From positions 1-64,000 of the forward strand of contig NZ_SJSK01000009.1 in NCBI RefSeq assembly GCF_004331645.1: a stretch of DNA of 64,000 nucleotides, given 5' to 3'. The translations under genes were made by a program, and so were the position numbers. Of this stretch, positions 1 to 64,000 are shown piece by piece. The notes below the pieces were generated by a model. It was not told the DNA's origin, made no database searches, and was given only the letters and a program-made list of their open reading frames with translations. The first letter of the stretch is position 1. Every line of letters begins with the position of its first letter. Source of the DNA: Pedobacter frigiditerrae (lineage in GTDB: Bacteria > Bacteroidota > Bacteroidia > Sphingobacteriales > Sphingobacteriaceae).

Positions 1-13
1 ACCCGAGGCTTTC
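1..13 (+). rRNA. probable 3' end of 23S rRNA (partial)
   Basis: The first bases (acccgaggctttc) look like the 3' tail of a Bacteroidota 23S rRNA. They lie about 90 bases before a clear 5S gene. A short hairpin follows at 14-37 (arms aagagcaa and ttgctctt), as expected for an rRNA processing stem. The gene is cut by the window edge, so the call rests mainly on position relative to 5S. Confidence 0.45.
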
Positions 14-102
14 AAGAGCAACACGTTGTTTGCTCTTCAAAATTGACTTCTTTCAATAATATGTCATTCTGGGAATGGACCATGTCCGCCCATTAAAGAT
101 AT

Positions 103-213
<111 letters not shown>

Positions 214-224
214 TCCTAAAGATT

Positions 225-254
225 GCCCCGTCACGAAAGTGGCGGGGCATTTCT
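225..254 (+). terminator. rRNA operon terminator
   Basis: A 10-bp GC-rich stem (gccccgtcac / gtggcggggc, one G-T pair) with a GAAA loop at 225-248 is followed by a T-rich tail. It lies 12 bases after 5S and ends the rRNA operon. Confidence 0.85.
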
Positions 255-850
255 GTTTTATGGGCATCTTTCCTTTTGCACCCTGCCTATGCTGGACAGG
301 TCATATGTTTTTAGATAGCTGTACAATGTTGCCACCTAGACAAGGTGGGGGCCGACACCCGGCGTGGCCAGTGAACAGGTAACAGGACTGGCTTGCATAG
401 CTTATTCAATAAGTGTATTATCCATCGGATCAAACCTTGGTCAAGCAAAAAAGTATTTACGCTGCTGTTGGGTTGTAGAAAACAAAGGCAGTGCAAAACA
501 TGAAATTTGCAAACCGCGACCTTAATTTTTATTAATTCCTTGATGTTTTTAGGCCTCTCAGAGCTTATCGATCTATCAAGCATTAAACCATAAACTATTG
601 ATTTACTTCAACATAAAGTAAATTAAAAAGGCTTTATTCAGTTAATTTAATCTATCTTTGCAACATTCCACTTAACAAATACACCTTTGGTTATTCCTCG
701 ATCAAATTTTGAGAGTTAACTCCACCATTGTATTCTTGGCTAACACTAATTTATTAAAAAATACATGGCTCCTTTGCCTATGTGGCAAGAATTACTGTGA
801 CTTCTTTACTAATACACTTATTTCTCACCCTTCTTTTTTAGAACAACTAC
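255..850. other. intergenic region without a supported gene
   Basis: About 600 bases between the rRNA terminator and the lipoprotein gene. The open frames here have no recognisable product and no coding character. A small inverted repeat (atttactt / aagtaaat, 601-623) precedes a TAnnTTTG box at 653-660, so the right end probably holds the promoter of the downstream pair. Confidence 0.6.
653..660 (+). promoter_or_regulatory. candidate -7 box (TATCTTTG)
   Basis: Matches the Bacteroidota -7 consensus TAnnTTTG. It lies about 190 bases before the lipoprotein gene. No convincing -33 TTTG was seen at the usual distance, so this is tentative. Confidence 0.35.
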
Positions 851-1258
851 ATGGTAAAAAAACTACTTTACATCACTATTGCTGCTACACTAAGCATTGC
901 ATCCTGCAAAAAGAATAGTGTAACACCCGTTACAGCTATAAAAAGCACCAATGAAATTACAGCTCCAAAAGGGTTTAGCTGGGAAAATTCCAGAAGTATA
1001 AATCTTAATATCAGTATCTCTCAAACAAAATTTCCCGGTAAGCTTTATGTTGTAGCTATCTATACATCAGACCCTAGCACAGGCGGCACCCTCATTTCTA
1101 AAGGTTCCCTAAATGCTGTAACTAAGTTTAAAAGCAATCTTTATTTATCAAACCAAGTTAAGGAACTTTACATTGTTTGCATCAGTCCAGACCTTAAAGT
1201 AATCCATAAAACAGTTGTAATAGGCATTACAGATCAAGACATTGTTTTCGGTACATAA
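851..1258 (+). CDS. putative lipoprotein, likely partner of the LruC protein
   Basis: A 135-residue protein with a lipoprotein signal peptide. A short basic start and a hydrophobic stretch lead to a lipobox ending in Cys19 (SIASC), followed by KKNS. The mature part (residues 40-130) is beta-rich and begins with a PKGFSWENSR segment. That segment resembles the short beta domain seen at the N-terminus of some Bacteroidota LruC proteins. The next gene, a DUF3494-LruC protein, starts 24 bases downstream and lacks such a domain, so the two probably form an operon and may act together at the cell surface. No enzymatic motif is visible. Function is inferred from context only; membrane anchoring by the lipobox is the secure part. 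Confidence 0.7.
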   Translation: MVKKLLYITIAATLSIASCKKNSVTPVTAIKSTNEITAPKGFSWENSRSINLNISISQTKFPGKLYVVAIYTSDPSTGGTLISKGSLNAVTKFKSNLYLSNQVKELYIVCISPDLKVIHKTVVIGITDQDIVFGT

Positions 1259-1282
1259 GTTCATCCTTAACTAAAAAATATC

Positions 1283-2815
1283 ATGAAGTATATAGCTATT
1301 TTAGCATTCACTACACTATTGCATTTGGCATCCTTTACAATAACACTTGCCCAAAGCGCACCTTCTTTTGGTGCATCACAAAGCTTTGCGGTATTGGGCG
1401 CATCAACCGTAACCTCAACTGGTCCAACGGTAATAACAGGTAATGTTGGCGTTAGTCCAGGTACAGCAGTTACAGGCTTTCCGCCAGCAACCATCAAAGA
1501 AGGTGCTATTTTCGGTGGGGCCACTAGTTTAGCTGGGCCTGCACATGACGATGCTGTCGAGATCTTTAAAAATCTATCTAGTCAATCTGTGCCTACAGGA
1601 AATGACCTTACAGGTAAAGTACTAGGCAAAACTTCCGGAGCAACTACCCTTAAGCCAGGTGTATACAGTTTTAGTTCTTCTGCACAATTAAATGATACAC
1701 TTACCCTTGATGATGAGGGAGATCCAAATGCCGTTTTTATTTTCAAAATCGGCTCTACCCTTACCACGGCTAGCTACTCAAAGGTAGTAATGAAAAGTGG
1801 GGGCAAGGGGCCAAATGTTTTTTGGCAAATAGGTTCCTCTGCAACAATTGGTACTTACACCACTTTTTTAGGAAATATTATTGCTTCGGCAAGCATTACC
1901 ATGACTACTGGCGCTACTACTACAGGTAGGTTATTTGCCATTAATGCTGCCGTAACTATGGATAACAATACAGCTTTTGCAAGCTCACTAGAGGCTAAGG
2001 ATAAAGATAAAGATGGCATCCCCGATCTTTTGGATGATTACCCAGATGATGCCAACAAGGCCTTTAATAATTATTCATCAATAACTGGTGGGTCTACAGT
2101 TGCTTTTGAAGACCTATGGCCATCTAAAGGAGATTTTGACATGAACGATTTAGTAATGAGCTACAATTATACCATTGTAACCAACGCTAATAACATAGTA
2201 GTACAAGTGTTAGGGAACTTCACATTGAGAGCTGCTGGCGGCACGCTTAGTAATGGATTTGCGGTAGAGTTTCCAATACCCCGAGCTAGTGTTAGAAGCC
2301 TAGAAGGAGCCACCTTAGAAGCTGGACAAACAAATGCAGTTGTTGTTTTATTTACAGATATGCAAAAAGAAATGCCTAATGGAAATACAGAACCCGGTAA
2401 GCCGCAAAGCAACCCTAAATCTTACAACATTAAATTCGATGTACTAAAAGGCCCATTATTTGAGGACTTTGGTACCGATTACAATCCCTTTATCTTCTAT
2501 ATGTCTGCTACATCCAGACGTGAAGTTCATTTGATGGATAAGCCGCCAAGCCAATTAGCAGATCAAACGTTGTTTGGTCAAAGTAATGATGATACCGACG
2601 TAGCTGCTGGAAGATTTTATGTAACAAAAACGGGTTTACCTTACGCAATTAGTATTCCTACATCAAGTTTCCAATATCCGATCGAAAATAAAGATGTCAC
2701 GCAAACTTATCTTCACTTTGCAGAATGGGCAAACTCAGGCGGGAAATTATTTATAGATTGGTTTAGCAATACCGATAATTCATATAGAAACCCACTACTG
2801 ATCTATACAAAATAG
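1283..2815 (+). CDS. secreted DUF3494 (ice-binding-like) + LruC domain protein
   Basis: A 510-residue exported protein. A signal peptide (residues 1-24, ending LAQS) precedes a DUF3494 beta-helix domain (about 28-230) with the family's FAVLGASTVT and TGNVGVSPG segments. Next comes an Asp-rich calcium-binding-type linker, DKDKDGIPDLLDDYPDD, near residue 238. An LruC domain (DUF4842) fills residues 260-510, with its FEDLWPSKGDFDMNDLVMSY signature. DUF3494 proteins include ice-binding proteins and adhesins; LruC domains occur in surface proteins. A role in surface attachment or ice/cold interaction is inference. There is no T9SS sorting domain at the C-terminus. The gene follows a lipoprotein gene and ends before three hairpins. 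Confidence 0.88.
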   Translation: MKYIAILAFTTLLHLASFTITLAQSAPSFGASQSFAVLGASTVTSTGPTVITGNVGVSPGTAVTGFPPATIKEGAIFGGATSLAGPAHDDAVEIFKNLSSQSVPTGNDLTGKVLGKTSGATTLKPGVYSFSSSAQLNDTLTLDDEGDPNAVFIFKIGSTLTTASYSKVVMKSGGKGPNVFWQIGSSATIGTYTTFLGNIIASASITMTTGATTTGRLFAINAAVTMDNNTAFASSLEAKDKDKDGIPDLLDDYPDDANKAFNNYSSITGGSTVAFEDLWPSKGDFDMNDLVMSYNYTIVTNANNIVVQVLGNFTLRAAGGTLSNGFAVEFPIPRASVRSLEGATLEAGQTNAVVVLFTDMQKEMPNGNTEPGKPQSNPKSYNIKFDVLKGPLFEDFGTDYNPFIFYMSATSRREVHLMDKPPSQLADQTLFGQSNDDTDVAAGRFYVTKTGLPYAISIPTSSFQYPIENKDVTQTYLHFAEWANSGGKLFIDWFSNTDNSYRNPLLIYTK

Positions 2816-2844
2816 TAAATAATCAAAAGACATATCCTTATTAG

Positions 2845-2877
2845 TCATCGCCTATTTGTATAGCATATAGGCGATGA
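2845..2877. repeat. hairpin 1 of three in the convergent gap
   Basis: A perfect 11-bp inverted repeat (tcatcgcctat / ataggcgatga) with an 11-base loop, 30 bases after the LruC gene stop. It has no clear T-run. It may act as a terminator or mRNA-stabilising stem. Confidence 0.7.
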
Positions 2878-2898
2878 TTGATATTGAAGCTCAGCTGT

Positions 2899-2919
2899 AT
2901 TGCCAACTCAACTGGCAAT
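2899..2919. repeat. hairpin 2 of three in the convergent gap
   Basis: A perfect 7-bp inverted repeat (attgcca / tggcaat) with a 7-base loop, between the other two hairpins. Confidence 0.55.
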
Positions 2920-2944
2920 CGTAGTGCTTCACTGTTTAGTTCTA

Positions 2945-2997
2945 ATCATATCGCATTAAGATACCCAATCGAGTTGGGTATCTTAATGCGATATGAT
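2945..2997. repeat. hairpin 3: perfect 24-bp inverted repeat
   Basis: A 24-bp uninterrupted inverted repeat with a 5-base loop (tcgag). It ends four bases before the histidine kinase stop codon. It is far longer than an ordinary intrinsic terminator, is AT-rich and has no flanking T-run. It may be a bidirectional terminator or a mobile palindrome. Confidence 0.85.
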
Positions 2998-3000
2998 GCT

Positions 3001-4293
3001 TTACCCCTTTGGCAACCCCACATAAAAAACCGTCCCTTTACCCTCTACACTTTCAAACCAAATATCCCCATGTTGCAACCCAACATAAGTTTGCGCTAAC
3101 CTTAAACCCAATCCAACACCCTTTTCATGATTAGTACCATAAGTACCCTTACTTTTAAGCGAAAATATAAACGGTTTCTCGCTCTCCTTAACACCTATTC
3201 CATTATCACTAACAATAATCAAACACTGTTCAGGTCTTTCCTCAAACCTAATCGTTATAGCCCCATGCTCGTGCGAAAACTTAATTGCATTATTTAATAA
3301 GTTCCGCACTATCAATTGCAACATATCAGGATCCGCAACAACAGCCAAATCTTTATTAACCTCATAATTAAGGCTAATACCCTTTTCGGTAGCTAAATTA
3401 TTTTGTAAACCAATGGTATGGTTTAGCGTATCATGCAAGTTTATGTTAGCAAGATTAATAAGTACACCATCCATCTGGTCTTTAGACCATAGCAAAATGT
3501 TCTCAAGCATTTCAGAAGTCTGCCGAGTAGAAATCAGCAATCCCTTTTTAACCCTGGCCTTTTCATCATCACTAAGCTCCAGTTCATTAAGCAAAGTGAG
3601 GTAATTCTCTATAGAAGCCAATGGTGCCTTTAAATCATGCGCCACAATAGAAAAAAGCTTGTTCTTGGTCTCATTGCTTTCCTGTAAGGCAATCAACCTA
3701 TCTTCTGCCAGGCCTTTCTCCTTGTTGTAACTATTCTTCATGAAAACAGTAATCACCGTCATCATGAAAATGATTTCGAAAAATGTTTGCGCCAAATCTA
3801 ATAGTTTATGCCTTTCATTTTCATACAAAGGCTTAACCCACTCCGGGTGCATATATTCTAATGTTAAAAGAACTATTAAAAGTAAAATATTCAATGGTAT
3901 CCAAACCCAAAACTGTTTCCTGCTGCAAACAATCGTTAGTAAAAAGATAATTAAAATAAAAGTAAATAGATTTACCCCACTAGATCCTGCAGCTTCAAAA
4001 TAGGTGCCTGCACAAAGTAAATTAAAGGAGAGTGCACAAATGCCTACAGCAAGGGCCAATTTACCTTTATACCTAGATAGGTAATAACACAGAAACAATA
4101 CCCCAATTAAAGGAAACATCAAAAAACCAAACTCAACCAATCCTAAACAAAAGTTCACAATTGCATTTACCGAAGCAGTAAAAACAGCAAATATGGTTAC
4201 CGCATTAAAAATTCTACACTCTAAAGAATAGGCTACTTCGCTACCAATAAGGTTTTTCCAGAAAGATGAAAACGTTTCTTTAAATGAATTCAA
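3001..4293 (-). CDS. membrane sensor histidine kinase
   Basis: A 430-residue kinase. Residues 25-185 hold about six hydrophobic membrane segments with short loops and no large periplasmic sensor, so it probably senses a membrane or intracellular cue. A HisKA domain follows, with an H-box (LFSIVAHDLKAPLASIENY) whose phosphoacceptor is His219. The HATPase_c domain (about 320-428) has an N-box (NLLNNAIKFSHE), G1 (SDNGIGV) and G2 (KGVGLGLRLAQ). No response regulator gene is adjacent, so it is an orphan kinase in this window. It converges on the LruC gene, from which the hairpin array separates it. The signal and target are unknown. Confidence 0.92.
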   Translation of the reverse strand: MNSFKETFSSFWKNLIGSEVAYSLECRIFNAVTIFAVFTASVNAIVNFCLGLVEFGFLMFPLIGVLFLCYYLSRYKGKLALAVGICALSFNLLCAGTYFEAAGSSGVNLFTFILIIFLLTIVCSRKQFWVWIPLNILLLIVLLTLEYMHPEWVKPLYENERHKLLDLAQTFFEIIFMMTVITVFMKNSYNKEKGLAEDRLIALQESNETKNKLFSIVAHDLKAPLASIENYLTLLNELELSDDEKARVKKGLLISTRQTSEMLENILLWSKDQMDGVLINLANINLHDTLNHTIGLQNNLATEKGISLNYEVNKDLAVVADPDMLQLIVRNLLNNAIKFSHEHGAITIRFEERPEQCLIIVSDNGIGVKESEKPFIFSLKSKGTYGTNHEKGVGLGLRLAQTYVGLQHGDIWFESVEGKGTVFYVGLPKG

Positions 4294-4553
4294 AATCAGA
4301 TAGATGTTTTAACAAATATATGAATATATGTGCTTGCAATCTAGAAACGCAGAAAATGAACGAAATTTATTTCAAATAGGAGTAAGATTGTTTTTGGAGT
4401 GATTGAGCGGAATGTAAAAGGATTCTATTTATCAATGCTATATTTTATTAGTCAGTTAGTTCCGTTAAATCCAACTTCCATTACTGTTTATGGGGTAAGC
4501 TCCAACTTTTATAAAGTAAGCCCCACCGTTCATAAAGTACCCCACTACTTAAG

Positions 4554-4627
4554 TAGCGGGAACGAGAGTTGAACTCGTGACCTTCCCGATTGCATCGGGA
4601 CGCCCTAACCAACTGAGCTATCCAACA
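4554..4627 (-). pseudogene. decayed tRNA-Met-like copy with replaced anticodon arm
   Basis: Aligned without gaps to the tRNA-Met at 4755-4828, this 74-base stretch matches exactly over the 30 bases covering the acceptor 3' strand and T arm, and again over most of the D arm. The 20-base anticodon-arm segment is replaced by a palindrome (cccgattgcatcggg). The 5' acceptor strand (tgttgga on the minus strand) cannot pair with the 3' strand. A formal GCA anticodon can be read, but without an acceptor stem it is unlikely to be a working tRNA. Confidence 0.75.
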
Positions 4628-4665
4628 AAAAAAAACTTCAGGAACTTAACCTTAAAGCTTTTTTT

Positions 4666-4713
4666 AGTAGTAGTATGAACTCTTGACCTTTCCAATAGCT
4701 ATTGGGAGCTACC
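4666..4713 (-). pseudogene. second, more decayed tRNA-like remnant
   Basis: The stretch atgaactcttgacc matches the tRNA-Met T-arm region (ttgaactcgtgacc) at 12 of 14 bases. It is followed by a palindrome (ccaatagctattgg) where the anticodon arm should be, and then by a shortened gctac segment. The D arm and acceptor are largely missing. It reads as another degenerate copy between the first remnant and the intact tRNA. Confidence 0.5.
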
Positions 4714-4724
4714 CTTTAAACAAA

Positions 4725-4750
4725 AAAAGCCCATCTTTCGATGGGCTTTT
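4725..4750 (-). terminator. terminator downstream of tRNA-Met
   Basis: A 7-bp stem (gcccatc / gatgggc) with a tttc loop on the plus strand is flanked by A-runs on one side and T-runs on the other. It extends to 11 bp and works as an intrinsic terminator in either direction. It lies just 3' of the tRNA on the minus strand. Confidence 0.8.
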
Positions 4751-4754
4751 ACCG

Positions 4755-4828
4755 TAGCGGGAACGAGAGTTGAACTCGTGACCTCAGGGTTATGAATCCT
4801 GCGCTCTAACCAACTGAGCTACCCCGCC
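4755..4828 (-). tRNA. tRNA-Met (anticodon CAT)
   Basis: A full cloverleaf on the minus strand: acceptor GGCGGGG paired with TCCCGCT, D arm GCTCAGTTGGTTAGAGC, anticodon loop TTCATAA, T arm with GAGTTCAACTC. Anticodon CAT means methionine. An Ile2 tRNA with modified C34 has the same DNA anticodon and is the alternative. The last anticodon-stem pair is A-C. CCA is not encoded. The terminator at 4725-4750 follows it. Confidence 0.9.
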
Positions 4829-4979
4829 ATTCTTTATTATTATACTTTGCAATAATTATTATATATTACAATAATTATTAGTTTTTTTTAAAGAGTTGCA
4901 AATATAGAATAAATTACTTTTCTTTAGAAATAATAAGTAAAAAAAAGTCCATTATTTTTAAGAATATAGGTGTTATAGG

Positions 4980-5360
4980 ATGTCAGAAAAGAAAAAATTT
5001 ACATTAGAATATGAGTTGAGATCATCTCCCCGTATATTATTCAGTTTTATTAGCGAACCAAACGGCTTGTCTCAATGGTTTGCAGACGATGTGATTTTTA
5101 GAGATCAGGTTTACACTTTTACTTGGGACGATGAAGTCCAAAAAGCAAAAATGCTAAGCATTAAAGAAAACAAGTTGGTTAAATTCAAGTGGTTAGACGA
5201 TGAGCCACATTGCTATTTCGAAATGGAGATAGTACAAGACGAATTAACCAACGATGTAGCCTTGGCCATTACCGATTTTGCCACAGATGAGACACGCACA
5301 GAAAAAACACAAATTTGGGATAATCAAATCACTTACCTCCTTAGTGTAATTGGTGCCTAA
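4980..5360 (+). CDS. START-like domain protein
   Basis: A 126-residue cytoplasmic protein of the SRPBCC/START-like superfamily. The segment SSPRILFSFISEPNGLSQWFADDV (written here in part only as family signature) is the usual N-terminal strand-helix of the AHSA1-type fold. The rest alternates beta strands and ends with a long helix. Such small START-like proteins are common in Bacteroidota. There is no signal peptide or catalytic motif, so a ligand-binding role is inferred from fold. The permease gene starts 30 bases downstream, which suggests co-transcription. Confidence 0.8.
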   Translation: MSEKKKFTLEYELRSSPRILFSFISEPNGLSQWFADDVIFRDQVYTFTWDDEVQKAKMLSIKENKLVKFKWLDDEPHCYFEMEIVQDELTNDVALAITDFATDETRTEKTQIWDNQITYLLSVIGA

Positions 5361-5390
5361 ATTTTCGTCGGCTTTGTCTATCTTTGTATA

Positions 5391-6833
5391 TTGAAAAAGA
5401 TACATCTATTACTGATAAAGGCATTCATTAGACCATTTTTCGTCACATTTTTTATTGTGATGTTTATTCTATTGATGTTTTTCTTGTTTAAATACATAGA
5501 CGATTTAATAGGAAAAGGATTTGAATGGTATACCATTGCCGAGGTCATGGTATACGCATCAGCATCAAACGTTTCAATGGCCTTGCCCTTAGCCATACTA
5601 CTGTCCTCTATCATGACCTTTGGTAGTTTGGGCGAAAACTATGAATTGGTTGCCATTAAGTCTGCCGGCGTGTCCCTGCAAAAGGCAATGCAGCCACTCT
5701 TTGTGCTCATTATTTGTATATCCATAGCCTCTTTTTTCTTTTCAGACTACATGTTGCCCAAGGCCAACCTAAAATATGGCTCCCTGCTTTTTGACATGCG
5801 GAATAAAAAACTATCCTTTTTAATTAAACCAGGAGTTTTTAACAATAGCATACCAGGCTACGGAATGAGGATAGAACGCAAGGGAGAAGGTGCGGTAGAT
5901 TCATTATATGGTGTTCTAATTTACGACCATACCGGCGGAAACGGCATATCAAAAATCGTGATGGCCGAAAAAGGCAAGATGTCTAAAACTAAAGACGGCA
6001 AGTTTCTGATCCTACAACTCATCAATGGGGTGAGGTACGAAGAGTCTAATGGAAGTAGCAGTAATTCATTTAATCCAAGGCAGGCTTTTACCCGTATGCG
6101 CTTTAAGCAAACTGAGGTTAAGTTTGATTTTTCTAGTTTTGGTTCAGGTTTCAATCGTACAGAAGAAAATAGTTTCATGAACAACGCCCAAATGCTAAAC
6201 CGAAAAGGGCTTACAAAAAGAGAAGATTCCTTAATAAAAAGTTTAGATACCCTAAATAAAGTAACCAAGGTCAATGCAAGTGCTTATTACAAGCAGAATA
6301 ACTATTTAAAAGGCTACACAAAAGTTAAGGCAAAACCTAAGGTTATTAATGGTTCTGTTTTAACCGTTATAGAAAAAAATAACAGGGTGCAAGCCCTACA
6401 AAATGCCTTTGATCAATCCGAAACCATTAAGCAAACACTTAATAACAGGTTGTTAGATCATGATTTTAAGGTAAAGGAAATCATTAAGGCGAAAATAGAA
6501 TACCAAAGAAAGTACACGCTAGCCGTATCTTGTTTACTGCTTTTCTTTATTGGGGCACCTTTGGGAGCAATTATTAGAAAAGGCGGCTTAGGCTTGCCAG
6601 TGGTAATTGCCATCGTGTTCTTTTTAATTTATCACATTATTTCTACCGTAGCAGAAAAATCTGCAAAAGAAGGCTCACTAGACCCAACCTTCGGCATGTG
6701 GACGGCCATTGTTATCCTCACGCCATTAGGTGTCTTTTTAACCTATAAGGCAACAGTAGATTCTGCCTTGTTTGATGTAGACTACTATAAACAGCTAATA
6801 GTTGGCCTGTTTAAGCGTAAAAAGAAAGATTAG
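5391..6833 (+). CDS. LptF/LptG-family permease (YjgP/YjgQ)
   Basis: A 480-residue inner-membrane protein of the family whose LptF and LptG proteins, with the LptB ATPase, extract lipopolysaccharide for transport. Three membrane segments lie in the first 125 residues, a large periplasmic beta domain follows, and three segments lie in the last 110 residues. That is the standard LptF/G layout. It is longer than E. coli LptF (about 366 residues); the extra length is a Lys-rich stretch near residues 230-340. The first codon is TTG; a TAnnTTTG-like box (tatctttg, 5379-5386) lies only a few bases before it, so a leaderless or slightly different start is possible. Which of LptF or LptG it replaces cannot be told. 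Confidence 0.88.
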   Translation: MKKIHLLLIKAFIRPFFVTFFIVMFILLMFFLFKYIDDLIGKGFEWYTIAEVMVYASASNVSMALPLAILLSSIMTFGSLGENYELVAIKSAGVSLQKAMQPLFVLIICISIASFFFSDYMLPKANLKYGSLLFDMRNKKLSFLIKPGVFNNSIPGYGMRIERKGEGAVDSLYGVLIYDHTGGNGISKIVMAEKGKMSKTKDGKFLILQLINGVRYEESNGSSSNSFNPRQAFTRMRFKQTEVKFDFSSFGSGFNRTEENSFMNNAQMLNRKGLTKREDSLIKSLDTLNKVTKVNASAYYKQNNYLKGYTKVKAKPKVINGSVLTVIEKNNRVQALQNAFDQSETIKQTLNNRLLDHDFKVKEIIKAKIEYQRKYTLAVSCLLLFFIGAPLGAIIRKGGLGLPVVIAIVFFLIYHIISTVAEKSAKEGSLDPTFGMWTAIVILTPLGVFLTYKATVDSALFDVDYYKQLIVGLFKRKKKD

Positions 6834-7240
6834 AAAAAGAAGGGTTCTGCCTTCCATCGCACTTGTAGCCCCGCTTTCGGCTTTAGTCTTTCGCTTTCAG
6901 CTCAAGAGCTATCGCCATCAATCGGGTTTAATTAACAAAGGCAATTGGTTCTTTGGGCAATTAGCAACCCGACATATTAGCACAGCTTTTTGCTCTATAG
7001 CCCTGATTGAAGCGGCATCCTTTTGTGTTGTCATCCTGACGCGTGCCGATTTTATATCGGTAGCTTGTCTAAGGAAATACAAAAGATTTAGCGGAAAGCA
7101 GGAACAAACATTAATCAAAACTTCAAAACTGCGCTCCCAATCGATATAATCTTTCTGCATTAGTCTTTATGCTCTTCTAACAAAAATCAAAACTTTATTC
7201 CTTACTTATCAATGATATTTTATGCCAAATTATTGTTGGT
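6834..7240. repeat. intergenic repeat-type DNA without a gene
   Basis: This stretch contains open frames on both strands without recognisable products. It has fragments such as ctgattgaagcggcatcctttt and catcctgacgcgtgccgat (each read here in part) that resemble the dispersed mosaic repeats seen elsewhere in the window. I consider it decayed repeat DNA. Confidence 0.5.
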
Positions 7241-7248
7241 AAAGGTTG

Positions 7249-7256
7249 TAACTTTG
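7249..7256 (+). promoter_or_regulatory. candidate -7 box for ribBA (TAACTTTG)
   Basis: Matches TAnnTTTG, 48 bases before the ribBA start codon. No FMN riboswitch core is visible between it and the gene. Confidence 0.55.
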
Positions 7257-7303
7257 TGTCGACTTATAATAAGGAACCTTAAGCCTTATTTACCAAATAC
7301 AAA

Positions 7304-8512
7304 ATGGAAATTAAATTAAATACAATAGACGAAGCATTAGAAGATATTAAAGCTGGTAAAATAATTATTGTGGTTGATGATGAAGATCGCGAAAATGAAG
7401 GCGACTTTATTACTGCAGCAAGAAACGTAACGCCAGAAGTAATTAATTTCATGTCTAAGTATGGCAGAGGTTTAATCTGCGCTCCGCTAATAGAAGACCT
7501 ATGCATCGATTTAAAGCTCGATTTAATGGTGCAAAATAATACCGTTCTACACCAAACCCCTTTTACCGTTTCAGTAGATTTAATTGGACAAGGTTGTACA
7601 ACAGGAATTTCTACACATGATAGAGCCAAAACTGTACAGGCATTAATTAATCCAGATACCAAACCAGAAGATTTAGGCAGACCCGGACATATTTTCCCTT
7701 TAAAGGCAAAACGTGAAGGTGTATTGCGCAGAACGGGGCATACCGAAGCAACTATAGATATTGCTCGTTTGGCAGGTTTTGAGCCAGCTGGCGTATTGGT
7801 AGAGATCATGAACGACGATGGGACAATGGCTCGTTTGCCAGAGTTAATGGTTATTGCGCAACAGCACCAACTTAAGATAATTTCTATTAAAGATTTAATT
7901 GCTTACCGTTTAGCGGCAGAGAGTTTAATTAGAGAAGAAGTTGCAGTTAATTTGCCAACGCAATGGGGCGATTTTAAAATGACAGCTTACACTCAATTAA
8001 GCAATGGAGCTACACATTTAGCCATTACCAAAGGCGAATGGAAAGAAGGTGAGCCAATATTAGCTAGGATACACAGTTCATGTGTTACTGGAGATATTTT
8101 TGGTTCTTGTCGCTGCGATTGTGGGCCACAATTACACAAGGCACTTCAGATGTTAGAGCAAGAAGGAAAAGGCATTGTGGTTTACATGAACCAAGAGGGT
8201 AGAGGGATTGGTTTAGTAAATAAACTTCGTTCATATAACTTACAAGACGCTGGTTTTGATACCGTAGAAGCAAATATAGAATTAGGCTTTAAAGGCGATG
8301 AACGTGATTACGGTGTTGGTGCTCAGATTTTAAGAGCGCAAGGCGTTACTAAAATGAAGTTAATGTCTAACAATCCCACTAAAAGAGCTGGCTTAATTGG
8401 CTATGGACTAGAGATTGTAGAGAACATTCCAATCGAAATAGAAAGCAACAAACATAACGAGTCTTATTTAATTACCAAGCGTGATAAAATGGGACACCAG
8501 ATCATGAAGTAA
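7304..8512 (+). CDS. ribBA: bifunctional DHBP synthase / GTP cyclohydrolase II
   Basis: A 402-residue enzyme making both riboflavin precursors. The N-terminal half (about 1-200) is DHBP synthase, which makes dihydroxybutanone phosphate from ribulose 5-phosphate. It has [25 protein letters not shown] and the [10 protein letters not shown] segment. The C-terminal half (about 205-400) is GTP cyclohydrolase II, with zinc ligands in [17 protein letters not shown], followed by NQEGRGIGL and the GERDYG-like DERDYG loop. Length is normal for the fused form. It is monocistronic here; ribF is encoded about 30 kb away. The ATG at 7304 fits the promoter box and the domain start. Confidence 0.97.
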
Positions 8513-8533
8513 TACTTTGTTTGGATATGTATT

Positions 8534-8576
8534 AAAGGACGGTAAGAATTTAGGATTTAAATCTTACCATCCTTTA
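8534..8576 (+). terminator. probable ribBA terminator hairpin
   Basis: An imperfect stem (aaaggacggtaag... paired with ...cttaccatccttt) of about 20 bp lies 21 bases after the ribBA stop. Its right arm merges with the first tandem repeat unit. There is no long T-run, so this is a moderate call. Confidence 0.45.
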
Positions 8577-8758
8577 ATCCAGTAAATCCTAATCCAGACT
8601 AATTTACATTACCTATTCTACTCAGATAAGATTGAATTATAGATCCGGTCATCCTTTAATCCTGTAAATCCTGATCCAGACTACCTTTATATTACTTATT
8701 CTACTCATTTAGGATTGAATTATAGATCCTGTCATCCTTTAATCCTGTAAATCCTGAT
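8568..8758. repeat. 82-83-bp tandem direct repeat, 2.3 copies
   Basis: Units start at 8568, 8650 and 8733, each with catcctttaatcc. Units 1 and 2 are full length and highly similar through a shared attgaattatagatcc segment. The third stops at the TamB-like gene's stop codon. Read on the other strand, the core is the aggatttacaggattaaagg word that recurs in Bacteroidota intergenic DNA. Confidence 0.85.
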
Positions 8759-11700
8759 TACCTTTTGGGATTATTCTTTTTACTCTCATTCAAGATAGCT
8801 TCCTTATTCACTTTTTCCTTAGCTTCTGCTTCTTTCTTCTTCTGCTCCCTTCTATATTTTCCTGTTATTTTTTTAATAAACTCACCAAAAGTGTCAAATT
8901 GTTGGGTGTAGATTAAACCTAGAGAGGTTACGTTAGCATTTGGACTAACCCCTGGATTTTGGAAAATACTCTGTTGTGTAGGAGGTTTGTTGGCTAACTT
9001 ACCCACTAATGTTCCATCCTTTTTGATCAAAGCTAAAATCTCTACCTCTCTACCAACATTGTTAGAAAAACCTAAAGAATAATCTGTAGTACTTTTGTTT
9101 CTATCTACAATCCCTGCATTAATTACTATCCTATCATTTAGTATTTTAAAGGTTGCACTTCCTTCAGTTGGCGATTGAATATTGATATCTACAAAGTTGA
9201 GGTTAAGCGAAGAAAGTACATTGTTAATTTGATTAAAAATTAACTCAGTTGCAGTACTGGTTCCTACAGACCCTAATTGCTGGCCTAAATTTTCTTTACC
9301 TGTTCCAGGGGCAAATCGACGCTGTATAATTAAACTTAAAGCTTGCGTATTTAGGTTGTTACCATCGTTAAAGTAAGATTGAAACTCTTCTTTTTTTGCA
9401 GGGTTGGCAGGGAAGAAGATATCTAATTTAATATCTGGTTGTAATAGTAAACCTGTTAAGCCCATTTCTACTTCTGTTTGTACCCTTTCGTCTGAGGCTG
9501 ATGATTGGTCTCTGTTTGCAGCCGTATATAAATCGGCAGTGCTTGCCCTTAATGCGTAAATAGCCTTTAGGTTAATTTGTGCAGTAGTTGGGTTTCCCGT
9601 CCATCTAATCGTTCCACCTTGTCTAATCTCCAAACGTTTATTAATTACCTCCTGAGCAGTGAAATCGAAAATCCCAGTCTCAATTATATAATCGCCCTTC
9701 ATCTCAAAATCGCCGCCACTATTAATGTTTAACTCTAGCTCTGCATTTCCTTTTCCACTTAGTTTTCCTAAAATGGTATAAATATTTGCGGTGCTGTTAG
9801 GGTCAACCCTTAGTTTGAAATTCATTTTTAAGCCATCAAAACTGGTCTTCTTTTTAACAACTTGTGCAGTATCCTTACTTACAAAAGTGATAAAATCCCT
9901 ATCAGATACTGTTTCAGAGCTGTTTAAAGGCAAGTTAAATACAGTTCCTTTTTCTGTTTTGGCATCAATGTTAATGAACATGTTATTGGTAGGGCCTTTA
10001 AAAGAGAAATTGCCAGTTGCATAAGCTTTGCCATAATACACAGAGTTGTCCTTTGATGTAGTGTTCAACGCCATAAAGTTAGTAGCGGTTAAGTCAACTT
10101 GTATGTTTGGATCATCTATGTTGTTTAAATCTACAGTCCCATTAGCCGTTGCCTTATTCCCATCCACATCCTCAAGCTCTAAATCATCAATGGCTATCAC
10201 ACTATTCTCAACAGTTACTCTATCATTTAAAGTATAAGCAGTCTTTAAGTAGTTAACAGTCAATTCCCCTTTGTTAAAAGAAACTTCTCCATTAATTCCT
10301 GGCTTTTCAAACTTCCCTTTCACGGTTAGGTCTGCAGATATATTACCTTTCAAATTGGAAACTAGTTTCTTAACAAATGGCTCTAAAATGGTCAATTTAG
10401 TATCATCCATTTTTACATTAAGGTCAATGGACTTTTCTTTTAAATCTAAACCTCCAGTTATTTTGAAGGTCTCTCTACCATCGGCCAATATTTGGGTATA
10501 AACATTTGCAACATTCCTAGTTTGATCATAAGACGATGTATCCGTTAAACTACCGATATAGATATTGTTTAAAGTTAAAGAATCGATCCTTAAGCTATCA
10601 GATATTTTTGGCGACTGCATTACATCATACAGTCTGGTTTTACCATTTATATTTCCAGAAAGTTTAACGCCCAAAGTTTTAACAAAGGGATTTAATGTTT
10701 TGAGGTTAAAGTTTTCAAATCCAACAACCAATAAATCCTTAGGATCATTTGATAAAATTCCATCTACTTTTAATAACTGTTTGTTGTTGCTCAATGAGAA
10801 ATTATTGATTTCGGTTTTACCATTATTAAAGTTGATACGAACCTTTTCTTGGATGCTCCAATCTTCGCTGTTTATCTTTAAGTTAGAAGGAAGTATACTG
10901 ATTTTTGCCGTAGTGTCTGATGCAAATTCCACAAGTCCGTTTAAATCCAGCTGATTTGCATCATCAGCATTTGATAATTTAACGTTTAATGAAAGACTGT
11001 CATTTCTTAAAACATTGGTTAAGTTGACATTCTTGATGTATAAACTATCATTTAAGTCTACTCTATCTGCCGTAATAATGGCTTGCAACTGTTTGTCTGT
11101 TGTGTTTTCATCAATAATGATGTTATTGGCGATGATTCCTTTGTAGGTTAACTTGTTAATAAAGCCATTTAGGGTTGCCTTATTATTCCTCGAATCAAAT
11201 GACCCAACAAGAATTGCTTGCTCATCTATCTCTAACCCTGGTACTAAAAGTTCTGCTATAGGCTCAAACCTCTTGATTTTTAAGTTGAAATCAAATATCT
11301 GCGTTTTGTAATTTACAATCTCTGCTTTTAAGGAAGGGATATAGGTTTTTGCAATTGCCTTATAATAAGACACAATGGTGTTTAAGTCATATTGTCCTTT
11401 TATACTAGCGTCAAAAACATCTGATTTTATGGTCAAACTCCTATCAATACCTAATCCATTGGCAGTAAGTTGTACCGAGTCTATATTGTAAACTCCTTTT
11501 TTATTGTTAAGTGTTATTTTTTGGATGGAAAGATTTCCTTGGATATTGTCTAGGTTGTCTCCAGAGAAATTAGTGCTAAATTCAGCATCAATCATTAAAG
11601 AATCTTTGTACAGTTTTAATTTCTTAAGTTTTGCCTTTTTAATGCTTGCCTTAAAGTTAAATACAGGAAGTGCTGGATTTAGGTTAACGCCCCCATCAAA

Positions 11701-13161
11701 ATCCAGTTGTACATTTTTATCATTGATGCTTAAGTTTCCATCAAAATATTTTTTGTCGAACGTTCCGTTGATTTTAACATTTTGATACCTATATCCATTA
11801 AAATCTATATAAGATACATTTCCTTTCAGCTCCTCTGTAAGCGATTTAACCTCAATTCCTTTTCCTTTTACATATAGCTCAGACGTTATTCTTCCTAAGG
11901 TTTTTTCGTTTAATAACTCTCCTAACTTAAAGTCATAAGTTTTAACATTCCCAGTATAAGAAGGAATACCCTTCTTATCTATTTTCATGTTCACATCAGA
12001 CTTGAATCGTCCAAGCTTAGTCTTAAATTCACCATAGGCGATAAAATCATTTTGGAAACCAGAAAACGTTCCATTAAAGTTTACGTTTCCAAATTTATTT
12101 ACAATTACTGGAATGGATTTTATTTTCTTTCCTGCTATATCGGTTAAGATTTCGTCTAAGTCTTTTTTATTGGTGCCAGCCATCTCAATTTTCATATCCA
12201 TGAAAGTTTGTTCAAAGTCTGGCAGTCCTTTCAGTGTAAAGTCACCTTTAATATAAGTTGCTTTTCCGGTTTTAATAGAAAGTTTTTTAGCCTTTAAGTC
12301 CCTAACATAACCTGTAATTTTGCCATCAATATCGATGTCCAATTTCATCTTTTTTAACGCAGGTGTAAAGTAGGCAATGTCTGATGAAGAAATATGGCTA
12401 TCCTTAAAATTAGCATTCATTCTAACTTTGTCAACAAAGTTGTTGAAATCCCTAAACCTTTCAAACTTCATTTGGAAATAATCCATTAACCTAGTTCGGT
12501 CGGTTACTAATAATAAGTTTTGTAATTCAATGGCATTAGTATCTATTGAAGCTAGTGTGCTAAGATTCTTTAAATTGAAGCCGCTTTTTTCTTTAAAGGT
12601 TAAGTTTTTAATATTGGCTTGAATAACGTGTTCCTTAGTATTTAAGCCCTCGAAAATCCCATTCAACTTGGTTAAGCTAATGTCATCAAAATTTATCCCA
12701 TTGATAGTGGTGTCTTTCTTTAGGTTTTTGTATTTAAAGGCAATGTTGTTTAATATAATTCTATCAAATAGAAACTGGAATTTTTTTCTTTTAGGTCGAT
12801 TTCTTGGAGCAGGACTATCAAAATAATCTATAATGAAATCTAAATTTGAAGAACCATCTTTATGGTCTTTTAAAAAAAAGGAGCCGTTATTAACTTGTAC
12901 CGTATTTACATCAAGTATTCTTTCCTTTAAGGATAACTTATTTAAATCGACCAAAAACTTAGGGAAATTAGCAAGTGTATCTTTCTGCTGGTCTAAGACA
13001 ACTAGGTTTTCTAGTACAACAGATTTAAATGGTTTAACATATAAACCACCAATAGTTATGGTCGTTTTTAATTCTTTAGATAAATAGGCAGCTGCTTTTT
13101 TTGCCACATAAGTCTGCACTGGCTTAAATTGTAACGAAAAAGTAAGTATCGCAAGCAACAA
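8758..13161 (-). CDS. TamB-like translocation/assembly protein (DUF490)
   Basis: A very large (at least 1467-residue) inner-membrane-anchored periplasmic protein. The family bridges the envelope and, with BamA-type TamA, helps insert outer-membrane proteins and move phospholipid. The middle is a long run of repeated short beta strands (AsmA/TamB type). The C-terminal DUF490 region (about 1080-1400) includes an EVEMGLTGLLLQPDIKLDI segment and QALSLIIQRRFAPG. The last 40 residues are a charged Lys/Glu tail. The first usable codon is TTG at 13161. The frame stays open upstream and would encode KKLLKILLWVVASIILLLAI, a much better membrane anchor, but has no ATG/GTG/TTG; an ATT at 13209 is the candidate true start. 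It is divergent from tsaD. Confidence 0.88.
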   Translation of the reverse strand: MLLAILTFSLQFKPVQTYVAKKAAAYLSKELKTTITIGGLYVKPFKSVVLENLVVLDQQKDTLANFPKFLVDLNKLSLKERILDVNTVQVNNGSFFLKDHKDGSSNLDFIIDYFDSPAPRNRPKRKKFQFLFDRIILNNIAFKYKNLKKDTTINGINFDDISLTKLNGIFEGLNTKEHVIQANIKNLTFKEKSGFNLKNLSTLASIDTNAIELQNLLLVTDRTRLMDYFQMKFERFRDFNNFVDKVRMNANFKDSHISSSDIAYFTPALKKMKLDIDIDGKITGYVRDLKAKKLSIKTGKATYIKGDFTLKGLPDFEQTFMDMKIEMAGTNKKDLDEILTDIAGKKIKSIPVIVNKFGNVNFNGTFSGFQNDFIAYGEFKTKLGRFKSDVNMKIDKKGIPSYTGNVKTYDFKLGELLNEKTLGRITSELYVKGKGIEVKSLTEELKGNVSYIDFNGYRYQNVKINGTFDKKYFDGNLSINDKNVQLDFDGGVNLNPALPVFNFKASIKKAKLKKLKLYKDSLMIDAEFSTNFSGDNLDNIQGNLSIQKITLNNKKGVYNIDSVQLTANGLGIDRSLTIKSDVFDASIKGQYDLNTIVSYYKAIAKTYIPSLKAEIVNYKTQIFDFNLKIKRFEPIAELLVPGLEIDEQAILVGSFDSRNNKATLNGFINKLTYKGIIANNIIIDENTTDKQLQAIITADRVDLNDSLYIKNVNLTNVLRNDSLSLNVKLSNADDANQLDLNGLVEFASDTTAKISILPSNLKINSEDWSIQEKVRINFNNGKTEINNFSLSNNKQLLKVDGILSNDPKDLLVVGFENFNLKTLNPFVKTLGVKLSGNINGKTRLYDVMQSPKISDSLRIDSLTLNNIYIGSLTDTSSYDQTRNVANVYTQILADGRETFKITGGLDLKEKSIDLNVKMDDTKLTILEPFVKKLVSNLKGNISADLTVKGKFEKPGINGEVSFNKGELTVNYLKTAYTLNDRVTVENSVIAIDDLELEDVDGNKATANGTVDLNNIDDPNIQVDLTATNFMALNTTSKDNSVYYGKAYATGNFSFKGPTNNMFINIDAKTEKGTVFNLPLNSSETVSDRDFITFVSKDTAQVVKKKTSFDGLKMNFKLRVDPNSTANIYTILGKLSGKGNAELELNINSGGDFEMKGDYIIETGIFDFTAQEVINKRLEIRQGGTIRWTGNPTTAQINLKAIYALRASTADLYTAANRDQSSASDERVQTEVEMGLTGLLLQPDIKLDIFFPANPAKKEEFQSYFNDGNNLNTQALSLIIQRRFAPGTGKENLGQQLGSVGTSTATELIFNQINNVLSSLNLNFVDINIQSPTEGSATFKILNDRIVINAGIVDRNKSTTDYSLGFSNNVGREVEILALIKKDGTLVGKLANKPPTQQSIFQNPGVSPNANVTSLGLIYTQQFDTFGEFIKKITGKYRREQKKKEAEAKEKVNKEAILNESKKNNPKR

Positions 13162-13208
13162 TATAATTGATGCAACAACCCAAAGCAGTATTTTTAATAG
13201 TTTTTTAA

Positions 13209-13216
13209 TAGTTTTG
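13209..13216 (+). promoter_or_regulatory. candidate -7 box for tsaD (TAGTTTTG)
   Basis: Matches TAnnTTTG, 20 bases before the tsaD start. It overlaps the probable start region of the divergent TamB-like gene. Confidence 0.45.
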
Positions 13217-13235
13217 TAGCTTAATAATCATAAAC

Positions 13236-14237
13236 GTGCCTGTCATACTTGCTATCGAATCATCATGCGATGAAACTTCTGTTGCTGTTTGTAACAACGG
13301 CAAAATTACTGCCAATGTTATTGCAAACCAAACAATTCATGAAAATTATGGGGGTGTAATACCAGAATTAGCATCAAGGGTTCATCAACAAAATATAGTG
13401 CCTGCTGTTCAACAAGCTTTGGCAATTGCTAAAGTTAACAAAAATGAGCTAAACGCAGTTGCATTTACGCGTGGTCCGGGTTTATTAGGTGCGTTATTGG
13501 TAGGTGTATCGTTTGCTAAATCCTTTGCGCTTGCTTTAGATTTGCCATTAATTGCTGTTAATCATATGCAGGCTCATATTTTGGCGCATTTTATTGATGA
13601 GCCAACACCTAAATTTCCATTTTTATGCCTTACGGTTTCTGGCGGTCATACCCAGATTGTGTTGGTTAAAGACTACTTCGACATGGAAATAGTTGGCGAG
13701 ACATTAGATGATGCCGCAGGAGAAGCTTTTGATAAGACAGCTAAAATCTTAAGCCTTCCTTACCCTGGTGGTCCTTTGATAGATAAGTATGCGCAACAAG
13801 GAAATCCACTGGCATTTAAATTTCCTGAGCCACAAATACAAGGATTGAATTATAGCTTTAGTGGTTTTAAAACTGCAATTTTGTACTTTATAAGAGACAG
13901 ACAAAAAGAAAACCCACAATTTATTGAGCAAAACCTAGCTGATATTTGTGCGTCAGTTCAATATAGTATTGTGAATATTTTATTAAACAAGCTCAAAAAA
14001 GCAGCTAAACAGTATGATATAAAAGAAATTGCAATTGCTGGGGGTGTTTCTGCAAATTCAGGTTTGAGGAATGCACTAACAGAAATGAAAGAAAGTTTAG
14101 GTTGGAATGTATATATTCCAGCCTTTCAATATTGTACTGATAATGCTGGTATGATTGCCATTGCAGGTTATCAGAAGTTTTTAGTTGGAGAGTTTGTTGG
14201 ACAAGATATTTCGCCAATGGCGAGAATGAATTTTTAA
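13236..14237 (+). CDS. tsaD: tRNA N6-adenosine threonylcarbamoyltransferase
   Basis: A 333-residue protein of the Kae1/TsaD/Qri7 family. It transfers threonylcarbamoyl to A37 of ANN-decoding tRNAs, working with TsaB, TsaC and TsaE. The N-terminus has the ASKHA nucleotide-binding segment LAIESSCDETSVAV. The metal-binding HMQAH lies near residue 110, and DDAAGEAFDKTAK and GGVSANSGLR mark the second half. Start codon is GTG at 13236, chosen because the conserved N-terminus begins immediately. Length is typical. It reads away from the TamB-like gene and a small membrane-protein gene follows after 11 bases. Confidence 0.97.
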   Translation: MPVILAIESSCDETSVAVCNNGKITANVIANQTIHENYGGVIPELASRVHQQNIVPAVQQALAIAKVNKNELNAVAFTRGPGLLGALLVGVSFAKSFALALDLPLIAVNHMQAHILAHFIDEPTPKFPFLCLTVSGGHTQIVLVKDYFDMEIVGETLDDAAGEAFDKTAKILSLPYPGGPLIDKYAQQGNPLAFKFPEPQIQGLNYSFSGFKTAILYFIRDRQKENPQFIEQNLADICASVQYSIVNILLNKLKKAAKQYDIKEIAIAGGVSANSGLRNALTEMKESLGWNVYIPAFQYCTDNAGMIAIAGYQKFLVGEFVGQDISPMARMNF

Positions 14238-14248
14238 ATTATAGTATT

Positions 14249-14464
14249 ATGGGAGCGAATAGTTTTATATTTTTTGGGTTATTATTAATTCCTTTAATTG
14301 TCTTTTTAGTATGGATGATTAAACAGGATAAAAAAAGAAACTATTTAGGATTAGTTCTTTTAGTGGTCGGGATTATTATTGCAACTTATACCATCATCAC
14401 ATTAGATAAAAAGTTCTTGAAGAACAACGCTGATGCAGCACCAAAATCTTCAAGTTTTAGATAA
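14249..14464 (+). CDS. small two-helix membrane protein, unknown
   Basis: A 71-residue protein with two hydrophobic helices (about residues 5-24 and 33-52) separated by a short basic loop (KQDKKRN), and a polar tail. It is unrecognised. It starts 11 bases after tsaD and is followed by a strong terminator, so it is probably co-transcribed with tsaD. The intact frame and position support a real gene; no function can be offered. Confidence 0.65.
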   Translation: MGANSFIFFGLLLIPLIVFLVWMIKQDKKRNYLGLVLLVVGIIIATYTIITLDKKFLKNNADAAPKSSSFR

Positions 14465-14468
14465 AAAA

Positions 14469-14506
14469 AGAACGCTGTTGCTATAATGTTTTAGCAACAG
14501 CGTTCT
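14469..14506. terminator. bidirectional terminator between small membrane gene and recA
   Basis: A perfect 15-bp stem (agaacgctgttgcta / tagcaacagcgttct) with an 8-base loop. The A-run at 14462-14468 gives a T-run for transcripts coming from recA on the minus strand. It sits between two convergent genes. Confidence 0.88.
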
Positions 14507-14544
14507 CAATAGTATTTCTTTGTATCTAAATAAAGGATTTTTAG

Positions 14545-15567
14545 CTATATCTTTTCTTCTAATTTATCTCCTGTTACTTCAGCTCTAATTTTAGCTTCTA
14601 TTTCTTCAGATAATTCTGGATTATCTAATAATAGTGTTTTAACAGCATCTCTTCCCTGGCCTAGTTTAGTTTCTCCATAAGAGAACCAAGAACCAGCTTT
14701 TTTAATGATGTTAAAATCAACACCTAAGTCAATAATTTCTCCAGTTTTAGAAATGCCTTCTCCAAACATGATATCAAATTCAGCAATTCGGAAAGGTGGT
14801 GCAACTTTATTTTTAACGATTTTAACTTTAACCCTATTTCCTGATACTTCATCAGAATCTTTAATCTGTGAAGTTCTGCGAATATCTAAACGTACAGATG
14901 CATAAAATTTCAATGCATTACCACCAGTGGTAGTTTCTGGGTTGCCGAACATTACACCAATTTTTTCACGTAATTGGTTAATGAAGATACAGCAACAGCC
15001 AGTCTTTGAAATTGTTCCTGTTAGTTTACGTAAGGCCTGGCTCATTAAACGAGCATGTAAGCCCATTTTGCTATCACCCATTTCGCCTTCAATCTCCGCC
15101 TTTGGTACCAATGCAGCAACCGAGTCAATCACGATTACATCAATAGCCCCAGAACGAATCAAGTTGTCTGCAATTTCTAAAGCTTGTTCTCCATTATCTG
15201 GTTGAGCGATAAAAAGGTTATCTACATCTACACCTAACTTTTTAGCATAACCCTTATCAAATGCATGCTCTGCATCAATAAATGCAGCAATACCGCCTTT
15301 TTTCTGTGCTTCTGCAATAATGTGAGTGGCCAAGGTTGTTTTACCAGAAGATTCTGGCCCGTATATTTCTATCACACGTCCTTTTGGAACACCGCCAATA
15401 CCTAAGGCGATATCTAAACTAATTGAACCAGTAGAAATTGAATCGATGGCTTCAATTGGAGCATCGCCTAATTTCATCACGGAACCTTTACCGTATGATT
15501 TTTCTAATTTATCTAATGTTAATTGTAGTGCTTTTAATTTTTCTGCGTTTGGGTTCATGTCCTTCAT
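14545..15567 (-). CDS. recA: recombinase RecA
   Basis: A 340-residue DNA strand-exchange ATPase for homologous recombination and SOS-type signalling. The Walker [10 protein letters not shown] lies near residue 70, and the DNA-binding loop regions ([20 protein letters not shown]) and Walker B ([10 protein letters not shown]) are intact. Length is standard, with a short acidic C-terminus. A well-formed Bacteroidota promoter (TTTG, 21 bases, TATGTTTG) lies 64 bases upstream of the ATG, so it is probably transcribed alone. No LexA-type operator was recognised. Confidence 0.98.
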
Positions 15568-15630
15568 CTTCTAAATAAATAAATGTATGTATCGGCTAAT
15601 AATCTAATCTTGTAATGCTAATAACTTTAG

Positions 15631-15663
15631 CAAACATATTAATTTTAATTTGATTAATGCAAA
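15631..15663 (-). promoter_or_regulatory. recA promoter (TTTG-N21-TATGTTTG)
   Basis: On the minus strand, TTTG at 15663-15660 and TATGTTTG at 15638-15631 are 21 bases apart. This matches the -33/-7 promoter of Bacteroidota well and points at recA. Confidence 0.7.
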
Positions 15664-15669
15664 TAATAT

Positions 15670-16350
15670 TTAAACTATTTCAATAAAATTATCAACATCA
15701 CTAATTTCTTTAGTTTTATGAAGCTTTTCAAAGTACTTACACATATAGGTTATTTCACAAATGCTGCATTTCGGACTTCTCGCCACACAAACATACCTGC
15801 CATGCAGAATTAACCAATGATGAGCCATGGCAATGGTATGCTCAGGTAAATTTTTAACTAAATCTTTTTCTACTGCTAAAGGTGTTTTTCCAGTGGTTAA
15901 CCCAATTCTATTGGCAACCCTAAATACGTGAGTGTCTACCGCCATTGCCGGAGCATCATAAATAACAGATGCAATAACATTAGCAGTTTTGCGGCCAACA
16001 CCTGGCATTTTCTGTAATTGGTCTATGTCTGATGGTACTTGGTTATTAAATTCGTTTACCAGCATATTTGCCATTCCCACTAAATGCTTAGCCTTGTTAT
16101 TAGGATAACTAACACTTCTTATGTAATCAAAAACGATGTCTGGTGTAACTTCTGCCAACGCAGTAGCATTTGGGAAACGCTTAAAAAGAGCTGGAGTTAC
16201 TTGGTTGATTCTTTTATCGGTACATTGTGCAGAAAGAATAACCGCTACCAGTAATTGATAGGGATTGTTATAGTGTAATTCAGTTTCGGCATTAGGTTGT
16301 TTAGCCGCAAAGTGCTTTACAAAAAGTTGATATCGTTCTTTTTTTAGCAT
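15670..16350 (-). CDS. nth: endonuclease III
   Basis: A 226-residue base-excision-repair DNA glycosylase/AP lyase acting on oxidised pyrimidines. The helix-hairpin-helix MPGVGRKTANVI carries the catalytic Lys. The catalytic Asp lies in AVDTHVFRVANR. Near the C-terminus four cysteines (CVARSPKCSICEITYMC) form the [4Fe-4S] cluster. The open frame extends 22 codons further upstream, but homologues begin at about MLKKERYQLF, so I place the start at 16350. The upstream extension is repeat DNA (tattgag words). It follows the HTH regulator gene on the same strand by 77 bases. Confidence 0.95.
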   Translation of the reverse strand: MLKKERYQLFVKHFAAKQPNAETELHYNNPYQLLVAVILSAQCTDKRINQVTPALFKRFPNATALAEVTPDIVFDYIRSVSYPNNKAKHLVGMANMLVNEFNNQVPSDIDQLQKMPGVGRKTANVIASVIYDAPAMAVDTHVFRVANRIGLTTGKTPLAVEKDLVKNLPEHTIAMAHHWLILHGRYVCVARSPKCSICEITYMCKYFEKLHKTKEISDVDNFIEIV

Positions 16351-16359
16351 AGACAAATA

Positions 16360-16390
16360 TAGTGTTGAGTATTGAGATTTGCGTATTGAG
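16360..16390. repeat. tattgag-type dispersed repeat
   Basis: The block agtgttgagtattgagattt followed by gcgtattgag shares its core (tgcgtattgag) with copies at 63351-63362 and, on the other strand, inside leuS at 45121-45160. Confidence 0.55.
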
Positions 16391-16427
16391 TAAAACGAAC
16401 AACGAAAGACGAGCAACGAAAAATGCC

Positions 16428-17387
16428 CTAAGGTATATTTATCTCCCTTATTAAGTTATCACATTCTGCGAATGAATTGTAAAGAAATTTGTTTCGATGT
16501 TTTTCGCCCTGCCCACTAAATGAAACCGACTTTTTAATTAAGCCTTGCATCCAGTGTTTTGTTTGTTCGCAATAAGATTGGTCATCGGTCTTTAAATAAT
16601 TGAAGGTATTAAATCTATTATAACAAGACATACTTCCTTTGTGGTCTACTAAATAAGATATACTTCCTAACACATCGCAGTTATACCAATTAAAGCTGTG
16701 ATCTGGGTCGATGGTTTTTTTACTGCTAATGGCATACATATTCATGTCTGTTAAACAATACCTAACCTGTTCTATAATTTGGATGGCTAATCCTTTGTCG
16801 ATATAACCTGCTTCAAATGCATACCTAATTTGTTCAATTGTGCCATGCACAGTGTCTTTTGCCCATATTTCGGTGCAAGGGATCTCTAGGTAAATTTGAT
16901 TTAACTCTTTTGAAAGAGATATAATTTGTTCATCAAATGAGCTTGGGTCAAACTTCGTTTCAGAATTCATTGCGCTGTCTGACCAAAAGAACAGCTTAAA
17001 ACAAGTAAGCTCTGGGTATTTGAAAAAATGAAATAAGGGAATGTCATCGGTTGTAATGGTGATGTGCTTTTTAGTCCCACTTTGAATTTGCTTTAGGTTT
17101 TTTAATAAGTCTTGCAAGTACAGCAGCATATTTGGTGTTTCCTGGTCAACGCTTAAATAATCAAATGTTACTGTTGGCAGCTGCTCTGGTTTATAAAGAA
17201 AGGGAACGCCGAAGTGGTCAGAAAGCTTTACTATCTGATTGATATTTAATAAACTACTGCCCTTAATTTTTTTATAAGCCTCATTAATGCTAATTGACAA
17301 CACTTCAGCTATGCTTTGAGCCAGGTTTTGGTATGTTGGCAAAGCTGTTTTAATCTGCTCAAAGTAATTTGCTTGAAAATTAACCAT
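16428..17387 (-). CDS. HTH transcriptional regulator, Bacteroidota-type
   Basis: A 319-residue cytoplasmic protein. Residues 18-65 fit a Cro/CI or BetR-like helix-turn-helix (AEVLSISINEAYKKIKG, then a second helix pair). A segment follows that resembles a Bacteroidota-only regulator family, ending in the recognisable DIPLFHFFKYPEL near residue 115-127. The remainder is helical and has no known ligand motif. It is divergent from the five-gene envelope cluster starting at 17594, across a 206-base gap, so it is the natural candidate regulator of that cluster. That link is inference. The nth gene follows on the same strand. Confidence 0.7.
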   Translation of the reverse strand: MVNFQANYFEQIKTALPTYQNLAQSIAEVLSISINEAYKKIKGSSLLNINQIVKLSDHFGVPFLYKPEQLPTVTFDYLSVDQETPNMLLYLQDLLKNLKQIQSGTKKHITITTDDIPLFHFFKYPELTCFKLFFWSDSAMNSETKFDPSSFDEQIISLSKELNQIYLEIPCTEIWAKDTVHGTIEQIRYAFEAGYIDKGLAIQIIEQVRYCLTDMNMYAISSKKTIDPDHSFNWYNCDVLGSISYLVDHKGSMSCYNRFNTFNYLKTDDQSYCEQTKHWMQGLIKKSVSFSGQGEKHRNKFLYNSFAECDNLIREINIP

Positions 17388-17593
17388 TATTAATATTCCT
17401 AAAAATTAAGTAAACGTAAATTAACATCTTTACAAGTTAATTTAGTCTAATATACAATCTTTAGAATTAATAAATGAATAATATTGTTATTTAATTGTTC
17501 TTTAAGATTAAGCTATTTGTTTTTTGTGTCTTTAAGGATTAATTCTTCAATTTTCTACTCAATACTTTTGGTTATCAATTTAAATCAAGAGTC

Positions 17594-18172
17594 ATGAAAA
17601 CTAAAATATTAATCATCAGCGTAATTGCGATACTATTATCTGAATCTTCATTTTCACAGAAGCCGGATTTTTCGGGCTTCAATAATCTTTATTTAGGTTT
17701 TGAATTAGGTAAATCAAAAAGCTACGATAATTATGTGAATGTTGGAATTTGGGCGCAATACGACCATAATTATCTAAAAATTGCTATTAGCGATGCCAGA
17801 GACAACAGAAGTGAAGAGCAAAAATTGTTGAAGGGAGAAGATGATGAAAGCCATATCACTACACCAGGTTTAACGGACTTTGGATTAATTTATGGTAAAA
17901 CTTACACGCTATTAAAACGCCACCAATTTCAATTCGGAACAGGTGTTTCAGTTGTTGCTAAAACTATCCCAGATGAAGAGTTTAATCGTGCCAAACAGCC
18001 TTATTATTTACCCCGGTTTAATGAAGAAATAGCCATCGGCTTACCTGCTGAATTAAGGTATAGTTTTCAATTTAACAAAGGGATTGGCATAAATGCTTCG
18101 TGGAGAGGAAATGCAAACGGAGTTAAAAGCTATGGAAATTTTTCATTTGGGGCTTCAATAGGTATGTTCTAA
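17594..18172 (+). CDS. putative outer-membrane beta-barrel protein, cluster gene 1
   Basis: A 192-residue exported protein with a signal peptide (1-21, ending SSFSQ). The mature part alternates short amphipathic strands with aromatic girdles and ends in a strand finishing in Phe (SFGASIGMF), as outer-membrane barrels do. It is unrecognised by name. Its second half (FGLIYGKTYTLL, then QFGTGVSVVAK, then IGLPAELRYSF) aligns by eye with cluster gene 5 at 19983, so the two are paralogues that bracket the cluster. It is first in the presumed operon, with 30 bases before the lipoprotein gene. Confidence 0.7.
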   Translation: MKTKILIISVIAILLSESSFSQKPDFSGFNNLYLGFELGKSKSYDNYVNVGIWAQYDHNYLKIAISDARDNRSEEQKLLKGEDDESHITTPGLTDFGLIYGKTYTLLKRHQFQFGTGVSVVAKTIPDEEFNRAKQPYYLPRFNEEIAIGLPAELRYSFQFNKGIGINASWRGNANGVKSYGNFSFGASIGMF

Positions 18173-18202
18173 AAAGAAATCAATTTTTTAAAATATAATG
18201 AT

Positions 18203-18808
18203 ATGAAAACTAACACAGTAAAATACCAGGCATATTTTGTTTTGATTTTAGCAGTAGCTGTGCTCACAGGTTGTGCCTCATTTTCTAATACGAGAGTTTG
18301 GCGAGCTTCAAAGAAGTTAACCGAAAATAATTTGAGTGAACTTACAGGTACTTATTCTTTTTCCCCAGATTATGGTTACGATAAAAAAGGAAACCAAGAA
18401 GATGTCATCAATGATAAGAAGAAGGATTATTTCTATCAATACTTAACCAATAAAGCAATTAGCATTGATACTGTGTCTAGATATTTTATTTCACTTACTT
18501 ACTTAAAAGAAAACAGTATAGCTATCTCAATCAAAAAAGAAAGACTGATGATTGATAGTTTGATTTTGTCAGGAAGGTTGCAATCAAGGGGGTTGCTGAA
18601 AGTTGGAAAGACAGAAGTTAAGGTTCATGGAATACCTTACCTACTGGGAGGTACCCAAAGTAAAAAAACTAGAATTGGTGTAGCGAAGGATGGTGGCCTA
18701 ATATTGAATCACGCAGTTGATAATTCTGGTGCGTTTTTATTATTAATTGGGGCTGGAAGAGGTTTTGATGTTGCCTATCATTTTAAAAGAATCAATCCTA
18801 AAAGCTAG
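18203..18808 (+). CDS. putative lipoprotein, cluster gene 2
   Basis: A 201-residue protein with a lipoprotein signal (AVAVLTGC at about residue 24, then ASFSN). The mature region begins with a short LTENNLSELTGTYSF segment. A C-terminal half follows with GGTQSKKTRIGVAKDGGLIL and a SGAFLLLIGAG hydrophobic turn. The next gene encodes a tandem paralogue with the same order of segments. No known family was recognised. Expected location is the periplasmic face of a membrane; partners are probably the neighbouring barrel proteins. Confidence 0.7.
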   Translation: MKTNTVKYQAYFVLILAVAVLTGCASFSNTRVWRASKKLTENNLSELTGTYSFSPDYGYDKKGNQEDVINDKKKDYFYQYLTNKAISIDTVSRYFISLTYLKENSIAISIKKERLMIDSLILSGRLQSRGLLKVGKTEVKVHGIPYLLGGTQSKKTRIGVAKDGGLILNHAVDNSGAFLLLIGAGRGFDVAYHFKRINPKS

Positions 18809-18869
18809 AATTAGCACCTAGGTAATTATAAATATGTATCAATATTGCTCACAGATCATTTAAATTATT

Positions 18870-19472
18870 ATGGTTATGTATCAACTCAACTCTCCATGCG
18901 TTAAGCACTACCTTCAAAGCATAGTGCTTATAGCTGCACTTCTATTTTCTAGTTGTGTTTCGTTTCAAAAAGGAATGGAAAATCCAAGTCCATTAACAAA
19001 AAGTAACGTTGTCTCTTTAAACGGGAAATACAGCATTAATGCATCAAATGAAGAAGAGAAAACCAGAAAGTACTGGATGTACAATAATTTTTTACAGGAA
19101 TTAGATCGAAAATTATTAGCAGACACCTTCAAAATTGACTCTGCCAAAACTTACGCTGTTAGATTAGAGGTTCTAGCAAATGATAAACTAAAAATTGATT
19201 ATATCGAAAATGGTGAAACCATAAGAGAAAGAATACTTAATGCAAAACTGAAAAAAGATGGCTATCTCTATCTTAAAAACAAAAATGTAGGGCTTGTGCT
19301 GGTGCCATATGTTGCTGGTGCAATAGATATTAAGAAAACACGATTATCTAAAACAGAAGATGGCGAACTCATTTTTGATGTAGCAAATCATCGTTCGGGG
19401 GCATTTATGATTATTGCCTTTTTAGATGGTAGAACTTGGAAATACCGCAAGATTTATCCAAAAGTAATTTAA
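18870..19472 (+). CDS. putative lipoprotein, cluster gene 3 (paralogue of gene 2)
   Basis: A 200-residue protein whose signal peptide ends in LLFSSC (lipobox), followed by VSFQKG. It shares with gene 2 the L-T-x-x-N-x-x-x-L-x-G-x-Y opening, the DIKKTRLSKTEDGELIF block and the SGAFMIIAF turn. That indicates local duplication followed by divergence. Two ATG codons (18870 and 18876) are possible; the first is used here. The gap to gene 2 is 61 bases. Confidence 0.7.
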   Translation: MVMYQLNSPCVKHYLQSIVLIAALLFSSCVSFQKGMENPSPLTKSNVVSLNGKYSINASNEEEKTRKYWMYNNFLQELDRKLLADTFKIDSAKTYAVRLEVLANDKLKIDYIENGETIRERILNAKLKKDGYLYLKNKNVGLVLVPYVAGAIDIKKTRLSKTEDGELIFDVANHRSGAFMIIAFLDGRTWKYRKIYPKVI

Positions 19473-19502
19473 TCCGCTTGTCTACTCACCTAAAAATAAA
19501 TT

Positions 19503-19976
19503 ATGAAAATCATTCTTACAATATTAATGTGCCTGTTTATTAAACATGCTTGCAGTGCGCAATTGAAGCCAAAATATAATATTAAGGTAATCGAAAAAAA
19601 TAAGCATCGTGTACGCGGTGTCTTTTATGTCATTACTGATCATGAACTTATCTTGTTAAAGCACAACACTGATACCATTAAACTAAGGTTTGCTAATGTA
19701 AAAGACATTTACATTAGTAAGCGAGGGGTGGTTTTGCCATTTATATTAATCGGGGCAGGTGCTTTCGTGGTCATTGCAGCAGAATCTACCAATGCTTTAA
19801 CGCAGGCTGCCAATATTGTAGGAGGTATACCAATTGGAGTGGCTCTAGGTTCTTTAGTCGGACAATTATTTGCTAACAAGCGGTTTTATAGAGGACTGGA
19901 AGTGTCTGATTTTCCAAATATTAGGACTGATCTTGAAAAATATACTCAAAAAATTTATCAACCTTTAACTAATTAA
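19503..19976 (+). CDS. secreted or membrane protein of unknown function, cluster gene 4
   Basis: A 157-residue protein with a signal peptide (1-19, ending CSAQ). A beta-rich region follows (residues 25-75: VRGVFYVITDHELILL, TIKLRFANVKDIYI) that looks like a small SH3- or PH-like strand set. A hydrophobic Gly/Ala-rich hairpin (about 78-125) is followed by a polar tail. The hydrophobic hairpin could insert into a membrane. No family was recognised. It lies 30 bases after gene 3 and 6 bases before gene 5, so it is almost certainly part of the same transcript. Confidence 0.65.
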   Translation: MKIILTILMCLFIKHACSAQLKPKYNIKVIEKNKHRVRGVFYVITDHELILLKHNTDTIKLRFANVKDIYISKRGVVLPFILIGAGAFVVIAAESTNALTQAANIVGGIPIGVALGSLVGQLFANKRFYRGLEVSDFPNIRTDLEKYTQKIYQPLTN

Positions 19977-19982
19977 CTAAAG

Positions 19983-20525
19983 ATGAAATGCATTCTTATA
20001 ATTACCTTGAGTTTATTAATGGCTAATAACTGCATTGCACAGCAATTTTCCTTAGGATTGGAAGCTGGATTAGGAACTAAATCTGGTATATATGGCCAGT
20101 CTTATGTTGCTTTACAAAATGAGGCTTATTATTTTAAAATTAAAAATTCCAGGGTTGGTGAAATTGGACTTTTTGGTGATAGACCAAGCCCAAAACTATT
20201 TGATTATGCTTTAATGGTTGGTAAAAATTTTAATGTGGGTAGCGTTCATAATTTTCAGCTTGGTGCAGGACTTGCATTTACGGGTAAGGTAACTCAAGGA
20301 AAATACATAAGAAGTGGCGGGCAAGAAAATAGTGGTATTCTTTTGTTTGGATATAGCGTGTATGAAAAGATTCAGAAAAACACAATTGGCTTGCCAATAG
20401 AAGCAAAATATAACTTGAAATTGGGCAATATCATAGCGATAAGCTTATCGGCCAATGCAAATTTAAATGCGATACAAAGTTTTGCAGGATTGTCTGTAGG
20501 TACTTTTTTAGGGAATGTAAGATAG
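19983..20525 (+). CDS. putative outer-membrane beta-barrel protein, cluster gene 5 (paralogue of gene 1)
   Basis: A 180-residue exported protein (signal peptide 1-19, ending CIAQ). Its strands match those of gene 1 in order: YALMVGKNFNV, FQLGAGLAFTGKV, IGLPIEAKYNLKL and SFAGLSVGTFLG. It probably forms a small outer-membrane barrel. It closes the cluster, and its stop is 8 bases from the stop of the convergent MFS gene, leaving no room for a separate terminator. Confidence 0.68.
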   Translation: MKCILIITLSLLMANNCIAQQFSLGLEAGLGTKSGIYGQSYVALQNEAYYFKIKNSRVGEIGLFGDRPSPKLFDYALMVGKNFNVGSVHNFQLGAGLAFTGKVTQGKYIRSGGQENSGILLFGYSVYEKIQKNTIGLPIEAKYNLKLGNIIAISLSANANLNAIQSFAGLSVGTFLGNVR

Positions 20526-20533
20526 CCTGGTTT

Positions 20534-21715
20534 TTAGTTTAAACAAACTTCTGCCTTTGTTTTAATCTTTGCAGGATGATGGCTTTTAATCAGCCAAAAC
20601 GCAAACATCGCACCAATCAATGCCATTAATGCACCCACTAAAGCTGGCCAGGTATAATCAAACCCATAAACCAAAGGTAGTCCGCCGAAGAAAGCACCCA
20701 ATGCATTTCCAATATTAAAGCTAGCTTGACTAGCAGAGGCAGCCAACATTTCTGACCCCTTTGCGGAAGTAATCATTAACATTTGTATTGGCGCTGCTAA
20801 GGCAAAAGAAACCGCTCCGGTTATAAATGTCATTATTAAGGCTAATACAGGGTTAAATGACACGTAATGGACGATTATTAACGTTATTACCATGGTTAAC
20901 AATAAAGCGACTGAAGCTTTGGCGGGAGAAAATTTATCTGCTAAATAACCACCAATGAAATTGCCGCAAAGCATACCGAGTCCGGCTAACATGATAATGT
21001 AAGTAACACTATTTGCAGAAAAACCAGCAACATCTGTCATTAATGGAGCAATGTAGCTATACCATGTAAATAAACCGCCTGTTCCAATAGAAATCATGAT
21101 GATGATTAACCAAGCTTCTTGCTTTTTGAAGAAACCAAGCTCAGCCTTTAAATCTCTGTTTTTGTTGGCTGGCAAAGCCGGAAGCCATTGTTTAAGGCTA
21201 ATCAACGTAATGATGCCAACTATGGCTACAACAGCGAATGAGAACCGCCAAGAAAAATTATGACCGATAAAAGTACCTAACGGAACGCCCAAAACATTTG
21301 CAATGGTTAAACCCGCAAACATCATAGATACTGCTTGTGCCGCCTTACCCTTTTCTGCAATGCGACTTGCCACTACAGAACCCACGCCGAAAAATGCACC
21401 ATGTGGTAAGCCAGATAATAAACGAGCTATGAATAATAAACTAAAGTTAGGTGCAAATGCAGATAGTGCATTAAATACCGTAAACATGATCATTAAAGCA
21501 ATCAATATCTTTTTGGGTGGAAATTTGCCCGCTGCCATTACTAATAATGGAGCGCCAATGACTACGCCAAGCGCATAAGCAGAGATTAAATAGCCAGCTT
21601 GAGGAATGCTTACATTTAAATCTTTTGCAATATCTGGCAACAGACCCATCATTACAAACTCTGTAATACCGATACCTAAACCGCCTAATGTGAGTGGAAG
21701 TAAACTCTTTTTCAT
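20534..21715 (-). CDS. MFS efflux transporter (AraJ/DHA1-like)
   Basis: A 393-residue inner-membrane protein with 12 predicted helices. The start (LGGLGIGITEFVMMGLLPDI) is the hallmark of the AraJ/YdhP/CmlA branch of the drug:H+ antiporter family. A conserved glycine-rich motif (ISAYALGVVIGAPLL) follows in helix 2. These transporters export sugars, nucleosides or drugs; the substrate cannot be read from sequence. It converges on the envelope cluster and reads on its own. Confidence 0.9.
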   Translation of the reverse strand: MKKSLLPLTLGGLGIGITEFVMMGLLPDIAKDLNVSIPQAGYLISAYALGVVIGAPLLVMAAGKFPPKKILIALMIMFTVFNALSAFAPNFSLLFIARLLSGLPHGAFFGVGSVVASRIAEKGKAAQAVSMMFAGLTIANVLGVPLGTFIGHNFSWRFSFAVVAIVGIITLISLKQWLPALPANKNRDLKAELGFFKKQEAWLIIIMISIGTGGLFTWYSYIAPLMTDVAGFSANSVTYIIMLAGLGMLCGNFIGGYLADKFSPAKASVALLLTMVITLIIVHYVSFNPVLALIMTFITGAVSFALAAPIQMLMITSAKGSEMLAASASQASFNIGNALGAFFGGLPLVYGFDYTWPALVGALMALIGAMFAFWLIKSHHPAKIKTKAEVCLN

Positions 21716-21985
21716 AACCTCTTAGTGTTAAAATTACACTAAGCAAAAATAAGTGTTTAAATCAAAGGGAAAGTCAGAATGTGGTAATAATGATAATTTA
21801 TTATTGATTGAGACAGTTAGGTTATAAATATTTTCATCCCGAAAAACTACCGCTTCGACCTGAGAATATACCCTTCCGTATAGAAAACACTAACTATAAA
21901 TTTAATTAAGTATGTTTAAAGCAGTAGAACGCCTGTTATGACAAAGGCAAAAAAGACAAAAGGGATTTAACAAAATAATAACAGG

Positions 21986-22492
21986 ATGAAAAAGAGACCA
22001 ATCTTTTTATTGAGCTTGGCCTGTGTTTTTTTGAGCTTTGCAATATTGCCTATTTCTTGTAAAAAGAAAACCATTGGCGCACTAGAACCAGCCTTACCAG
22101 CAGAAACCCAGACAGGGGCAAGAACTTTTGGTTGCTTGGTTAATGGAGAAATATGGATACCCACTGGTATATCAATGATTCCAGCAATTACTACGAGTAT
22201 ACAATTTGATATATTAAGTTTGAAAACCAACAAGGGTGTTGAAGCTGTTAATTTTTCGGTCACAAATATGCAAACGGTTGGCAGTTATGATTTAATAACC
22301 AATAGTAATTTTGTAAGGTACATATATGATACCAATATATATAAATGCACAGATGGCACTTTAGTAATTACAAAGTACGATAAGATTAATAGAATAATTT
22401 CAGGGCACTTTTTTTTTGTTGGAAAGGATAGTGCTACTGGAAAAACAATAAAGATAACAGAAGGTAGATTTGATGTGCCTTTTACTAATTAA
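21986..22492 (+). CDS. putative lipoprotein, DUF6252-like
   Basis: A 168-residue protein. A long hydrophobic signal ends in the lipobox LPISC (about residue 25), followed by KKK. The mature part starts with TFGCLVNGEIWIPTG, the typical opening of DUF6252-type Bacteroidota lipoproteins, and continues as a beta-sandwich-like domain. It ends 24 bases before the large T9SS protein gene, so the two are probably co-expressed at the surface. Function is unknown. Confidence 0.75.
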   Translation: MKKRPIFLLSLACVFLSFAILPISCKKKTIGALEPALPAETQTGARTFGCLVNGEIWIPTGISMIPAITTSIQFDILSLKTNKGVEAVNFSVTNMQTVGSYDLITNSNFVRYIYDTNIYKCTDGTLVITKYDKINRIISGHFFFVGKDSATGKTIKITEGRFDVPFTN

Positions 22493-22516
22493 TTCTTAAC
22501 TATAACTCTTCTCGAA

Positions 22517-25500
22517 ATGAAAAAACTACTCTTCTTATTGTTGTGCTTACTACTAGGAGCAAAGCTACAGGCACAGGAAACGCCAAATGATTTTTCGGAT
22601 AGAATTAAAAGTATCTTTCAGCACGTAGACAAAACACCTGTTTACACGGGCATTTTGTTAGATGTCGGCGTTAATTTTAGTAACTTAAATAATTTTACTG
22701 GAACCATATTGGTTGATAGTAACTATGTGAGTTTAAAGGAGTGGCGAAGTATTTATGGCTCGTTGCTTTCTTCCCAATTTAGCAATACCGTTAGTTTTAC
22801 ATCTTTTGGTTCTTTTAATACTGCCCTAAACGCACTAACTTATGATTCGCTTGCCACTCCATTTGTTTATTTACATTACAATTATCAGGAGCTGCGTGAC
22901 GATGCCATTACAGCAGGACTGATGTACGAAACTGGAGACCAGCTGTATGATGTAAACACTCGAACTCAAAGCCCTTATCTTACTAAAACAGCATTTGCAA
23001 TAGCTCCACAAAAAGAATATTTTAATGCACTTGGGGGTTATGTAAGTTTCACACTACCAAGTACATTAATGTTTGGCAATACCACCAAAACCATTAGTCA
23101 GATTAAAATAGATTTAGGCGATGGTAATGGTTTGCAAATAAAATCCATAAACACACCATTTAGTACAAGCTATACTACTACAGGTTACAAAACTATTAAT
23201 TACGAAGTTACTTTTACCGATAACAGCACTCTGATTTCGCACAGTAGAATTTATGTAGAGGTAACAGCTGAAGAGGAATCACCTGGCGGTGGCTCAATTT
23301 CTAAGGCTTACCATGCTAGAACAGGGCATACTATTGAGATCAATACGCCATCTGGATTAAAAAAGGCTTTTTTGCAGATTAGACTGAGTAATAACCATCT
23401 TAATGACAACATTATTAAGCCTTTAATTGTGGTGGAGGGTATTGATTTTTGGAAGATTACAACACCCAATACACCTAATGAAGATTTTACTGTTGATAGA
23501 TTTTTAACAAATAGTCTTGACCAGATATTATACCCAAGTAATACATTTTTGAACAATGATATTGATTTACTTGGCTATGATATTGTTTTTGTGAATTTTG
23601 ATGATGCCACTGATGCTCTAGAAACAAATTCGGCTCTTGTACAGGCCGCTATACAATGGGTTAATGGTAACAAAACAGGTAGTGCAGATAATGTAATTTT
23701 AGGTTTGAGTATGGGTGGTGTAATCGCAAGACATGCCCTTCGTAGCCTAGAAACTAACAGCATTGCCCATCACACCAGTTTATACATTAGCATGGATAGT
23801 CCTCATCAAGGAGCTAACTTTCCTTTAGGTTTGCAAGCTTTGGTCAAACATATTAATAAAGCAGAGTTCAGTTTGTTTTGGGGGGCAATCCCATTAATTA
23901 AACTGGTAGATATGTATCCAGAGTTAAAAGTTGCTAAAGATATACTTAATGCACCAGCGTCGAAACAGTTACTGTATTATAGAATAGGAGATGCAGCTAA
24001 TTTAGCAGTAGATAATACCGAACATGATACTTTTTATAGTGCCTACCATTCTTTGGGTATGCCATCGAGTAGAAATATTGCGATTAGCAATGGGTCAGAA
24101 TGCGGAACCTTACAGCCCTTTGCACCATATACTACATTATTTGAGGTTAAAGAAGAAAAGCGTTTAAAGATACCGTTTTTGGCTAATTTAATAGACTTTT
24201 TTACAGCTCCTTACCAAGTGGTAGGTGGATTGTTAACTAACAGACCTCTAATCGGATTTGGTTCCATATTGGGTCCATTGTCTACAAAAACAAGTTTTGT
24301 TACAGAAATTAGGGCAAAATCCTTGCCTAACCAAACTAATCAACAGGTTTATAAAGGCTTTGTTGGAATCAAGCGTAAGATATTAGGTTTGTTTAATGTA
24401 AACTCAGCTATTACAGATAGATCCGCAAATGCTGGAAGTTATATGCTTCCATTGGACAACGGAGTTGGCGGGGAGGCAAGCTTTAGTAACGGATCTTCTG
24501 TAGGTGTGCCTTCTGGCTTGGCAGATGTTGTTTTAGTTCCCAGCTTCAATTATGTCCCCTCGGTAAGTTCACTAGACATTGGTAATGGAGCAACTACTAT
24601 TTCCACTTCGCAACTTTATACAGGTTACAGCAGAAATATCCCTACAACCAGCCCAAATAATTCGCCATTCGATAATTTTGTTACTTCAGTTGTGGGTAAC
24701 GAAGATCATGTAACTTTCACATCTCGCAATGGCGATTTTTTATTAAAAGAATTGGCAGGCACAACTACAGGTTTCGTCAGTTGTGGTGTTTTTTGTAATC
24801 CAACTAGCTCATTTAATATTACTGGTCCTGTTATTTCAGGGGCTAATACTACTTATTCAATTACAGGCGTGCCCTCTGGAACAACAATTAATTGGGAGGT
24901 GGGTGGAGGGTATACAATTGTAGGTTCTTCAAATAGTACAACAGTTGGAATTGCAACTCCTACATATACTAATCAGTTTGCAGTATTGGCAGCGATATTA
25001 CGTAGTCCTTGTGGTGAATTTGCCGTCAGAAAAACATTAGTGCCACCATTAATTACAATTAGCCAAAATAATAATACGGGTGCTTGTGGCGAGGCTACGG
25101 CCGAGATCAATGTCCCTTCTGGCGCAAACTTTCATTGGACAGCAGATGGAGATATAAATATCAATGGTCTTGGTCAGTCTGTTTACACGAGCTCTAACAG
25201 TGTGAATATAACTGGATTGGGCGGTACAGTTTATTGTACTTTTATGAGCTATAATAATCAGGTGGTTACATATACAGCACATAATCCTTATCAAGTTTCC
25301 ATTAGTATAGGTGCAAACCCTATGATAGGAAGCGATCCACTAACAGCAATGATCCAAAGCGTAGGTTATTCGTACAATGCAATAAGATGGTATTTAGATG
25401 GTAATTTAATTGCAAGTGGAGTAGAATCTTTTTATGATAGCGGTAATCCTCCATGCGGTAATCATACCATATCAGTAGAAGTTGATTTGCCTTGTGGCGC

Positions 25501-25831
25501 AACGGTAACAGCTGGTTCAATAGAAGTTGAGCGATATTGCAGTGGTATGCGAAGTATGGTTGTTTATCCAAACCCTGCAGTTGGTAGTAGCTTGTTTGTA
25601 GCTCCTGATGAAACCAAAATGGCAAAAATATCTACTGCTGAAAAAAGTAAAATGAAGGAATATGAGGTTTGGCTTTATGATGTAAAGGGTAAGCTAAGGA
25701 AGAATACTAAAAGCAGAAACTATAAAGTAGAGCTAGACACAAGAGGTTTACCATCAGACACCTATTTTCTGCACATGAGAATGGATGGAGAAAAAGAGAC
25801 AATTAAAAAACAGGTAATTATTCGTAATTAA
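22517..25831 (+). CDS. T9SS-secreted alpha/beta-hydrolase-like multidomain protein
   Basis: A 1104-residue secreted protein. A signal peptide (1-19, ending KLQAQ) and a roughly 250-residue N-terminal region precede a PGAP1/lipase-like alpha/beta-hydrolase domain (about 290-480). Its nucleophile elbow is GLSMGG with Ser398, and DSPHQGANFPL follows. Around residues 770-1010 lie PKD-like or Ig-like beta repeats (NITGPVISGANTTYSITG opens the first). The last 75 residues are a type A T9SS sorting domain (VYPNP, LYDVKGK, ELDTRGLPSDTYFL, KQVIIRN). So it is exported by type IX secretion and anchored or released. The substrate, perhaps a lipid ester, is not determined. A terminator follows. Confidence 0.88.
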   Translation: MKKLLFLLLCLLLGAKLQAQETPNDFSDRIKSIFQHVDKTPVYTGILLDVGVNFSNLNNFTGTILVDSNYVSLKEWRSIYGSLLSSQFSNTVSFTSFGSFNTALNALTYDSLATPFVYLHYNYQELRDDAITAGLMYETGDQLYDVNTRTQSPYLTKTAFAIAPQKEYFNALGGYVSFTLPSTLMFGNTTKTISQIKIDLGDGNGLQIKSINTPFSTSYTTTGYKTINYEVTFTDNSTLISHSRIYVEVTAEEESPGGGSISKAYHARTGHTIEINTPSGLKKAFLQIRLSNNHLNDNIIKPLIVVEGIDFWKITTPNTPNEDFTVDRFLTNSLDQILYPSNTFLNNDIDLLGYDIVFVNFDDATDALETNSALVQAAIQWVNGNKTGSADNVILGLSMGGVIARHALRSLETNSIAHHTSLYISMDSPHQGANFPLGLQALVKHINKAEFSLFWGAIPLIKLVDMYPELKVAKDILNAPASKQLLYYRIGDAANLAVDNTEHDTFYSAYHSLGMPSSRNIAISNGSECGTLQPFAPYTTLFEVKEEKRLKIPFLANLIDFFTAPYQVVGGLLTNRPLIGFGSILGPLSTKTSFVTEIRAKSLPNQTNQQVYKGFVGIKRKILGLFNVNSAITDRSANAGSYMLPLDNGVGGEASFSNGSSVGVPSGLADVVLVPSFNYVPSVSSLDIGNGATTISTSQLYTGYSRNIPTTSPNNSPFDNFVTSVVGNEDHVTFTSRNGDFLLKELAGTTTGFVSCGVFCNPTSSFNITGPVISGANTTYSITGVPSGTTINWEVGGGYTIVGSSNSTTVGIATPTYTNQFAVLAAILRSPCGEFAVRKTLVPPLITISQNNNTGACGEATAEINVPSGANFHWTADGDININGLGQSVYTSSNSVNITGLGGTVYCTFMSYNNQVVTYTAHNPYQVSISIGANPMIGSDPLTAMIQSVGYSYNAIRWYLDGNLIASGVESFYDSGNPPCGNHTISVEVDLPCGATVTAGSIEVERYCSGMRSMVVYPNPAVGSSLFVAPDETKMAKISTAEKSKMKEYEVWLYDVKGKLRKNTKSRNYKVELDTRGLPSDTYFLHMRMDGEKETIKKQVIIRN

Positions 25832-25838
25832 TAGAACT

Positions 25839-25873
25839 AAAAATCCCGCTAGCCAAGGGTTAGCGGGATTTTT
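25839..25873. terminator. bidirectional terminator
   Basis: A perfect 13-bp stem (aaaaatcccgcta / tagcgggattttt) with a 9-base loop. It lies between the convergent hydrolase and small-protein genes, with A/T runs on both flanks. Confidence 0.9.
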
Positions 25874-25885
25874 GGTTTTGTAATT

Positions 25886-26077
25886 TTACTTCTTTTTTGA
25901 ATAAGCTAAAATCTTGTCGATGGTTTCATCTGAGGGATTTTTTACTAACTCATCTAGCTGGGGTTTAATGCTGTTGTAAAACATCAAATCCTGCTGTTCG
26001 GCCACATCAATAGTTTTTTCTATTTGCTGTGGGTTGGGGAAGTTTACAATGTGATTTGGAGTAGCCGTTTTTGTCAT
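25886..26077 (-). CDS. small hypothetical protein
   Basis: A 63-residue soluble, mostly helical, charged protein with no signal peptide (it begins MTKTATPNHIVNFPNP). I choose the ATG at 26077 over the TTG two codons upstream. No family was recognised. The frame sits directly before the shared terminator, which supports a transcribed gene. Confidence 0.6.
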   Translation of the reverse strand: MTKTATPNHIVNFPNPQQIEKTIDVAEQQDLMFYNSIKPQLDELVKNPSDETIDKILAYSKKK

Positions 26078-26390
26078 ACGCAATCGAATAATTATTTAGT
26101 TTTTTAAAATTAAACGTAATTACATATACTTTATTTCGTTAAAGAAATAATTATTTCATTTTTTCGAAATTTAATTTCCTAAACCCTAATTCTGCCTTTT
26201 AAATGAGGTTTTTAGGTAAGTTTCTTTATTCGATTTGCAAGGCAAAAGGAGATGGCAGCATTAGTTGGGGTTCTTTAAGTCCGTTTTGCTCGGCTTAGGG
26301 AAAGCCTGCCCGAGGAGAGGCCCCAAAGGAGTGCCTTTGGTACGGGACTGCTTTAGCCAATTGCCAAAACAATGGTTTTTAAAAAATATT
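26078..26390. other. intergenic DNA with mosaic-repeat fragments
   Basis: No gene is supported. The block around 26290-26350 (gaggccccaaaggagtgcctttggtacgg, read in part) resembles the block at 30877-30910, which has ccgtgccaaaggcacccctttggg. Both look like copies of a dispersed GC-richer repeat. Confidence 0.5.
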
Positions 26391-26436
26391 GCCACAGATT
26401 AACAGATTATTAAATTCTAATCTGTTAATCTGTGGC
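26391..26436. repeat. perfect 19-bp inverted repeat (gccacagattaacagatta)
   Basis: Arms 26391-26409 and 26418-26436 are perfect complements around an 8-base AT loop, just downstream of the sigma factor gene. A related palindrome with arms gccacaaatttacag / ctgtaaatctgtggc lies at 47254-47314. It may also act as a terminator. Confidence 0.8.
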
Positions 26437-26444
26437 TAACTTAT

Positions 26445-27032
26445 TTAAGAATTCTTTGTACTTACTTCTTTAACCTTCATCATTTTGCGCAAATTGCTCA
26501 ACGCATAACGCATTCGGCCTAGGGCTGTATTAATACTTACATCTGTTAAGTCTGCAATTTCTTTAAAACTTAAATCTGCATAATGACGCATGATTAAAAC
26601 TTCTTTTTGTTCATCTGGTAAAAGATGGATCATGGCTCTTAAATCTATGTGGGTTTGTTCGCGCAACATTCTTTCTTCTGCACTTTCTTCTAATATTTGC
26701 AAAAGGTTAAGTACATCGGTGCCGTCCGCACTGGTAATAACCGGGGTCCGTTTTTCCTTACGGAAATAATCGATAACCAAATTGTGCGCAATACGCATTA
26801 CCCAAGGTAAAAACTTACCTTCCTCGTTATAGCGACCACTGCGCAACGTGTTGATAACTTTGATGAAGGCATCTTGAAAAATGTCTTCGGCCAGGTATTG
26901 GTCTTTAACCAATAAATAAATGGAGGTGTATATTTTGGATTTATGTCTTCTCAGTAATTCTTCTAATACAGATTCTTCTCCGCTCAGATATAACTTCACT
27001 AAATCCTGATCACTATTCTGTTGTAATTTCAT
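26445..27032 (-). CDS. ECF-type RNA polymerase sigma factor
   Basis: A 195-residue sigma-70 family protein. Region 2 (about 20-95) has LAEDIFQDAFIKVI and FLPWVMRIAHNLVIDYFRKEKR. Region 4 (about 125-185) has LPDEQKEVLIMRHYADLSFKEIADL and a helix-turn-helix ending in ALGRMRYALSNLRKMM. No anti-sigma gene is adjacent. Stand-alone RpoE-like sigma factors of this length are common in Bacteroidota, but the regulon cannot be read here. It is divergent from uvrA. Confidence 0.93.
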   Translation of the reverse strand: MKLQQNSDQDLVKLYLSGEESVLEELLRRHKSKIYTSIYLLVKDQYLAEDIFQDAFIKVINTLRSGRYNEEGKFLPWVMRIAHNLVIDYFRKEKRTPVITSADGTDVLNLLQILEESAEERMLREQTHIDLRAMIHLLPDEQKEVLIMRHYADLSFKEIADLTDVSINTALGRMRYALSNLRKMMKVKEVSTKNS

Positions 27033-27235
27033 AGGAGTGCGTATAAAAACTATTCTCTTTTTTATTAAATAATAAATAAGTAGCTGTTTTAATCGATAGC
27101 TTTTCTCCTTGTTTTTAAGATGTTGGTTTCTAACTTGTGTGAGTTATCAATACAAAAGACGTATTTTTTTTTAATAATACAACAATAAATATGTTAAATT
27201 TTGTAAAATTTTGCAAAACGCATCTAATATGGGGC

Positions 27236-27262
27236 TTGGTTAAAACCAATTTCGTAATTTTG
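27236..27262 (+). promoter_or_regulatory. uvrA promoter (TTG-N16-TAATTTTG)
   Basis: TTG at 27236-27238 and TAATTTTG at 27255-27262 lie 34 bases before the uvrA start. The -7 box fits TAnnTTTG; the spacer is somewhat short. Confidence 0.5.
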
Positions 27263-27295
27263 GGTAATCAAAAAAGCATAGCTAAGAGGCGGTAA

Positions 27296-30097
27296 ATGAG
27301 TAAAGAAATAGAGAAAGATCCACACAAGCACATCATTATAAAAGGAGCAAGGGTACACAATCTTAAAAACATTGATGTAGCCATTCCAAAGAACAAATTG
27401 GTCGTAATTACTGGGATGTCTGGCTCTGGTAAGTCGTCTTTAGCATTTGATACTTTATATGCAGAAGGTCAGCGTCGTTACGTAGAAAGCCTCTCTTCTT
27501 ATGCCCGCCAGTTCATGGGCAGGATGAACAAACCTGATGTAGATTATATCAAAGGTATTGCGCCAGCTATCGCAATTGAGCAAAAGGTAATTACTTCAAA
27601 TCCACGTTCTACCGTTGGTACAAGTACCGAGATTTACGACTACTTAAAGTTACTTTTCTCTAGAATTGGAATTACTTATTCGCCCATTTCTGGTGCCGTG
27701 GTTAAAAAAGATACCGTAACCACAGTAGTCGATTTTATTATTGCTTTAGGAAACGATGCTGTAGTTACTATCTTCTGTCCATTACATCCACATAACAATC
27801 GTTCTGTAAAAGAAGAACTAGCGGTGCTTTTGCAAAAAGGATTTTTAAGGGTTTATTTTAAGAATAAAATAGCCAAGATTGAAGATTTATTAGAAGACGA
27901 AGCGATTAAGGATATTGAGCTAACGGATACGGAAACCATCAGGATTTTGATTGACCGTATTGTTGTTAACGATGAAGAAGAAACTTTAAGTCGCATTGCG
28001 GATTCTGTACAAACTGCATTTTTTGAAGGTAAAGGAGATTGTTTTGTAGAGCATGAAAGCAAGCAAACCTTTTTCTGCGACCGTTTTGAATTAGATGGTG
28101 TAAAGTTTGAAGAGCCAACACCGAATTTCTTTAGCTTTAATAACCCTTATGGTGCATGTAAACGCTGCGAAGGTTATGGCAACGTAATTGGCATTGATGA
28201 GGATTTGGTTATTCCTGATAAAAGCAAAAGCTTATATGACAATGCCATTGCCCCTTGGCGTGGCGAAAAAATGGGCGAATGGTTAAAGAAGTTTATCAAA
28301 AATGCTGATAAATTCGATTTTCCCATTCATCGCTCTTATAGCGAATTAACAGAAGCGCAACAACGCTTAATTTGGACGGGCAATAAATATTTCGCTGGCT
28401 TAGATGATTTCTTTAAGGAATTAGAAGAACAAACCTATAAAATTCAATATCGTGTCATGCTTTCGCGTTATCGCGGAAAAACAGTTTGTCCTGATTGTAA
28501 GGGAACACGTTTACGTAAAGATGCCTCTTATGTAAAAATTAATGGAAAATCTATTTTAGATATGGTTTTAATGCCATTGTCTACCATACTTCCATTTTTT
28601 GAAAAACTAGAATTATCAGAAACTGAAGTTAAAATCTCTAAACGATTATTAGCAGAAGTAACTAGTAGAGTTTTGTATTTAAATAATGTGGGTTTAGGTT
28701 ATTTAACCCTAAATCGATTATCAAATACCTTATCTGGAGGAGAAAGTCAACGTATTAACCTGGCAACATCTTTAGGCAGTAGTTTAGTTGGGTCTGTATA
28801 TGTTTTAGACGAGCCAAGTATTGGTTTGCACCCAAGAGACACACATAAGTTAATTGAAGTTTTAACATCACTTAGAAATGTTGGTAATACTGTTTTAGTA
28901 GTAGAACACGAAGAAGAAATGATGAAAGCTGCCGACCATATTATTGATATTGGTCCGGAGGCTGGTACACATGGTGGAAACCTAGTTTTCAGTGGTACTT
29001 ATGATGAAATCATTAAAGACAATAACTCTTTAACTGGTAGGTATTTAGCTGGCAAAGAAGAAATTTCAATTCCTGCAAAAAGAAGAAATTGGAAAGACCA
29101 CATTTTAATTAAAGGCGCTAGAGAGAACAACCTAAAAAACATCGATGTTAAATTCCCTTTAGGAGTTTTTACTTGTGTAAGTGGTGTTTCTGGCTCTGGA
29201 AAAACGAGTTTGGTTAAAAAAATCTTATATCCTGCTTTGCAGAAAGCCATAGGTAATTATGCTGGCGAGCAAACCGGAAGCTACGATGGGATTTATGGTA
29301 ACATAGATTTGGTTAGCCAAGTAGAAATGGTAGATCAAAACCCTATTGGTCGTTCTTCTCGTTCAAATCCAGTAACTTATGTAAAAGCTTGGGATGATAT
29401 TAGAGCATTGTTTTCGGCATTGCCAGCGGCAAAAGCAAGTGGATTAAAACCTGCAGCATTTTCATTTAACGTAGAAGGTGGCAGGTGTGATACTTGTCAA
29501 GGTGAGGGCGAAGTTAAAATAGAAATGCAGTTCATGGCAGATATCTATCTGCCTTGTGAAACTTGTGCAGGAAGAAGATTTAAGCAGCAGGTTTTAGATG
29601 TTACCTATCAGGATAAAAACGTTGCCGATATTTTAGATTTAACGATTGAAGAAGCGGTTGAGTTTTTTGCGAAAGAACCTAAAATCTTACAAAAGTTAAA
29701 CCCGCTTTTAGATGTTGGTTTAGGCTATGTTCACTTAGGTCAATCGTCAAATACCTTATCGGGAGGCGAAGCCCAACGTATCAAGTTAGCATCTTTCTTA
29801 ATCAAGGGGAACAATGCACATAAAACAATGTTCATTTTTGATGAACCTACAACAGGATTACACTTTCACGATATTAAAAAGCTATTAAAAGCATTAAATA
29901 CATTGATAGAGCAAGGCAATACCATTTTGGTTATTGAACATAATATGGACATGATTAAATGTGCAGATTGGGTAATTGATATTGGTCCAGAAGGAGGAGA
30001 CAAGGGCGGTCATGTTGTTTTTGAAGGCAAGCCAGAAGATTTGCTAAAAGCAAAAGACTCTTATACCGGTCAATTTTTAAAAGCACATCTGAAATAG
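27296..30097 (+). CDS. uvrA: excinuclease ABC subunit A
   Basis: A 933-residue damage-recognition ATPase of nucleotide excision repair, working with UvrB and UvrC. It has two ABC-type ATPase halves. The first has Walker [10 protein letters not shown] and signature [11 protein letters not shown]; the second has Walker [10 protein letters not shown] and signature [11 protein letters not shown]. Zinc modules CKRCEGYG...CPDCKG and CDTCQGEG...CETCAG are complete. Length is standard. The LysE-type gene begins 14 bases later, suggesting read-through. Bacteroidota often carry a second UvrA; this one has full canonical features. Confidence 0.98.
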
Positions 30098-30111
30098 TAT
30101 CTTAGCAAAAT

Positions 30112-30777
30112 ATGCTCTTTTTAACCTTAATTATAGGCATCCTTTTAAATGCCATGGGTTATATTCCGCCAGGCAATATAAACCTAACTGTGGCACAGCT
30201 TACCATTAACAAAGGCATGCGCCAAGCATTGTACTTTATACTTTCATTTTCTATTGTAGAGGTTTTTTTCACTTTCGGGATGATGCGTTTTGCCCGTTGG
30301 GTTTCGAGTGATGTAAACCTGAATGAAAATGTAAGCGAAGTAAGGCTGGGCACTTATGTAGATTTATTCATGATCATGCTCTTCATAGTGATGGGTACCA
30401 TCACTTGGATAAATCGTAAAAAGGTTCCAAAAACAAAGGCAGAAGATAATAGAAGTAAAAAGGGCAGTGTATTTTACGGAATGCTGTTGGGTGTTTTAAA
30501 CCCTGTACAAATTCCTTTTTGGTTATTTTTTGGTAACTATGTTATTCTCCATGAATGGATTAAAACCGATTACTTATCGCTAGTAATTTTTAGCCTTGGT
30601 TCTGGAATGGGTTCTGCATTAGCCTTATACGGTTATGCACACTTTGCAAAATATATTCAAGAGAAATTTGCTTTAAGCAGTCACTTGATTAATAAATCCA
30701 TCGCTATATTCTTATATGTTTTAGCACTTTACTTAGTTGTTAAACAGATAGGTATTTATTTGCATTGGTGGGGATAA
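30112..30777 (+). CDS. LysE-family exporter
   Basis: A 221-residue inner-membrane protein with about six hydrophobic helices in the LysE/RhtB layout. It has an N-terminal PPGNINLTVAQ segment (family P-P/G-P motif) and a central basic loop (INRKKVPKTKAEDNRSKK) between helix sets. The family exports amino acids or related small molecules by proton exchange; the substrate is unknown. It is likely co-transcribed with uvrA by proximity only. Confidence 0.85.
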   Translation: MLFLTLIIGILLNAMGYIPPGNINLTVAQLTINKGMRQALYFILSFSIVEVFFTFGMMRFARWVSSDVNLNENVSEVRLGTYVDLFMIMLFIVMGTITWINRKKVPKTKAEDNRSKKGSVFYGMLLGVLNPVQIPFWLFFGNYVILHEWIKTDYLSLVIFSLGSGMGSALALYGYAHFAKYIQEKFALSSHLINKSIAIFLYVLALYLVVKQIGIYLHWWG

Positions 30778-31168
30778 AAAGGTTAAGCCATTAATGTTTT
30801 CTTATTTATCAGGCTAAGAGAAATGAAAAACTCTGTCTGGTTTGAAATGTTAGTCAGTAGCTGTTTTGTTAATGCAGCCCCGTGCCAAAGGCACCCCTTT
30901 GGGACCATTCCTGTCCGGCAGGCGGGTACTACAATCTTTTTGAGCTGTCACCCTGAGCGAAGTCGAAGGGCAAGCTTGACAAAAAGTATTTCCGTTGCTG
31001 TCGGGTTTATGAATAAAGTTGGTGGGTAATGGATTGGTTTTAATATAAAGCTCATAAATTAAATTCTGTGCGGTTCCCAATAAATTCTAATTGATACATT
31101 CCATTTACTATTTTGTCATTTATTAATCTGATAAGTAACCGCAAGTTTGAGGAAATCTTAAACTAAAA
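30778..31168. repeat. intergenic mosaic-repeat DNA
   Basis: There is no supported gene in 391 bases. It includes ccgtgccaaaggcacccctt, a ctgtccggcaggcggg segment and caccctgagcgaagtcgaag. All are typical of the dispersed intergenic repeat family that recurs at 35030, 47275 and 52690. Confidence 0.6.
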
Positions 31169-32791
31169 ATGATGAAAAAATACCTTACACTCTTTTTTCT
31201 ATTAACTATATCTGTTTGTTTTGGGCAAGATAAAGCTACACTGGCAAAAGATAAATTTGGAAATGTAATGCATTATGACATTACTACAACGAGTCAAATT
31301 TCTACAGTTTCTTTAACGATTGATGAAACTACTGAATATATCTCTGCATTCAATTATGGCTTAAAAAGTGGGGCCGATAATTTTGTTTTGTTGAAAGGTT
31401 CTAAGCAAATAAAATTGTCAGTAACTATTCCAAAAGATAGCTTAAAATATTATAGATATAATTTAATAGAAAATGATACAGTTATCGTTAAAGATAATGA
31501 AGCTTTAAGTGAAATTGATTTTGTTTATCCAAAACATAGCGATCTCCCTAGTAAGCTTATAATTAACTTAGGTAACATTAAAATTTATAATAAAAAACTA
31601 AGATTAGAGCTATATAAATTACCTAATAGATTTAAAATCACATCAGTAATTATTTACAATAAACCTATTGTACCATTGGAAATATCCTCTGTTAGCCTTC
31701 AAGATTATAGCACTAAAAATGGGCGCTTAGATACTCTAAAAAATAATTCTGTAATAGATATTAATGGAGAAAATAATAACAAGAAATTTTTAATTGTTAG
31801 CCCAAAATATAATGAACTTAGTTTTTTATATAAAATAAAGGTTTATAAGCCTGATGGAAAAACGGTATATAGTGAGAACCTGATAGATTATTTTCCGAAC
31901 GATGTTGCAATTCCGGTTTCTTCATTAGAAAGTAAAACAATATCAGATTATGAAATTAGACTTGAATACGATAGATTTTATATAAATTCTAAAAATGCTC
32001 CAGGGAAATATTCAACGTTAATTGAGTTTGGACATAATGTATTTCCAATACGAATTTCTCAATTGAAAGAGATTACAATTAAACAAGTAGTTAATTTAAT
32101 AGCAGTTGTCGTTGGTGTATTAGCAACTATTGCTGCTCTAATTATCATTTACATTAAAAGAAAAAATAAAAGAAAACTGCTGATAGAAAAACAACAAAAA
32201 GAAATTGCGAAGACTCAATTGGACAGGGTTCGGTCGCAACTAAATCCACATTTTATGTTCAATGCTTTAGCAGGTATCCAAAGTTTAATGAATGAACAGA
32301 AAACAAATGAGGCTAACCAATATCTGAATAAGTTTGCCCGTTTAACCAGAAATGTATTAGATAATAAGGAACTCATCAGCCTTGCTGAAGAAAAGACTTT
32401 GTTAGATGATTATTTACAAATGGAGCAATTGCGTTTTGGATTTAACTATCAAATTGATATCCAAACAGATGTGGACCTAAATATAGAAATACCAGCTATG
32501 TTATTACAGCCCTTTGTAGAAAATGCAGTAAAACATGGGATAGCTGAAAAAGGTAAATTAGGAGAAATTAACATCAGCATTGCCAAAAAAGATACAGATT
32601 TGATTTTGCAAACTACAGATAATGGTAATGGCTTTGATACCACTAAAATCTTCGATGGTTTGGGTTTGCAATTGAGCAAGAACAGAATCGATTTGCTTAA
32701 CTCCATTTATAAGGAAACAGCTTTGGTTTTAGCAATTCAATCTACAGAGAAGGGCACTGCAATAACAATTACACTTAAACAATGGATATAG
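31169..32791 (+). CDS. LytS-type sensor histidine kinase
   Basis: A 540-residue membrane kinase. A signal peptide (1-20, ending VCFGQ) precedes a roughly 280-residue beta-rich periplasmic sensor region. One membrane helix (about 310-330) is followed by a basic stretch and a His_kinase domain (PF06580 type) with QLNPHFMFNALAGIQSL, whose conserved His is near residue 360. An HATPase domain (about 430-538) has PFVENAVKHG and DNGNGF. It phosphorylates the response regulator encoded immediately downstream: the stop codon and next ATG are adjacent. The signal is unknown. Confidence 0.92.
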   Translation: MMKKYLTLFFLLTISVCFGQDKATLAKDKFGNVMHYDITTTSQISTVSLTIDETTEYISAFNYGLKSGADNFVLLKGSKQIKLSVTIPKDSLKYYRYNLIENDTVIVKDNEALSEIDFVYPKHSDLPSKLIINLGNIKIYNKKLRLELYKLPNRFKITSVIIYNKPIVPLEISSVSLQDYSTKNGRLDTLKNNSVIDINGENNNKKFLIVSPKYNELSFLYKIKVYKPDGKTVYSENLIDYFPNDVAIPVSSLESKTISDYEIRLEYDRFYINSKNAPGKYSTLIEFGHNVFPIRISQLKEITIKQVVNLIAVVVGVLATIAALIIIYIKRKNKRKLLIEKQQKEIAKTQLDRVRSQLNPHFMFNALAGIQSLMNEQKTNEANQYLNKFARLTRNVLDNKELISLAEEKTLLDDYLQMEQLRFGFNYQIDIQTDVDLNIEIPAMLLQPFVENAVKHGIAEKGKLGEINISIAKKDTDLILQTTDNGNGFDTTKIFDGLGLQLSKNRIDLLNSIYKETALVLAIQSTEKGTAITITLKQWI

Positions 32792-33535
32792 ATGAGAGCA
32801 GTTTTAGTTGATGACGAACAAACCAATTTAAAGAACTTAGAGATTTTGCTAACTGCCCATTGCCCATCTGTAAAGATTGTAGGTACGGCAAAACAAGTTA
32901 CAGAAGCTGTATCGCTGATTTCCTTGCAACAACCAGATTTATTGTTTTTGGATATTCAAATGGGTAAACAATCTGGCTTCGATTTATTGAATTTGCTGCC
33001 AGAAAAAACATTCGAGGTAATATTTGTAACAGCCTATGACCGATATGGTATACAAGCGGTAAAGTTTGCTGCATTAGATTATTTGTTGAAACCAGTTAAC
33101 ATAGAAGAATTAGTGGCTGCAGTTGCCAAGGCAGAGTCGCGGTTGAGATTTAAGACACATAATGAACAATTGAGCTTTTTATTGCAACACATTAAACAAC
33201 CTCAAGCCGTTCAGGGCAAAATAGCCTTACCTACACAGAACGAAATTAGATATGTAGAGATCAGTGACATTATGCGTTGCGAAGCCTCGAACACTTATAC
33301 CTTTTTTTATTTAGTAGGTGGAGACAAAATTCTAATATCAAAATCGCTAAAAGAATATGCAGATTTGTTAAAACTAAAGGGTTTTTTACGTACACATCAA
33401 ACACATTTAATCAATCCAGCCTTCGTAACAAGCTGGCTCAAGGAAGATGGAGGAGTATTGTTAATGAAAAACGGAGATAAGATCCCAGTTTCAAAACCTA
33501 ACAGGGAAATGATTAAAGAGGCTTTGGGAAAGTAG
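32792..33535 (+). CDS. LytTR response regulator
   Basis: A 247-residue cytoplasmic regulator. The receiver domain (1-115) has the phosphoacceptor Asp in LLFLDIQMGKQSGF and the conserved Lys in DYLLKPVN. The LytTR DNA-binding domain (about 145-245) has ALPTQNEIRYVEISDIMRCE and the FLRTHQTHLINP signature. It forms a two-component pair with the upstream kinase. The C-terminal domain is closely similar to that of the membrane protein encoded 126 bases downstream, so it has been duplicated. Confidence 0.94.
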   Translation: MRAVLVDDEQTNLKNLEILLTAHCPSVKIVGTAKQVTEAVSLISLQQPDLLFLDIQMGKQSGFDLLNLLPEKTFEVIFVTAYDRYGIQAVKFAALDYLLKPVNIEELVAAVAKAESRLRFKTHNEQLSFLLQHIKQPQAVQGKIALPTQNEIRYVEISDIMRCEASNTYTFFYLVGGDKILISKSLKEYADLLKLKGFLRTHQTHLINPAFVTSWLKEDGGVLLMKNGDKIPVSKPNREMIKEALGK

Positions 33536-33612
33536 TATAATTAGGCCTATCAAAATACTCACCCAATGGTTGTAAATACTCATTTAGCATTTTAAATGTC
33601 TTTAGTTCAGTA

Positions 33613-33620
33613 TAGTTTTG
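33613..33620 (+). promoter_or_regulatory. candidate -7 box (TAGTTTTG) for the membrane LytTR gene
   Basis: Matches TAnnTTTG, 40 bases before the start codon at 33661. It suggests separate transcription from the upstream two-component pair. Confidence 0.45.
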
Positions 33621-33660
33621 GTCAAACCATTTTCAATGTCGAACTTGGTAATTTAAATCT

Positions 33661-34227
33661 ATGATGTTACTAGAATTCTTAAACTTGGGTGGTCTTGAAC
33701 TAGTCATGATCTTCGTTTCGCTATTTTTTCTTATTGGGATACCAATAGCAATTATCTTAATAGTTAATTCGATAAATAAAAAAAAAGACAACTTTAATCA
33801 AGGCTTCCCAGTAAACCATTATACAGTTAATGTAAATGGAGCTAATGAACTTGACAAAATGCAGAATGCTACGTCAACATCTGACGTAGCATTTAAATTT
33901 AAAGAAAGTTCCAAAATAGCTTTACCCCAACAAAGTGAAATAAGATATGTGGAAATTGCTGAAATCATTAGGTGCGAAGCAGACGATAATTATACGAAGT
34001 TCGTGTTAGAAGGGGAAAATATTTTAGTTTCACGATCTTTAAAAGAATATGCCGACCAATTAAAACCAAAAGGATTTTTGCGCACGCATCAAAGCCATTT
34101 GGTAAATCCAATTTATGTGAAAAGTTGGCTAAAAGAAGACGGTGGAATGTTGCAGTTAAATAATAATGAGAAAATTCCAGTATCAAAACCAAACAGGGAA
34201 ATAGTTAAAGAAGCTTTAGGGAAGTAA
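33661..34227 (+). CDS. membrane-anchored LytTR DNA-binding protein without receiver domain
   Basis: A 188-residue protein. A single membrane helix (about residues 14-37) is followed by a polar linker (38-80) and a LytTR DNA-binding domain (about 85-188). That domain matches the neighbouring response regulator: FLRTHQSHLVNP, SWLKEDGG and IPVSKPNRE occur at the same places. There is no receiver or kinase domain. It is thus a paralogue of the response regulator whose phosphorylation input was replaced by a membrane anchor. It could be a membrane-tethered transcription factor or a modulator of the pair; both are inference. The linker DNA holds a 12-bp palindrome at 33865-33893. Confidence 0.88.
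   Translation: MMLLEFLNLGGLELVMIFVSLFFLIGIPIAIILIVNSINKKKDNFNQGFPVNHYTVNVNGANELDKMQNATSTSDVAFKFKESSKIALPQQSEIRYVEIAEIIRCEADDNYTKFVLEGENILVSRSLKEYADQLKPKGFLRTHQSHLVNPIYVKSWLKEDGGMLQLNNNEKIPVSKPNREIVKEALGK
33865..33893. repeat. 12-bp perfect palindrome inside a coding sequence
   Basis: Arms aatgctacgtca / tgacgtagcatt around a 5-base loop, in the linker part of the membrane LytTR gene. It is translated in frame as NATSTSDVAF or nearby. It may be an inserted palindromic element, an mRNA hairpin or an operator. Confidence 0.75.
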
Positions 34228-34330
34228 GGTAGAGATTAAGGAGCAAGGAGTAAAGAATAAAGACTGGTCGTATTAGCATAGTTCTTTTCTAAGCATCCAG
34301 GCTTTTAACTTTCAACCTACAACTTTTAAC

Positions 34331-34936
34331 TCATCTCTGATACTTCCAATTCAACGATTTTCCTTCTGTTAACCACTCGATTGTAGTTGTCATCCTTTTT
34401 AATCTGGTAGCTTCGGTTTTAGCGGTTGTAATCCATTCTAGGTATTCTCTTTTATGAGAAGGGCTAAAGTTCTCAAAAATTTGTTTCGCTTTTGGATTTT
34501 GACTTAATGTATCCGCAAAATCTGTAGGCATAGGTATTTCTGCTTTTGGTGTGGTAACTGCCTTTTTTAGCTTTACACCAGATTCATCAATCCTTAAAGC
34601 TTCTAAAATATATTCCGTTAAAATTTTATCAGAAGGTAGGTCTTCTAATTTTTCAATTCTGCCCAATTGTCCCATGGTACTATCTCTTTCTCCAAATAAT
34701 TGATAGGGGTCTTTCATTAACGAAGCTTTCCAAAACCCAAAAGCACAATGGGCTTTAAAAGATGCCATAGAGCAAATCGTGGCTTTATATTCAAAGTGAG
34801 GGAAGCCCCATTTTATATTTTCATTAATTAATGGCGACACTTGATGTGCCAAATTTCTAATGTGATTTAAAATGGGTTGGGCAAAAGGCTCTGCTTTGTT
34901 GATATAAGTATCTACACGTTCATCATATTGTGCCAT
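34331..34936 (-). CDS. DUF1801 / YdeI-OmpD-associated-type protein
   Basis: A 201-residue cytoplasmic protein. The N-terminal half (about 10-110) has the DUF1801 fold with IKWGFPHFEYKATICSMASF. The C-terminal half holds the YdeI/OmpD-associated segment FSPSHKREYLEWITTAKTEA. Homologues are small stress- or bacteriocin-related proteins with no proven activity. I start at the MAQYDERVD methionine; the ten residues further upstream lack conservation and match the AT-rich leader. It is a single gene between convergent and non-coding neighbours. Confidence 0.85.
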   Translation of the reverse strand: MAQYDERVDTYINKAEPFAQPILNHIRNLAHQVSPLINENIKWGFPHFEYKATICSMASFKAHCAFGFWKASLMKDPYQLFGERDSTMGQLGRIEKLEDLPSDKILTEYILEALRIDESGVKLKKAVTTPKAEIPMPTDFADTLSQNPKAKQIFENFSPSHKREYLEWITTAKTEATRLKRMTTTIEWLTEGKSLNWKYQR

Positions 34937-35480
34937 AATCAATTGTTTGAAATTAAAATTAAACAATTTTTAGCACTTGTCATTCCGACTTTGTCTCAAA
35001 GGATAGATGAAAACAAAAAATAATTGTCACCCTGAGCGAACCTGTCCCGACTTCTGGGGTAGAACGGCAAATTATTTTTTTTTGACCATCTAAAAGATCT
35101 TTGCCTACCTTTCTGCAACAGCCAGGCGCTCAGACAGACAAGTATTGCACTACCTAACTTAATGGCATTGCTCAAAGGGACTACGCTGTAGAAGAACTCT
35201 AATCTGACAAACTCACTTAGGGATTCTGCGTTCTTCAGACACTGAGATTGAAAAAAAATCATCCTGACTTCTGAGGATATACGAGTCGAATCCTAAATCT
35301 TATGTAATTACCCCCAATCTCAATAGCTATTTTCATTTTGTGGTTCTGATGTTCTTCGATTGTTGGTGGTCATTTGGTCTAGACGTAGTCGCTACTGGTT
35401 AGGGTTAAGGTCGTGAATGTATATCTATGTTACAATAGTAAATTTAAAATATCTCTATAGTTAGTCCAAGTTTTATTATA
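34937..35480. other. long non-coding region with repeat fragments
   Basis: About 540 bases with no supported gene. The left part includes gtcaccctgagcgaacctgt and a tctgaggatatac segment that resemble mosaic repeats at 30945 and 52690. The right part is unremarkable AT-rich DNA leading to the 11-bp tandem repeats. Confidence 0.5.
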
Positions 35481-35486
35481 AATAGT

Positions 35487-35562
35487 TGGACACATATTGG
35501 ACTCATACTGGACTCATATTGGACTCATTTACTTTCTGATACGATGCAGTAACGATGCAGAA
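35487..35562. repeat. tandem 11-bp repeats (TGGACtCATat x4, ACGATGCAGta x2)
   Basis: Four head-to-tail 11-mers fill 35487-35530 (tggacacatat, tggactcatac, tggactcatat, tggactcattt). Two copies of a different 11-mer (acgatgcagta, acgatgcagaa) start at 35541 and 35552. The shared 11-bp period places both motifs on one DNA face, as for an array of regulator sites. Confidence 0.8.
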
Positions 35563-35624
35563 GTGGTCTTGAGACGATTGACAGTTTCAATAGGAAAGGG
35601 TTTTGAGTTTACACCAACTCTCTA

Positions 35625-36059
35625 TTGGTAGACTCGCTTTTGTTGATGCCAAGGGTAACCCATGAGGATGACAAGGTACATATCACCATCCCTTCCTTTA
35701 AGGTTTCTAAAAACATGAGGTTCCCCGACAACACAGATAAGGTGAGCATTCAAATCCAACCTGTATTCTTTAACCTGGGCAAGGCATTAGGGTTTAGGGC
35801 ACCAACCCAATATATAGATTTGGAAAAAACTCAAGTAATGACAGCAGCGCAAACATTTAGTTATAATTTCCCTGTTGGCTCCGTTTGCATTTTTGGCTTA
35901 AGCCTATTATTCTCCTCCAACCGAACAACGGTAAACGATAAGAAGTTTAACCCTGCAGGGATTTTCGCCGCAAGTTTTAAGGAGGGCATTGCAGATGATA
36001 CTGTTCCAAAAGGATGGTATAATACGAGCTTTAACATAACTGGTACTAAGGATGATTAG
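35625..36059 (+). pseudogene. probable C-terminal remnant of a hypothetical protein
   Basis: A 144-codon frame. Its start is unsure: TTG at 35625, or the ATG at 35646. An in-frame stop lies just upstream at 35604. The translated part (RVTHEDDKVHITIPSFKV, then SVCIFGLSLLF, then FNPAGIFAASFKEG) reads as beta-rich C-terminal protein with good codon use, without a normal N-terminus. The 11-bp repeats lie where the promoter or missing 5' part would be. It could instead be a short real gene. A terminator follows. Confidence 0.5.
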
Positions 36060-36072
36060 GGCTTAGAGTGGG

Positions 36073-36094
36073 AGAGGTTTGAAAAACCTCTTTT
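36073..36094 (+). terminator. terminator after the remnant gene
   Basis: An 8-bp stem (agaggttt / aaacctct) with a 3-base loop at 36073-36091, followed by TTT, 14 bases after the stop. It suggests the remnant is or was transcribed. Confidence 0.7.
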
Positions 36095-36245
36095 GTTCCA
36101 TTAAGAACTACTAGGGAGTAATTCCCCAAATAGGTGCACCATTGCCAGCATAACTTTAATCTTATGCATCAAGCCAAACACTTAACCTAGCAATTGCATT
36201 AGGATAGCCATCGGAACAAGTTGGGTATGACGACAATACAAAAAT

Positions 36246-36274
36246 TTGCCACCTGATAATCTATCGGGTGGCAA
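36246..36274 (-). terminator. terminator of the antiporter gene
   Basis: A 13-bp stem with one G-T pair (ttgccacctgata / tatcgggtggcaa) and a 3-base loop. It lies five bases past the stop of the minus-strand antiporter gene and gives aattttgt as the tail. Confidence 0.8.
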
Positions 36275-36278
36275 TACC

Positions 36279-38492
36279 TTATTTCAACAGCTCTGGTATC
36301 TTCTTGTTGTTACCCACAATCCAAACAATATCTCCGTTTTCGAATGTCAAATTTGAATCTGGATTTAAGATGCGTTCTCCATTTCTTTCAATTCCTACAA
36401 CCAAACCTTGGGTTTGTTCTCTAATGCCAGAATCCCTAATGGTTTGTCCAAAAACAGGAGATTTACTGTTAATCACAATTTTTTGTAAGGACATGTCTTC
36501 CATTGGTATTGAAACTAATGTCTCATCAACTATTCCCTCAAATAAGGGTTTAATATTTGCTAACTGGTCGTCTGTTCCAATAACTAATAGTTTATCATAA
36601 GGATATAATCGTTCATCTCTATTAGGTGTAGAAATATTGATTTTTCCTCTTTCGATCATGGCGATGTTAACGCCATATTGTTCCCTGATTTTTAAATCGA
36701 CTAATGTTTTTCCTACCAGTTCAGATTCTGGGGCAACAGTAATTTCAGTTAAGTGAGTATCCCAAGGCAAAATATTTGGCGTTCTATTTTCTCTTGCATT
36801 TAAGTTCAAAATAAATCTTGTCTCCAATTTATTATAAAATGATTGAAGCTTTCTCGAAAAGATAATCATTACTGATACCACCAATATTAACGCAATTAAA
36901 GCGGCTATCCATGTGTCGAAAAATTCATACATTAAAAAGCCTACGAAGAAAATCCCTAAAAGTATTCTAAATACTTCTATGGCTATTAAAGGGCCACGGG
37001 TATATCTCTTGTTTAACCAAAGGTGAGAATAAGCTGTTTTTTGTATCCTTCTGATGGATAGTGCCCATAAAAATGGCGACATCAAAATAAAGGATACAAT
37101 TACACTAATGATGGTTGAATTTGCACCAAAATCTAATTGATTTGCTATAAATGGATTTAAAAACCTAGCTGCCAATAAAATGATGGAGATAATAATTACA
37201 GCGTGAATAATTGTATTGAATATATAAGACCTTAATAGGATTCTCCAGTCGCTTAAAGTGGTAATTCCCGCAGTACTTGAACTATATCTTTCAATCGCGT
37301 CTAGCCATTTTTCAGGAAGCCTGTTGTTTAGGAACTTATAAAATGGTTCTGATAATTTGATTAAATAAGGTGTCGTAAAAGTGGTAATCGCAGCCGCGGC
37401 AACAGCAATAGGGTAAAGGAATTCGCTAGTTACTTTTAAACTAACGCCTAGTGTGGCAATAATGAATGAAAACTCACCAATTTGAGCTAAACTCATACCA
37501 GCTTGTACGGCAGTTTTAAGAGGTTGACCAGCCAATAAAGCACCTAAGGTTGTAAATAGAATTTTTCCGAAAATGATAACTAAAGTGATAAACAATATAG
37601 GTAATGCATATGCTATTAAAACAGTTGGATTGATTAGCATACCAACCGAAACAAAAAACACGGCTGCAAATAAATCTTTAACAGATTTTGTTAAATGTTC
37701 TATGCGTTCTGCTTGTGTAGTCTCGGCCAGTATAGAACCCATGATAAATGCACCCAAAGCAGGAGAAAAACCAGCTTTGTCTGCCAATAATACCATCACC
37801 AGGCATAATGCTAATGATACCACCAACATCGTTTCATCATTCATTAGTTTTTTGGTAGCCTTTAAAAAAGTTGGAATTAGAAAAATGCCACCTAAAAACC
37901 AGAGCACTAAAAAGAAACTCAATTTAAGGATAGATTTAATCATCTCTGGTCCAGCAGATTGCTGACTAACGGCCATTGTAGAAAATAGCACCAATAATAA
38001 AATGGCAACCAAATCTTCTACGATGAGTACCCCAAATACTAAACCGGCAAACTTTTTATGTTTAATACCAAGTTCTTCAAATGCCTTAATGGTGATCATG
38101 GTAGATGATATGGAAATGATTCCTCCTAAGAAGATGCTATCCATATCGTTCCATCCCATTGCAAGGCCAATTAAATAACCACCAAGAATGATAAATAGCA
38201 CTTTAACAATTGCGGTTATAGATGAAGAACCTCCAACCTTTACCAGTTTTTTAAAACTGAATTCTAGTCCGAGGCTAAACAATAAGAAGATAACGCCTAT
38301 CTCGCCCCAAATGGTAATACTTTTATAATCGCTAACAGTAGGGATAATTTTAATGTGTGGACCAACCAATAATCCAGCAATGATATAGCCTAAGACTAAA
38401 GGTTGTTTTATTTTTTTAAATAGGAGTGTAATAACTCCAGCTGCGGCAAGAATAAGGCCTAAATCGGCTATTAATACAGGTAAGTGAATCAT
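36279..38492 (-). CDS. KefB-type cation:proton antiporter with TrkA-C domains
   Basis: A 737-residue inner-membrane CPA2-family protein exchanging K+ or Na+ for H+. About twelve membrane segments fill residues 1-410, with family motifs GYIIAGLLVGPH, FLLFSLGLEFSFKKL and LGAFIMGSILAE. A further hydrophobic block lies at about 430-570. Two TrkA-C-like (RCK_C) ligand-binding domains lie at about 590-735, with ESELVGKTLVDLKIREQYG and then GQTIRDSGIREQ. There is no NAD-binding TrkA-N domain, unlike KefB/KefC. I start at MIHLPVLIADLG (38492); 14 upstream codons are not conserved. Substrate ion is unknown. Confidence 0.9.
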   Translation of the reverse strand: MIHLPVLIADLGLILAAAGVITLLFKKIKQPLVLGYIIAGLLVGPHIKIIPTVSDYKSITIWGEIGVIFLLFSLGLEFSFKKLVKVGGSSSITAIVKVLFIILGGYLIGLAMGWNDMDSIFLGGIISISSTMITIKAFEELGIKHKKFAGLVFGVLIVEDLVAILLLVLFSTMAVSQQSAGPEMIKSILKLSFFLVLWFLGGIFLIPTFLKATKKLMNDETMLVVSLALCLVMVLLADKAGFSPALGAFIMGSILAETTQAERIEHLTKSVKDLFAAVFFVSVGMLINPTVLIAYALPILFITLVIIFGKILFTTLGALLAGQPLKTAVQAGMSLAQIGEFSFIIATLGVSLKVTSEFLYPIAVAAAAITTFTTPYLIKLSEPFYKFLNNRLPEKWLDAIERYSSSTAGITTLSDWRILLRSYIFNTIIHAVIIISIILLAARFLNPFIANQLDFGANSTIISVIVSFILMSPFLWALSIRRIQKTAYSHLWLNKRYTRGPLIAIEVFRILLGIFFVGFLMYEFFDTWIAALIALILVVSVMIIFSRKLQSFYNKLETRFILNLNARENRTPNILPWDTHLTEITVAPESELVGKTLVDLKIREQYGVNIAMIERGKINISTPNRDERLYPYDKLLVIGTDDQLANIKPLFEGIVDETLVSIPMEDMSLQKIVINSKSPVFGQTIRDSGIREQTQGLVVGIERNGERILNPDSNLTFENGDIVWIVGNNKKIPELLK

Positions 38493-38540
38493 AAAGTATA
38501 TTTTTTGTTGAATAAAAATTAATGTGTTTAGCAAAAATTC

Positions 38541-38879
38541 TTACCAAAAAGTATGCTTTGGAAATAGGCAGTTAAAAATAAACTGATAACTATAATTAAC
38601 GGTTCTTTTAAAAACCTTTATAGCTTGAGTTGAAATGGATTTAAATGTTATCGAGCTATCAACAAATGTTGCAATAGATAACACATGGTGATTTATATTT
38701 TGCTGTATTCTATCAACTAGTTCAAATAAAGGCTCATTTAAGGAATGAACTTCTTTTTTTGATGAAAAACTAGGTTTTGCACTCGATTTTTTGATTACGG
38801 CATTAGTTTTATTTTCAATCGCATTGGCGATGGAAAAGTTTGAACCAAATAGCAATATAAAAGCAATTAAAAACCTCAT
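38541..38879 (-). CDS. small secreted hypothetical protein
   Basis: A 112-residue protein with a clear signal peptide (1-19, ending SIANA). The mature part is Ser/Lys-rich at first and then helical (residues 45-75), with an aromatic C-terminus (CLFPKHTFW). No family was recognised. It lies 48 bases upstream of the antiporter start on the same strand and could share its transcript. A role in ion homeostasis would be only a guess from position. Confidence 0.6.
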   Translation of the reverse strand: MRFLIAFILLFGSNFSIANAIENKTNAVIKKSSAKPSFSSKKEVHSLNEPLFELVDRIQQNINHHVLSIATFVDSSITFKSISTQAIKVFKRTVNYSYQFIFNCLFPKHTFW

Positions 38880-38932
38880 TGCCTTAAATATAGTGAAAAA
38901 TAATCTATTCAGTAGGCTTTAAGATGCTTTTC

Positions 38933-39925
38933 TTAGGCGGGATTTGATGCGAAAAAAGCTAAAGTGTCTCTTTTATCTTGATGTAATTGCTCGGTTAAGG
39001 CTTCTAGTCCAGTAAATTTCACATCGTGACGTAAGAACTTTAAGAAGTTCATTTTAATGGTTTGACCATAAATCTCACGGTTAAAATCAAAAATATTCAC
39101 TTCAATATTTCTTGTCATTCCGTTTATGGTTGGGCGTTGCCCGATGTAGGCCATTCCTTGATAAGTTGTGAGTTGTGAGTTGTGAGTTGTGGGCTTAAAC
39201 TCCAAGCTCCCATCTCCAGACTCGAAACCCATTTCAACTGTAACGGCATAAATACCATCACTAGGGATGATTTTGTAAGTTTCTTCTACAAAGATGTTTG
39301 CTGTTGGGAAACCTATTGTTCTTCCAATTTTATCGCCTTTTATAACTGGTCCGCTAATGGAAAAATGATAACCTAAATATTTTGCTGCTAAAGAAACATC
39401 TCCATCTAATAATGCTTTACGGATTTTGGTAGAGCTTACTGCTACGTCATTAATGTCTTGTTCTGGAATTTCTTCAATCTCATATCCATAAACTTTTGAG
39501 AACTGCTGTAGCTCATTCATACCACCTTTTCTGTCTTTTCCAAAACGATGGTCATATCCTACAATAATTTGTTTAGTGCCAATTGTGTCTATCAATATGT
39601 TTTTGATATAATCTGTAGCATCTAGGTTAGAGAAATCCCTGGTAAAGGGTGTAATGATTAAATGGTCTACACCAAGATTGGCTAATATTTCAGCTTTCTC
39701 TTTAATGGTATTGATCATTTTTAAGTCTTGATTTTCTGGGTCGATAATCATACGTGGGTGCGGGAAAAACGTTAGAATTACACTTTCGCCGCCGGTAGAT
39801 TTTGCCAATTCGCAAAGGCGTTTTATAATTTTTTGGTGACCATAATGAACACCATCAAAAGTGCCGATGGTAACTACAGCATTATTTAACTTTTTAAACT
39901 CAGAAAGCTGATTATATATCTTCAA
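38933..39925 (-). CDS. ribF: bifunctional riboflavin kinase / FAD synthetase
   Basis: A 330-residue enzyme turning riboflavin into FMN and then FAD. The N-terminal FAD-synthetase half has GTFDGVHYGHQKIIKRL and GYDHRFGKDRKGG. The C-terminal flavokinase half has GDKIGRTIGFPTANI and the GMAYIGQRPT strand. Between these kinase strands (about residues 228-250) is an extra segment with THNSQLTTYQ, encoded by four 7-bp repeats at 39165-39192. Homologues usually have a short turn there. It is the last gene of the ftsX-to-ribF block, 10 bases after the YitT gene. Confidence 0.96.
   Translation of the reverse strand: MKIYNQLSEFKKLNNAVVTIGTFDGVHYGHQKIIKRLCELAKSTGGESVILTFFPHPRMIIDPENQDLKMINTIKEKAEILANLGVDHLIITPFTRDFSNLDATDYIKNILIDTIGTKQIIVGYDHRFGKDRKGGMNELQQFSKVYGYEIEEIPEQDINDVAVSSTKIRKALLDGDVSLAAKYLGYHFSISGPVIKGDKIGRTIGFPTANIFVEETYKIIPSDGIYAVTVEMGFESGDGSLEFKPTTHNSQLTTYQGMAYIGQRPTINGMTRNIEVNIFDFNREIYGQTIKMNFLKFLRHDVKFTGLEALTEQLHQDKRDTLAFFASNPA
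39165..39192. repeat. 7-bp microsatellite (gttgtga x3 + gttgtgg) inside ribF
   Basis: Four contiguous 7-mers on the plus strand lie within the flavokinase-encoding part of ribF. Because 7 is not a multiple of 3, gain or loss of one unit would shift the reading frame. Confidence 0.9.
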
Positions 39926-39935
39926 AACGTAAGTA

Positions 39936-40796
39936 TTAATGTAAAGCCTGGCGTTTTACAACACCACCTTTTAAATCTGCAATTTGCTGTTGTACAACAA
40001 AGGCATCGGGGTCTATTTGTCTTATTTGAGATTGTAACTTGCTCATTTCCAATTTTGTTACAACTGTATAGATAATGTCTATGTCTTTTTTCTCTAAGTA
40101 GCCACCTTCGCCTTTATAAACAGTAACACCTCTTTTCATGTCTGTTATGATAAAATGTTTAATCTCATCATTTTTATCTGAAATTATGGTTACTCCAGTA
40201 TAGGCTTCTAATCCATTAACAATAAAATCTACAGTATTTGAAGCGGATAAATAGGTAAGGATGGCATAAAGTGCGGTTTCAATATTTAAGAAGTAGGCAG
40301 CGAAAGCGAAAATAACGATGTTTAAAATGAGGATAATATTTCCTACCGTTAACATGCTATTTCTACTAATGTATAAGGCTAAAACCTCAGTTCCGTCAAT
40401 TACACAACCACCACGCATAGCTAAACCAATGCCCCCTCCTAAAAAGAAACCTCCAAAAAATGCAATTAATAACTTGTCATGTGTAATAGGGTTAAAAGGC
40501 AGGAAAACAAGTGCTAGGGATAGTAAAGCTATTGCAACTGCTGTTTTGATAGCAAAGCTTCTTCCTATTTGTTTATAACCCATTAAAATGAATGGAATAT
40601 TGATAATGACAATTAGATAAGATAGATTCCATCCTGTTAAGGCTTTTACCAAAAGAGAAATACCAGTTACGCCGCCATCAATAAAATGACTTGGTAGTAA
40701 AAAACTCTTTAGTCCAAAACATGCAGAAACTACACCGCAAATAATTAAAGTTCCCTCTTTTAAGAATCGAGTATTTTTACTTTTGATGTTTTCCAT
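39936..40796 (-). CDS. YitT-family membrane protein (DUF161 + DUF2179)
   Basis: A 286-residue inner-membrane protein. Five or six hydrophobic segments fill residues 14-190, including GGVTGISLLVKALTG and the GGCVIDGTEVLALYI loop typical of the DUF161 repeat. A cytosolic DUF2179 domain follows (about 215-275: GVTVYKGEGGY, IDIIYTVVTKLEMSKL). Its molecular function is unknown. It lies 9 bases after truB on the same strand, inside the ftsX-to-ribF block. Confidence 0.92.
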   Translation of the reverse strand: MENIKSKNTRFLKEGTLIICGVVSACFGLKSFLLPSHFIDGGVTGISLLVKALTGWNLSYLIVIINIPFILMGYKQIGRSFAIKTAVAIALLSLALVFLPFNPITHDKLLIAFFGGFFLGGGIGLAMRGGCVIDGTEVLALYISRNSMLTVGNIILILNIVIFAFAAYFLNIETALYAILTYLSASNTVDFIVNGLEAYTGVTIISDKNDEIKHFIITDMKRGVTVYKGEGGYLEKKDIDIIYTVVTKLEMSKLQSQIRQIDPDAFVVQQQIADLKGGVVKRQALH

Positions 40797-40805
40797 AGGG
40801 CCGAT

Positions 40806-41540
40806 TTAATCAGGGTTAGTTTCTAGTTTCTTCTCTTCGCGCTTATTACGAAGATAATGAACCAAATCTGCTACTTCAAATGCATTAGAAAGTAAAAAAT
40901 TTCCGCTACGTGTTCTGGTTAGTTTAGAAAGATAAGCGGCATTGTTCAGTTGTTTGCCAAAGTCTGAAACTAAAGAGCGAATATAAGTGCCCTTGCTGCA
41001 AACTATTCTGAAATCTACCTCTGGTAAATCAATCCTAGTAATTTCAAATTCGCTTACGGTTACAAAGCGTTTTCTCAGCTCTACCTCTTCCCCTAATCGA
41101 GCTTTAACGTATAAGCGTTCTCCATTTACCTTTACAGCAGAGTGAGCTGGTGGATATTGTTCTATATCTCCTTTAAAAGGTTCAACTGCTTGGTAAATCT
41201 CCTCATCAGTGATTTTGTCAATTGGAAATTGAGCATCAACTTCGGTTTCCATGTCAAATGAAGGTGTGCCAGCTCCCAAAATCATGGTGCCAGTATATTC
41301 TTTTTCCTCTGCCTGAAAAGTGTCAATTTTTTTGGTGAGTTTGCCAGTGCAAATGATTAATAAGCCAGTTGCTAAAGGATCTAAGGTTCCTGCGTGACCA
41401 ACTTTTAACTTTAGCGGTTTAAGTGAATTTCTAATTTTACCAACCACATCAAAAGATGTCCATTTATAAGGTTTGTTGATTAAAAGAAGCTCGCCTTCGG
41501 CAAAGTTAAAATCAGGAAATTGAGTTGTATTGTTATCCAA
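40806..41540 (-). CDS. truB: tRNA pseudouridine-55 synthase
   Basis: A 244-residue enzyme making pseudouridine 55 in the tRNA T loop. The catalytic Asp lies in KVGHAGTLDPLATGLL (about residue 53). NKPYKWTSFDVV opens the domain, and CSKGTYIRSLVSDFG and the SGNFLLSNAF strand lie at expected places. The C-terminal PUA domain is absent or minimal, as usual in this phylum. It is preceded by uppP (34 bases). Confidence 0.97.
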   Translation of the reverse strand: MDNNTTQFPDFNFAEGELLLINKPYKWTSFDVVGKIRNSLKPLKLKVGHAGTLDPLATGLLIICTGKLTKKIDTFQAEEKEYTGTMILGAGTPSFDMETEVDAQFPIDKITDEEIYQAVEPFKGDIEQYPPAHSAVKVNGERLYVKARLGEEVELRKRFVTVSEFEITRIDLPEVDFRIVCSKGTYIRSLVSDFGKQLNNAAYLSKLTRTRSGNFLLSNAFEVADLVHYLRNKREEKKLETNPD

Positions 41541-41574
41541 AATGGTAATTTAATTTACCGAGCAAAGCTACGGA

Positions 41575-42369
41575 TTAAATGATAGACAGCTGATGCCCTG
41601 ATAAAATCAATGCGATTATAACCAAACCAACTATGATTCTATACCACCCAAAGATTCTAAATCCATTTTTATTTAGGTAGCCAATAAAGCTTTTTATTGC
41701 CAATAGGGCCACAATAAATGCTATTACATTACCGAAAATCAATATTTGAAATTGGTCATTAGAAATTTGATGACCTTCTTGATAAAAATCGAGTAGTTTT
41801 TTGCCGGTAGCCGCAAACATGGTTGGTACTGCTAAAAAGAAAGAAAATTCTGCTGCTGCTTTTCTACTTAATTTTTGACTCATACCACCTACAATGGTTG
41901 CTCCAGAACGAGAAACTCCAGGTATCATAGCTAAACATTGTAAAAAACCAATTTTTAAAGCAGTTAGATAATTGATTTCCTCTTCATCATTTATGGTTGG
42001 ATTATTGAACCATTTATCTACAAATAATAATATGATCCCACCAACTAATAAAGAAATGCCAACTGTTAGTGGGCTTTCTAGCATTGCATCGATTTTATCA
42101 CTCAATAAAATGCCAAAGACAGCTGCAGGAATAAATGCAATTACTAATTTGATATAGAAATTAACGCTTCTAAAAAACTTCTTAAAGTATAGGACTACTA
42201 CTGAAAGTATTGCTCCTAATTGAATGCAGATGGTAAATAATTTAACAAATGGATCTGAGGCGATGCCCATTACAGATGATCCAATAATCATATGACCAGT
42301 AGACGAAACTGGCAAGAACTCTGTTAATCCTTCAATAATAGCAAGGATTAAAGCTTGTACGTAATTCAA
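41575..42369 (-). CDS. uppP: undecaprenyl-diphosphatase
   Basis: A 264-residue inner-membrane phosphatase (BacA/UppP) that recycles undecaprenyl pyrophosphate for peptidoglycan synthesis. Both signature blocks are present: [17 protein letters not shown] near the N-terminus and [13 protein letters not shown] near residue 150. It has about eight membrane helices. It is in the ftsX block, 3 bases after the DUF3098 gene. Confidence 0.96.
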
Positions 42370-42372
42370 GGC

Positions 42373-42600
42373 TTAGTCTTTTAAGATGGCATAAATGCCG
42401 AAACCAAAACCAAATAACACTACCATTGGCGCAATTAAAGTTCTTCTGGTATCGTAAATATCACCTGTGGTACCAATCATTAAGATAAAGCCAATTAATA
42501 CTATAGCAATAGCAATTGAGTACAATTGGTAATTTTTTTTGGTAAAAACCATGTCTGTTTTTTCTTCCTGTTTTACAGGAGCTGATTTTTTTTCTGCCAT
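42373..42600 (-). CDS. DUF3098 membrane protein
   Basis: A 75-residue protein with a charged N-terminal tail (about 1-25, Lys/Glu-rich) and two membrane helices (LYSIAIAIVLIGFILMIG and MVVLFGFGFGIYAIL). Its length, layout and place between ftsX and uppP match DUF3098. It overlaps the ftsX stop by one base, so translation is probably coupled. Function is unknown. Confidence 0.9.
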   Translation of the reverse strand: MAEKKSAPVKQEEKTDMVFTKKNYQLYSIAIAIVLIGFILMIGTTGDIYDTRRTLIAPMVVLFGFGFGIYAILKD

Positions 42601-43478
42601 TATCTATAAAGATCGTAAAGTTTTAAACGTAAATATCTGCTCACTGCAAACAGTGTGCTTATTGAAGTGATGAAAATGCCAACTGCTACCATTCCTACTA
42701 ACACAAAACCAAATTCTGCATAGTTTCTTAGTATCAATATCTCTGGCAATTCTTTTTGGGCATAATACAAAAGGCCTAATAAAATGATGATTGCAATGAA
42801 AGAAGCTATTAAACCATGTAAAGCTGCAACCAGAATAAACGGCTTTCTGATGAAATTTTTGGTAGCGCCAACCAGCTGCATGCTTTTAATTAAAAAGCGT
42901 TGAGAGAATATGGCTAAACGAATGGTATTGTTAATTAATGCGATGGCAATTACCAATAAAATAATAGCAAAACCCAATACAATTAAACTAATGGTACTGA
43001 TATTTTTATTCACCATATCTATTAAAGAACTCTGATATACTACTTCTTTAACGATTGGATTTTTTTCAATTTTCTTTTTTAAGGCATCAATGTTTGCATT
43101 GTTGGCATAATCGGCCTTCATGTACACATCTATGGTAGAAAGTAAGGGGTTGTAACCTAAAAAGTTAACAAAGTCTTCACCAAGGTCTTTAGTTAAGTTA
43201 TGTTGTGCAACTTCCTTATTCACATATTGAGTTTGTTTAACAGAAACATTGCTCTCTACGTCCTTTCTAAATGCAAGAATATCAGTTTCCTTTGCGCCTT
43301 CATCAAGAATGATGTTTAAAACAATATTCTCTTTTACATAATTGGATAAGTTTTTTGCATGAACCAAGATTAAGCCCAACATACCCAACATCAGTAAAAC
43401 TAATGCAATACTAAAAATAGTAGAGATGTATATGGTTTTGGTCTTCTTAGAAGCCTCACTTACTTCAAATTCTTCCAT
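42600..43478 (-). CDS. ftsX: cell-division permease-like protein FtsX
   Basis: A 292-residue inner-membrane protein which with FtsE links the divisome to cell-wall hydrolases. One N-terminal helix (TIFSIALVLLMLGMLGLIL), a periplasmic domain (about 50-160), and three C-terminal helices with the MQLVGATKNFIRKPF loop fit FtsX. The open frame extends 45 codons upstream, but homologues start at MEEFEVSEASKK, so I start at 43478. It is the first gene of the ftsX-DUF3098-uppP-truB-yitT-ribF block; ftsE is not adjacent. Confidence 0.94.
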   Translation of the reverse strand: MEEFEVSEASKKTKTIYISTIFSIALVLLMLGMLGLILVHAKNLSNYVKENIVLNIILDEGAKETDILAFRKDVESNVSVKQTQYVNKEVAQHNLTKDLGEDFVNFLGYNPLLSTIDVYMKADYANNANIDALKKKIEKNPIVKEVVYQSSLIDMVNKNISTISLIVLGFAIILLVIAIALINNTIRLAIFSQRFLIKSMQLVGATKNFIRKPFILVAALHGLIASFIAIIILLGLLYYAQKELPEILILRNYAEFGFVLVGMVAVGIFITSISTLFAVSRYLRLKLYDLYR

Positions 43479-43696
43479 GTATCTGTGTTTTTGTTTCTGC
43501 GAAAATAAAGAAAGATAAGCAAAAACGTAAATTTTAAGGCTTTTGTTTTGAACAATTACCTTAATAACCTGCAATTTAACAAAACCAAATCTTACCGATT
43601 TTAATATTAACATAATTTAACTTTTCGTTAATGAATTATACTGGCATATCATTTGATACGTTTTCAATAATAGATTAAGAATAAAAAACCCCTATA

Positions 43697-44110
43697 ATGA
43701 AAAAACAATTAATACTACCTAGCCTTATTTTGCTCTTTGTGACAAGTTTTACAGCTTGTAAAAAAGAAAGTTTTGAAGAAAAGCCACTTAGGTCTAAAAT
43801 GATTGGTAAGTGGCAAGTAAATAAAATTGATGTGACTACTGGATCTGCCGAAGCAGTTTCTACAACTTATGCTGCTTCAGACTATATAGATTTTAGAGAT
43901 AATTCAGACGATGATGTTGAACTTGGTTTGGGCACAAATCGTTCAGTAGGAAGATTCAGTTCTAGTATAGATAATTCTTTTTATATTGATTTTTCTTCAA
44001 AGGATTTAGATTGCATAGCAACTACAATTACAGAAAACAAATTCACGTTTACAGGAACTGTTGTAGGTTCAAATCCTAAGGTTACAGAGACTTATTATTT
44101 GAGTCGTTAA
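43697..44110 (+). CDS. putative lipoprotein, lipocalin-like
   Basis: A 137-residue protein with a lipoprotein signal (VTSFTAC at about residue 21, then KKES). The mature part opens with MIGKWQVNKID, the usual first strand of small lipocalin-like domains in Bacteroidota, followed by alternating strands. No closer assignment is possible. It is divergent from ftsX and is closed by a terminator before leuS. Confidence 0.72.
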   Translation: MKKQLILPSLILLFVTSFTACKKESFEEKPLRSKMIGKWQVNKIDVTTGSAEAVSTTYAASDYIDFRDNSDDDVELGLGTNRSVGRFSSSIDNSFYIDFSSKDLDCIATTITENKFTFTGTVVGSNPKVTETYYLSR

Positions 44111-44134
44111 GAGATTCAATCAAGTATTTAATAT

Positions 44135-44170
44135 AAACGCTGTCTTCTAAAAAGAAGATGGCGTTTTTTT
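44135..44170 (+). terminator. intrinsic terminator
   Basis: A 14-bp stem (aaacgctgtcttct / agaagatggcgttt, two wobble pairs) with an aaaa loop and a run of seven T's. It lies 24 bases after the lipoprotein stop. Confidence 0.92.
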
Positions 44171-44206
44171 ATTCTTTCAACGCTTAAAAAACAGGCTTAA
44201 TTTCCT

Positions 44207-44214
44207 TATTTTTG
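44207..44214 (+). promoter_or_regulatory. candidate -7 box for leuS (TATTTTTG)
   Basis: Matches TAnnTTTG, 27 bases before the leuS start. No clear -33 element at the standard distance. Confidence 0.5.
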
Positions 44215-44240
44215 CAAACTATTTAAGAACGAGGAAATTA

Positions 44241-47222
44241 ATGGATTATCAATTTGCAGCCATCGAGCAGAAGTGGCAAAAGTTTTGGGCAGAAAATCAA
44301 ACATTTAAAGCCGATTCAAATTCTACAAAACCAAAATACTATGTGTTAGATATGTTTCCCTATCCATCTGGAGCGGGTTTGCATGTTGGGCATCCACTTG
44401 GCTATATCGCTTCTGATATTTTCTCTAGATATAAAAGACTAAAAGGTTTTAATGTTTTGCACCCAATGGGATATGATTCTTTTGGTTTGCCAGCAGAACA
44501 GTATGCCATTCAAACTGGTCAACATCCAGCAATTACAACTGAAGCAAATATTGCAACTTATCGTCGCCAGTTAGACCAAATTGGTTTTTCTTTTGATTGG
44601 AGTCGGGAAGTTCGTACCAGTGAGCCAGGTTATTACAAATGGACTCAATGGATTTTTATGCAATTGTTTAATTCTTGGTACAACTTAGAAACCGACAAAG
44701 CGGAAGACATTACCACATTAATAGAAAAATTTAATGCTAGCGGCAGTGCCGATGTTAAAGCTGTTTGCGATGAAGACATATTAAGTTTTATGCCAAGCGA
44801 TTGGGCAACATTTACAGCCGAGCAAAAACAAGAAGAATTATTAAAATATCGCCTTACCTATTTAAAGGAAAGTACTGTTAATTGGTGCCCTGCTTTGGGA
44901 ACTGTTTTGGCAAACGATGAAGTGAAAGATGGTTTTTCTGAGCGTGGAGGATATCCAGTTGAACAGAAAAAAATGATGCAATGGAGTATGCGTATTTCTG
45001 CTTATGCAGAGCGATTATTACAAGGCTTAAATACCATCGATTGGCCAGAACCTGTTAAAGAAATGCAGCGCAACTGGATTGGCAAAAGTGTAGGAGCGAG
45101 TGTACGCTTTAAAATTAACACAAGCAATCTCAATACGCAATACACTATACTCAATACTGATTTCATCGAAGTTTTCACAACCCGTGTTGATACCATTTTC
45201 GGTGTTTCATTCATCGTTTTAGCACCAGAGCACGAATTGGTTCAAGCTTTAACAACTGAGGCTCAAAAAGAATCGATAACTAATTACATTGCTCAAACTA
45301 AAAAGAAATCTGAATTAGACCGCATGGCGGATACAAAAACAGTTTCTGGAGCATTTACCGGCAGTTATGTGATTAATCCTGTTAATAATGAATTGGTGCC
45401 AATTTGGATTGCTGATTACGTTTTAGCTGGTTATGGAACAGGTGCGGTAATGGGTGTGCCAAGTGGCGATCAACGTGATTGGTTGTTTGCTAAACATTTC
45501 GATTTACCGATTATCCAAATATTAGACGGACAAAAGGCTATTGAAGTAGAAGCCGACCCAACTAAGGAAGGGAAATATATCAACTCTGATTTCATTAACA
45601 ACTTAGGTTACAAAGAAGCAGTTTCTTATTTAAACCATTGGTTAGAAAGAGAAGGAGTTGGAAAAGCAAAAGTAAATTACCGCATGCGTGATGCTATTTT
45701 TGGTCGCCAGCGTTATTGGGGAGAGCCAATCCCTGTTTACTTTAAAGATGGTTTGCCTTATTTAATTAAGGAAGAAGAATTGCCTTTAATGTTGCCAGAA
45801 ATTGATAAATATTTACCAACTGAAAGTGGCGAGCCGCCTTTAGGAAGGGCAACTGATTGGAGCTACGAAAAACAATACGAATACGAACTTTCTACGATGC
45901 CAGGTTGGGCAGGTAGTAGCTGGTACTGGTACCGTTACATGGATGCACAAAATGATTGTGAATTTGCATCAAAAGATGCCATCGCTTATTGGAAAGATGT
46001 GGATTTGTACATTGGTGGTTCTGAACATGCAACTGGTCACTTGTTATATAGCCGTTTCTGGAACAAGTTTTTGAAAGATTTAGGTTATGTAAACGAGGAA
46101 GAACCTTTCAAAAAATTGATTAACCAAGGGATGATACAGGGTAGAAGTAGTATCACTTATAGATTAAAGTTTGATTTGGTTTCTAATATTCAAATAGAAG
46201 AAAATGAGATAGAGGCTCTTGAAGTAAAAAAGCAAACCCTACCTCAAGTTTTTATTTCTAGTGAAATGATTAAGGGGCTTCAAGAAGATGTTCAAAAAAG
46301 GTTAGATTTAGAAAATAATCTAAATAATATTTACTTGACTGAGGATCTAAATTCAGTTTCCTGTCGATTAAAAATTAGCACAGATATTTACTACAATCTT
46401 TTTACTCCGATACACACGGATGTGAATATTGTTAATAATGATATACTAAACGTTGAAGATTTTAAGACATTCTTGAATGGAGAGTTTGAAAAATCAATTT
46501 TTATATCAGAAGGCCCTTTCAGATGCGGTTTTGAAATTGAGAAGATGTCAAAACGCTATTACAATGTTGTAAATCCTGAAGTTTTAGCTCAACAGTACGG
46601 TGCAGATACTTTGCGTATGTACGAAATGTTCTTGGGGCCATTAGAGCAAAGTAAACCTTGGAACACCAACGGAATTGAAGGTGTATTTAAATTCTTGCGT
46701 AAGTTCTGGCGTTTGTTCCACAATGAAGAATGGGTATTCCACGTGGAAGATTCAATTCCTGCAAAAGCAGAATTAAAAGCATTGCATAAAATCATTAAAA
46801 AAGTACAAGATGATGTAGAACGTTTTTCATTTAATACATCAGTTTCTAGCTTTATGATTGCAGTTAACGAATTAACTGATTTGAAATGCAAAAACCGTCA
46901 AGTTTTGGAAGACTTAGTAATTGTACTTTCTCCTTATGCGCCACATATTTGTGAAGAATTATGGTCTTTATTAGGCAATAAGGATTTATCAAATGCAGCT
47001 TACCCAACGTTTAATCCAGCTTATTTAGAGGAAGCGGAGTTTGCTTATCCAATATCTATTAACGGTAAAATGAAGATGAATTTAAGCTTGAGCTTAAGTT
47101 TAGATGAAACACAAGCAACTGAAACTGTTTTAGCTAACGAACAAGTTAAAGGTTATTTAGAAGGTAAAGCGCCTAAGAAAATCATCTTTGTTAAAGGAAA
47201 GATTGTGAATATTGTAGTCTAG
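44241..47222 (+). CDS. leuS: leucyl-tRNA synthetase
   Basis: A 993-residue class I synthetase charging tRNA-Leu. The HIGH-type motif is HVGH within PYPSGAGLHVGHPLGY. The editing domain is inserted at about 285-480 with FTTRVDTIFGV and GTGAVMGVPSGD. The KMSKS-type motif reads KMSKR (near residue 770). A large insertion before it (IQGRSSITYRL to HTDVNIVNNDIL) is normal in Bacteroidota. Unusually, an about 15-residue Asn/Thr-rich segment (NTSNLNTQYTILNT, near residue 295) interrupts the editing domain start. It is encoded by a dispersed repeat at 45121-45160. Confidence 0.97.
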   Translation: MDYQFAAIEQKWQKFWAENQTFKADSNSTKPKYYVLDMFPYPSGAGLHVGHPLGYIASDIFSRYKRLKGFNVLHPMGYDSFGLPAEQYAIQTGQHPAITTEANIATYRRQLDQIGFSFDWSREVRTSEPGYYKWTQWIFMQLFNSWYNLETDKAEDITTLIEKFNASGSADVKAVCDEDILSFMPSDWATFTAEQKQEELLKYRLTYLKESTVNWCPALGTVLANDEVKDGFSERGGYPVEQKKMMQWSMRISAYAERLLQGLNTIDWPEPVKEMQRNWIGKSVGASVRFKINTSNLNTQYTILNTDFIEVFTTRVDTIFGVSFIVLAPEHELVQALTTEAQKESITNYIAQTKKKSELDRMADTKTVSGAFTGSYVINPVNNELVPIWIADYVLAGYGTGAVMGVPSGDQRDWLFAKHFDLPIIQILDGQKAIEVEADPTKEGKYINSDFINNLGYKEAVSYLNHWLEREGVGKAKVNYRMRDAIFGRQRYWGEPIPVYFKDGLPYLIKEEELPLMLPEIDKYLPTESGEPPLGRATDWSYEKQYEYELSTMPGWAGSSWYWYRYMDAQNDCEFASKDAIAYWKDVDLYIGGSEHATGHLLYSRFWNKFLKDLGYVNEEEPFKKLINQGMIQGRSSITYRLKFDLVSNIQIEENEIEALEVKKQTLPQVFISSEMIKGLQEDVQKRLDLENNLNNIYLTEDLNSVSCRLKISTDIYYNLFTPIHTDVNIVNNDILNVEDFKTFLNGEFEKSIFISEGPFRCGFEIEKMSKRYYNVVNPEVLAQQYGADTLRMYEMFLGPLEQSKPWNTNGIEGVFKFLRKFWRLFHNEEWVFHVEDSIPAKAELKALHKIIKKVQDDVERFSFNTSVSSFMIAVNELTDLKCKNRQVLEDLVIVLSPYAPHICEELWSLLGNKDLSNAAYPTFNPAYLEEAEFAYPISINGKMKMNLSLSLSLDETQATETVLANEQVKGYLEGKAPKKIIFVKGKIVNIVV
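45121..45160. repeat. tattgag-type dispersed repeat inside leuS
   Basis: The complement of atctcaatacgcaat (45127-45141) is identical to attgcgtattgagat at 63350-63364, and similar to the block at 16360-16390. Both other copies are intergenic. In leuS the copy is translated in frame. Confidence 0.75.
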
Positions 47223-47253
47223 TACATAGTATTTAGTACTTAGATATTAGATA

Positions 47254-47314
47254 GCCACAAATTTACAGAATGTCATCCTGAGGGTAGTCGAAGGGAAATC
47301 TGTAAATCTGTGGC
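47254..47314. repeat. inverted repeat (gccacaaatttacag) with mosaic core
   Basis: Arms 47254-47268 and 47300-47314 pair over 15 bases with one mismatch. They enclose a tcatcctgagggtagtcgaag segment of the dispersed repeat family. The arms resemble the 26391-26436 palindrome. Confidence 0.65.
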
Positions 47315-47456
47315 TTACTCATTTAAACCCCATATTCTTTGCGCTCTTTGCGCATACTTCTTTTTTTTGCGTTAAAAGACGAAACAAAATAATTTTCACA
47401 TTCCTTGTGATATTTCTGACCTTGTTGCGATTAATAGGGAAAGATGATTTAAATTA

Positions 47457-47972
47457 ATGCAGCACCAACAAGAATTCTTAAACATTATTGAAACCAATAA
47501 GCGACTCATATTTAAAATATGTAATTCTTATTGCCAAAACGCAGATGACCGTGAAGACCTGGCGCAAGAAATCATATTCCAACTATGGAAATCGTGGGGG
47601 AACTTCAGTAACGATTACAAGTTGTCTACCTGGATGTATCGCATTGCTTTGAACGTCGCTATTTCATTTTATAGGAGAGAGAAAAAAACAACAAATACAA
47701 TTTTAATGGGTGAACACTTAATAGAAATTGTTGATGAAGACTGTTCCAAAGGAATGCCTTGGGCAGAAGAAGGTTTAGAAGAAAACCTAAATGCCTTGCA
47801 AAAATTCATCAACGAGTTAAGGCCTTTAGATAAAGCATTGATATTATTGTATCTCGAAGAAAAATCCCATAAGGAAATAGCAGAAATTATAGGTATTACT
47901 TCCACCAATGTGGCCACAAAAATTGGAAGAATTAAAGAACAGCTTAAACAAAAATTCTCTACTAAAAATTAA
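47457..47972 (+). CDS. ECF-type RNA polymerase sigma factor
   Basis: A 171-residue sigma-70 family protein. Region 2 has DREDLAQEIIFQLWKSW and the LSTWMYRIALNVAISFYRR segment. Region 4 (about 112-168) has LRPLDKALILLYLEEKSHKE followed by the helix-turn-helix IAEIIGITSTNVATKIGRIK. It is followed after 4 bases by a four-helix membrane protein gene, which suggests a sigma/membrane-regulator pair even though the partner does not look like a classic anti-sigma factor. Confidence 0.92.
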   Translation: MQHQQEFLNIIETNKRLIFKICNSYCQNADDREDLAQEIIFQLWKSWGNFSNDYKLSTWMYRIALNVAISFYRREKKTTNTILMGEHLIEIVDEDCSKGMPWAEEGLEENLNALQKFINELRPLDKALILLYLEEKSHKEIAEIIGITSTNVATKIGRIKEQLKQKFSTKN

Positions 47973-47976
47973 TCGC

Positions 47977-48624
47977 ATGGAAAATATAGAAATCATTAAC
48001 CTTTGGAAACAATATGATGAGAAATTAGAAAAATCACTTTCTCTTAATCAAAAAATTATAGCTGAATTGCAACAACAAAAAGCTAAAAGTGCACTTAGAC
48101 CCGCCAGAAATTATAAACTCTTTGTCGTTTTTTTCGGCATAGTTTATTCGGCTCTAGTTTCTTATTTTTTATATCATTTAAGCCCTATCGCGTCTGTCTT
48201 TCTTAATTTGTCGGTAGGAATTCATTTACTGATCATGATCATTGCGGTTGGTATGTATATTAGGCAACTGGTACTTATTAGTGAAATTGATCGCAGTGAA
48301 AACATTTTGCAAATGCAGCAGAAAATGGCAAAATTACAAAGCTCGACCTTAAAGGTAATTGGGATTTGTTTTTTACAATTTCCCGTATTTGCAACTTGGA
48401 ATATTCGTTTAGAGTTAATTGAGAAAAATCCATTAGCGTTTTGGCTTATTCAAATACCTGTTGTAGCCCTATTAACTTACATAGGTATTTGGTTTTTCAA
48501 AAATATAAATATCAAGAATATGGACAAAAGGTGGTTCAGGATGATGTTCTATGGTGTAGAATGGAACTCAATAATTAAATCAGGTAAGTTTTTAAAGGAA
48601 ATAGAAACGTTCGAGAAAAACTAG
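47977..48624 (+). CDS. membrane protein paired with the sigma factor
   Basis: A 215-residue protein. A charged cytosolic N-terminus (1-45, coiled-coil-like: LEKSLSLNQKIIAELQQQKA) is followed by two close membrane helices (about 50-100). A cytosolic loop comes next, then two more helices (about 130-180) and a basic tail. It starts 4 bases after the sigma gene. The open frame could begin 23 codons earlier within the sigma gene, but the ATG at 47977 is the better start. It could sequester the sigma factor through its N-terminus; this is inference. Confidence 0.75.
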   Translation: MENIEIINLWKQYDEKLEKSLSLNQKIIAELQQQKAKSALRPARNYKLFVVFFGIVYSALVSYFLYHLSPIASVFLNLSVGIHLLIMIIAVGMYIRQLVLISEIDRSENILQMQQKMAKLQSSTLKVIGICFLQFPVFATWNIRLELIEKNPLAFWLIQIPVVALLTYIGIWFFKNINIKNMDKRWFRMMFYGVEWNSIIKSGKFLKEIETFEKN

Positions 48625-48858
48625 TCAGTTCTCGGTTAGCAGTTTTTCACAAAGGGATGCCTTGGCACAGTTAGCGGTTTTCAGTTATATCACATCTTCC
48701 ATCTTACCTTTGCCATCTTACATCTTATTTATTCGTCGATAAATTTCTACCATTCACCGTCTTTTTAATTCAGGCGGTCTAAAATCTCTATAGGCACTTT
48801 GTAACAAAACCTACATTTGCAAGACTAATTACAAACAAAACAAATAATACATAATACA

Positions 48859-51270
48859 ATGAAAAAAATTCTACTACTATGCGCAGGTTTACTGATCATG
48901 TTTAACGCTCACGCACAATTCCCTATGGGTGGTGGTGGTGCAGCGCCAAAAGTAACTGGTCGTATTACAGCAACTATTATAGATTCGTTAACCAAGCAAC
49001 CAGTTGATTACGCAACTATATCTTTAGTAAAAGTTAAAGACAACAAAACCGTTAATGGTGGCGTAACAGACGATAAAGGGAAAATCTCTTTACAAAATGT
49101 TGCTGCTGATGAATATAAATTAACTATTGGTTTTATTGGTTATAAATCTAAAACCGTAAGTGTTAAAACCACGCTTCAAAAACCAGATTTTGCTTTAGGA
49201 AATATCTTTTTAAGTCCAACTTCTAACACTTTAAATGAAGTAAATGTTGTAGGGCAAAAAGCAGTAGTAGAAAATAAGATAGACCGTTTGGTTTACAATG
49301 CGGAGGCTGACGCTACTAATGCTGGAGGTGATGCGACAGACGTAATGCGTAAAGTACCGATGCTTTCTGTAGATATTAATGGTAATGTACAATTACGTGG
49401 AAGCTCGGTTAGGGTTCTAATTAATGGAAAACCATCTGGAACAATGGCAAACAGCGTTGCAGATGCATTAAAGATGATTCCGGCAGACCAAATTAAAAGT
49501 GTAGAGGTGATTACCAACCCATCTGCTAAATATGATGCTGAAGGTTCTGGTGGTATCATCAATATCATTACCAAAAAAAGTAATGCAGAAGGCGTGAGTG
49601 GTAGCGTAAATGCAACAGCAGGAACACGCCAAAACAGTGGTGCTTTTAATTTAACAGCTAAAACTGGTCGCTTAAGTGTAAATACAGCTTTAGGTACTCA
49701 ATTAGCATATCCTCAAGAATCAAGAGTGGTATTCCGTAATAAAACTACTGCAAATAATGTAACTACAGATATTTTGCAAGATGGTATTTCAGATTGGACA
49801 AGAGAAGCATACAATGGTAGTTTAGGTTTAGATTACGATTTTAACGCTTATAATAACATCAGTACAAATGCTAAATACACTCGTTTTTATAACGGTGGTC
49901 CAGGTACATCGGGCATTTCAACTAATGGCGTTGCGTCTGGTAAGATTGTTAGTAGTACAGATATGAGTAATGGTAACTTAGATTGGAACATGGATTATAA
50001 GTTAACCACTAAAAAACAAGGTGAAGAGTTTTCTATTTCAGGCCAATTAACTGCTGGAAAAAACACTAACGAATTTACCAACGATTATCAAACTTCTGCA
50101 GGTACACCAATTAGTTATATAGCAAGTAATAACGTTGGCGAAAACAAAGAATACACTGCTCAAACAGATTATGTTTATCCTTTTAGTAAAACGGTAACTT
50201 TCGAAGCAGGTGGTAAAGCAATTTTTAGAAATATCCAAAGTCAATATGGTGCTGGAACTAATCAAGATTTTGATTACGACCAAAATGTAGGTGCTGCTTA
50301 TAGTACAATCGCTTTTAACTTGACTAAAAAAATCCAATTTAAAGGTGGTGTTAGGGGAGAGTATACAGCTATCAATTTCTCTAATAGTAAAAATGATTAT
50401 TTCAACGTCTTTCCAAGTGCTATTTTATCTCAAACCATTAACGGAAAAACGACTTTAAAATTAGCCTATAACCGTAGGGTTCAACGCCCAAGTTTAGCTT
50501 ATTTAAATCCTTTCCGTAATGAAGCTAATCAGTTCAGTGTATTTCAGGGAAATCCAGGCTTAAAGCCAGAGTTAAGTGATAACATGGAGTTTGGTTATTC
50601 AACCTATATAAAAGGTTCAATCATTAATGCATCTTTATTCTATCGCAATACTAAAAATATCATCGAAACGGTTAATAAAAACGATGTGTCTGGTAAAATT
50701 CTATCAACTTTTGAAAACGTTGGTACAACACAAAGTTTTGGTTTTAACTTATTTGCTTCTTACAATCCGGTTCCAAAATGGACATTGATGAGTAACATTG
50801 CCTTAAATACTTATGAAATTAATAGTAGACCAGACTTTAAGGGAATGAACGAGGGAACGTTTTTGAACTATAACTTCTTCATGCGTTCTGCAAATTCATT
50901 TAAAGGGGGTTGGAATTTAGAGTTTTTCGGTGTGGTTAACTCACCACGTTATACCTACCAAAGTAAAACAGAACCTATGTTCTTTTATGGTGGTGCTGTT
51001 AAAAAAGACATCTTCAAAAAACAAGGTACTATTGGATTAAATGTTTTAAATCCATTTAAACGTGATTTACATATCGAAACTGTAACACAGGGGGATAACA
51101 ACTATCAAAGCCAAAATATTTATTATCCATTACGTTCATTTGGATTAAACTTTAGCTACAAATTCGGTAAGTTGAAATTTACTGAGAAAAAGAAAATCAA
51201 AAACGACGATATCAAACAAGACCAAAACCAACAAGGTGGTCAAGGCGGTGGAATGGGTCAAGGAAAATAA
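48859..51270 (+). CDS. TonB-dependent-receptor-type outer-membrane beta-barrel protein
   Basis: An 803-residue outer-membrane protein. A signal peptide (1-19, ending NAHAQ) precedes a CarboxypepD_reg-like domain (about 35-115: TIIDSLTKQPVDYATISL). A plug domain follows (about 120-240: GNVQLRGSSVRVLINGKPSG, then YDAEGSGGIINIITKK), and then a large barrel of the OMP_b-brl_3 type. The extreme C-terminus is a Lys and Gln/Gly-rich tail rather than a terminal aromatic strand. It lies after the sigma/membrane gene pair, which might regulate it. A strong terminator follows. Confidence 0.88.
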   Translation: MKKILLLCAGLLIMFNAHAQFPMGGGGAAPKVTGRITATIIDSLTKQPVDYATISLVKVKDNKTVNGGVTDDKGKISLQNVAADEYKLTIGFIGYKSKTVSVKTTLQKPDFALGNIFLSPTSNTLNEVNVVGQKAVVENKIDRLVYNAEADATNAGGDATDVMRKVPMLSVDINGNVQLRGSSVRVLINGKPSGTMANSVADALKMIPADQIKSVEVITNPSAKYDAEGSGGIINIITKKSNAEGVSGSVNATAGTRQNSGAFNLTAKTGRLSVNTALGTQLAYPQESRVVFRNKTTANNVTTDILQDGISDWTREAYNGSLGLDYDFNAYNNISTNAKYTRFYNGGPGTSGISTNGVASGKIVSSTDMSNGNLDWNMDYKLTTKKQGEEFSISGQLTAGKNTNEFTNDYQTSAGTPISYIASNNVGENKEYTAQTDYVYPFSKTVTFEAGGKAIFRNIQSQYGAGTNQDFDYDQNVGAAYSTIAFNLTKKIQFKGGVRGEYTAINFSNSKNDYFNVFPSAILSQTINGKTTLKLAYNRRVQRPSLAYLNPFRNEANQFSVFQGNPGLKPELSDNMEFGYSTYIKGSIINASLFYRNTKNIIETVNKNDVSGKILSTFENVGTTQSFGFNLFASYNPVPKWTLMSNIALNTYEINSRPDFKGMNEGTFLNYNFFMRSANSFKGGWNLEFFGVVNSPRYTYQSKTEPMFFYGGAVKKDIFKKQGTIGLNVLNPFKRDLHIETVTQGDNNYQSQNIYYPLRSFGLNFSYKFGKLKFTEKKKIKNDDIKQDQNQQGGQGGGMGQGK

Positions 51271-51291
51271 TACAACACACACATAGATATT

Positions 51292-51324
51292 AAGCCTTCC
51301 CAATTTATTGGGAAGGCTTTTTTT
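51292..51324 (+). terminator. terminator of the barrel-protein gene
   Basis: A perfect 12-bp stem (aagccttcccaa / ttgggaaggctt) with a 4-base loop (51292-51319) and a T-run, 21 bases after the stop. Confidence 0.93.
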
Positions 51325-51391
51325 ATAATAGTAAATCATCATTGCGAGGATCTGTTTTTCACAGGCCGAAGCAATCTTATTCATAAGTTTG

Positions 51392-51565
51392 TTAGAAAAA
51401 CAAGATCAGCATTTCATCACAAATTGCAGATATGTCCCAAAGGGGCTCCCTTGGAGCCAACGCTGCAATCTTTTTATATCAAACCTATAAGATTTTAGAA
51501 ACCTTATAGGTTTCAAAAAAGTATTTCCCTCCCTTTCCTGCAGGCAGGCGCTAATGTCAGGTTTA
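51392..51565. repeat. mosaic repeat copy A (direct repeat flanking a gene pair)
   Basis: Between the flanks ttagaaaaacaa and aatgtcaggttta, this copy shares with copy B (52601-52740) a 43-base block with one mismatch (51433-51475 versus 52643-52685). An 11-bp palindrome (aaacctataag / cttataggttt, 51481-51513) lies only in this copy. The region has no supported gene. Confidence 0.8.
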
Positions 51566-51710
51566 GATAACAAAGTCAGCGTTTCAAAACTGCATAGTTC
51601 AAAATATATCATCATTCAAATGCTCAAAGGTTTTACAATTTGAGCATTTGTGCTATATTGGGCTGTCGTAAAAATCTATAATAAGCCTAGCCTAAATCCC
51701 ATTATTGCAA

Positions 51711-52322
51711 ATGAAATTTTCAGAAGACTTACAAAAACTAATACCTTTTGGCTATCTTTTTTTAGTGGTTATGGGCATATTGAAAGAAAGCGTAATTTTT
51801 TATCAATTGGGCATTAATATTTTAAAGTATTCTACCCTAATGGACATTTTAATTAGTCCAATTGCTACACTCACTACTCATCCCATCACATTTATAGCCA
51901 CTATCTCCATATTTGTAATCTGTTACTATTTGCCATCTATTTTATATAAAAACGACCATAAAAAATGGATAAGAAAAATATTCGAATTAAAGCAGACCAA
52001 ACTCGATTTACCAGAGGTTGAAATCAAAAAATACTATGCCTTTATTTCAATTAAATTTCTTGCTGTTGGCCTGTTGTCAGTTTATTTGGGTTATGGGACT
52101 GCCGAAGGGTTTATGGCAGCAAAAAGGATAAGAGAAGGTAAGTTAAAATATGACTACACGCTAAATTATAGTAATGGTGGAACGGAACAAATAAGCCTTA
52201 TCAATACAAACACAGTGTATTATTTTTATGTTTCTAAAGGGAGTAAAACCATTAAAATTGCTCCAATTGGAGCAATAAAAAATATCGAATTAACCAATAA
52301 CAGAATGTTCAAAAATGAGTAA
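51711..52322 (+). CDS. membrane protein of unknown function
   Basis: A 203-residue protein with hydrophobic segments at about 12-32, 55-75 and 110-135, and a polar beta-rich C-terminal part (TLNYSNGGTEQISLINTN, then SKGSKTIKIAPIGAIKNIEL). Not recognised. The start is placed at the ATG (51711) rather than the TTG two codons earlier. Its last eight bases overlap the next gene (ATGAGTAA), so translation is probably coupled. The pair is flanked by direct repeats, raising the chance of acquisition or loss as a unit. Confidence 0.68.
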   Translation: MKFSEDLQKLIPFGYLFLVVMGILKESVIFYQLGINILKYSTLMDILISPIATLTTHPITFIATISIFVICYYLPSILYKNDHKKWIRKIFELKQTKLDLPEVEIKKYYAFISIKFLAVGLLSVYLGYGTAEGFMAAKRIREGKLKYDYTLNYSNGGTEQISLINTNTVYYFYVSKGSKTIKIAPIGAIKNIELTNNRMFKNE

Positions 52323-52560
52323 AAAGGGCCTGTCAGAACTAAGCAATGAGGAGTTGCTTAAAAATGAAAAAACATTAAAAACAATAACATCAATGCTTGC
52401 TGGCGCTATATTTTTGTTATTCGTTGTAAATATATTCTTAGCTTTTAAAAAAGGATTTAGCGCATTGAGTGCGGTTCCTATTGCGTTACTGCCAATTGTG
52501 ATTATCAATTTTAATTCTTTAAAAGAAATGAAAAAGGAAATAAAAGCGAGGGGTTTGTAG
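52315..52560 (+). CDS. small membrane protein of unknown function
   Basis: An 81-residue protein. A charged helix (LSELSNEELLKNEKTLKTI) is followed by two membrane helices (about 28-46 and 52-66) and a basic tail. It overlaps the preceding membrane-protein gene by eight bases, so they likely act together. Not recognised. Confidence 0.65.
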   Translation: MSKKGLSELSNEELLKNEKTLKTITSMLAGAIFLLFVVNIFLAFKKGFSALSAVPIALLPIVIINFNSLKEMKKEIKARGL

Positions 52561-52600
52561 CAAGAAAAAATAGTCTGTTTTCTTTGCAGTATTATTAATT

Positions 52601-52740
52601 TTTAGAAAAACAAAGTCAGTATTTCATAGGGGACTGTAGCCCTGTCCCAAAGGGACTCCCTTGGAGCCAACGCTGCAATCTTTTTTGTCCTTCGACAAGC
52701 TCAGGATGACAAAAAAGGATTTTCGTTTATGTCAGGTTTA
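52601..52740. repeat. mosaic repeat copy B
   Basis: Starts with ttagaaaaacaaagtcagta and ends aatgtcaggttta-like (tatgtcaggttta). It contains the 43-base block shared with copy A and a ccttcgacaagctcaggatg segment of the wider dispersed family. Confidence 0.8.
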
Positions 52741-52825
52741 GGGAAAGGTGTGAATATGCTCTTTAGAACGTTATGTTTGCAAGTAGCTGATAAACAATTG
52801 AACAATAAGCAATCTAACAATCCCT

Positions 52826-54457
52826 CTATTTCTTCTTCACTCTTTTCAAAATCATTAAGCTTAACGGGTTTATCGGATACCCACTAATGTTATTTTGCAA
52901 CATCACTACAGATTGGTCGTACAAAATAGGAACTACAGATGCATTTTCCATGACCATATTATCCATTTTATAATAAAGCTCATAACGTTTTTTGGCGTCG
53001 CTTTCAAAGTAGCTTTGTTCAAAGAGCTTGTCAAATTCATCATTAAAATAACCAGTGTAATTTGGCCCGAATGGAACCCTGTTTTTAGAATAGAAAACAG
53101 ATAGATAATTTTCGCCATCAGGATAATCGGCAATCCATGAACCTCTAAAGAAGTTAACTTCATTTTTAGCCATCATATCGCGTAAACTTGCACTTGGGCT
53201 CACATCTACTTTGGCTTTTATGCCTAAATTGCTTAATTCTCCCTGAATAAATTCAATCAAATCTTTATAAGTGGTTGAGGTGCTCAAAGTAACCTCAGGC
53301 ATTCCTTTCCCATTTGGATAACCAGCTTCGGCCAATAGCTTCGCAGCCATAACAGGGTTATAGTCATAACCTTTAACTCTTGCACTATCAAAACCAGGCA
53401 TCCCTTTGGGTATAAAACCAGCTGTTGCAGGTACGCCAACGCTATTTCTCAAATATTTAATCAACTTGGGCTTGTCGATCCCGTAATTAATAGCTTGTCT
53501 AACTTTTTTAAATCTTAATGGAGAGTTTTGAACAATGGTTTTGGAAGTATCAACCAAAATGCCTACATACTCTGTGCATAAGTAAGGCCCTTTTATCAGT
53601 TGAAACTCACCTTTATATTTGCTGGTCATTTTGCCACTTTTGGTTAAAATGTCATCTCTGTAACTGCCATCAACACTGTTGAAAAAGTCTAATTCCTTTT
53701 TAATGAAATTCATGAAGGCACTTTGTTTATCTGTTATGAAAGTAACTTTAACGGCGTCTAAATAGGGTAAGCGAACCTGGCCATCTTTTTCCCAATAGTT
53801 TTCATTTTTAAGCAGTACTAAAATCTCATCTTCCTTCCAGTATTTAAACTTAAATGGGCCAGTTCCAACTGGGTGATTACGAAAATCTTTACCATAATGT
53901 TCTACTACTTCTTTTGGTACAACTGAACAGTATTGGGCGGTTAGCAACTGCATAAAAGCAGGGAAAGGTTTTAATAAAGTAATTTGAAAAGTGCTGTCAT
54001 TCAAAGCTTTAAAGCCATTAGCATCCTTCACCTTATCACTAAAAATCCATCCTCCAGACGAGGCAACCTTTGGGTCGATTAAACGATAAAAACTATAAGC
54101 AAAATCTGCTGCAACAACTTTTCTCCCTTTGCCTGCTTTAAATAAGGGGTCGTCTTGAAAATAAACGTCATCCCTTAAATTGAAGGTGTAGGTTAAGCCG
54201 TCATTAGACATTTGCCAGGTTTTAGCAATGCAAGGAATAGGATTTAATGCGTTATCTACCTGTACCAAGCCATTAAAAATTTGATTGATCATCCAAATGG
54301 CATTTTGGTTACGAGCAAAAGCTGGGTCTAACGAAGTTACATTTTGGTCTAGGTTAATATTGAATACTTTTTTGCCAGCACTGTCATCTCCTCCTTTGCA
54401 GGAAACGATAGTTAGTAGGCAAAGAATCCAAAATATATCGCTTATAATTCTACGCAT
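52826..54457 (-). CDS. peptide/nickel-type ABC substrate-binding lipoprotein (SBP_bac_5)
   Basis: A 543-residue lipoprotein. The signal ends in LLTIVSC (lipobox) followed by KGGDDS. The family-5 solute-binding fold shows LDPAFARNQNAIWMINQIF, then GLTYTFNLRDDVYFQD, then HPVGTGPFKFKYWKEDE. These proteins bind oligopeptides or similar solutes for an ABC importer. No permease or ATPase gene is nearby, so it is an orphan here and its ligand is unknown. I use the ATG at 54457; an earlier ATG (54484) would overlap the promoter box of the divergent gene. Confidence 0.9.
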   Translation of the reverse strand: MRRIISDIFWILCLLTIVSCKGGDDSAGKKVFNINLDQNVTSLDPAFARNQNAIWMINQIFNGLVQVDNALNPIPCIAKTWQMSNDGLTYTFNLRDDVYFQDDPLFKAGKGRKVVAADFAYSFYRLIDPKVASSGGWIFSDKVKDANGFKALNDSTFQITLLKPFPAFMQLLTAQYCSVVPKEVVEHYGKDFRNHPVGTGPFKFKYWKEDEILVLLKNENYWEKDGQVRLPYLDAVKVTFITDKQSAFMNFIKKELDFFNSVDGSYRDDILTKSGKMTSKYKGEFQLIKGPYLCTEYVGILVDTSKTIVQNSPLRFKKVRQAINYGIDKPKLIKYLRNSVGVPATAGFIPKGMPGFDSARVKGYDYNPVMAAKLLAEAGYPNGKGMPEVTLSTSTTYKDLIEFIQGELSNLGIKAKVDVSPSASLRDMMAKNEVNFFRGSWIADYPDGENYLSVFYSKNRVPFGPNYTGYFNDEFDKLFEQSYFESDAKKRYELYYKMDNMVMENASVVPILYDQSVVMLQNNISGYPINPLSLMILKRVKKK

Positions 54458-54471
54458 CAGTTTAGGAATAC

Positions 54472-54479
54472 TATTTTTG
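54472..54479 (+). promoter_or_regulatory. candidate -7 box (TATTTTTG)
   Basis: Matches TAnnTTTG, 23 bases before the divergent gene at 54503. It lies upstream of the preferred start of the substrate-binding lipoprotein. Confidence 0.45.
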
Positions 54480-54502
54480 TACAAATTAATAAATAAATTC
54501 AG

Positions 54503-54958
54503 ATGTCTTTTTTAAATGAGCTTATAAATAGTGAAAATGATGAAATTTTACGCGAAGAATTACACGAGCGTGTAGATATTGTTACGCATAAAATTAAGTT
54601 CATGGAGAAAGTGCCTGTAATTTGTTTAAATGCAGCTAACGAAATCCACGCTGGCTTGAACCATTTAATAGAATTGGCTGGTGGAGAATTAGTGCCTGTT
54701 GCACTTGATGCTAAGGTTGTTATTTATGCAGAATACCAATCAGGAATTGGAGATTTGTTAGGGAAGGTAGTTGATGCGATTTCGCCTCAATGGCCGGCGG
54801 TTACTTACAATCACGTTTATATTTTAGATGACAGCCATGTTATAGCAAAACTTGCTGCCGACCAAGTAACCGATTTAGAAGACATTGCAGAAATGCTACA
54901 TCCAGGTTTTTTTGTGTTTGGAAACGAAGGAAAGAATTGGATAAACTTCAGTTCTTAA
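54503..54958 (+). CDS. hypothetical protein, possibly a short periplasmic-binding-like fold
   Basis: A 151-residue soluble protein without a signal peptide. An N-terminal helical region (1-35) is followed by alternating strands and helices: VPVICLNAANEIHAGLNHLI, YQSGIGDLLGKVVDAISP, VYILDDSHVIAKLAADQV. The pattern is reminiscent of half of a TroA/BtuF-like binding fold, but the resemblance is weak and the protein is too short for a full one. It is divergent from the peptide-binding lipoprotein gene with very little space between. Function is unknown. Confidence 0.62.
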   Translation: MSFLNELINSENDEILREELHERVDIVTHKIKFMEKVPVICLNAANEIHAGLNHLIELAGGELVPVALDAKVVIYAEYQSGIGDLLGKVVDAISPQWPAVTYNHVYILDDSHVIAKLAADQVTDLEDIAEMLHPGFFVFGNEGKNWINFSS

Positions 54959-55026
54959 ATGTAAGAAGTAAAATGTAAGATGGAAGATGTGGTGTTGCAC
55001 TTTGTCTCAAATCTCACTTCTCAAAT

Positions 55027-55548
55027 CTAATAAACTGCAAACTTATCCATCTGTTGGTTCACAAATTTCAAAGTATCTTCTTTGGTTAATTGCGCATTTT
55101 CATTCAACTCTGTTTTTATGTCAGAAATGTGCAAACGCAAAGGCATTACGTTTAAATGTAAGTAAGCGCAAACGCCATTGAAGTGTTCAATGCCACGAAT
55201 ATTGCCATATTTGCCAGAAGAAATACCCACTAAGCAGGCTTTTTTATCGTAAAAACTTTCTGGAAAAGAACAGGCGTCTATAAATGTTTTAAGCACACCT
55301 GGGAAACTACCGTTGTATTCGGGAATTACGAAAAGGAATTTTTCGGTTTTGGTAACCAAATCTTGAATTTTTGAAAAGGCTTCACTTCTTTTGCCATAAA
55401 GATCGGTGCCGATTAAAGTTTCAGGCAAGTCTTGTAAGTCTAATAATTCAGTTTTCAATCCCTTTTCTGCCAGTTGGTTCTGATAAAATTTGGCAACTTT
55501 TAGTGTGTTGCTATTTGGTCTATTAGTGCCTGCTATTATGGTAATCAT
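55027..55548 (-). CDS. NADPH-dependent FMN reductase family protein
   Basis: A 173-residue flavodoxin-fold enzyme. The opening ITIIAGTNRPNSNTLKVA binds the FMN phosphate; FLFVIPEYNGSFPGVLKTFID is the classic family motif near residue 75; a SSGKYGNIRG loop follows. It reduces FMN, or quinones or azo compounds, with NAD(P)H; the substrate is unclear. The ATG at 55548 is preferred over one nine codons upstream because it is followed directly by the first conserved strand. It is divergent from parA. Confidence 0.92.
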   Translation of the reverse strand: MITIIAGTNRPNSNTLKVAKFYQNQLAEKGLKTELLDLQDLPETLIGTDLYGKRSEAFSKIQDLVTKTEKFLFVIPEYNGSFPGVLKTFIDACSFPESFYDKKACLVGISSGKYGNIRGIEHFNGVCAYLHLNVMPLRLHISDIKTELNENAQLTKEDTLKFVNQQMDKFAVY

Positions 55549-55679
55549 GCTAAAAAATGTTGATAAGATGTGCAAAACACTTATGCCTTTAATACTTAAA
55601 TTAGGTTTTAGTTTGTATCTTAGCTAATTGTTAAATGTGCTTGTTTTGATGCAAAAATAGCATTTTCTGAACATTAATA

Positions 55680-55707
55680 TTGTAAAATAAAGTCACACTT
55701 AGTTTTG
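55680..55707 (+). promoter_or_regulatory. parA promoter (TTG-N17-TAGTTTTG)
   Basis: TTG at 55680-55682 and TAGTTTTG at 55700-55707 precede parA by 20 bases. They fit the Bacteroidota promoter pattern. Confidence 0.5.
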
Positions 55708-55727
55708 ACGATTTTTTAAAAAGATAG

Positions 55728-56531
55728 ATGAGTAAAATTATTGCTTTAGCAAACCAAAAAGGCGGTGTAGGTAAAACAACTTCGTCGATAAATTTAGCAG
55801 CCAGCTTAGCGGTTTTAGAATATAAAACACTTTTAGTGGATGCGGATCCACAAGCAAACTCTACATCGGGTATTGGTTTCGACCCAAGAAATATCAAGAA
55901 TAGTATTTACGAGTGTATCATCAATGATGTTGATCCGCTAGATGCGATTGTTAAAACCGAGACCCCAAACCTAGACCTATTACCAGCTCATATTGATTTA
56001 GTTGGTGCTGAAATTGAAATGATTAACCTGACCAGTCGTGAGTATAAAATGAAGGCTGTTTTGGAGAAAGTCAAAGACCAATATGATTTTATCATTATTG
56101 ATTGTTCCCCATCCTTAGGTTTAATTACCATTAACTCATTAACAGCCGCGGATTCTGTAATTATCCCAGTTCAGTGCGAATATTTCGCTTTAGAAGGTTT
56201 AGGTAAATTGTTAAACACAATTAAAATTGTTCAAAGTCGTTTAAATCCTGAGTTAGAGATTGAAGGTATTTTGTTGACAATGTATGATGTGAGATTGCGT
56301 TTATCTAATCAAGTGGTAGAAGAGGTGAAAACACATTTCCAAGATTTGGTTTTCGATACCATCATTCAACGTAACACACGTTTAAGCGAAGCACCAAGTT
56401 ATGGTGTATCTGTAATTATGCATGATGCAAACTGTAAAGGTGCTATTAACTATTTAAACTTAGCTAGAGAAATTGTTCGTAAAAATGGTTTAGTAACCGA
56501 AGAACAAGATGTAACTACTGCAACAATATAA
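55728..56531 (+). CDS. parA: chromosome-partitioning ATPase ParA
   Basis: A 267-residue ParA/Soj ATPase that moves or organises the chromosome with ParB. Deviant Walker A is KGGVGKTTSSINLAASLA (residues 10-27). DADPQANSTSGIG and FIIIDCSPSLGL are the A' and Walker B motifs. Length is typical of the chromosomal type. parB follows 9 bases later. No parS site (tgttncacgtgnaaca type) was seen near the pair. Confidence 0.96.
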   Translation: MSKIIALANQKGGVGKTTSSINLAASLAVLEYKTLLVDADPQANSTSGIGFDPRNIKNSIYECIINDVDPLDAIVKTETPNLDLLPAHIDLVGAEIEMINLTSREYKMKAVLEKVKDQYDFIIIDCSPSLGLITINSLTAADSVIIPVQCEYFALEGLGKLLNTIKIVQSRLNPELEIEGILLTMYDVRLRLSNQVVEEVKTHFQDLVFDTIIQRNTRLSEAPSYGVSVIMHDANCKGAINYLNLAREIVRKNGLVTEEQDVTTATI

Positions 56532-56540
56532 ATTTTTTAG

Positions 56541-57440
56541 ATGACATCTTTTCAGCGAAAAACAGGTTTAGGAAAAGGATTAAGTGCGCTTTTGGATGAT
56601 AATGACTCAGTTCATGCTCCAAAAAATGGTAACGATTCTCTAGAACAAACCGCCCAAATAGGCAGCATAAGTGAAGTTAGTATCAATGATATAGAAACCA
56701 ATCCTTATCAGCCCCGTACAGAGTTTGATCAAGTTGCTTTAAATGAACTTTCGGAATCTATAAAAGTTCAAGGTTTAATTCAGCCTATCACCGTTAGAAA
56801 AAACGGAACTAAATATCAACTTATTTCTGGTGAGCGTAGATTAAGAGCCTCAAAACTTGCGGGTTTAACTCAAATTCCAGCCTATATTCGCACAGCGGAT
56901 AATCAGCAAATGCTAGAAATGGCGTTGATTGAGAATATTCAACGTGAAAATTTAAATGCTATTGAAGTTGCATTGAGCTTTCAGATGATGATTGATGAAT
57001 GTAGCCTTAAACCAGAGCAATTGGGTGAGCGTGTTGGTAAAAATCGTACTACTGTAAGCAATTACCTTCGTTTATTAAAATTACCTCCAGTTATTCAGGC
57101 ATCCATTAGAGATGGAAAAATTTCTATGGGTCACGCTCGTGCTTTAATCAGCGTAGAAGAAGAGGCAAAACAATTGTTTATCCATCAAGAAATCATAGAT
57201 AAAGGCTTATCTGTTCGTAAGGTAGAGGAATTGGTTCGTAGCATTCACCATGTGCAAGTAAAACCTAAGGCTAATCCTGTGGGCGTTTCATTTGAGTACC
57301 AAAAATTACAAAAAGATTTGGCTTCTAAATTTGCCACTAAAGTAAAATTAAAGGTAAACGACAATGGTAAAGGAGCTATTGAAATTCCATTCGTTTCTAA
57401 CGATGACCTTAATAGAATCCTTGAACTTTTAGATTGGTAA
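56541..57440 (+). CDS. parB: chromosome-partitioning protein ParB
   Basis: A 299-residue ParB/Spo0J-type CTPase and DNA-binding protein. It opens with TGLGKGLSALLDD, as in many chromosomal ParBs. The CTP-binding domain has NPYQPRTEFD and the ISGERRLRASK arginine box. A helix-turn-helix domain (about 140-215) has LGERVGKNRTTVSNYLRLL. A C-terminal dimerisation region follows. The end overlaps the start of the DUF5683 gene by one base. Confidence 0.96.
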   Translation: MTSFQRKTGLGKGLSALLDDNDSVHAPKNGNDSLEQTAQIGSISEVSINDIETNPYQPRTEFDQVALNELSESIKVQGLIQPITVRKNGTKYQLISGERRLRASKLAGLTQIPAYIRTADNQQMLEMALIENIQRENLNAIEVALSFQMMIDECSLKPEQLGERVGKNRTTVSNYLRLLKLPPVIQASIRDGKISMGHARALISVEEEAKQLFIHQEIIDKGLSVRKVEELVRSIHHVQVKPKANPVGVSFEYQKLQKDLASKFATKVKLKVNDNGKGAIEIPFVSNDDLNRILELLDW

Positions 57441-58111
57441 TGCGATTCTTATTGCTTTTAGTTACATTTCTTTTAACTTTTGCTACGGTAAAGGCGCAAA
57501 ATCCTGTAATTAAAAAGCCAGCAGATACAGCCAAAGATAGGGTAGACACCTTAAAATCTCCAGAATACGTAAACCTTGGTCGAATTGCAGGTAAAAAGGC
57601 GGTTCGTCGTTCATTAATTTTCCCTGGACTAGGGCAAATGTATAACTACGGTTTAGTAGTTAATGACGTGAAGAGTGGGGCTGTTCAAGGGAAAAGAATT
57701 GGTCAAAAAATATACTTAATGGGTAAAATTGGTGCCATTTACGCTGGTGGTACAATGTTAGTCATGTCTTATATTGATAACAGACAGGAATACAAAAGGT
57801 TTTTAGGAGAGTTGCAATACAGGAGCTTACATAATAACACTCCAATGCCTGGTGGGAATTTATCTCAGTATACCAATACAGAAGCATTAACAATTGCCAA
57901 AAACATTTATAAGCGTAACAGTCAAGTTGTTTTAATATCTTTAGTGGGCTTATATGGGCTAAACGTACTTGACGCCTATGTTACTGCCCGGTTAAAATAT
58001 TTTAATGTTGATGATACATTGACTTTTAAAATCTCACCATCTACAATTAATAACACTACAATGTATGGCTATTCTCCAGCGCCAGCATTAAAACTCACCA
58101 TAAAATTATGA
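57440..58111 (+). CDS. DUF5683 membrane protein
   Basis: A 223-residue protein with a signal peptide (1-18, ending TVKAQ). A Pro/Lys linker follows, then the DUF5683 domain: KKAVRRSLIFPGLGQMYN, a hydrophobic helix (IGAIYAGGTMLVMSYI), and a second near VVLISLVGLYGLNVLDAYV. Its role is unknown, but its position between parB and dapB is a conserved Bacteroidota arrangement. The ATG at 57440 overlaps the parB stop; its own stop overlaps dapB by four bases. Confidence 0.92.
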   Translation: MRFLLLLVTFLLTFATVKAQNPVIKKPADTAKDRVDTLKSPEYVNLGRIAGKKAVRRSLIFPGLGQMYNYGLVVNDVKSGAVQGKRIGQKIYLMGKIGAIYAGGTMLVMSYIDNRQEYKRFLGELQYRSLHNNTPMPGGNLSQYTNTEALTIAKNIYKRNSQVVLISLVGLYGLNVLDAYVTARLKYFNVDDTLTFKISPSTINNTTMYGYSPAPALKLTIKL

Positions 58112-58848
58112 AGATAGCATTATTGGGTTATGGCAAAATGGGTCAAATTATAGAGCGTTTTGCTTTAGAAAGAGGCCATGAAGTTGTACTTAAAATAAAC
58201 ATCGATAACGTAGAAGATTTTACCTTAGCAAACTTAAAAAAGGCAGATGTTGCTATAGACTTTAGTGCGCCAGATGCTGCGGTAGATAATATTTATAAAT
58301 GTTTTGAAGCTAATTTGCCCGTTGTGGTTGGTACAACTGGTTGGTATGGTAAATTGCAAGAAATTAAAAATGATTGTTTAAGCAGTAACAATACTTTACT
58401 TTATGGTTCTAACTTTAGCGTTGGCGTTAATTTGTTTTTCCATTTAAATAAAGTATTAGCAAAGCTGATGAATAATTACCCAGCTTATGAAGTGCAGGTG
58501 GAGGAAATTCATCATACACAAAAGTTGGATGCGCCAAGTGGAACAGCGATGACAATTGCTGAAGAGATTATAGAGGAACTGGATAGAAAATCTGAGTGGT
58601 TAAACGAAGTAGTAGGAACTCCAATTCCAGATGTAATTAAAAATGACCAATTATTAATTGAATCTCACAGAATTGAAAATGTACCAGGTACTCATACAGT
58701 GGTATATAGTTCTGAAGTTGATGATATAGAAATAAAACACACTGCGCATAATAGGGCAGGGTTTGCATTAGGAGCGGTTATAGCTGCAGAATGGTTACAA
58801 AACAAACAAGGCTTTTATAACATTGCCGATGTTTTTAATTTTAAATAA
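58108..58848 (+). CDS. dapB: 4-hydroxy-tetrahydrodipicolinate reductase
   Basis: A 246-residue NAD(P)H enzyme of the diaminopimelate/lysine pathway, supplying cell-wall cross-links. A Rossmann start (LLGYGKMGQIIERFA) is followed by the family signature EIHHTQKLDAPSGTAM (about residues 131-146) and SHRIENVPGTHTVVY. The catalytic His pair and Lys are in the signature. It overlaps the DUF5683 gene (ATGA-type), so it is translationally coupled. lepB begins 65 bases later. Confidence 0.97.
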   Translation: MKIALLGYGKMGQIIERFALERGHEVVLKINIDNVEDFTLANLKKADVAIDFSAPDAAVDNIYKCFEANLPVVVGTTGWYGKLQEIKNDCLSSNNTLLYGSNFSVGVNLFFHLNKVLAKLMNNYPAYEVQVEEIHHTQKLDAPSGTAMTIAEEIIEELDRKSEWLNEVVGTPIPDVIKNDQLLIESHRIENVPGTHTVVYSSEVDDIEIKHTAHNRAGFALGAVIAAEWLQNKQGFYNIADVFNFK

Positions 58849-58913
58849 AGTAGAAGGACTAAAGCTGAAAGCCTAACAATAATATTAAGACAATCAGTTA
58901 AACTGAACAAAAT

Positions 58914-60113
58914 ATGAACTACAAATTCTGGCAGAAAAATAAAAATGCAGAGCCAAAAAAGAAAAAGAGTAAAACTAGAGAATGGACAGACGCCATTATT
59001 TTTGCCGTTGTTGCGGCAACAATTATAAGGGTTTTCTTTATTGAAGCTTATACGATTCCTTCTGGTTCAATGGAAAAGTCGCTATTAGTTGGCGACTTCT
59101 TGTTTGTAAGTAAAGTAAATTATGGTGCTCGTATTCCGATGACACCAGTAGCATTTCCTTTTTCGCATCATACTTTGCCCTTTACTGCTACCACAAAAGC
59201 TTATTGGGATGGCGTACAATGGAAATACAGAAGGTTACCAGGTTTACAAGACATTAAAAATAATGACGTGGTAGTTTTTAATTTCCCAGAAGGAGATACA
59301 GTAATGTTGGAAAACCAAAACCCAAATTATTACGATAATGTAAGGGCATTTGGTTGGCAAAAAACAAATTCAGATTATACAATTACAAGCAGGCCTGTAG
59401 ATAAACGTGAGAATTACATCAAACGTTGTATTGGTATTGCTGGTGATGTGGTAAGTATGAAGAATGGTATCGTTAATGTAAATGGTAAAGATGAACCTTT
59501 AAAAAATACTGGAATGATGCCATACCGCATTCAGTTTACGAAAACAGAGATAGAAACAAAACCGCTAGAAGATTTGGGCTTTGTAACAGGAGAGATGATT
59601 AAGGAGACTGAAGATACTTACCTAGGTAATGCATCAGCGGAAATGATAACCGAACTTAAAAAATTGGATTTCGTAAAATCTGCTGTGATGGTGGCTGCGA
59701 AAACTGATGAAAAAGAAATGGGTGGAATATTTCCTCATGACCCAAAAAGGCCTTGGAATAGAGATAATTTTGGGCCAATTAAAATCCCAGCTAAAGGATG
59801 GACTGTTCAAATTGATAGCATTACAATGCCATTGTATTATAGGGCGATAAGAACTTATGAAGGTAACAAGGTAGAGAAAAAGGGTAATTATTGGTACATC
59901 AACGATAAAATTGCCACATCTTATACTTTTAAAATGAATTATTATTGGATGATGGGAGATAATCGTCATAACTCATTAGATTCTCGTTATTGGGGCTTTG
60001 TGCCAGAAGATCATATTGTTGGTAAAGCTTTATTTATTTGGATGAGCTTTGACAGCAATGGTTCTTGGTTCAGTAAAATTAGATGGAGTAGACTATTTAA
60101 AGGCATAAACTAA
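58914..60113 (+). CDS. lepB: signal peptidase I
   Basis: A 399-residue inner-membrane peptidase removing signal peptides from exported proteins. A basic start is followed by one helix (AIIFAVVAATIIRVFFI). The catalytic Ser is in TIPSGSMEKSLLVGDF and the catalytic Lys in NYIKRCIGIAGDVV. Box E is GDNRHNSLDSRYWGFVP. It has an about 140-residue insertion between these boxes (roughly 200-330), as in other Bacteroidota LepB proteins. It is the last gene of the parA-lepB run and is followed by a terminator. Confidence 0.96.
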   Translation: MNYKFWQKNKNAEPKKKKSKTREWTDAIIFAVVAATIIRVFFIEAYTIPSGSMEKSLLVGDFLFVSKVNYGARIPMTPVAFPFSHHTLPFTATTKAYWDGVQWKYRRLPGLQDIKNNDVVVFNFPEGDTVMLENQNPNYYDNVRAFGWQKTNSDYTITSRPVDKRENYIKRCIGIAGDVVSMKNGIVNVNGKDEPLKNTGMMPYRIQFTKTEIETKPLEDLGFVTGEMIKETEDTYLGNASAEMITELKKLDFVKSAVMVAAKTDEKEMGGIFPHDPKRPWNRDNFGPIKIPAKGWTVQIDSITMPLYYRAIRTYEGNKVEKKGNYWYINDKIATSYTFKMNYYWMMGDNRHNSLDSRYWGFVPEDHIVGKALFIWMSFDSNGSWFSKIRWSRLFKGIN

Positions 60114-60187
60114 TTTTATTTATTTGCCATTCTGAGCTTGCGAAGAACCCCAAAGAGCTTAGTGAAGCCAATCTCATAAAAAGAATT

Positions 60188-60219
60188 AAAAAGCCACGAT
60201 AATTTATCGTGGCTTTTTT
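60188..60219 (+). terminator. terminator of the parA-lepB run
   Basis: A 13-bp stem (aaaaagccacgat / atcgtggcttttt) with a 5-base loop and a T-run, 74 bases after lepB. Confidence 0.9.
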
Positions 60220-60282
60220 GTTAAAATAATTTCATGCAATTTCTTGTCAGTTGTCATCTACCTATTATAAACCATAATATAA

Positions 60283-62151
60283 ATGACGCTTATGAGAAAC
60301 CTATTCCTTTTCACCATCTTAATTCTATCTAATTTCTTAGCTACTGCTCAAGAAAATCAAATCTCAGCTATTTCTAAAATCACGAATGTAACCGTATTCA
60401 TAAGTGGTGCGCAAGTATACAGGCAAACAGAAACGTTCGATGTTCCTCAGGGAGTAAGTCAATTTATTTTTGCTGGACTTTCATCTGCAATAGATGTACA
60501 AAGCATACAAGCTAAGGGCGAAGGTAATTTTACCATTCTATCTGTAACCCAACAAAAGAATTTTTTATTAGAGAAGAAAAACTCTGAAGAGAAGGCAAAT
60601 TACATCAATACTATTGCAGATTTAAATGAAAAAATATTGCTTTTAAGAAATGAGAGTGAGGTTTACAAGGCTGAAGAAGAAATGTTAGTTAAGAACCAGA
60701 TTGTAATGGGGCCAAATGTAAACTACGATTTGGTGAAGTTAAAACAGGCACTTGACTTTCAGAAACAGAGATTGTCTGAGGCAAAAAACAAACAAATAGA
60801 AATTACTAGGGCAATAGCCAAACTTCAAACAGATTTAAATAAATACAACAATCAGTTAAATGAATTGAATGGTAAATCCTTAAAAAATTCAAATGATGTG
60901 ATTGTAAAAGTCTCATCTAAACTAGTTACAAAGGGAAAATTTTCCTTAACCTATATGGTTAATAATGCTGGCTGGTATCCAACTTATGATATCAGGGCAA
61001 AGGATGTTTCTAGCCCGATTGAGTTAGTATACAAGGCAAATGTATCACAGAGCTCTGGTGAAGATTGGAAAAATGTGAGGTTGGCATTGTCATCAGGTAA
61101 CCCTACAACTAATAGCACAAAACCTAGCTTAGGTACATATAACTTGGGATATATTAGGGATGGTTATTCAACTAACAATATCTCAACATCGAGTGTAAGA
61201 ATAATCAAAGGTAAAGTTTTTGGTGATGATGGATTGGCTGTTCCAGGGGTTTCAATTCGTGTTAAAAACACTTCTGTGGGTACTTCAACAGATGTAAATG
61301 GAAATTATACCATTCAACTTCCTGTGGGTGCAATTACTTTAGTTGCCTCTTATATAGGCTATGTTACTAAAGAAATTCAAGCTAATTCAAATTATCTAAA
61401 TATCAATTTAGAGCCAGATAGTAAATCATTAGATGAAGTTGTGGTTGTAGGTTATGGTAGTTCAGATAAATCATATATAACAGGTTCAGTATCAAAAGCA
61501 AAAAAGGAAACCCATGCCGTAGAAGTTAACGCAGTTGAAAAACAGACAAATGTTGTGTTTGACATCAAAAACCCATATACTATTTTAAGCGATGGAAAAC
61601 AGTTTGCTGTTGAGATAGGTGATTATGACTTTAAGGCAGATTACGAATATTTTGCAGCACCTAAACTAAGTGAGGAAGCTTTTTTAACGGCTAAAATTAA
61701 TGGATTTAGCGAAGCTAATTTAATCAGTGGAGAAGCTAACATTTTCTTTGAAGGCACTTATTTAGGCAAGACATTGTTAGATGTTCAGAATTCTTCAGAT
61801 ACGTTAACTTTATCGCTAGGGACAGATAAAAATGTAATCATCAAAAGAGAGAAGCAAAAAGATTTTAATGAAAAACAGTTTATAGGCTCTTCTCAGAAAG
61901 ATAGCAGAAGTTTTATAATTGATATCAAGAATAGAAAGTCTCAAGCCATTAATTTAATTATTGAAGACCAGTTGCCGATTTCTACTAATAGTGATATTAC
62001 CGTTGATAGGCAAGAAATTTCAAAAGCTAGGTATGATGAAACCAACGGAAAATTAACTTGGCAAATGGTTTTACAGCCTAATGAGCAAAAGAAGTTAGCT
62101 TTAAAATATCAAGTAAAATATCCTAAGAATAGGCCAATTAATTTGGAATAA
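60283..62151 (+). CDS. MuiA/DUF4139 protein with inserted CarboxypepD-like domain
   Basis: A 622-residue exported protein. A signal peptide (1-23, ending LATAQ) precedes a DUF4140 region (about 33-125: VTVFISGAQVYRQTE). A coiled coil (about 100-205) follows, then the DUF4139 barrel, opening NNAGWYPTYDIRAKDV and closing with LTWQMVLQPNEQKKLALKYQV. At about residues 306-406 a foreign block interrupts it: a CarboxypepD_reg-like domain (KGKVFGDDGLAVPGVSIRV, GNYTIQLPVGAITLVAS) ending in SLDEVVVVGYG, the hallmark segment of SusC/TonB receptors. MuiA proteins are linked to mucoidy or envelope phenotypes. Either ATG (60283 or 60292) is possible. Confidence 0.88.
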   Translation: MTLMRNLFLFTILILSNFLATAQENQISAISKITNVTVFISGAQVYRQTETFDVPQGVSQFIFAGLSSAIDVQSIQAKGEGNFTILSVTQQKNFLLEKKNSEEKANYINTIADLNEKILLLRNESEVYKAEEEMLVKNQIVMGPNVNYDLVKLKQALDFQKQRLSEAKNKQIEITRAIAKLQTDLNKYNNQLNELNGKSLKNSNDVIVKVSSKLVTKGKFSLTYMVNNAGWYPTYDIRAKDVSSPIELVYKANVSQSSGEDWKNVRLALSSGNPTTNSTKPSLGTYNLGYIRDGYSTNNISTSSVRIIKGKVFGDDGLAVPGVSIRVKNTSVGTSTDVNGNYTIQLPVGAITLVASYIGYVTKEIQANSNYLNINLEPDSKSLDEVVVVGYGSSDKSYITGSVSKAKKETHAVEVNAVEKQTNVVFDIKNPYTILSDGKQFAVEIGDYDFKADYEYFAAPKLSEEAFLTAKINGFSEANLISGEANIFFEGTYLGKTLLDVQNSSDTLTLSLGTDKNVIIKREKQKDFNEKQFIGSSQKDSRSFIIDIKNRKSQAINLIIEDQLPISTNSDITVDRQEISKARYDETNGKLTWQMVLQPNEQKKLALKYQVKYPKNRPINLE

Positions 62152-62238
62152 TCGAGAAATTTGTCATTCAGGGCGAAGCGAAGGATCTCAAGAGATTTAC
62201 ATTAGAGATTCCTCGTAAACTCGGAATGACAAAGTTTA

Positions 62239-63327
62239 TTAAGGATTCAATCCCTCAATCCCTAGCTTTTCAGCTAATTCATTTAAGTCTTTAACTACAA
62301 CATCGATGATTGGGATGCCTGTTATTTTTCTTCCTCGTTCAAAATTATGCTCAGGTTCTCCTGGAATAATGACCTTTTTATCAGGGTCTATTGTTTTGGC
62401 ACTTTTAAAACGCTCAATCCAATTATCCAAATGATTTTTAAAATCTTCTGCAGGGCGAAAACCATCTACACGCATTGCTCCTAAAAAATGGCCTAATCCT
62501 TCGCCTACTGGATTTGCTGATGGCTCCAAAAATGCAACAAAAGGCGGAACCCAAGGGCCATAATTGGCGCCAGAAAGCACGCCTGATAAAATATCCACAG
62601 TTGCACTTAATCCATAACCCTTGTGGCTGCCATGCTCTTTGTCGCTACCCAAAGGCAATAGAGAACCACCACTTTTTAATTCATTTGGATTGATGGAATT
62701 CTTTCCGTCCTTATCTTGTACCCAGCCATCAGGAATCTCCTTATTAGCTCTTTGTGCTATTTCTAATTTGCCGTTTGCAGCAGCTGCGGTAGCCATATCT
62801 ACAATAACAGGTGGATATTTCCCCGCAGGGAACGCATAACACATTGGGTTGGTGCCCAATAAACGTTCATTGGCATAAGTAGGGGCAACCAACGGACTAG
62901 CATTGGTCATGCTAATGCCAATCATATCTTTTTCTACCGCCATTAATGCGTGGTATCCTGCAATGCCGAAATGATTAGAGTTTTTTACAGAAACCCAACC
63001 ACTACCATATTTCTCTGCCTTTTCAATGGCAATTTTCATTGCAAAAGGAGCAACAACTAATCCTAAGCCAGCATCACCATCAACAGTTGCCGTTGTAGGT
63101 GTTTCATAAACTACTTTAATGTTAGGTGTAGCATTAATCCTTTTCTTTTCCCACAAACGAACATAGCCACTTAAACGAGCCACGCCATGAGAATCAATAC
63201 CCCTTAAATCAGATTTTATTAAAACATCTGTAGCTAATGCTGCGTGTTCATCAGAACACCCCATTTTTTTAAAAACTGCGTAGGTAAAAGTTCTAAGTTT
63301 GTCCTCGGTAAAAGTGATAAAGTTCAT
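62239..63327 (-). CDS. Ldh-family malate/L-lactate-type dehydrogenase
   Basis: A 362-residue NAD(P)-dependent oxidoreductase of the LdhD2/MdhF type, unrelated to classic LDH. Signature pieces are RGIDSHGVARLSGYV, the catalytic His in NSNHFGIAGYHALMA, TNPMCYAFPAG and HGSHKGYGLSATVDILSG. It oxidises a 2-hydroxy acid such as malate, lactate or ureidoglycolate; the substrate cannot be chosen from sequence. It is upstream of and on the same strand as nothing else in view except BshC, which ends 78 bases before its start. Confidence 0.93.
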   Translation of the reverse strand: MNFITFTEDKLRTFTYAVFKKMGCSDEHAALATDVLIKSDLRGIDSHGVARLSGYVRLWEKKRINATPNIKVVYETPTTATVDGDAGLGLVVAPFAMKIAIEKAEKYGSGWVSVKNSNHFGIAGYHALMAVEKDMIGISMTNASPLVAPTYANERLLGTNPMCYAFPAGKYPPVIVDMATAAAANGKLEIAQRANKEIPDGWVQDKDGKNSINPNELKSGGSLLPLGSDKEHGSHKGYGLSATVDILSGVLSGANYGPWVPPFVAFLEPSANPVGEGLGHFLGAMRVDGFRPAEDFKNHLDNWIERFKSAKTIDPDKKVIIPGEPEHNFERGRKITGIPIIDVVVKDLNELAEKLGIEGLNP

Positions 63328-63349
63328 TTTATAGTATTGGGAAATGAAT

Positions 63350-63364
63350 ATTGCGTATTGAGAT
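63350..63364. repeat. tattgag-type dispersed repeat, intergenic copy
   Basis: attgcgtattgagat is identical to the complement of 45127-45141 inside leuS. It lies between the BshC stop and the Ldh-type start. Confidence 0.6.
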
Positions 63365-63405
63365 AATGTTTTCTAGCTTTCGGTCTCTCGGACTTTTCCG
63401 ACTTT

Positions 63406-64000
63406 CTATGGCAACAACAAAGTAAAATCGCCACCCAAAGGTTGAAAGTTTTCTATTAATGAAGAAAGAAAATCTTCGCCATAATTAACATACATTGGCG
63501 CAAGGTTTACTACTCTTTCTTGTAATGTTCCACTTGGAAAAAGTCTTGCTTTTACGTTTTCTATTTGTTTAAGAGAAACTCCATGCTTCCTTTTTTCTGC
63601 TTTAAAAAGTTTTTTCTCAAGATTACCTAACAAATGGTTGGTTTTAGTTTTAGCAGAATCAGTCGCTTTTTCTAAAGTTTTATCAATCTTAAAAGCATTT
63701 AGTTTTATTTGATCAAAGATTCCCTGTACGGCCCTAATTTCATCAGCTAAACTTAAAACAGATTCGCTGTTTTTCTTAATCCATATATTTTTTAGTTCTT
63801 CGGTAGGTAAAAAAGCATCTTCTAGTTTAAAGCCTAATTTATTTAAGTTTTGAGCACTTCTTTTATCAACCAGCAATGCTGAATTACGGAGTAAAAGCAC
63901 AGGGAAATCAACTTTGTAGAAATCGAAATTTGCTTTTAATTGCATCCAATAAGAAACCTCCGCACCACCACCAATGTAGGCGATATTGGGTAAGATCACT
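63406..64000 (-). CDS. bshC: bacillithiol biosynthesis cysteine-adding enzyme BshC (C-terminal part)
   Basis: At least 197 residues of the C-terminal part are in the window; the 5' end is cut by the edge. The segment NIAYIGGGAEVSYWMQLK, the FPVLLLRNSALLVD strand and a helical coiled-coil region (roughly 70-150 of this fragment) match BshC. It ends FQPLGGDFTLLLP. BshC adds cysteine to glucosaminyl-malate to make bacillithiol, a low-molecular-weight thiol found in many Bacteroidota. Family membership is firm; exact activity is family-based. Confidence 0.92.
   Translation of the reverse strand, partial: VILPNIAYIGGGAEVSYWMQLKANFDFYKVDFPVLLLRNSALLVDKRSAQNLNKLGFKLEDAFLPTEELKNIWIKKNSESVLSLADEIRAVQGIFDQIKLNAFKIDKTLEKATDSAKTKTNHLLGNLEKKLFKAEKRKHGVSLKQIENVKARLFPSGTLQERVVNLAPMYVNYGEDFLSSLIENFQPLGGDFTLLLP

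Follow-up and report, generated by a model that had tools for sequence, protein, structure and literature searches.

Membrane fatty-acid desaturation is controlled by local regulators such as DesR/DesK, FabR and DesT, which, as functional analogues, are among the described systems closest to the locus considered here. Among the major bacteria of soil, sea and gut are the Bacteroidota, whose means of adjusting the outer membrane are poorly understood. The window analysed here, a stretch of 64,000 nucleotides from Pedobacter frigiditerrae, contains an HTH regulator gene (-) that is separated by 206 bp from the divergent g1 (+), the first of five co-directional genes, g1-g5, all (+) and with intergenic gaps of 30, 61, 30 and 6 bases on the ORF map (Table 1). 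This much agrees with the first-pass annotation, which had described a one-direction cluster of five genes with gaps of 6-61 bases and an HTH gene reading away from it, and had recognised none of the five as a named family; none matched a Pfam or NCBIfam model over its cut-off. What is kept across species is the HTH gene together with the control region that separates it from its divergent neighbour, and in many cases also the position in the chromosome; the cargo is exchanged. On balance, we think that the locus is probably a fixed regulatory dock with exchangeable envelope and lipid cargo. The MFS gene forms the downstream slot boundary in 36 of 59 same-genus HTH loci, many relatives have the same recA/nth neighbours beside the slot, and a repeat search of 16300-20700 returned short imperfect repeats only and nothing resembling an invertible element.

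Table 1. The HTH locus of the window and its immediate context
Feature	Position	Strand	Basis or remark
Endonuclease III-like gene (nth; name by eye)	15670..16416	-	other side of slot, adjoins recA; context
HTH regulator, 319 aa	16428..17387	-	N-terminal HTH (BetR-like) and ~250-aa C-terminal region without named family
Divergent control region, HTH-g1	17388..17593		profile R1 and gap conservation
Additional 3-mismatch operator-like site	17394-17408		motif scan
Weaker operator-like site, 3 mismatches	17455..17469		motif scan
Operator-like palindrome, consensus TAATCTTWAAGATTA, 2 mismatches	17496..17510		centre 60 bp upstream of TACTTTTG
Second operator-like site GTCTTTAAGGATTAAT	17528..17543		centre ~28 bp upstream of TACTTTTG; weaker, by eye
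TACTTTTG promoter element	17563..17570	+	fits Bacteroidota -7 element TAnnTTTG
g1: signal peptide (by eye), outer-membrane beta-barrel paralogue 1, C-terminal Phe	17594..18172	+	homology to g5
g2: lipoprotein, 201 aa, LTGC lipobox	18203..18808	+	lipobox Cys, paralogy with g3
g3: lipoprotein, g2 paralogue, 200 aa, FSSC lipobox	18870..19472	+	lipobox Cys, paralogy with g2
g4: signal peptide, strand-like part, glycine-rich hydrophobic hairpin, 157 aa	19503..19976	+	all by eye
g5: eight-stranded outer-membrane barrel, 180 aa	19983..20525	+	AF2 model, PDB fold matches
MFS-type transporter (name by eye)	20534..21715	-	downstream slot boundary; context, not cargo

The HTH gene is present in 59 of 145 same-genus genomes, its intact copies being mostly 62-94% identical, and 59 loci were read from 58 of these 59 genomes (a remnant in G129 was left out, and G104 gives two loci). 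The window locus is the only one among them with the full five-gene set. The 56 loci with recognised cargo fall into 23 arrangements, or 22 when a split g1 is taken as a single gene, some of which may be shortened where the locus ends at a contig end; the modules include eight-stranded outer-membrane barrels, lipoproteins, LA_2272-repeat proteins, desaturase pairs and others. Across the 59 loci, g1 occurs without g5 in 16, g5 without g1 in 11 and both together in eight, two g2/g3-type genes stand together in one, g4 occurs in two and a desaturase pair in 18. Alongside the desaturase pair are found g2/g3 (five loci), g5 (nine loci) or an LA_2272 protein (three loci), and Pedobacter polaris (L001) has g2, both desaturases, g4 and g5 in a row, all reading the same way. 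By contrast, g1 is present in none of the 18 desaturase loci versus 24 of the 38 other loci with cargo, counts that ignore relatedness.

Could the five genes nonetheless have been selected together, as a system whose two barrels and two lipoproteins assemble into a stable complex in the envelope? Their tight co-directional spacing, the two paralogous pairs and the eight loci that hold g1-type and g5-type genes together would suit such a complex, which we nevertheless judge very unlikely, given that each family is found without the others, that all five genes recur in 0 of the 58 other same-genus HTH loci, and that g5 and g2/g3 join desaturases whereas g1 does not. The single complex proposed in the first-pass annotation is thus unsupported, and of its overall reading the envelope proteins and the two paralogous pairs stand. 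Although the five-gene order is scattered in relatives, the link to the HTH gene holds: by coordinates, 45 of 48 g1/g5 matches in the genus fall in the HTH locus, and the HTH gene or a remnant of it is present in every one of the 37 genomes in which g1/g5 occurs. On the best 56-row HTH tree the label of the first cargo gene changes 23 times (minimum 8, shuffled mean 33.4), with well-supported branches alone forcing six changes each for g1, g2/g3 and c13 and two for the desaturase; shuffled labels cluster as tightly as the g2/g3 label does (336/500 as low).

The likeness that had been claimed within each of the two pairs proved to be real homology, with one-to-one BLASTP E-values of 6e-13 for g1/g5 (24% identity) and 2e-16 for g2/g3 (26% identity); once the first 22 residues were removed, 0/1000 shuffles reached the score of either pair, versus 586/1000, 126/1000 and 106/1000 in the comparison pairs g1/g2, g2/g4 and g3/g4, respectively. 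The g1-type and g5-type genes separate on a tree. Structure prediction, a check suggested at the outset, succeeded for g5, modelled by AF2 with moderate confidence from a three-sequence alignment as an eight-stranded barrel (mean pLDDT 62.8, pTM 0.56), and failed for g2, whose model was unusable (pLDDT 38.1). Only two of 40 barrel members match Pfam OMP_b-brl (PF13568), with a best E of 0.012, and g1 itself does not. The invariant columns of the 40 aligned members are M, G, Y, G, G, E, N and G, with no invariant His or Ser among them. The lipid A enzymes PagL and PagP have conserved catalytic His/Ser, a feature that these columns lack, and g1/g5 were not assigned to this enzyme type.

Both g2 and g3 carry a lipobox Cys after a hydrophobic signal, this Cys being invariant in 17 aligned family members, and the Pfam match for the lipoprotein signal (LPAM_1) lies below its cut-off. 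Lipoproteins that Bacteroidota export to the surface bear an acidic export signal just after the Cys. The residues counted from the Cys are CASFSN in g2 and CVSFQK in g3, with no acidic run; lacking a recognisable surface-export signal, g2 and g3 would probably face the periplasm. The remaining cargo protein, g4, is by eye a small exported glycine-rich protein.

Another explanation is that the locus encodes hypervariable surface antigens or phage receptors: the regulator would switch surface proteins that phages or predators drive to diversify, and the lipid link would be incidental. Mean column identity is 32% across the 40 barrels versus 73% across a 22-row HTH alignment, differing cargo follows near-identical HTHs, and LA_2272 surface-repeat proteins are among the cargo, all of which would fit; the cargo also includes lipid enzymes, however, which are not surface receptors, and we regard this explanation as unlikely.

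Motifs and gaps were counted in 56 of the 59 loci (G076, G090 and G104b, being fragments or without recognised cargo, were excluded). The gap between the HTH gene and its cargo measures 203-211 bp in 34 of the 56, and the neighbour is divergent from the HTH gene in 57 of the 59 loci. A profile of the control region, R1, built from 39 of 50 extracted regions, matches that of the window at E 3.3e-14 (it was built partly from that region) and has one other match at E <= 0.1 in the same genome, at E 0.034. With this one strong match in its own genome, the control region is dedicated to the locus; across the genus, R1 at E <= 0.1 matches 101 of 145 genomes, and the weak matches are taken as background because many fall in genomes without the HTH gene. 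In G008, a displaced g1 carries its own copy of the control region.

Within these regions, the palindrome TAATCTTWAAGATTA occurs with <=2 mismatches in 38 of 56 cases versus a shuffle mean of 0.66, although the palindromes were defined in the very regions tested, such that shuffles control for composition and not for the choice of motif. TAnnTTTG, which we take to be the Bacteroidota -7 promoter element and to which TACTTTTG fits, is present in the corresponding part of 42 of the 56 regions. Among 44 same-genus sites (<=3 mismatches) paired with it, 20 are centred 28-29 bp and 11 are centred 59-61 bp upstream. The second site of the window was missed by a scan allowing four mismatches and was read by eye. 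A first motif search by EM drifted to a low-information AT-rich palindrome, and our claims do not rest on that motif. By itself the palindrome is not specific in its own genome, where a scan found it at background (85 sites versus 87 for a reversed-pattern control), and a two-site pattern had no match in that genome, the locus included, as the pattern did not fit its sites.

A different palindrome, TTTGYGATWATCRCAAA, was found with <=2 mismatches in 15/15 loci of two other genera (14 and 1) and in 8/8 loci of one genus in another family, with shuffles yielding ~0 in both samples and the loci having been selected because they showed the palindrome. In 22 of the 23 its distance upstream of TAnnTTTG is exactly 60 bp, and in the remaining one 61 bp, a geometry that spans HMG-CoA-reductase, LA_2272-type, desaturase and, in one locus, lipoprotein cargo. 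In the remaining loci read from other genera and families (AvrD-type, g14 barrel-type, G815 and G766), no palindrome of the TTTGYGATWATCRCAAA type was seen by eye. The control by the regulator that the first-pass annotation had assumed is thus supported, the evidence being comparative in kind: a conserved control region, in which palindromes keep fixed spacings to a promoter element, and a neighbour that within the genus is nearly always divergent. As computational findings, a conserved promoter architecture and cargo modularity are well supported.

Whether the HTH would activate or repress is less clear. It is conceivable, if somewhat unlikely, that the HTH represses both sides of a stress operon of ordinary outer-membrane proteins, whose cargo offers generic envelope-stress protection. 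In 19 of the 23 other-genus and other-family regions, the palindrome abuts a TAnnTTTG-like element belonging to the HTH gene, and a weak extra palindrome (three mismatches) lies over the core promoter, ~8 bp upstream of TAnnTTTG, in six of the 15 other-genus regions and in 0/8 in the other family; the latter would suit a repressor and leaves the sign of regulation uncertain. Against a repressor, 31 of 44 same-genus paired sites precede the -7 element by 28-29 or 59-61 bp, a usual position for activators.

When the six proteins were compared with Pfam and NCBIfam, only the BetR match (PF08667) of the regulator passed a cut-off (23.1 bits versus the curated Pfam cut-off of 21.6). It spans positions 25-64 of a 148-position profile, that is, the HTH part and not the whole domain, so the regulator is not filed as a BetR protein, even though 21 of 22 members of its family match BetR at E <= 0.01. 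For the ~250 C-terminal residues, Pfam had nothing above cut-off, NCBIfam had no match and none of the matches to solved structures was credible; profile searches of solved structures matched the regulator in its HTH part only (E 0.019), with other matches at E > 0.2. The regulator family, seen in nine families of one Bacteroidota class, is best read as undescribed; titles and abstract openings on desaturases, Bacteroidota HTH proteins, AvrD, LA_2272 and cassettes or hotspots, a scope outside which most subscription journals fall, did not describe it. Defence islands share the layout of a regulator with variable cargo in a slot, and in this respect the locus resembles a cassette for anti-phage defence, or a toxin-antitoxin one, whose regulator is divergent. 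Yet each of the six proteins matches PADLOC weakly at most (best E 0.0053, partial), none of the six has a PHROG match at E <= 0.01 and no HTH relative was found in the viral contigs searched, which makes a defence cassette highly improbable. A plasmid search returned one weak Hymenobacter record.

What signal might such a regulator answer? Beyond the genus, we sampled, within the family, 36 loci from 35 of 56 other-genus genomes with a match and 19 loci from 19 of 21 other genomes with a match in the phylum; a 71-row tree included 16 same-genus HTHs. The gene next to the HTH gene encodes a PF00487 desaturase in seven of the 19 other-family loci, six of them from one genus, and the link thus rests on two genera and few independent events. 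In three more, a fatty-acid hydroxylase (PF04116) lies within two genes, two of them (G627 and G546) on the HTH gene's own strand and not divergent; divergence of the neighbour drops to 13/19 in these distant families. Lipid enzymes among the cargo comprise desaturases, HMG-CoA reductase, CDP-alcohol transferase and cytidylyltransferase, and in places the cargo is not lipid-related (AvrD with AAA_28 and AraC; A2M; Acg-like with PaaK-like). In the window genome the only two PF00487 genes are on other contigs (C10 and C6), and a fatty-acid desaturase operon was rejected for the window locus, where no such gene lies within the operon.

From these sequence comparisons we infer binding, lipid sensing and activation by the HTH. 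Its dimer would bind palindromes on one DNA face, which, at 29 and 60 bp upstream of the -7 element, would lie at roughly -42 and -73 from the transcription start, positions from which the HTH could activate the cargo promoter; in relatives with a palindrome against the TAnnTTTG-like element of the HTH gene, it would also repress itself. The C-terminal region may respond to membrane state or to a lipid-like ligand, as membrane fatty-acid desaturases are the partner found most often in other families, and g1-g5 would adjust the outer membrane under a signal that elsewhere calls up desaturases. Cargo would be replaced through recombination between the conserved flanks (HTH/nth and MFS). Taken jointly, a lipid-sensing regulator family with rigid promoter geometry, swapped docked cassettes and g1-type barrels standing in for desaturase pairs (the two are found together in 0/18 desaturase loci) is a tentative proposal, possible rather than probable. 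The cassettes of this lipid-sensing reading would be desaturases, barrels, lipoproteins, surface repeats and the HMG-CoA-reductase and AvrD pathways, and its rigid geometry an operator 60 bp (in Pedobacter also 29 bp) upstream of the -7 element. If the control region is constant and the cargo variable, following the regulator would reveal many uncharacterised envelope genes answering one signal, and desaturase and hydroxylase cargoes, whose chemistry is predictable, would allow a direct test of what that signal is.

How does the locus compare with known systems? The g1/g5 profile has no match among PDB sequences, and the g5 model most resembles NspA (Z 17.6, rmsd 2.5, 140 residues), the transmembrane domain of OmpA (Z 17.4) and OprF (Z 17.2), with PagL at Z 16.5; g5 is only 10-14% identical to the eight-stranded barrel entries (NspA, OmpA, OmpX, OmpW and PagL). 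LA_2272 surface-repeat proteins (NF047436) and AvrD (PF05655) are alternative cargo of the same regulator family, both absent from the window cargo. With BetR (PF08667) regulators, the window regulator shares the N-terminal HTH, just over the profile cut-off, and differs in its remaining ~250 residues, which belong to no named family. DesR/DesK, FabR and DesT are likened to it by function only: there, as in 18/59 and 7/19 loci here, a DNA-binding regulator stands beside desaturase genes, whereas in the present family the desaturase is one of many interchangeable cargoes.

A conserved regulator and a conserved promoter geometry recur at this locus, and the genes placed behind them differ. In the window, the layout described in the first-pass annotation (HTH, the divergent regulator gene, facing five genes) is borne out, as is the proposed paralogy between g1 and g5, the barrel-type genes (E 6e-13), and between g2 and g3, the lipoprotein genes (E 2e-16); 0 of 1000 shuffles reached either score, and the same test revealed no similarity in three other gene pairs. 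Both g2 and g3 carry a lipobox cysteine, invariant among 17 aligned relatives. A structure model of g5 (pLDDT 62.8, pTM 0.56, from a three-sequence alignment) has eight strands and by structure comparison resembles the eight-stranded outer-membrane barrels NspA (Z 17.6), OmpA (17.4) and OprF (17.2); neither a profile search of solved structures nor a structure model of g2 assigned a fold to g2/g3.

Features of the locus, in window coordinates (distances counted from the palindrome centre)
Feature	Position	Strand	Remarks
HTH	16428-17387	minus	319-aa protein
g1-g5	17594-20525	plus	five genes; gaps of 30, 61, 30 and 6 bases
Operator-like palindrome	17496-17510		60 bp upstream of TACTTTTG at 17563
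Weaker operator-like site	17528-17543		found by eye; about 28 bp upstream of TACTTTTG

How far is the five-gene order itself conserved? HTH occurs in 59 of 145 same-genus genomes, g2-like proteins in 28 (E <= 0.01; about a dozen strong) and g1/g5 in 37, every one of which also has HTH or its remnant. By coordinates, 45 of the 48 g1/g5 matches in these genomes lie at the HTH locus, the others being one displaced gene about 7-8 kb away in genome G008 and two on a small separate contig in G103. When 59 loci from 58 of these genomes were read with profiles up to 9 kb past HTH, the five-gene order proved not to be shared: all five genes together, and likewise two g2/g3 genes together, are found in the window only. 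The commonest cargo is g1-type (24 loci), g5-type (19), a desaturase pair (18), g2/g3 (14) and c13, an LA_2272-type protein (12; NF047436 confirmed for two members), followed by A2M (5; confirmed for one) and, in two loci each, g4 (small exported protein), an unnamed 298-aa protein, Acg-like plus PaaK-like and DUF6252 plus lipase-like genes; three loci hold no cargo recognised by the profiles. The 56 cargo-bearing loci fall into 23 arrangements (22 with a split g1 counted once), some of which contig ends may have shortened. None of the 18 desaturase loci has g1; in Pedobacter polaris the same recA-nth-HTH-cargo-MFS slot holds g2, two fatty-acid desaturases (PF00487), g4 and g5. The first-cargo label requires 23 changes on the best HTH tree against a shuffled mean of 33.4, and well-supported branches alone force six changes each for g1, g2/g3 and c13 and two for desaturase; the g2/g3 label scatters as in shuffles. 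Near-identical regulators can face unlike cargo (g2 in G122 versus c13 in G033).

In the closest relatives by HTH (94%; L091, L092), g1 is accompanied by genes for an Acg-like oxidoreductase and for a PaaK-like ligase where the window has g2-g5. Past the MFS gene, at window 21986-25831, come genes for a 168-aa lipoprotein of the DUF6252/Riean_0653 family and for a 1104-aa protein that has a T9SS sorting domain and, slightly under cut-off, a lipase-like PGAP1 match. As relatives of these genes lie directly beside or near HTH in G056 (L100) and G078 (L132), the pair could represent a further cargo module.

HTH and the next ORF are separated by 203-211 bp at 34 of the 56 loci, across several cargo kinds, and smoothed conservation along the control-region alignment shows a broad repeat with its maximum at 32 bp. 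A palindrome, TAATCTTWAAGATTA, is present (<=2 mismatches) in 38 of the 56 regions (shuffles: mean 0.66, maximum 4). Among 44 sites (<=3 mismatches) paired with TAnnTTTG, the Bacteroidota -7 promoter element, the centre is 28-29 bp upstream in 20 and 59-61 bp upstream in 11, and the rest lie 91-163 bp upstream. A profile of 39 control regions, whose own members match by construction, finds 49 places in the genus at E < 1e-6, 48 adjoining HTH and one preceding the displaced g1 of G008; weaker matches (E <= 0.1), spread over 101 of the 145 genomes, resemble background, and the window's own genome has one strong match (E 3.3e-14; next 0.034). In G008 (L234, near contig position 407290), the displaced g1-type gene with its own control-region copy lies about 8-9 kb from HTH, whose slot is now occupied by an A2M-type gene.

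In a family sample, 103 of 399 genomes, from 6 of 25 genera, have a match to the HTH profile; a phylum sample gives 22 of 395 (12 of 170 genera), spanning nine families, the window's own included, all of one class. The neighbouring gene is divergent to HTH in 34 of 36 other-genus loci (read in 35 of the 56 genomes where the profile matched) and 13 of 19 other-family loci (out of 21 such genomes). Other-genus cargo comprises a barrel-like protein, with a PF13505 match below cut-off, beside a lipoprotein-like protein; AvrD (PF05655, E 1.2e-18) with AAA_28 and AraC; c13-type proteins, mostly with another exported protein; and HMG-CoA reductase with CDP-alcohol transferase and cytidylyltransferase, joined at some loci by UbiA, an apparent lipid pathway behind HTH. 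The AvrD-AAA_28-AraC genes stand divergent to HTH in L202, L203, L206 and related loci of another genus of the family; AvrD is tied to syringolide biosynthesis. Some of L213, L214 and related loci add the UbiA prenyltransferase and, by eye, a PEP-synthase-like protein. In other families, a PF00487 desaturase is the next gene in seven of 19 loci (six from one genus), and a fatty-acid hydroxylase (PF04116) lies within two genes of HTH in three more, on HTH's own strand in two of these; remaining cargo includes c13-type proteins and a weak match of g2/g3 type in G804 (E 1e-4). Since the window's own genome has just two PF00487 genes, desaturase neighbours are not expected by chance, but the independent cases are few; the desaturase label requires seven changes on a 71-row tree. 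Two genomes of other families each carry a tandem pair of HTH paralogues (L259, L260).

A different palindrome keeps the same spacing. In 23 loci chosen for showing TTTGYGATWATCRCAAA (15 from two other genera, 14 + 1, and eight from one other-family genus), it stands upstream of TAnnTTTG, by exactly 60 bp in 22 and by 61 bp in one, with HMG-CoA reductase, c13-type, desaturase or, at one locus, lipoprotein cargo behind it. Within the window's genus, activation of the cargo by HTH is favoured because of the 29/60-bp palindrome positions, repression being the less favoured mode; six of the 15 other-genus regions have a weak extra palindrome, some 8 bp upstream of TAnnTTTG, that would suit repression. 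In 19 of the 23 TTTGYGATWATCRCAAA regions, the HTH gene has its own TAnnTTTG-like element abutting the palindrome, which suggests autorepression there. The window's genus does not show this arrangement; in its 56 regions an element of this kind occurs four times, at no fixed place.

With support falling from step to step, HTH would bind the palindromes, would probably control the cargo, may sense membrane or lipid state, as its desaturase and hydroxylase partners suggest, and the g1-g5 products might modify the outer membrane in response to it; the five products would require no physical complex. We lean modestly towards the whole reading of a conserved regulator and promoter geometry with exchangeable envelope/lipid cargo. 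A bolder version, in which a lipid-sensing regulator family with rigid promoter geometry swaps cassettes and g1-type barrels substitute for desaturase pairs, is a tentative and rather less probable proposal; confidence in both is tempered by the single-genus origin of most distant desaturase cases.

The libraries searched gave no family name for g1-g5 or the C-terminal part of HTH, and the portion of the literature reached by our search contained no description of this regulator/cargo system. Divergent operons under a local regulator are already known, as are variable chromosomal slots; what appears undescribed, as far as checked in that portion, is the combination seen here: one regulator family, an operator-promoter distance common to two distinct operators, and lipid/envelope cargo that is interchangeable.
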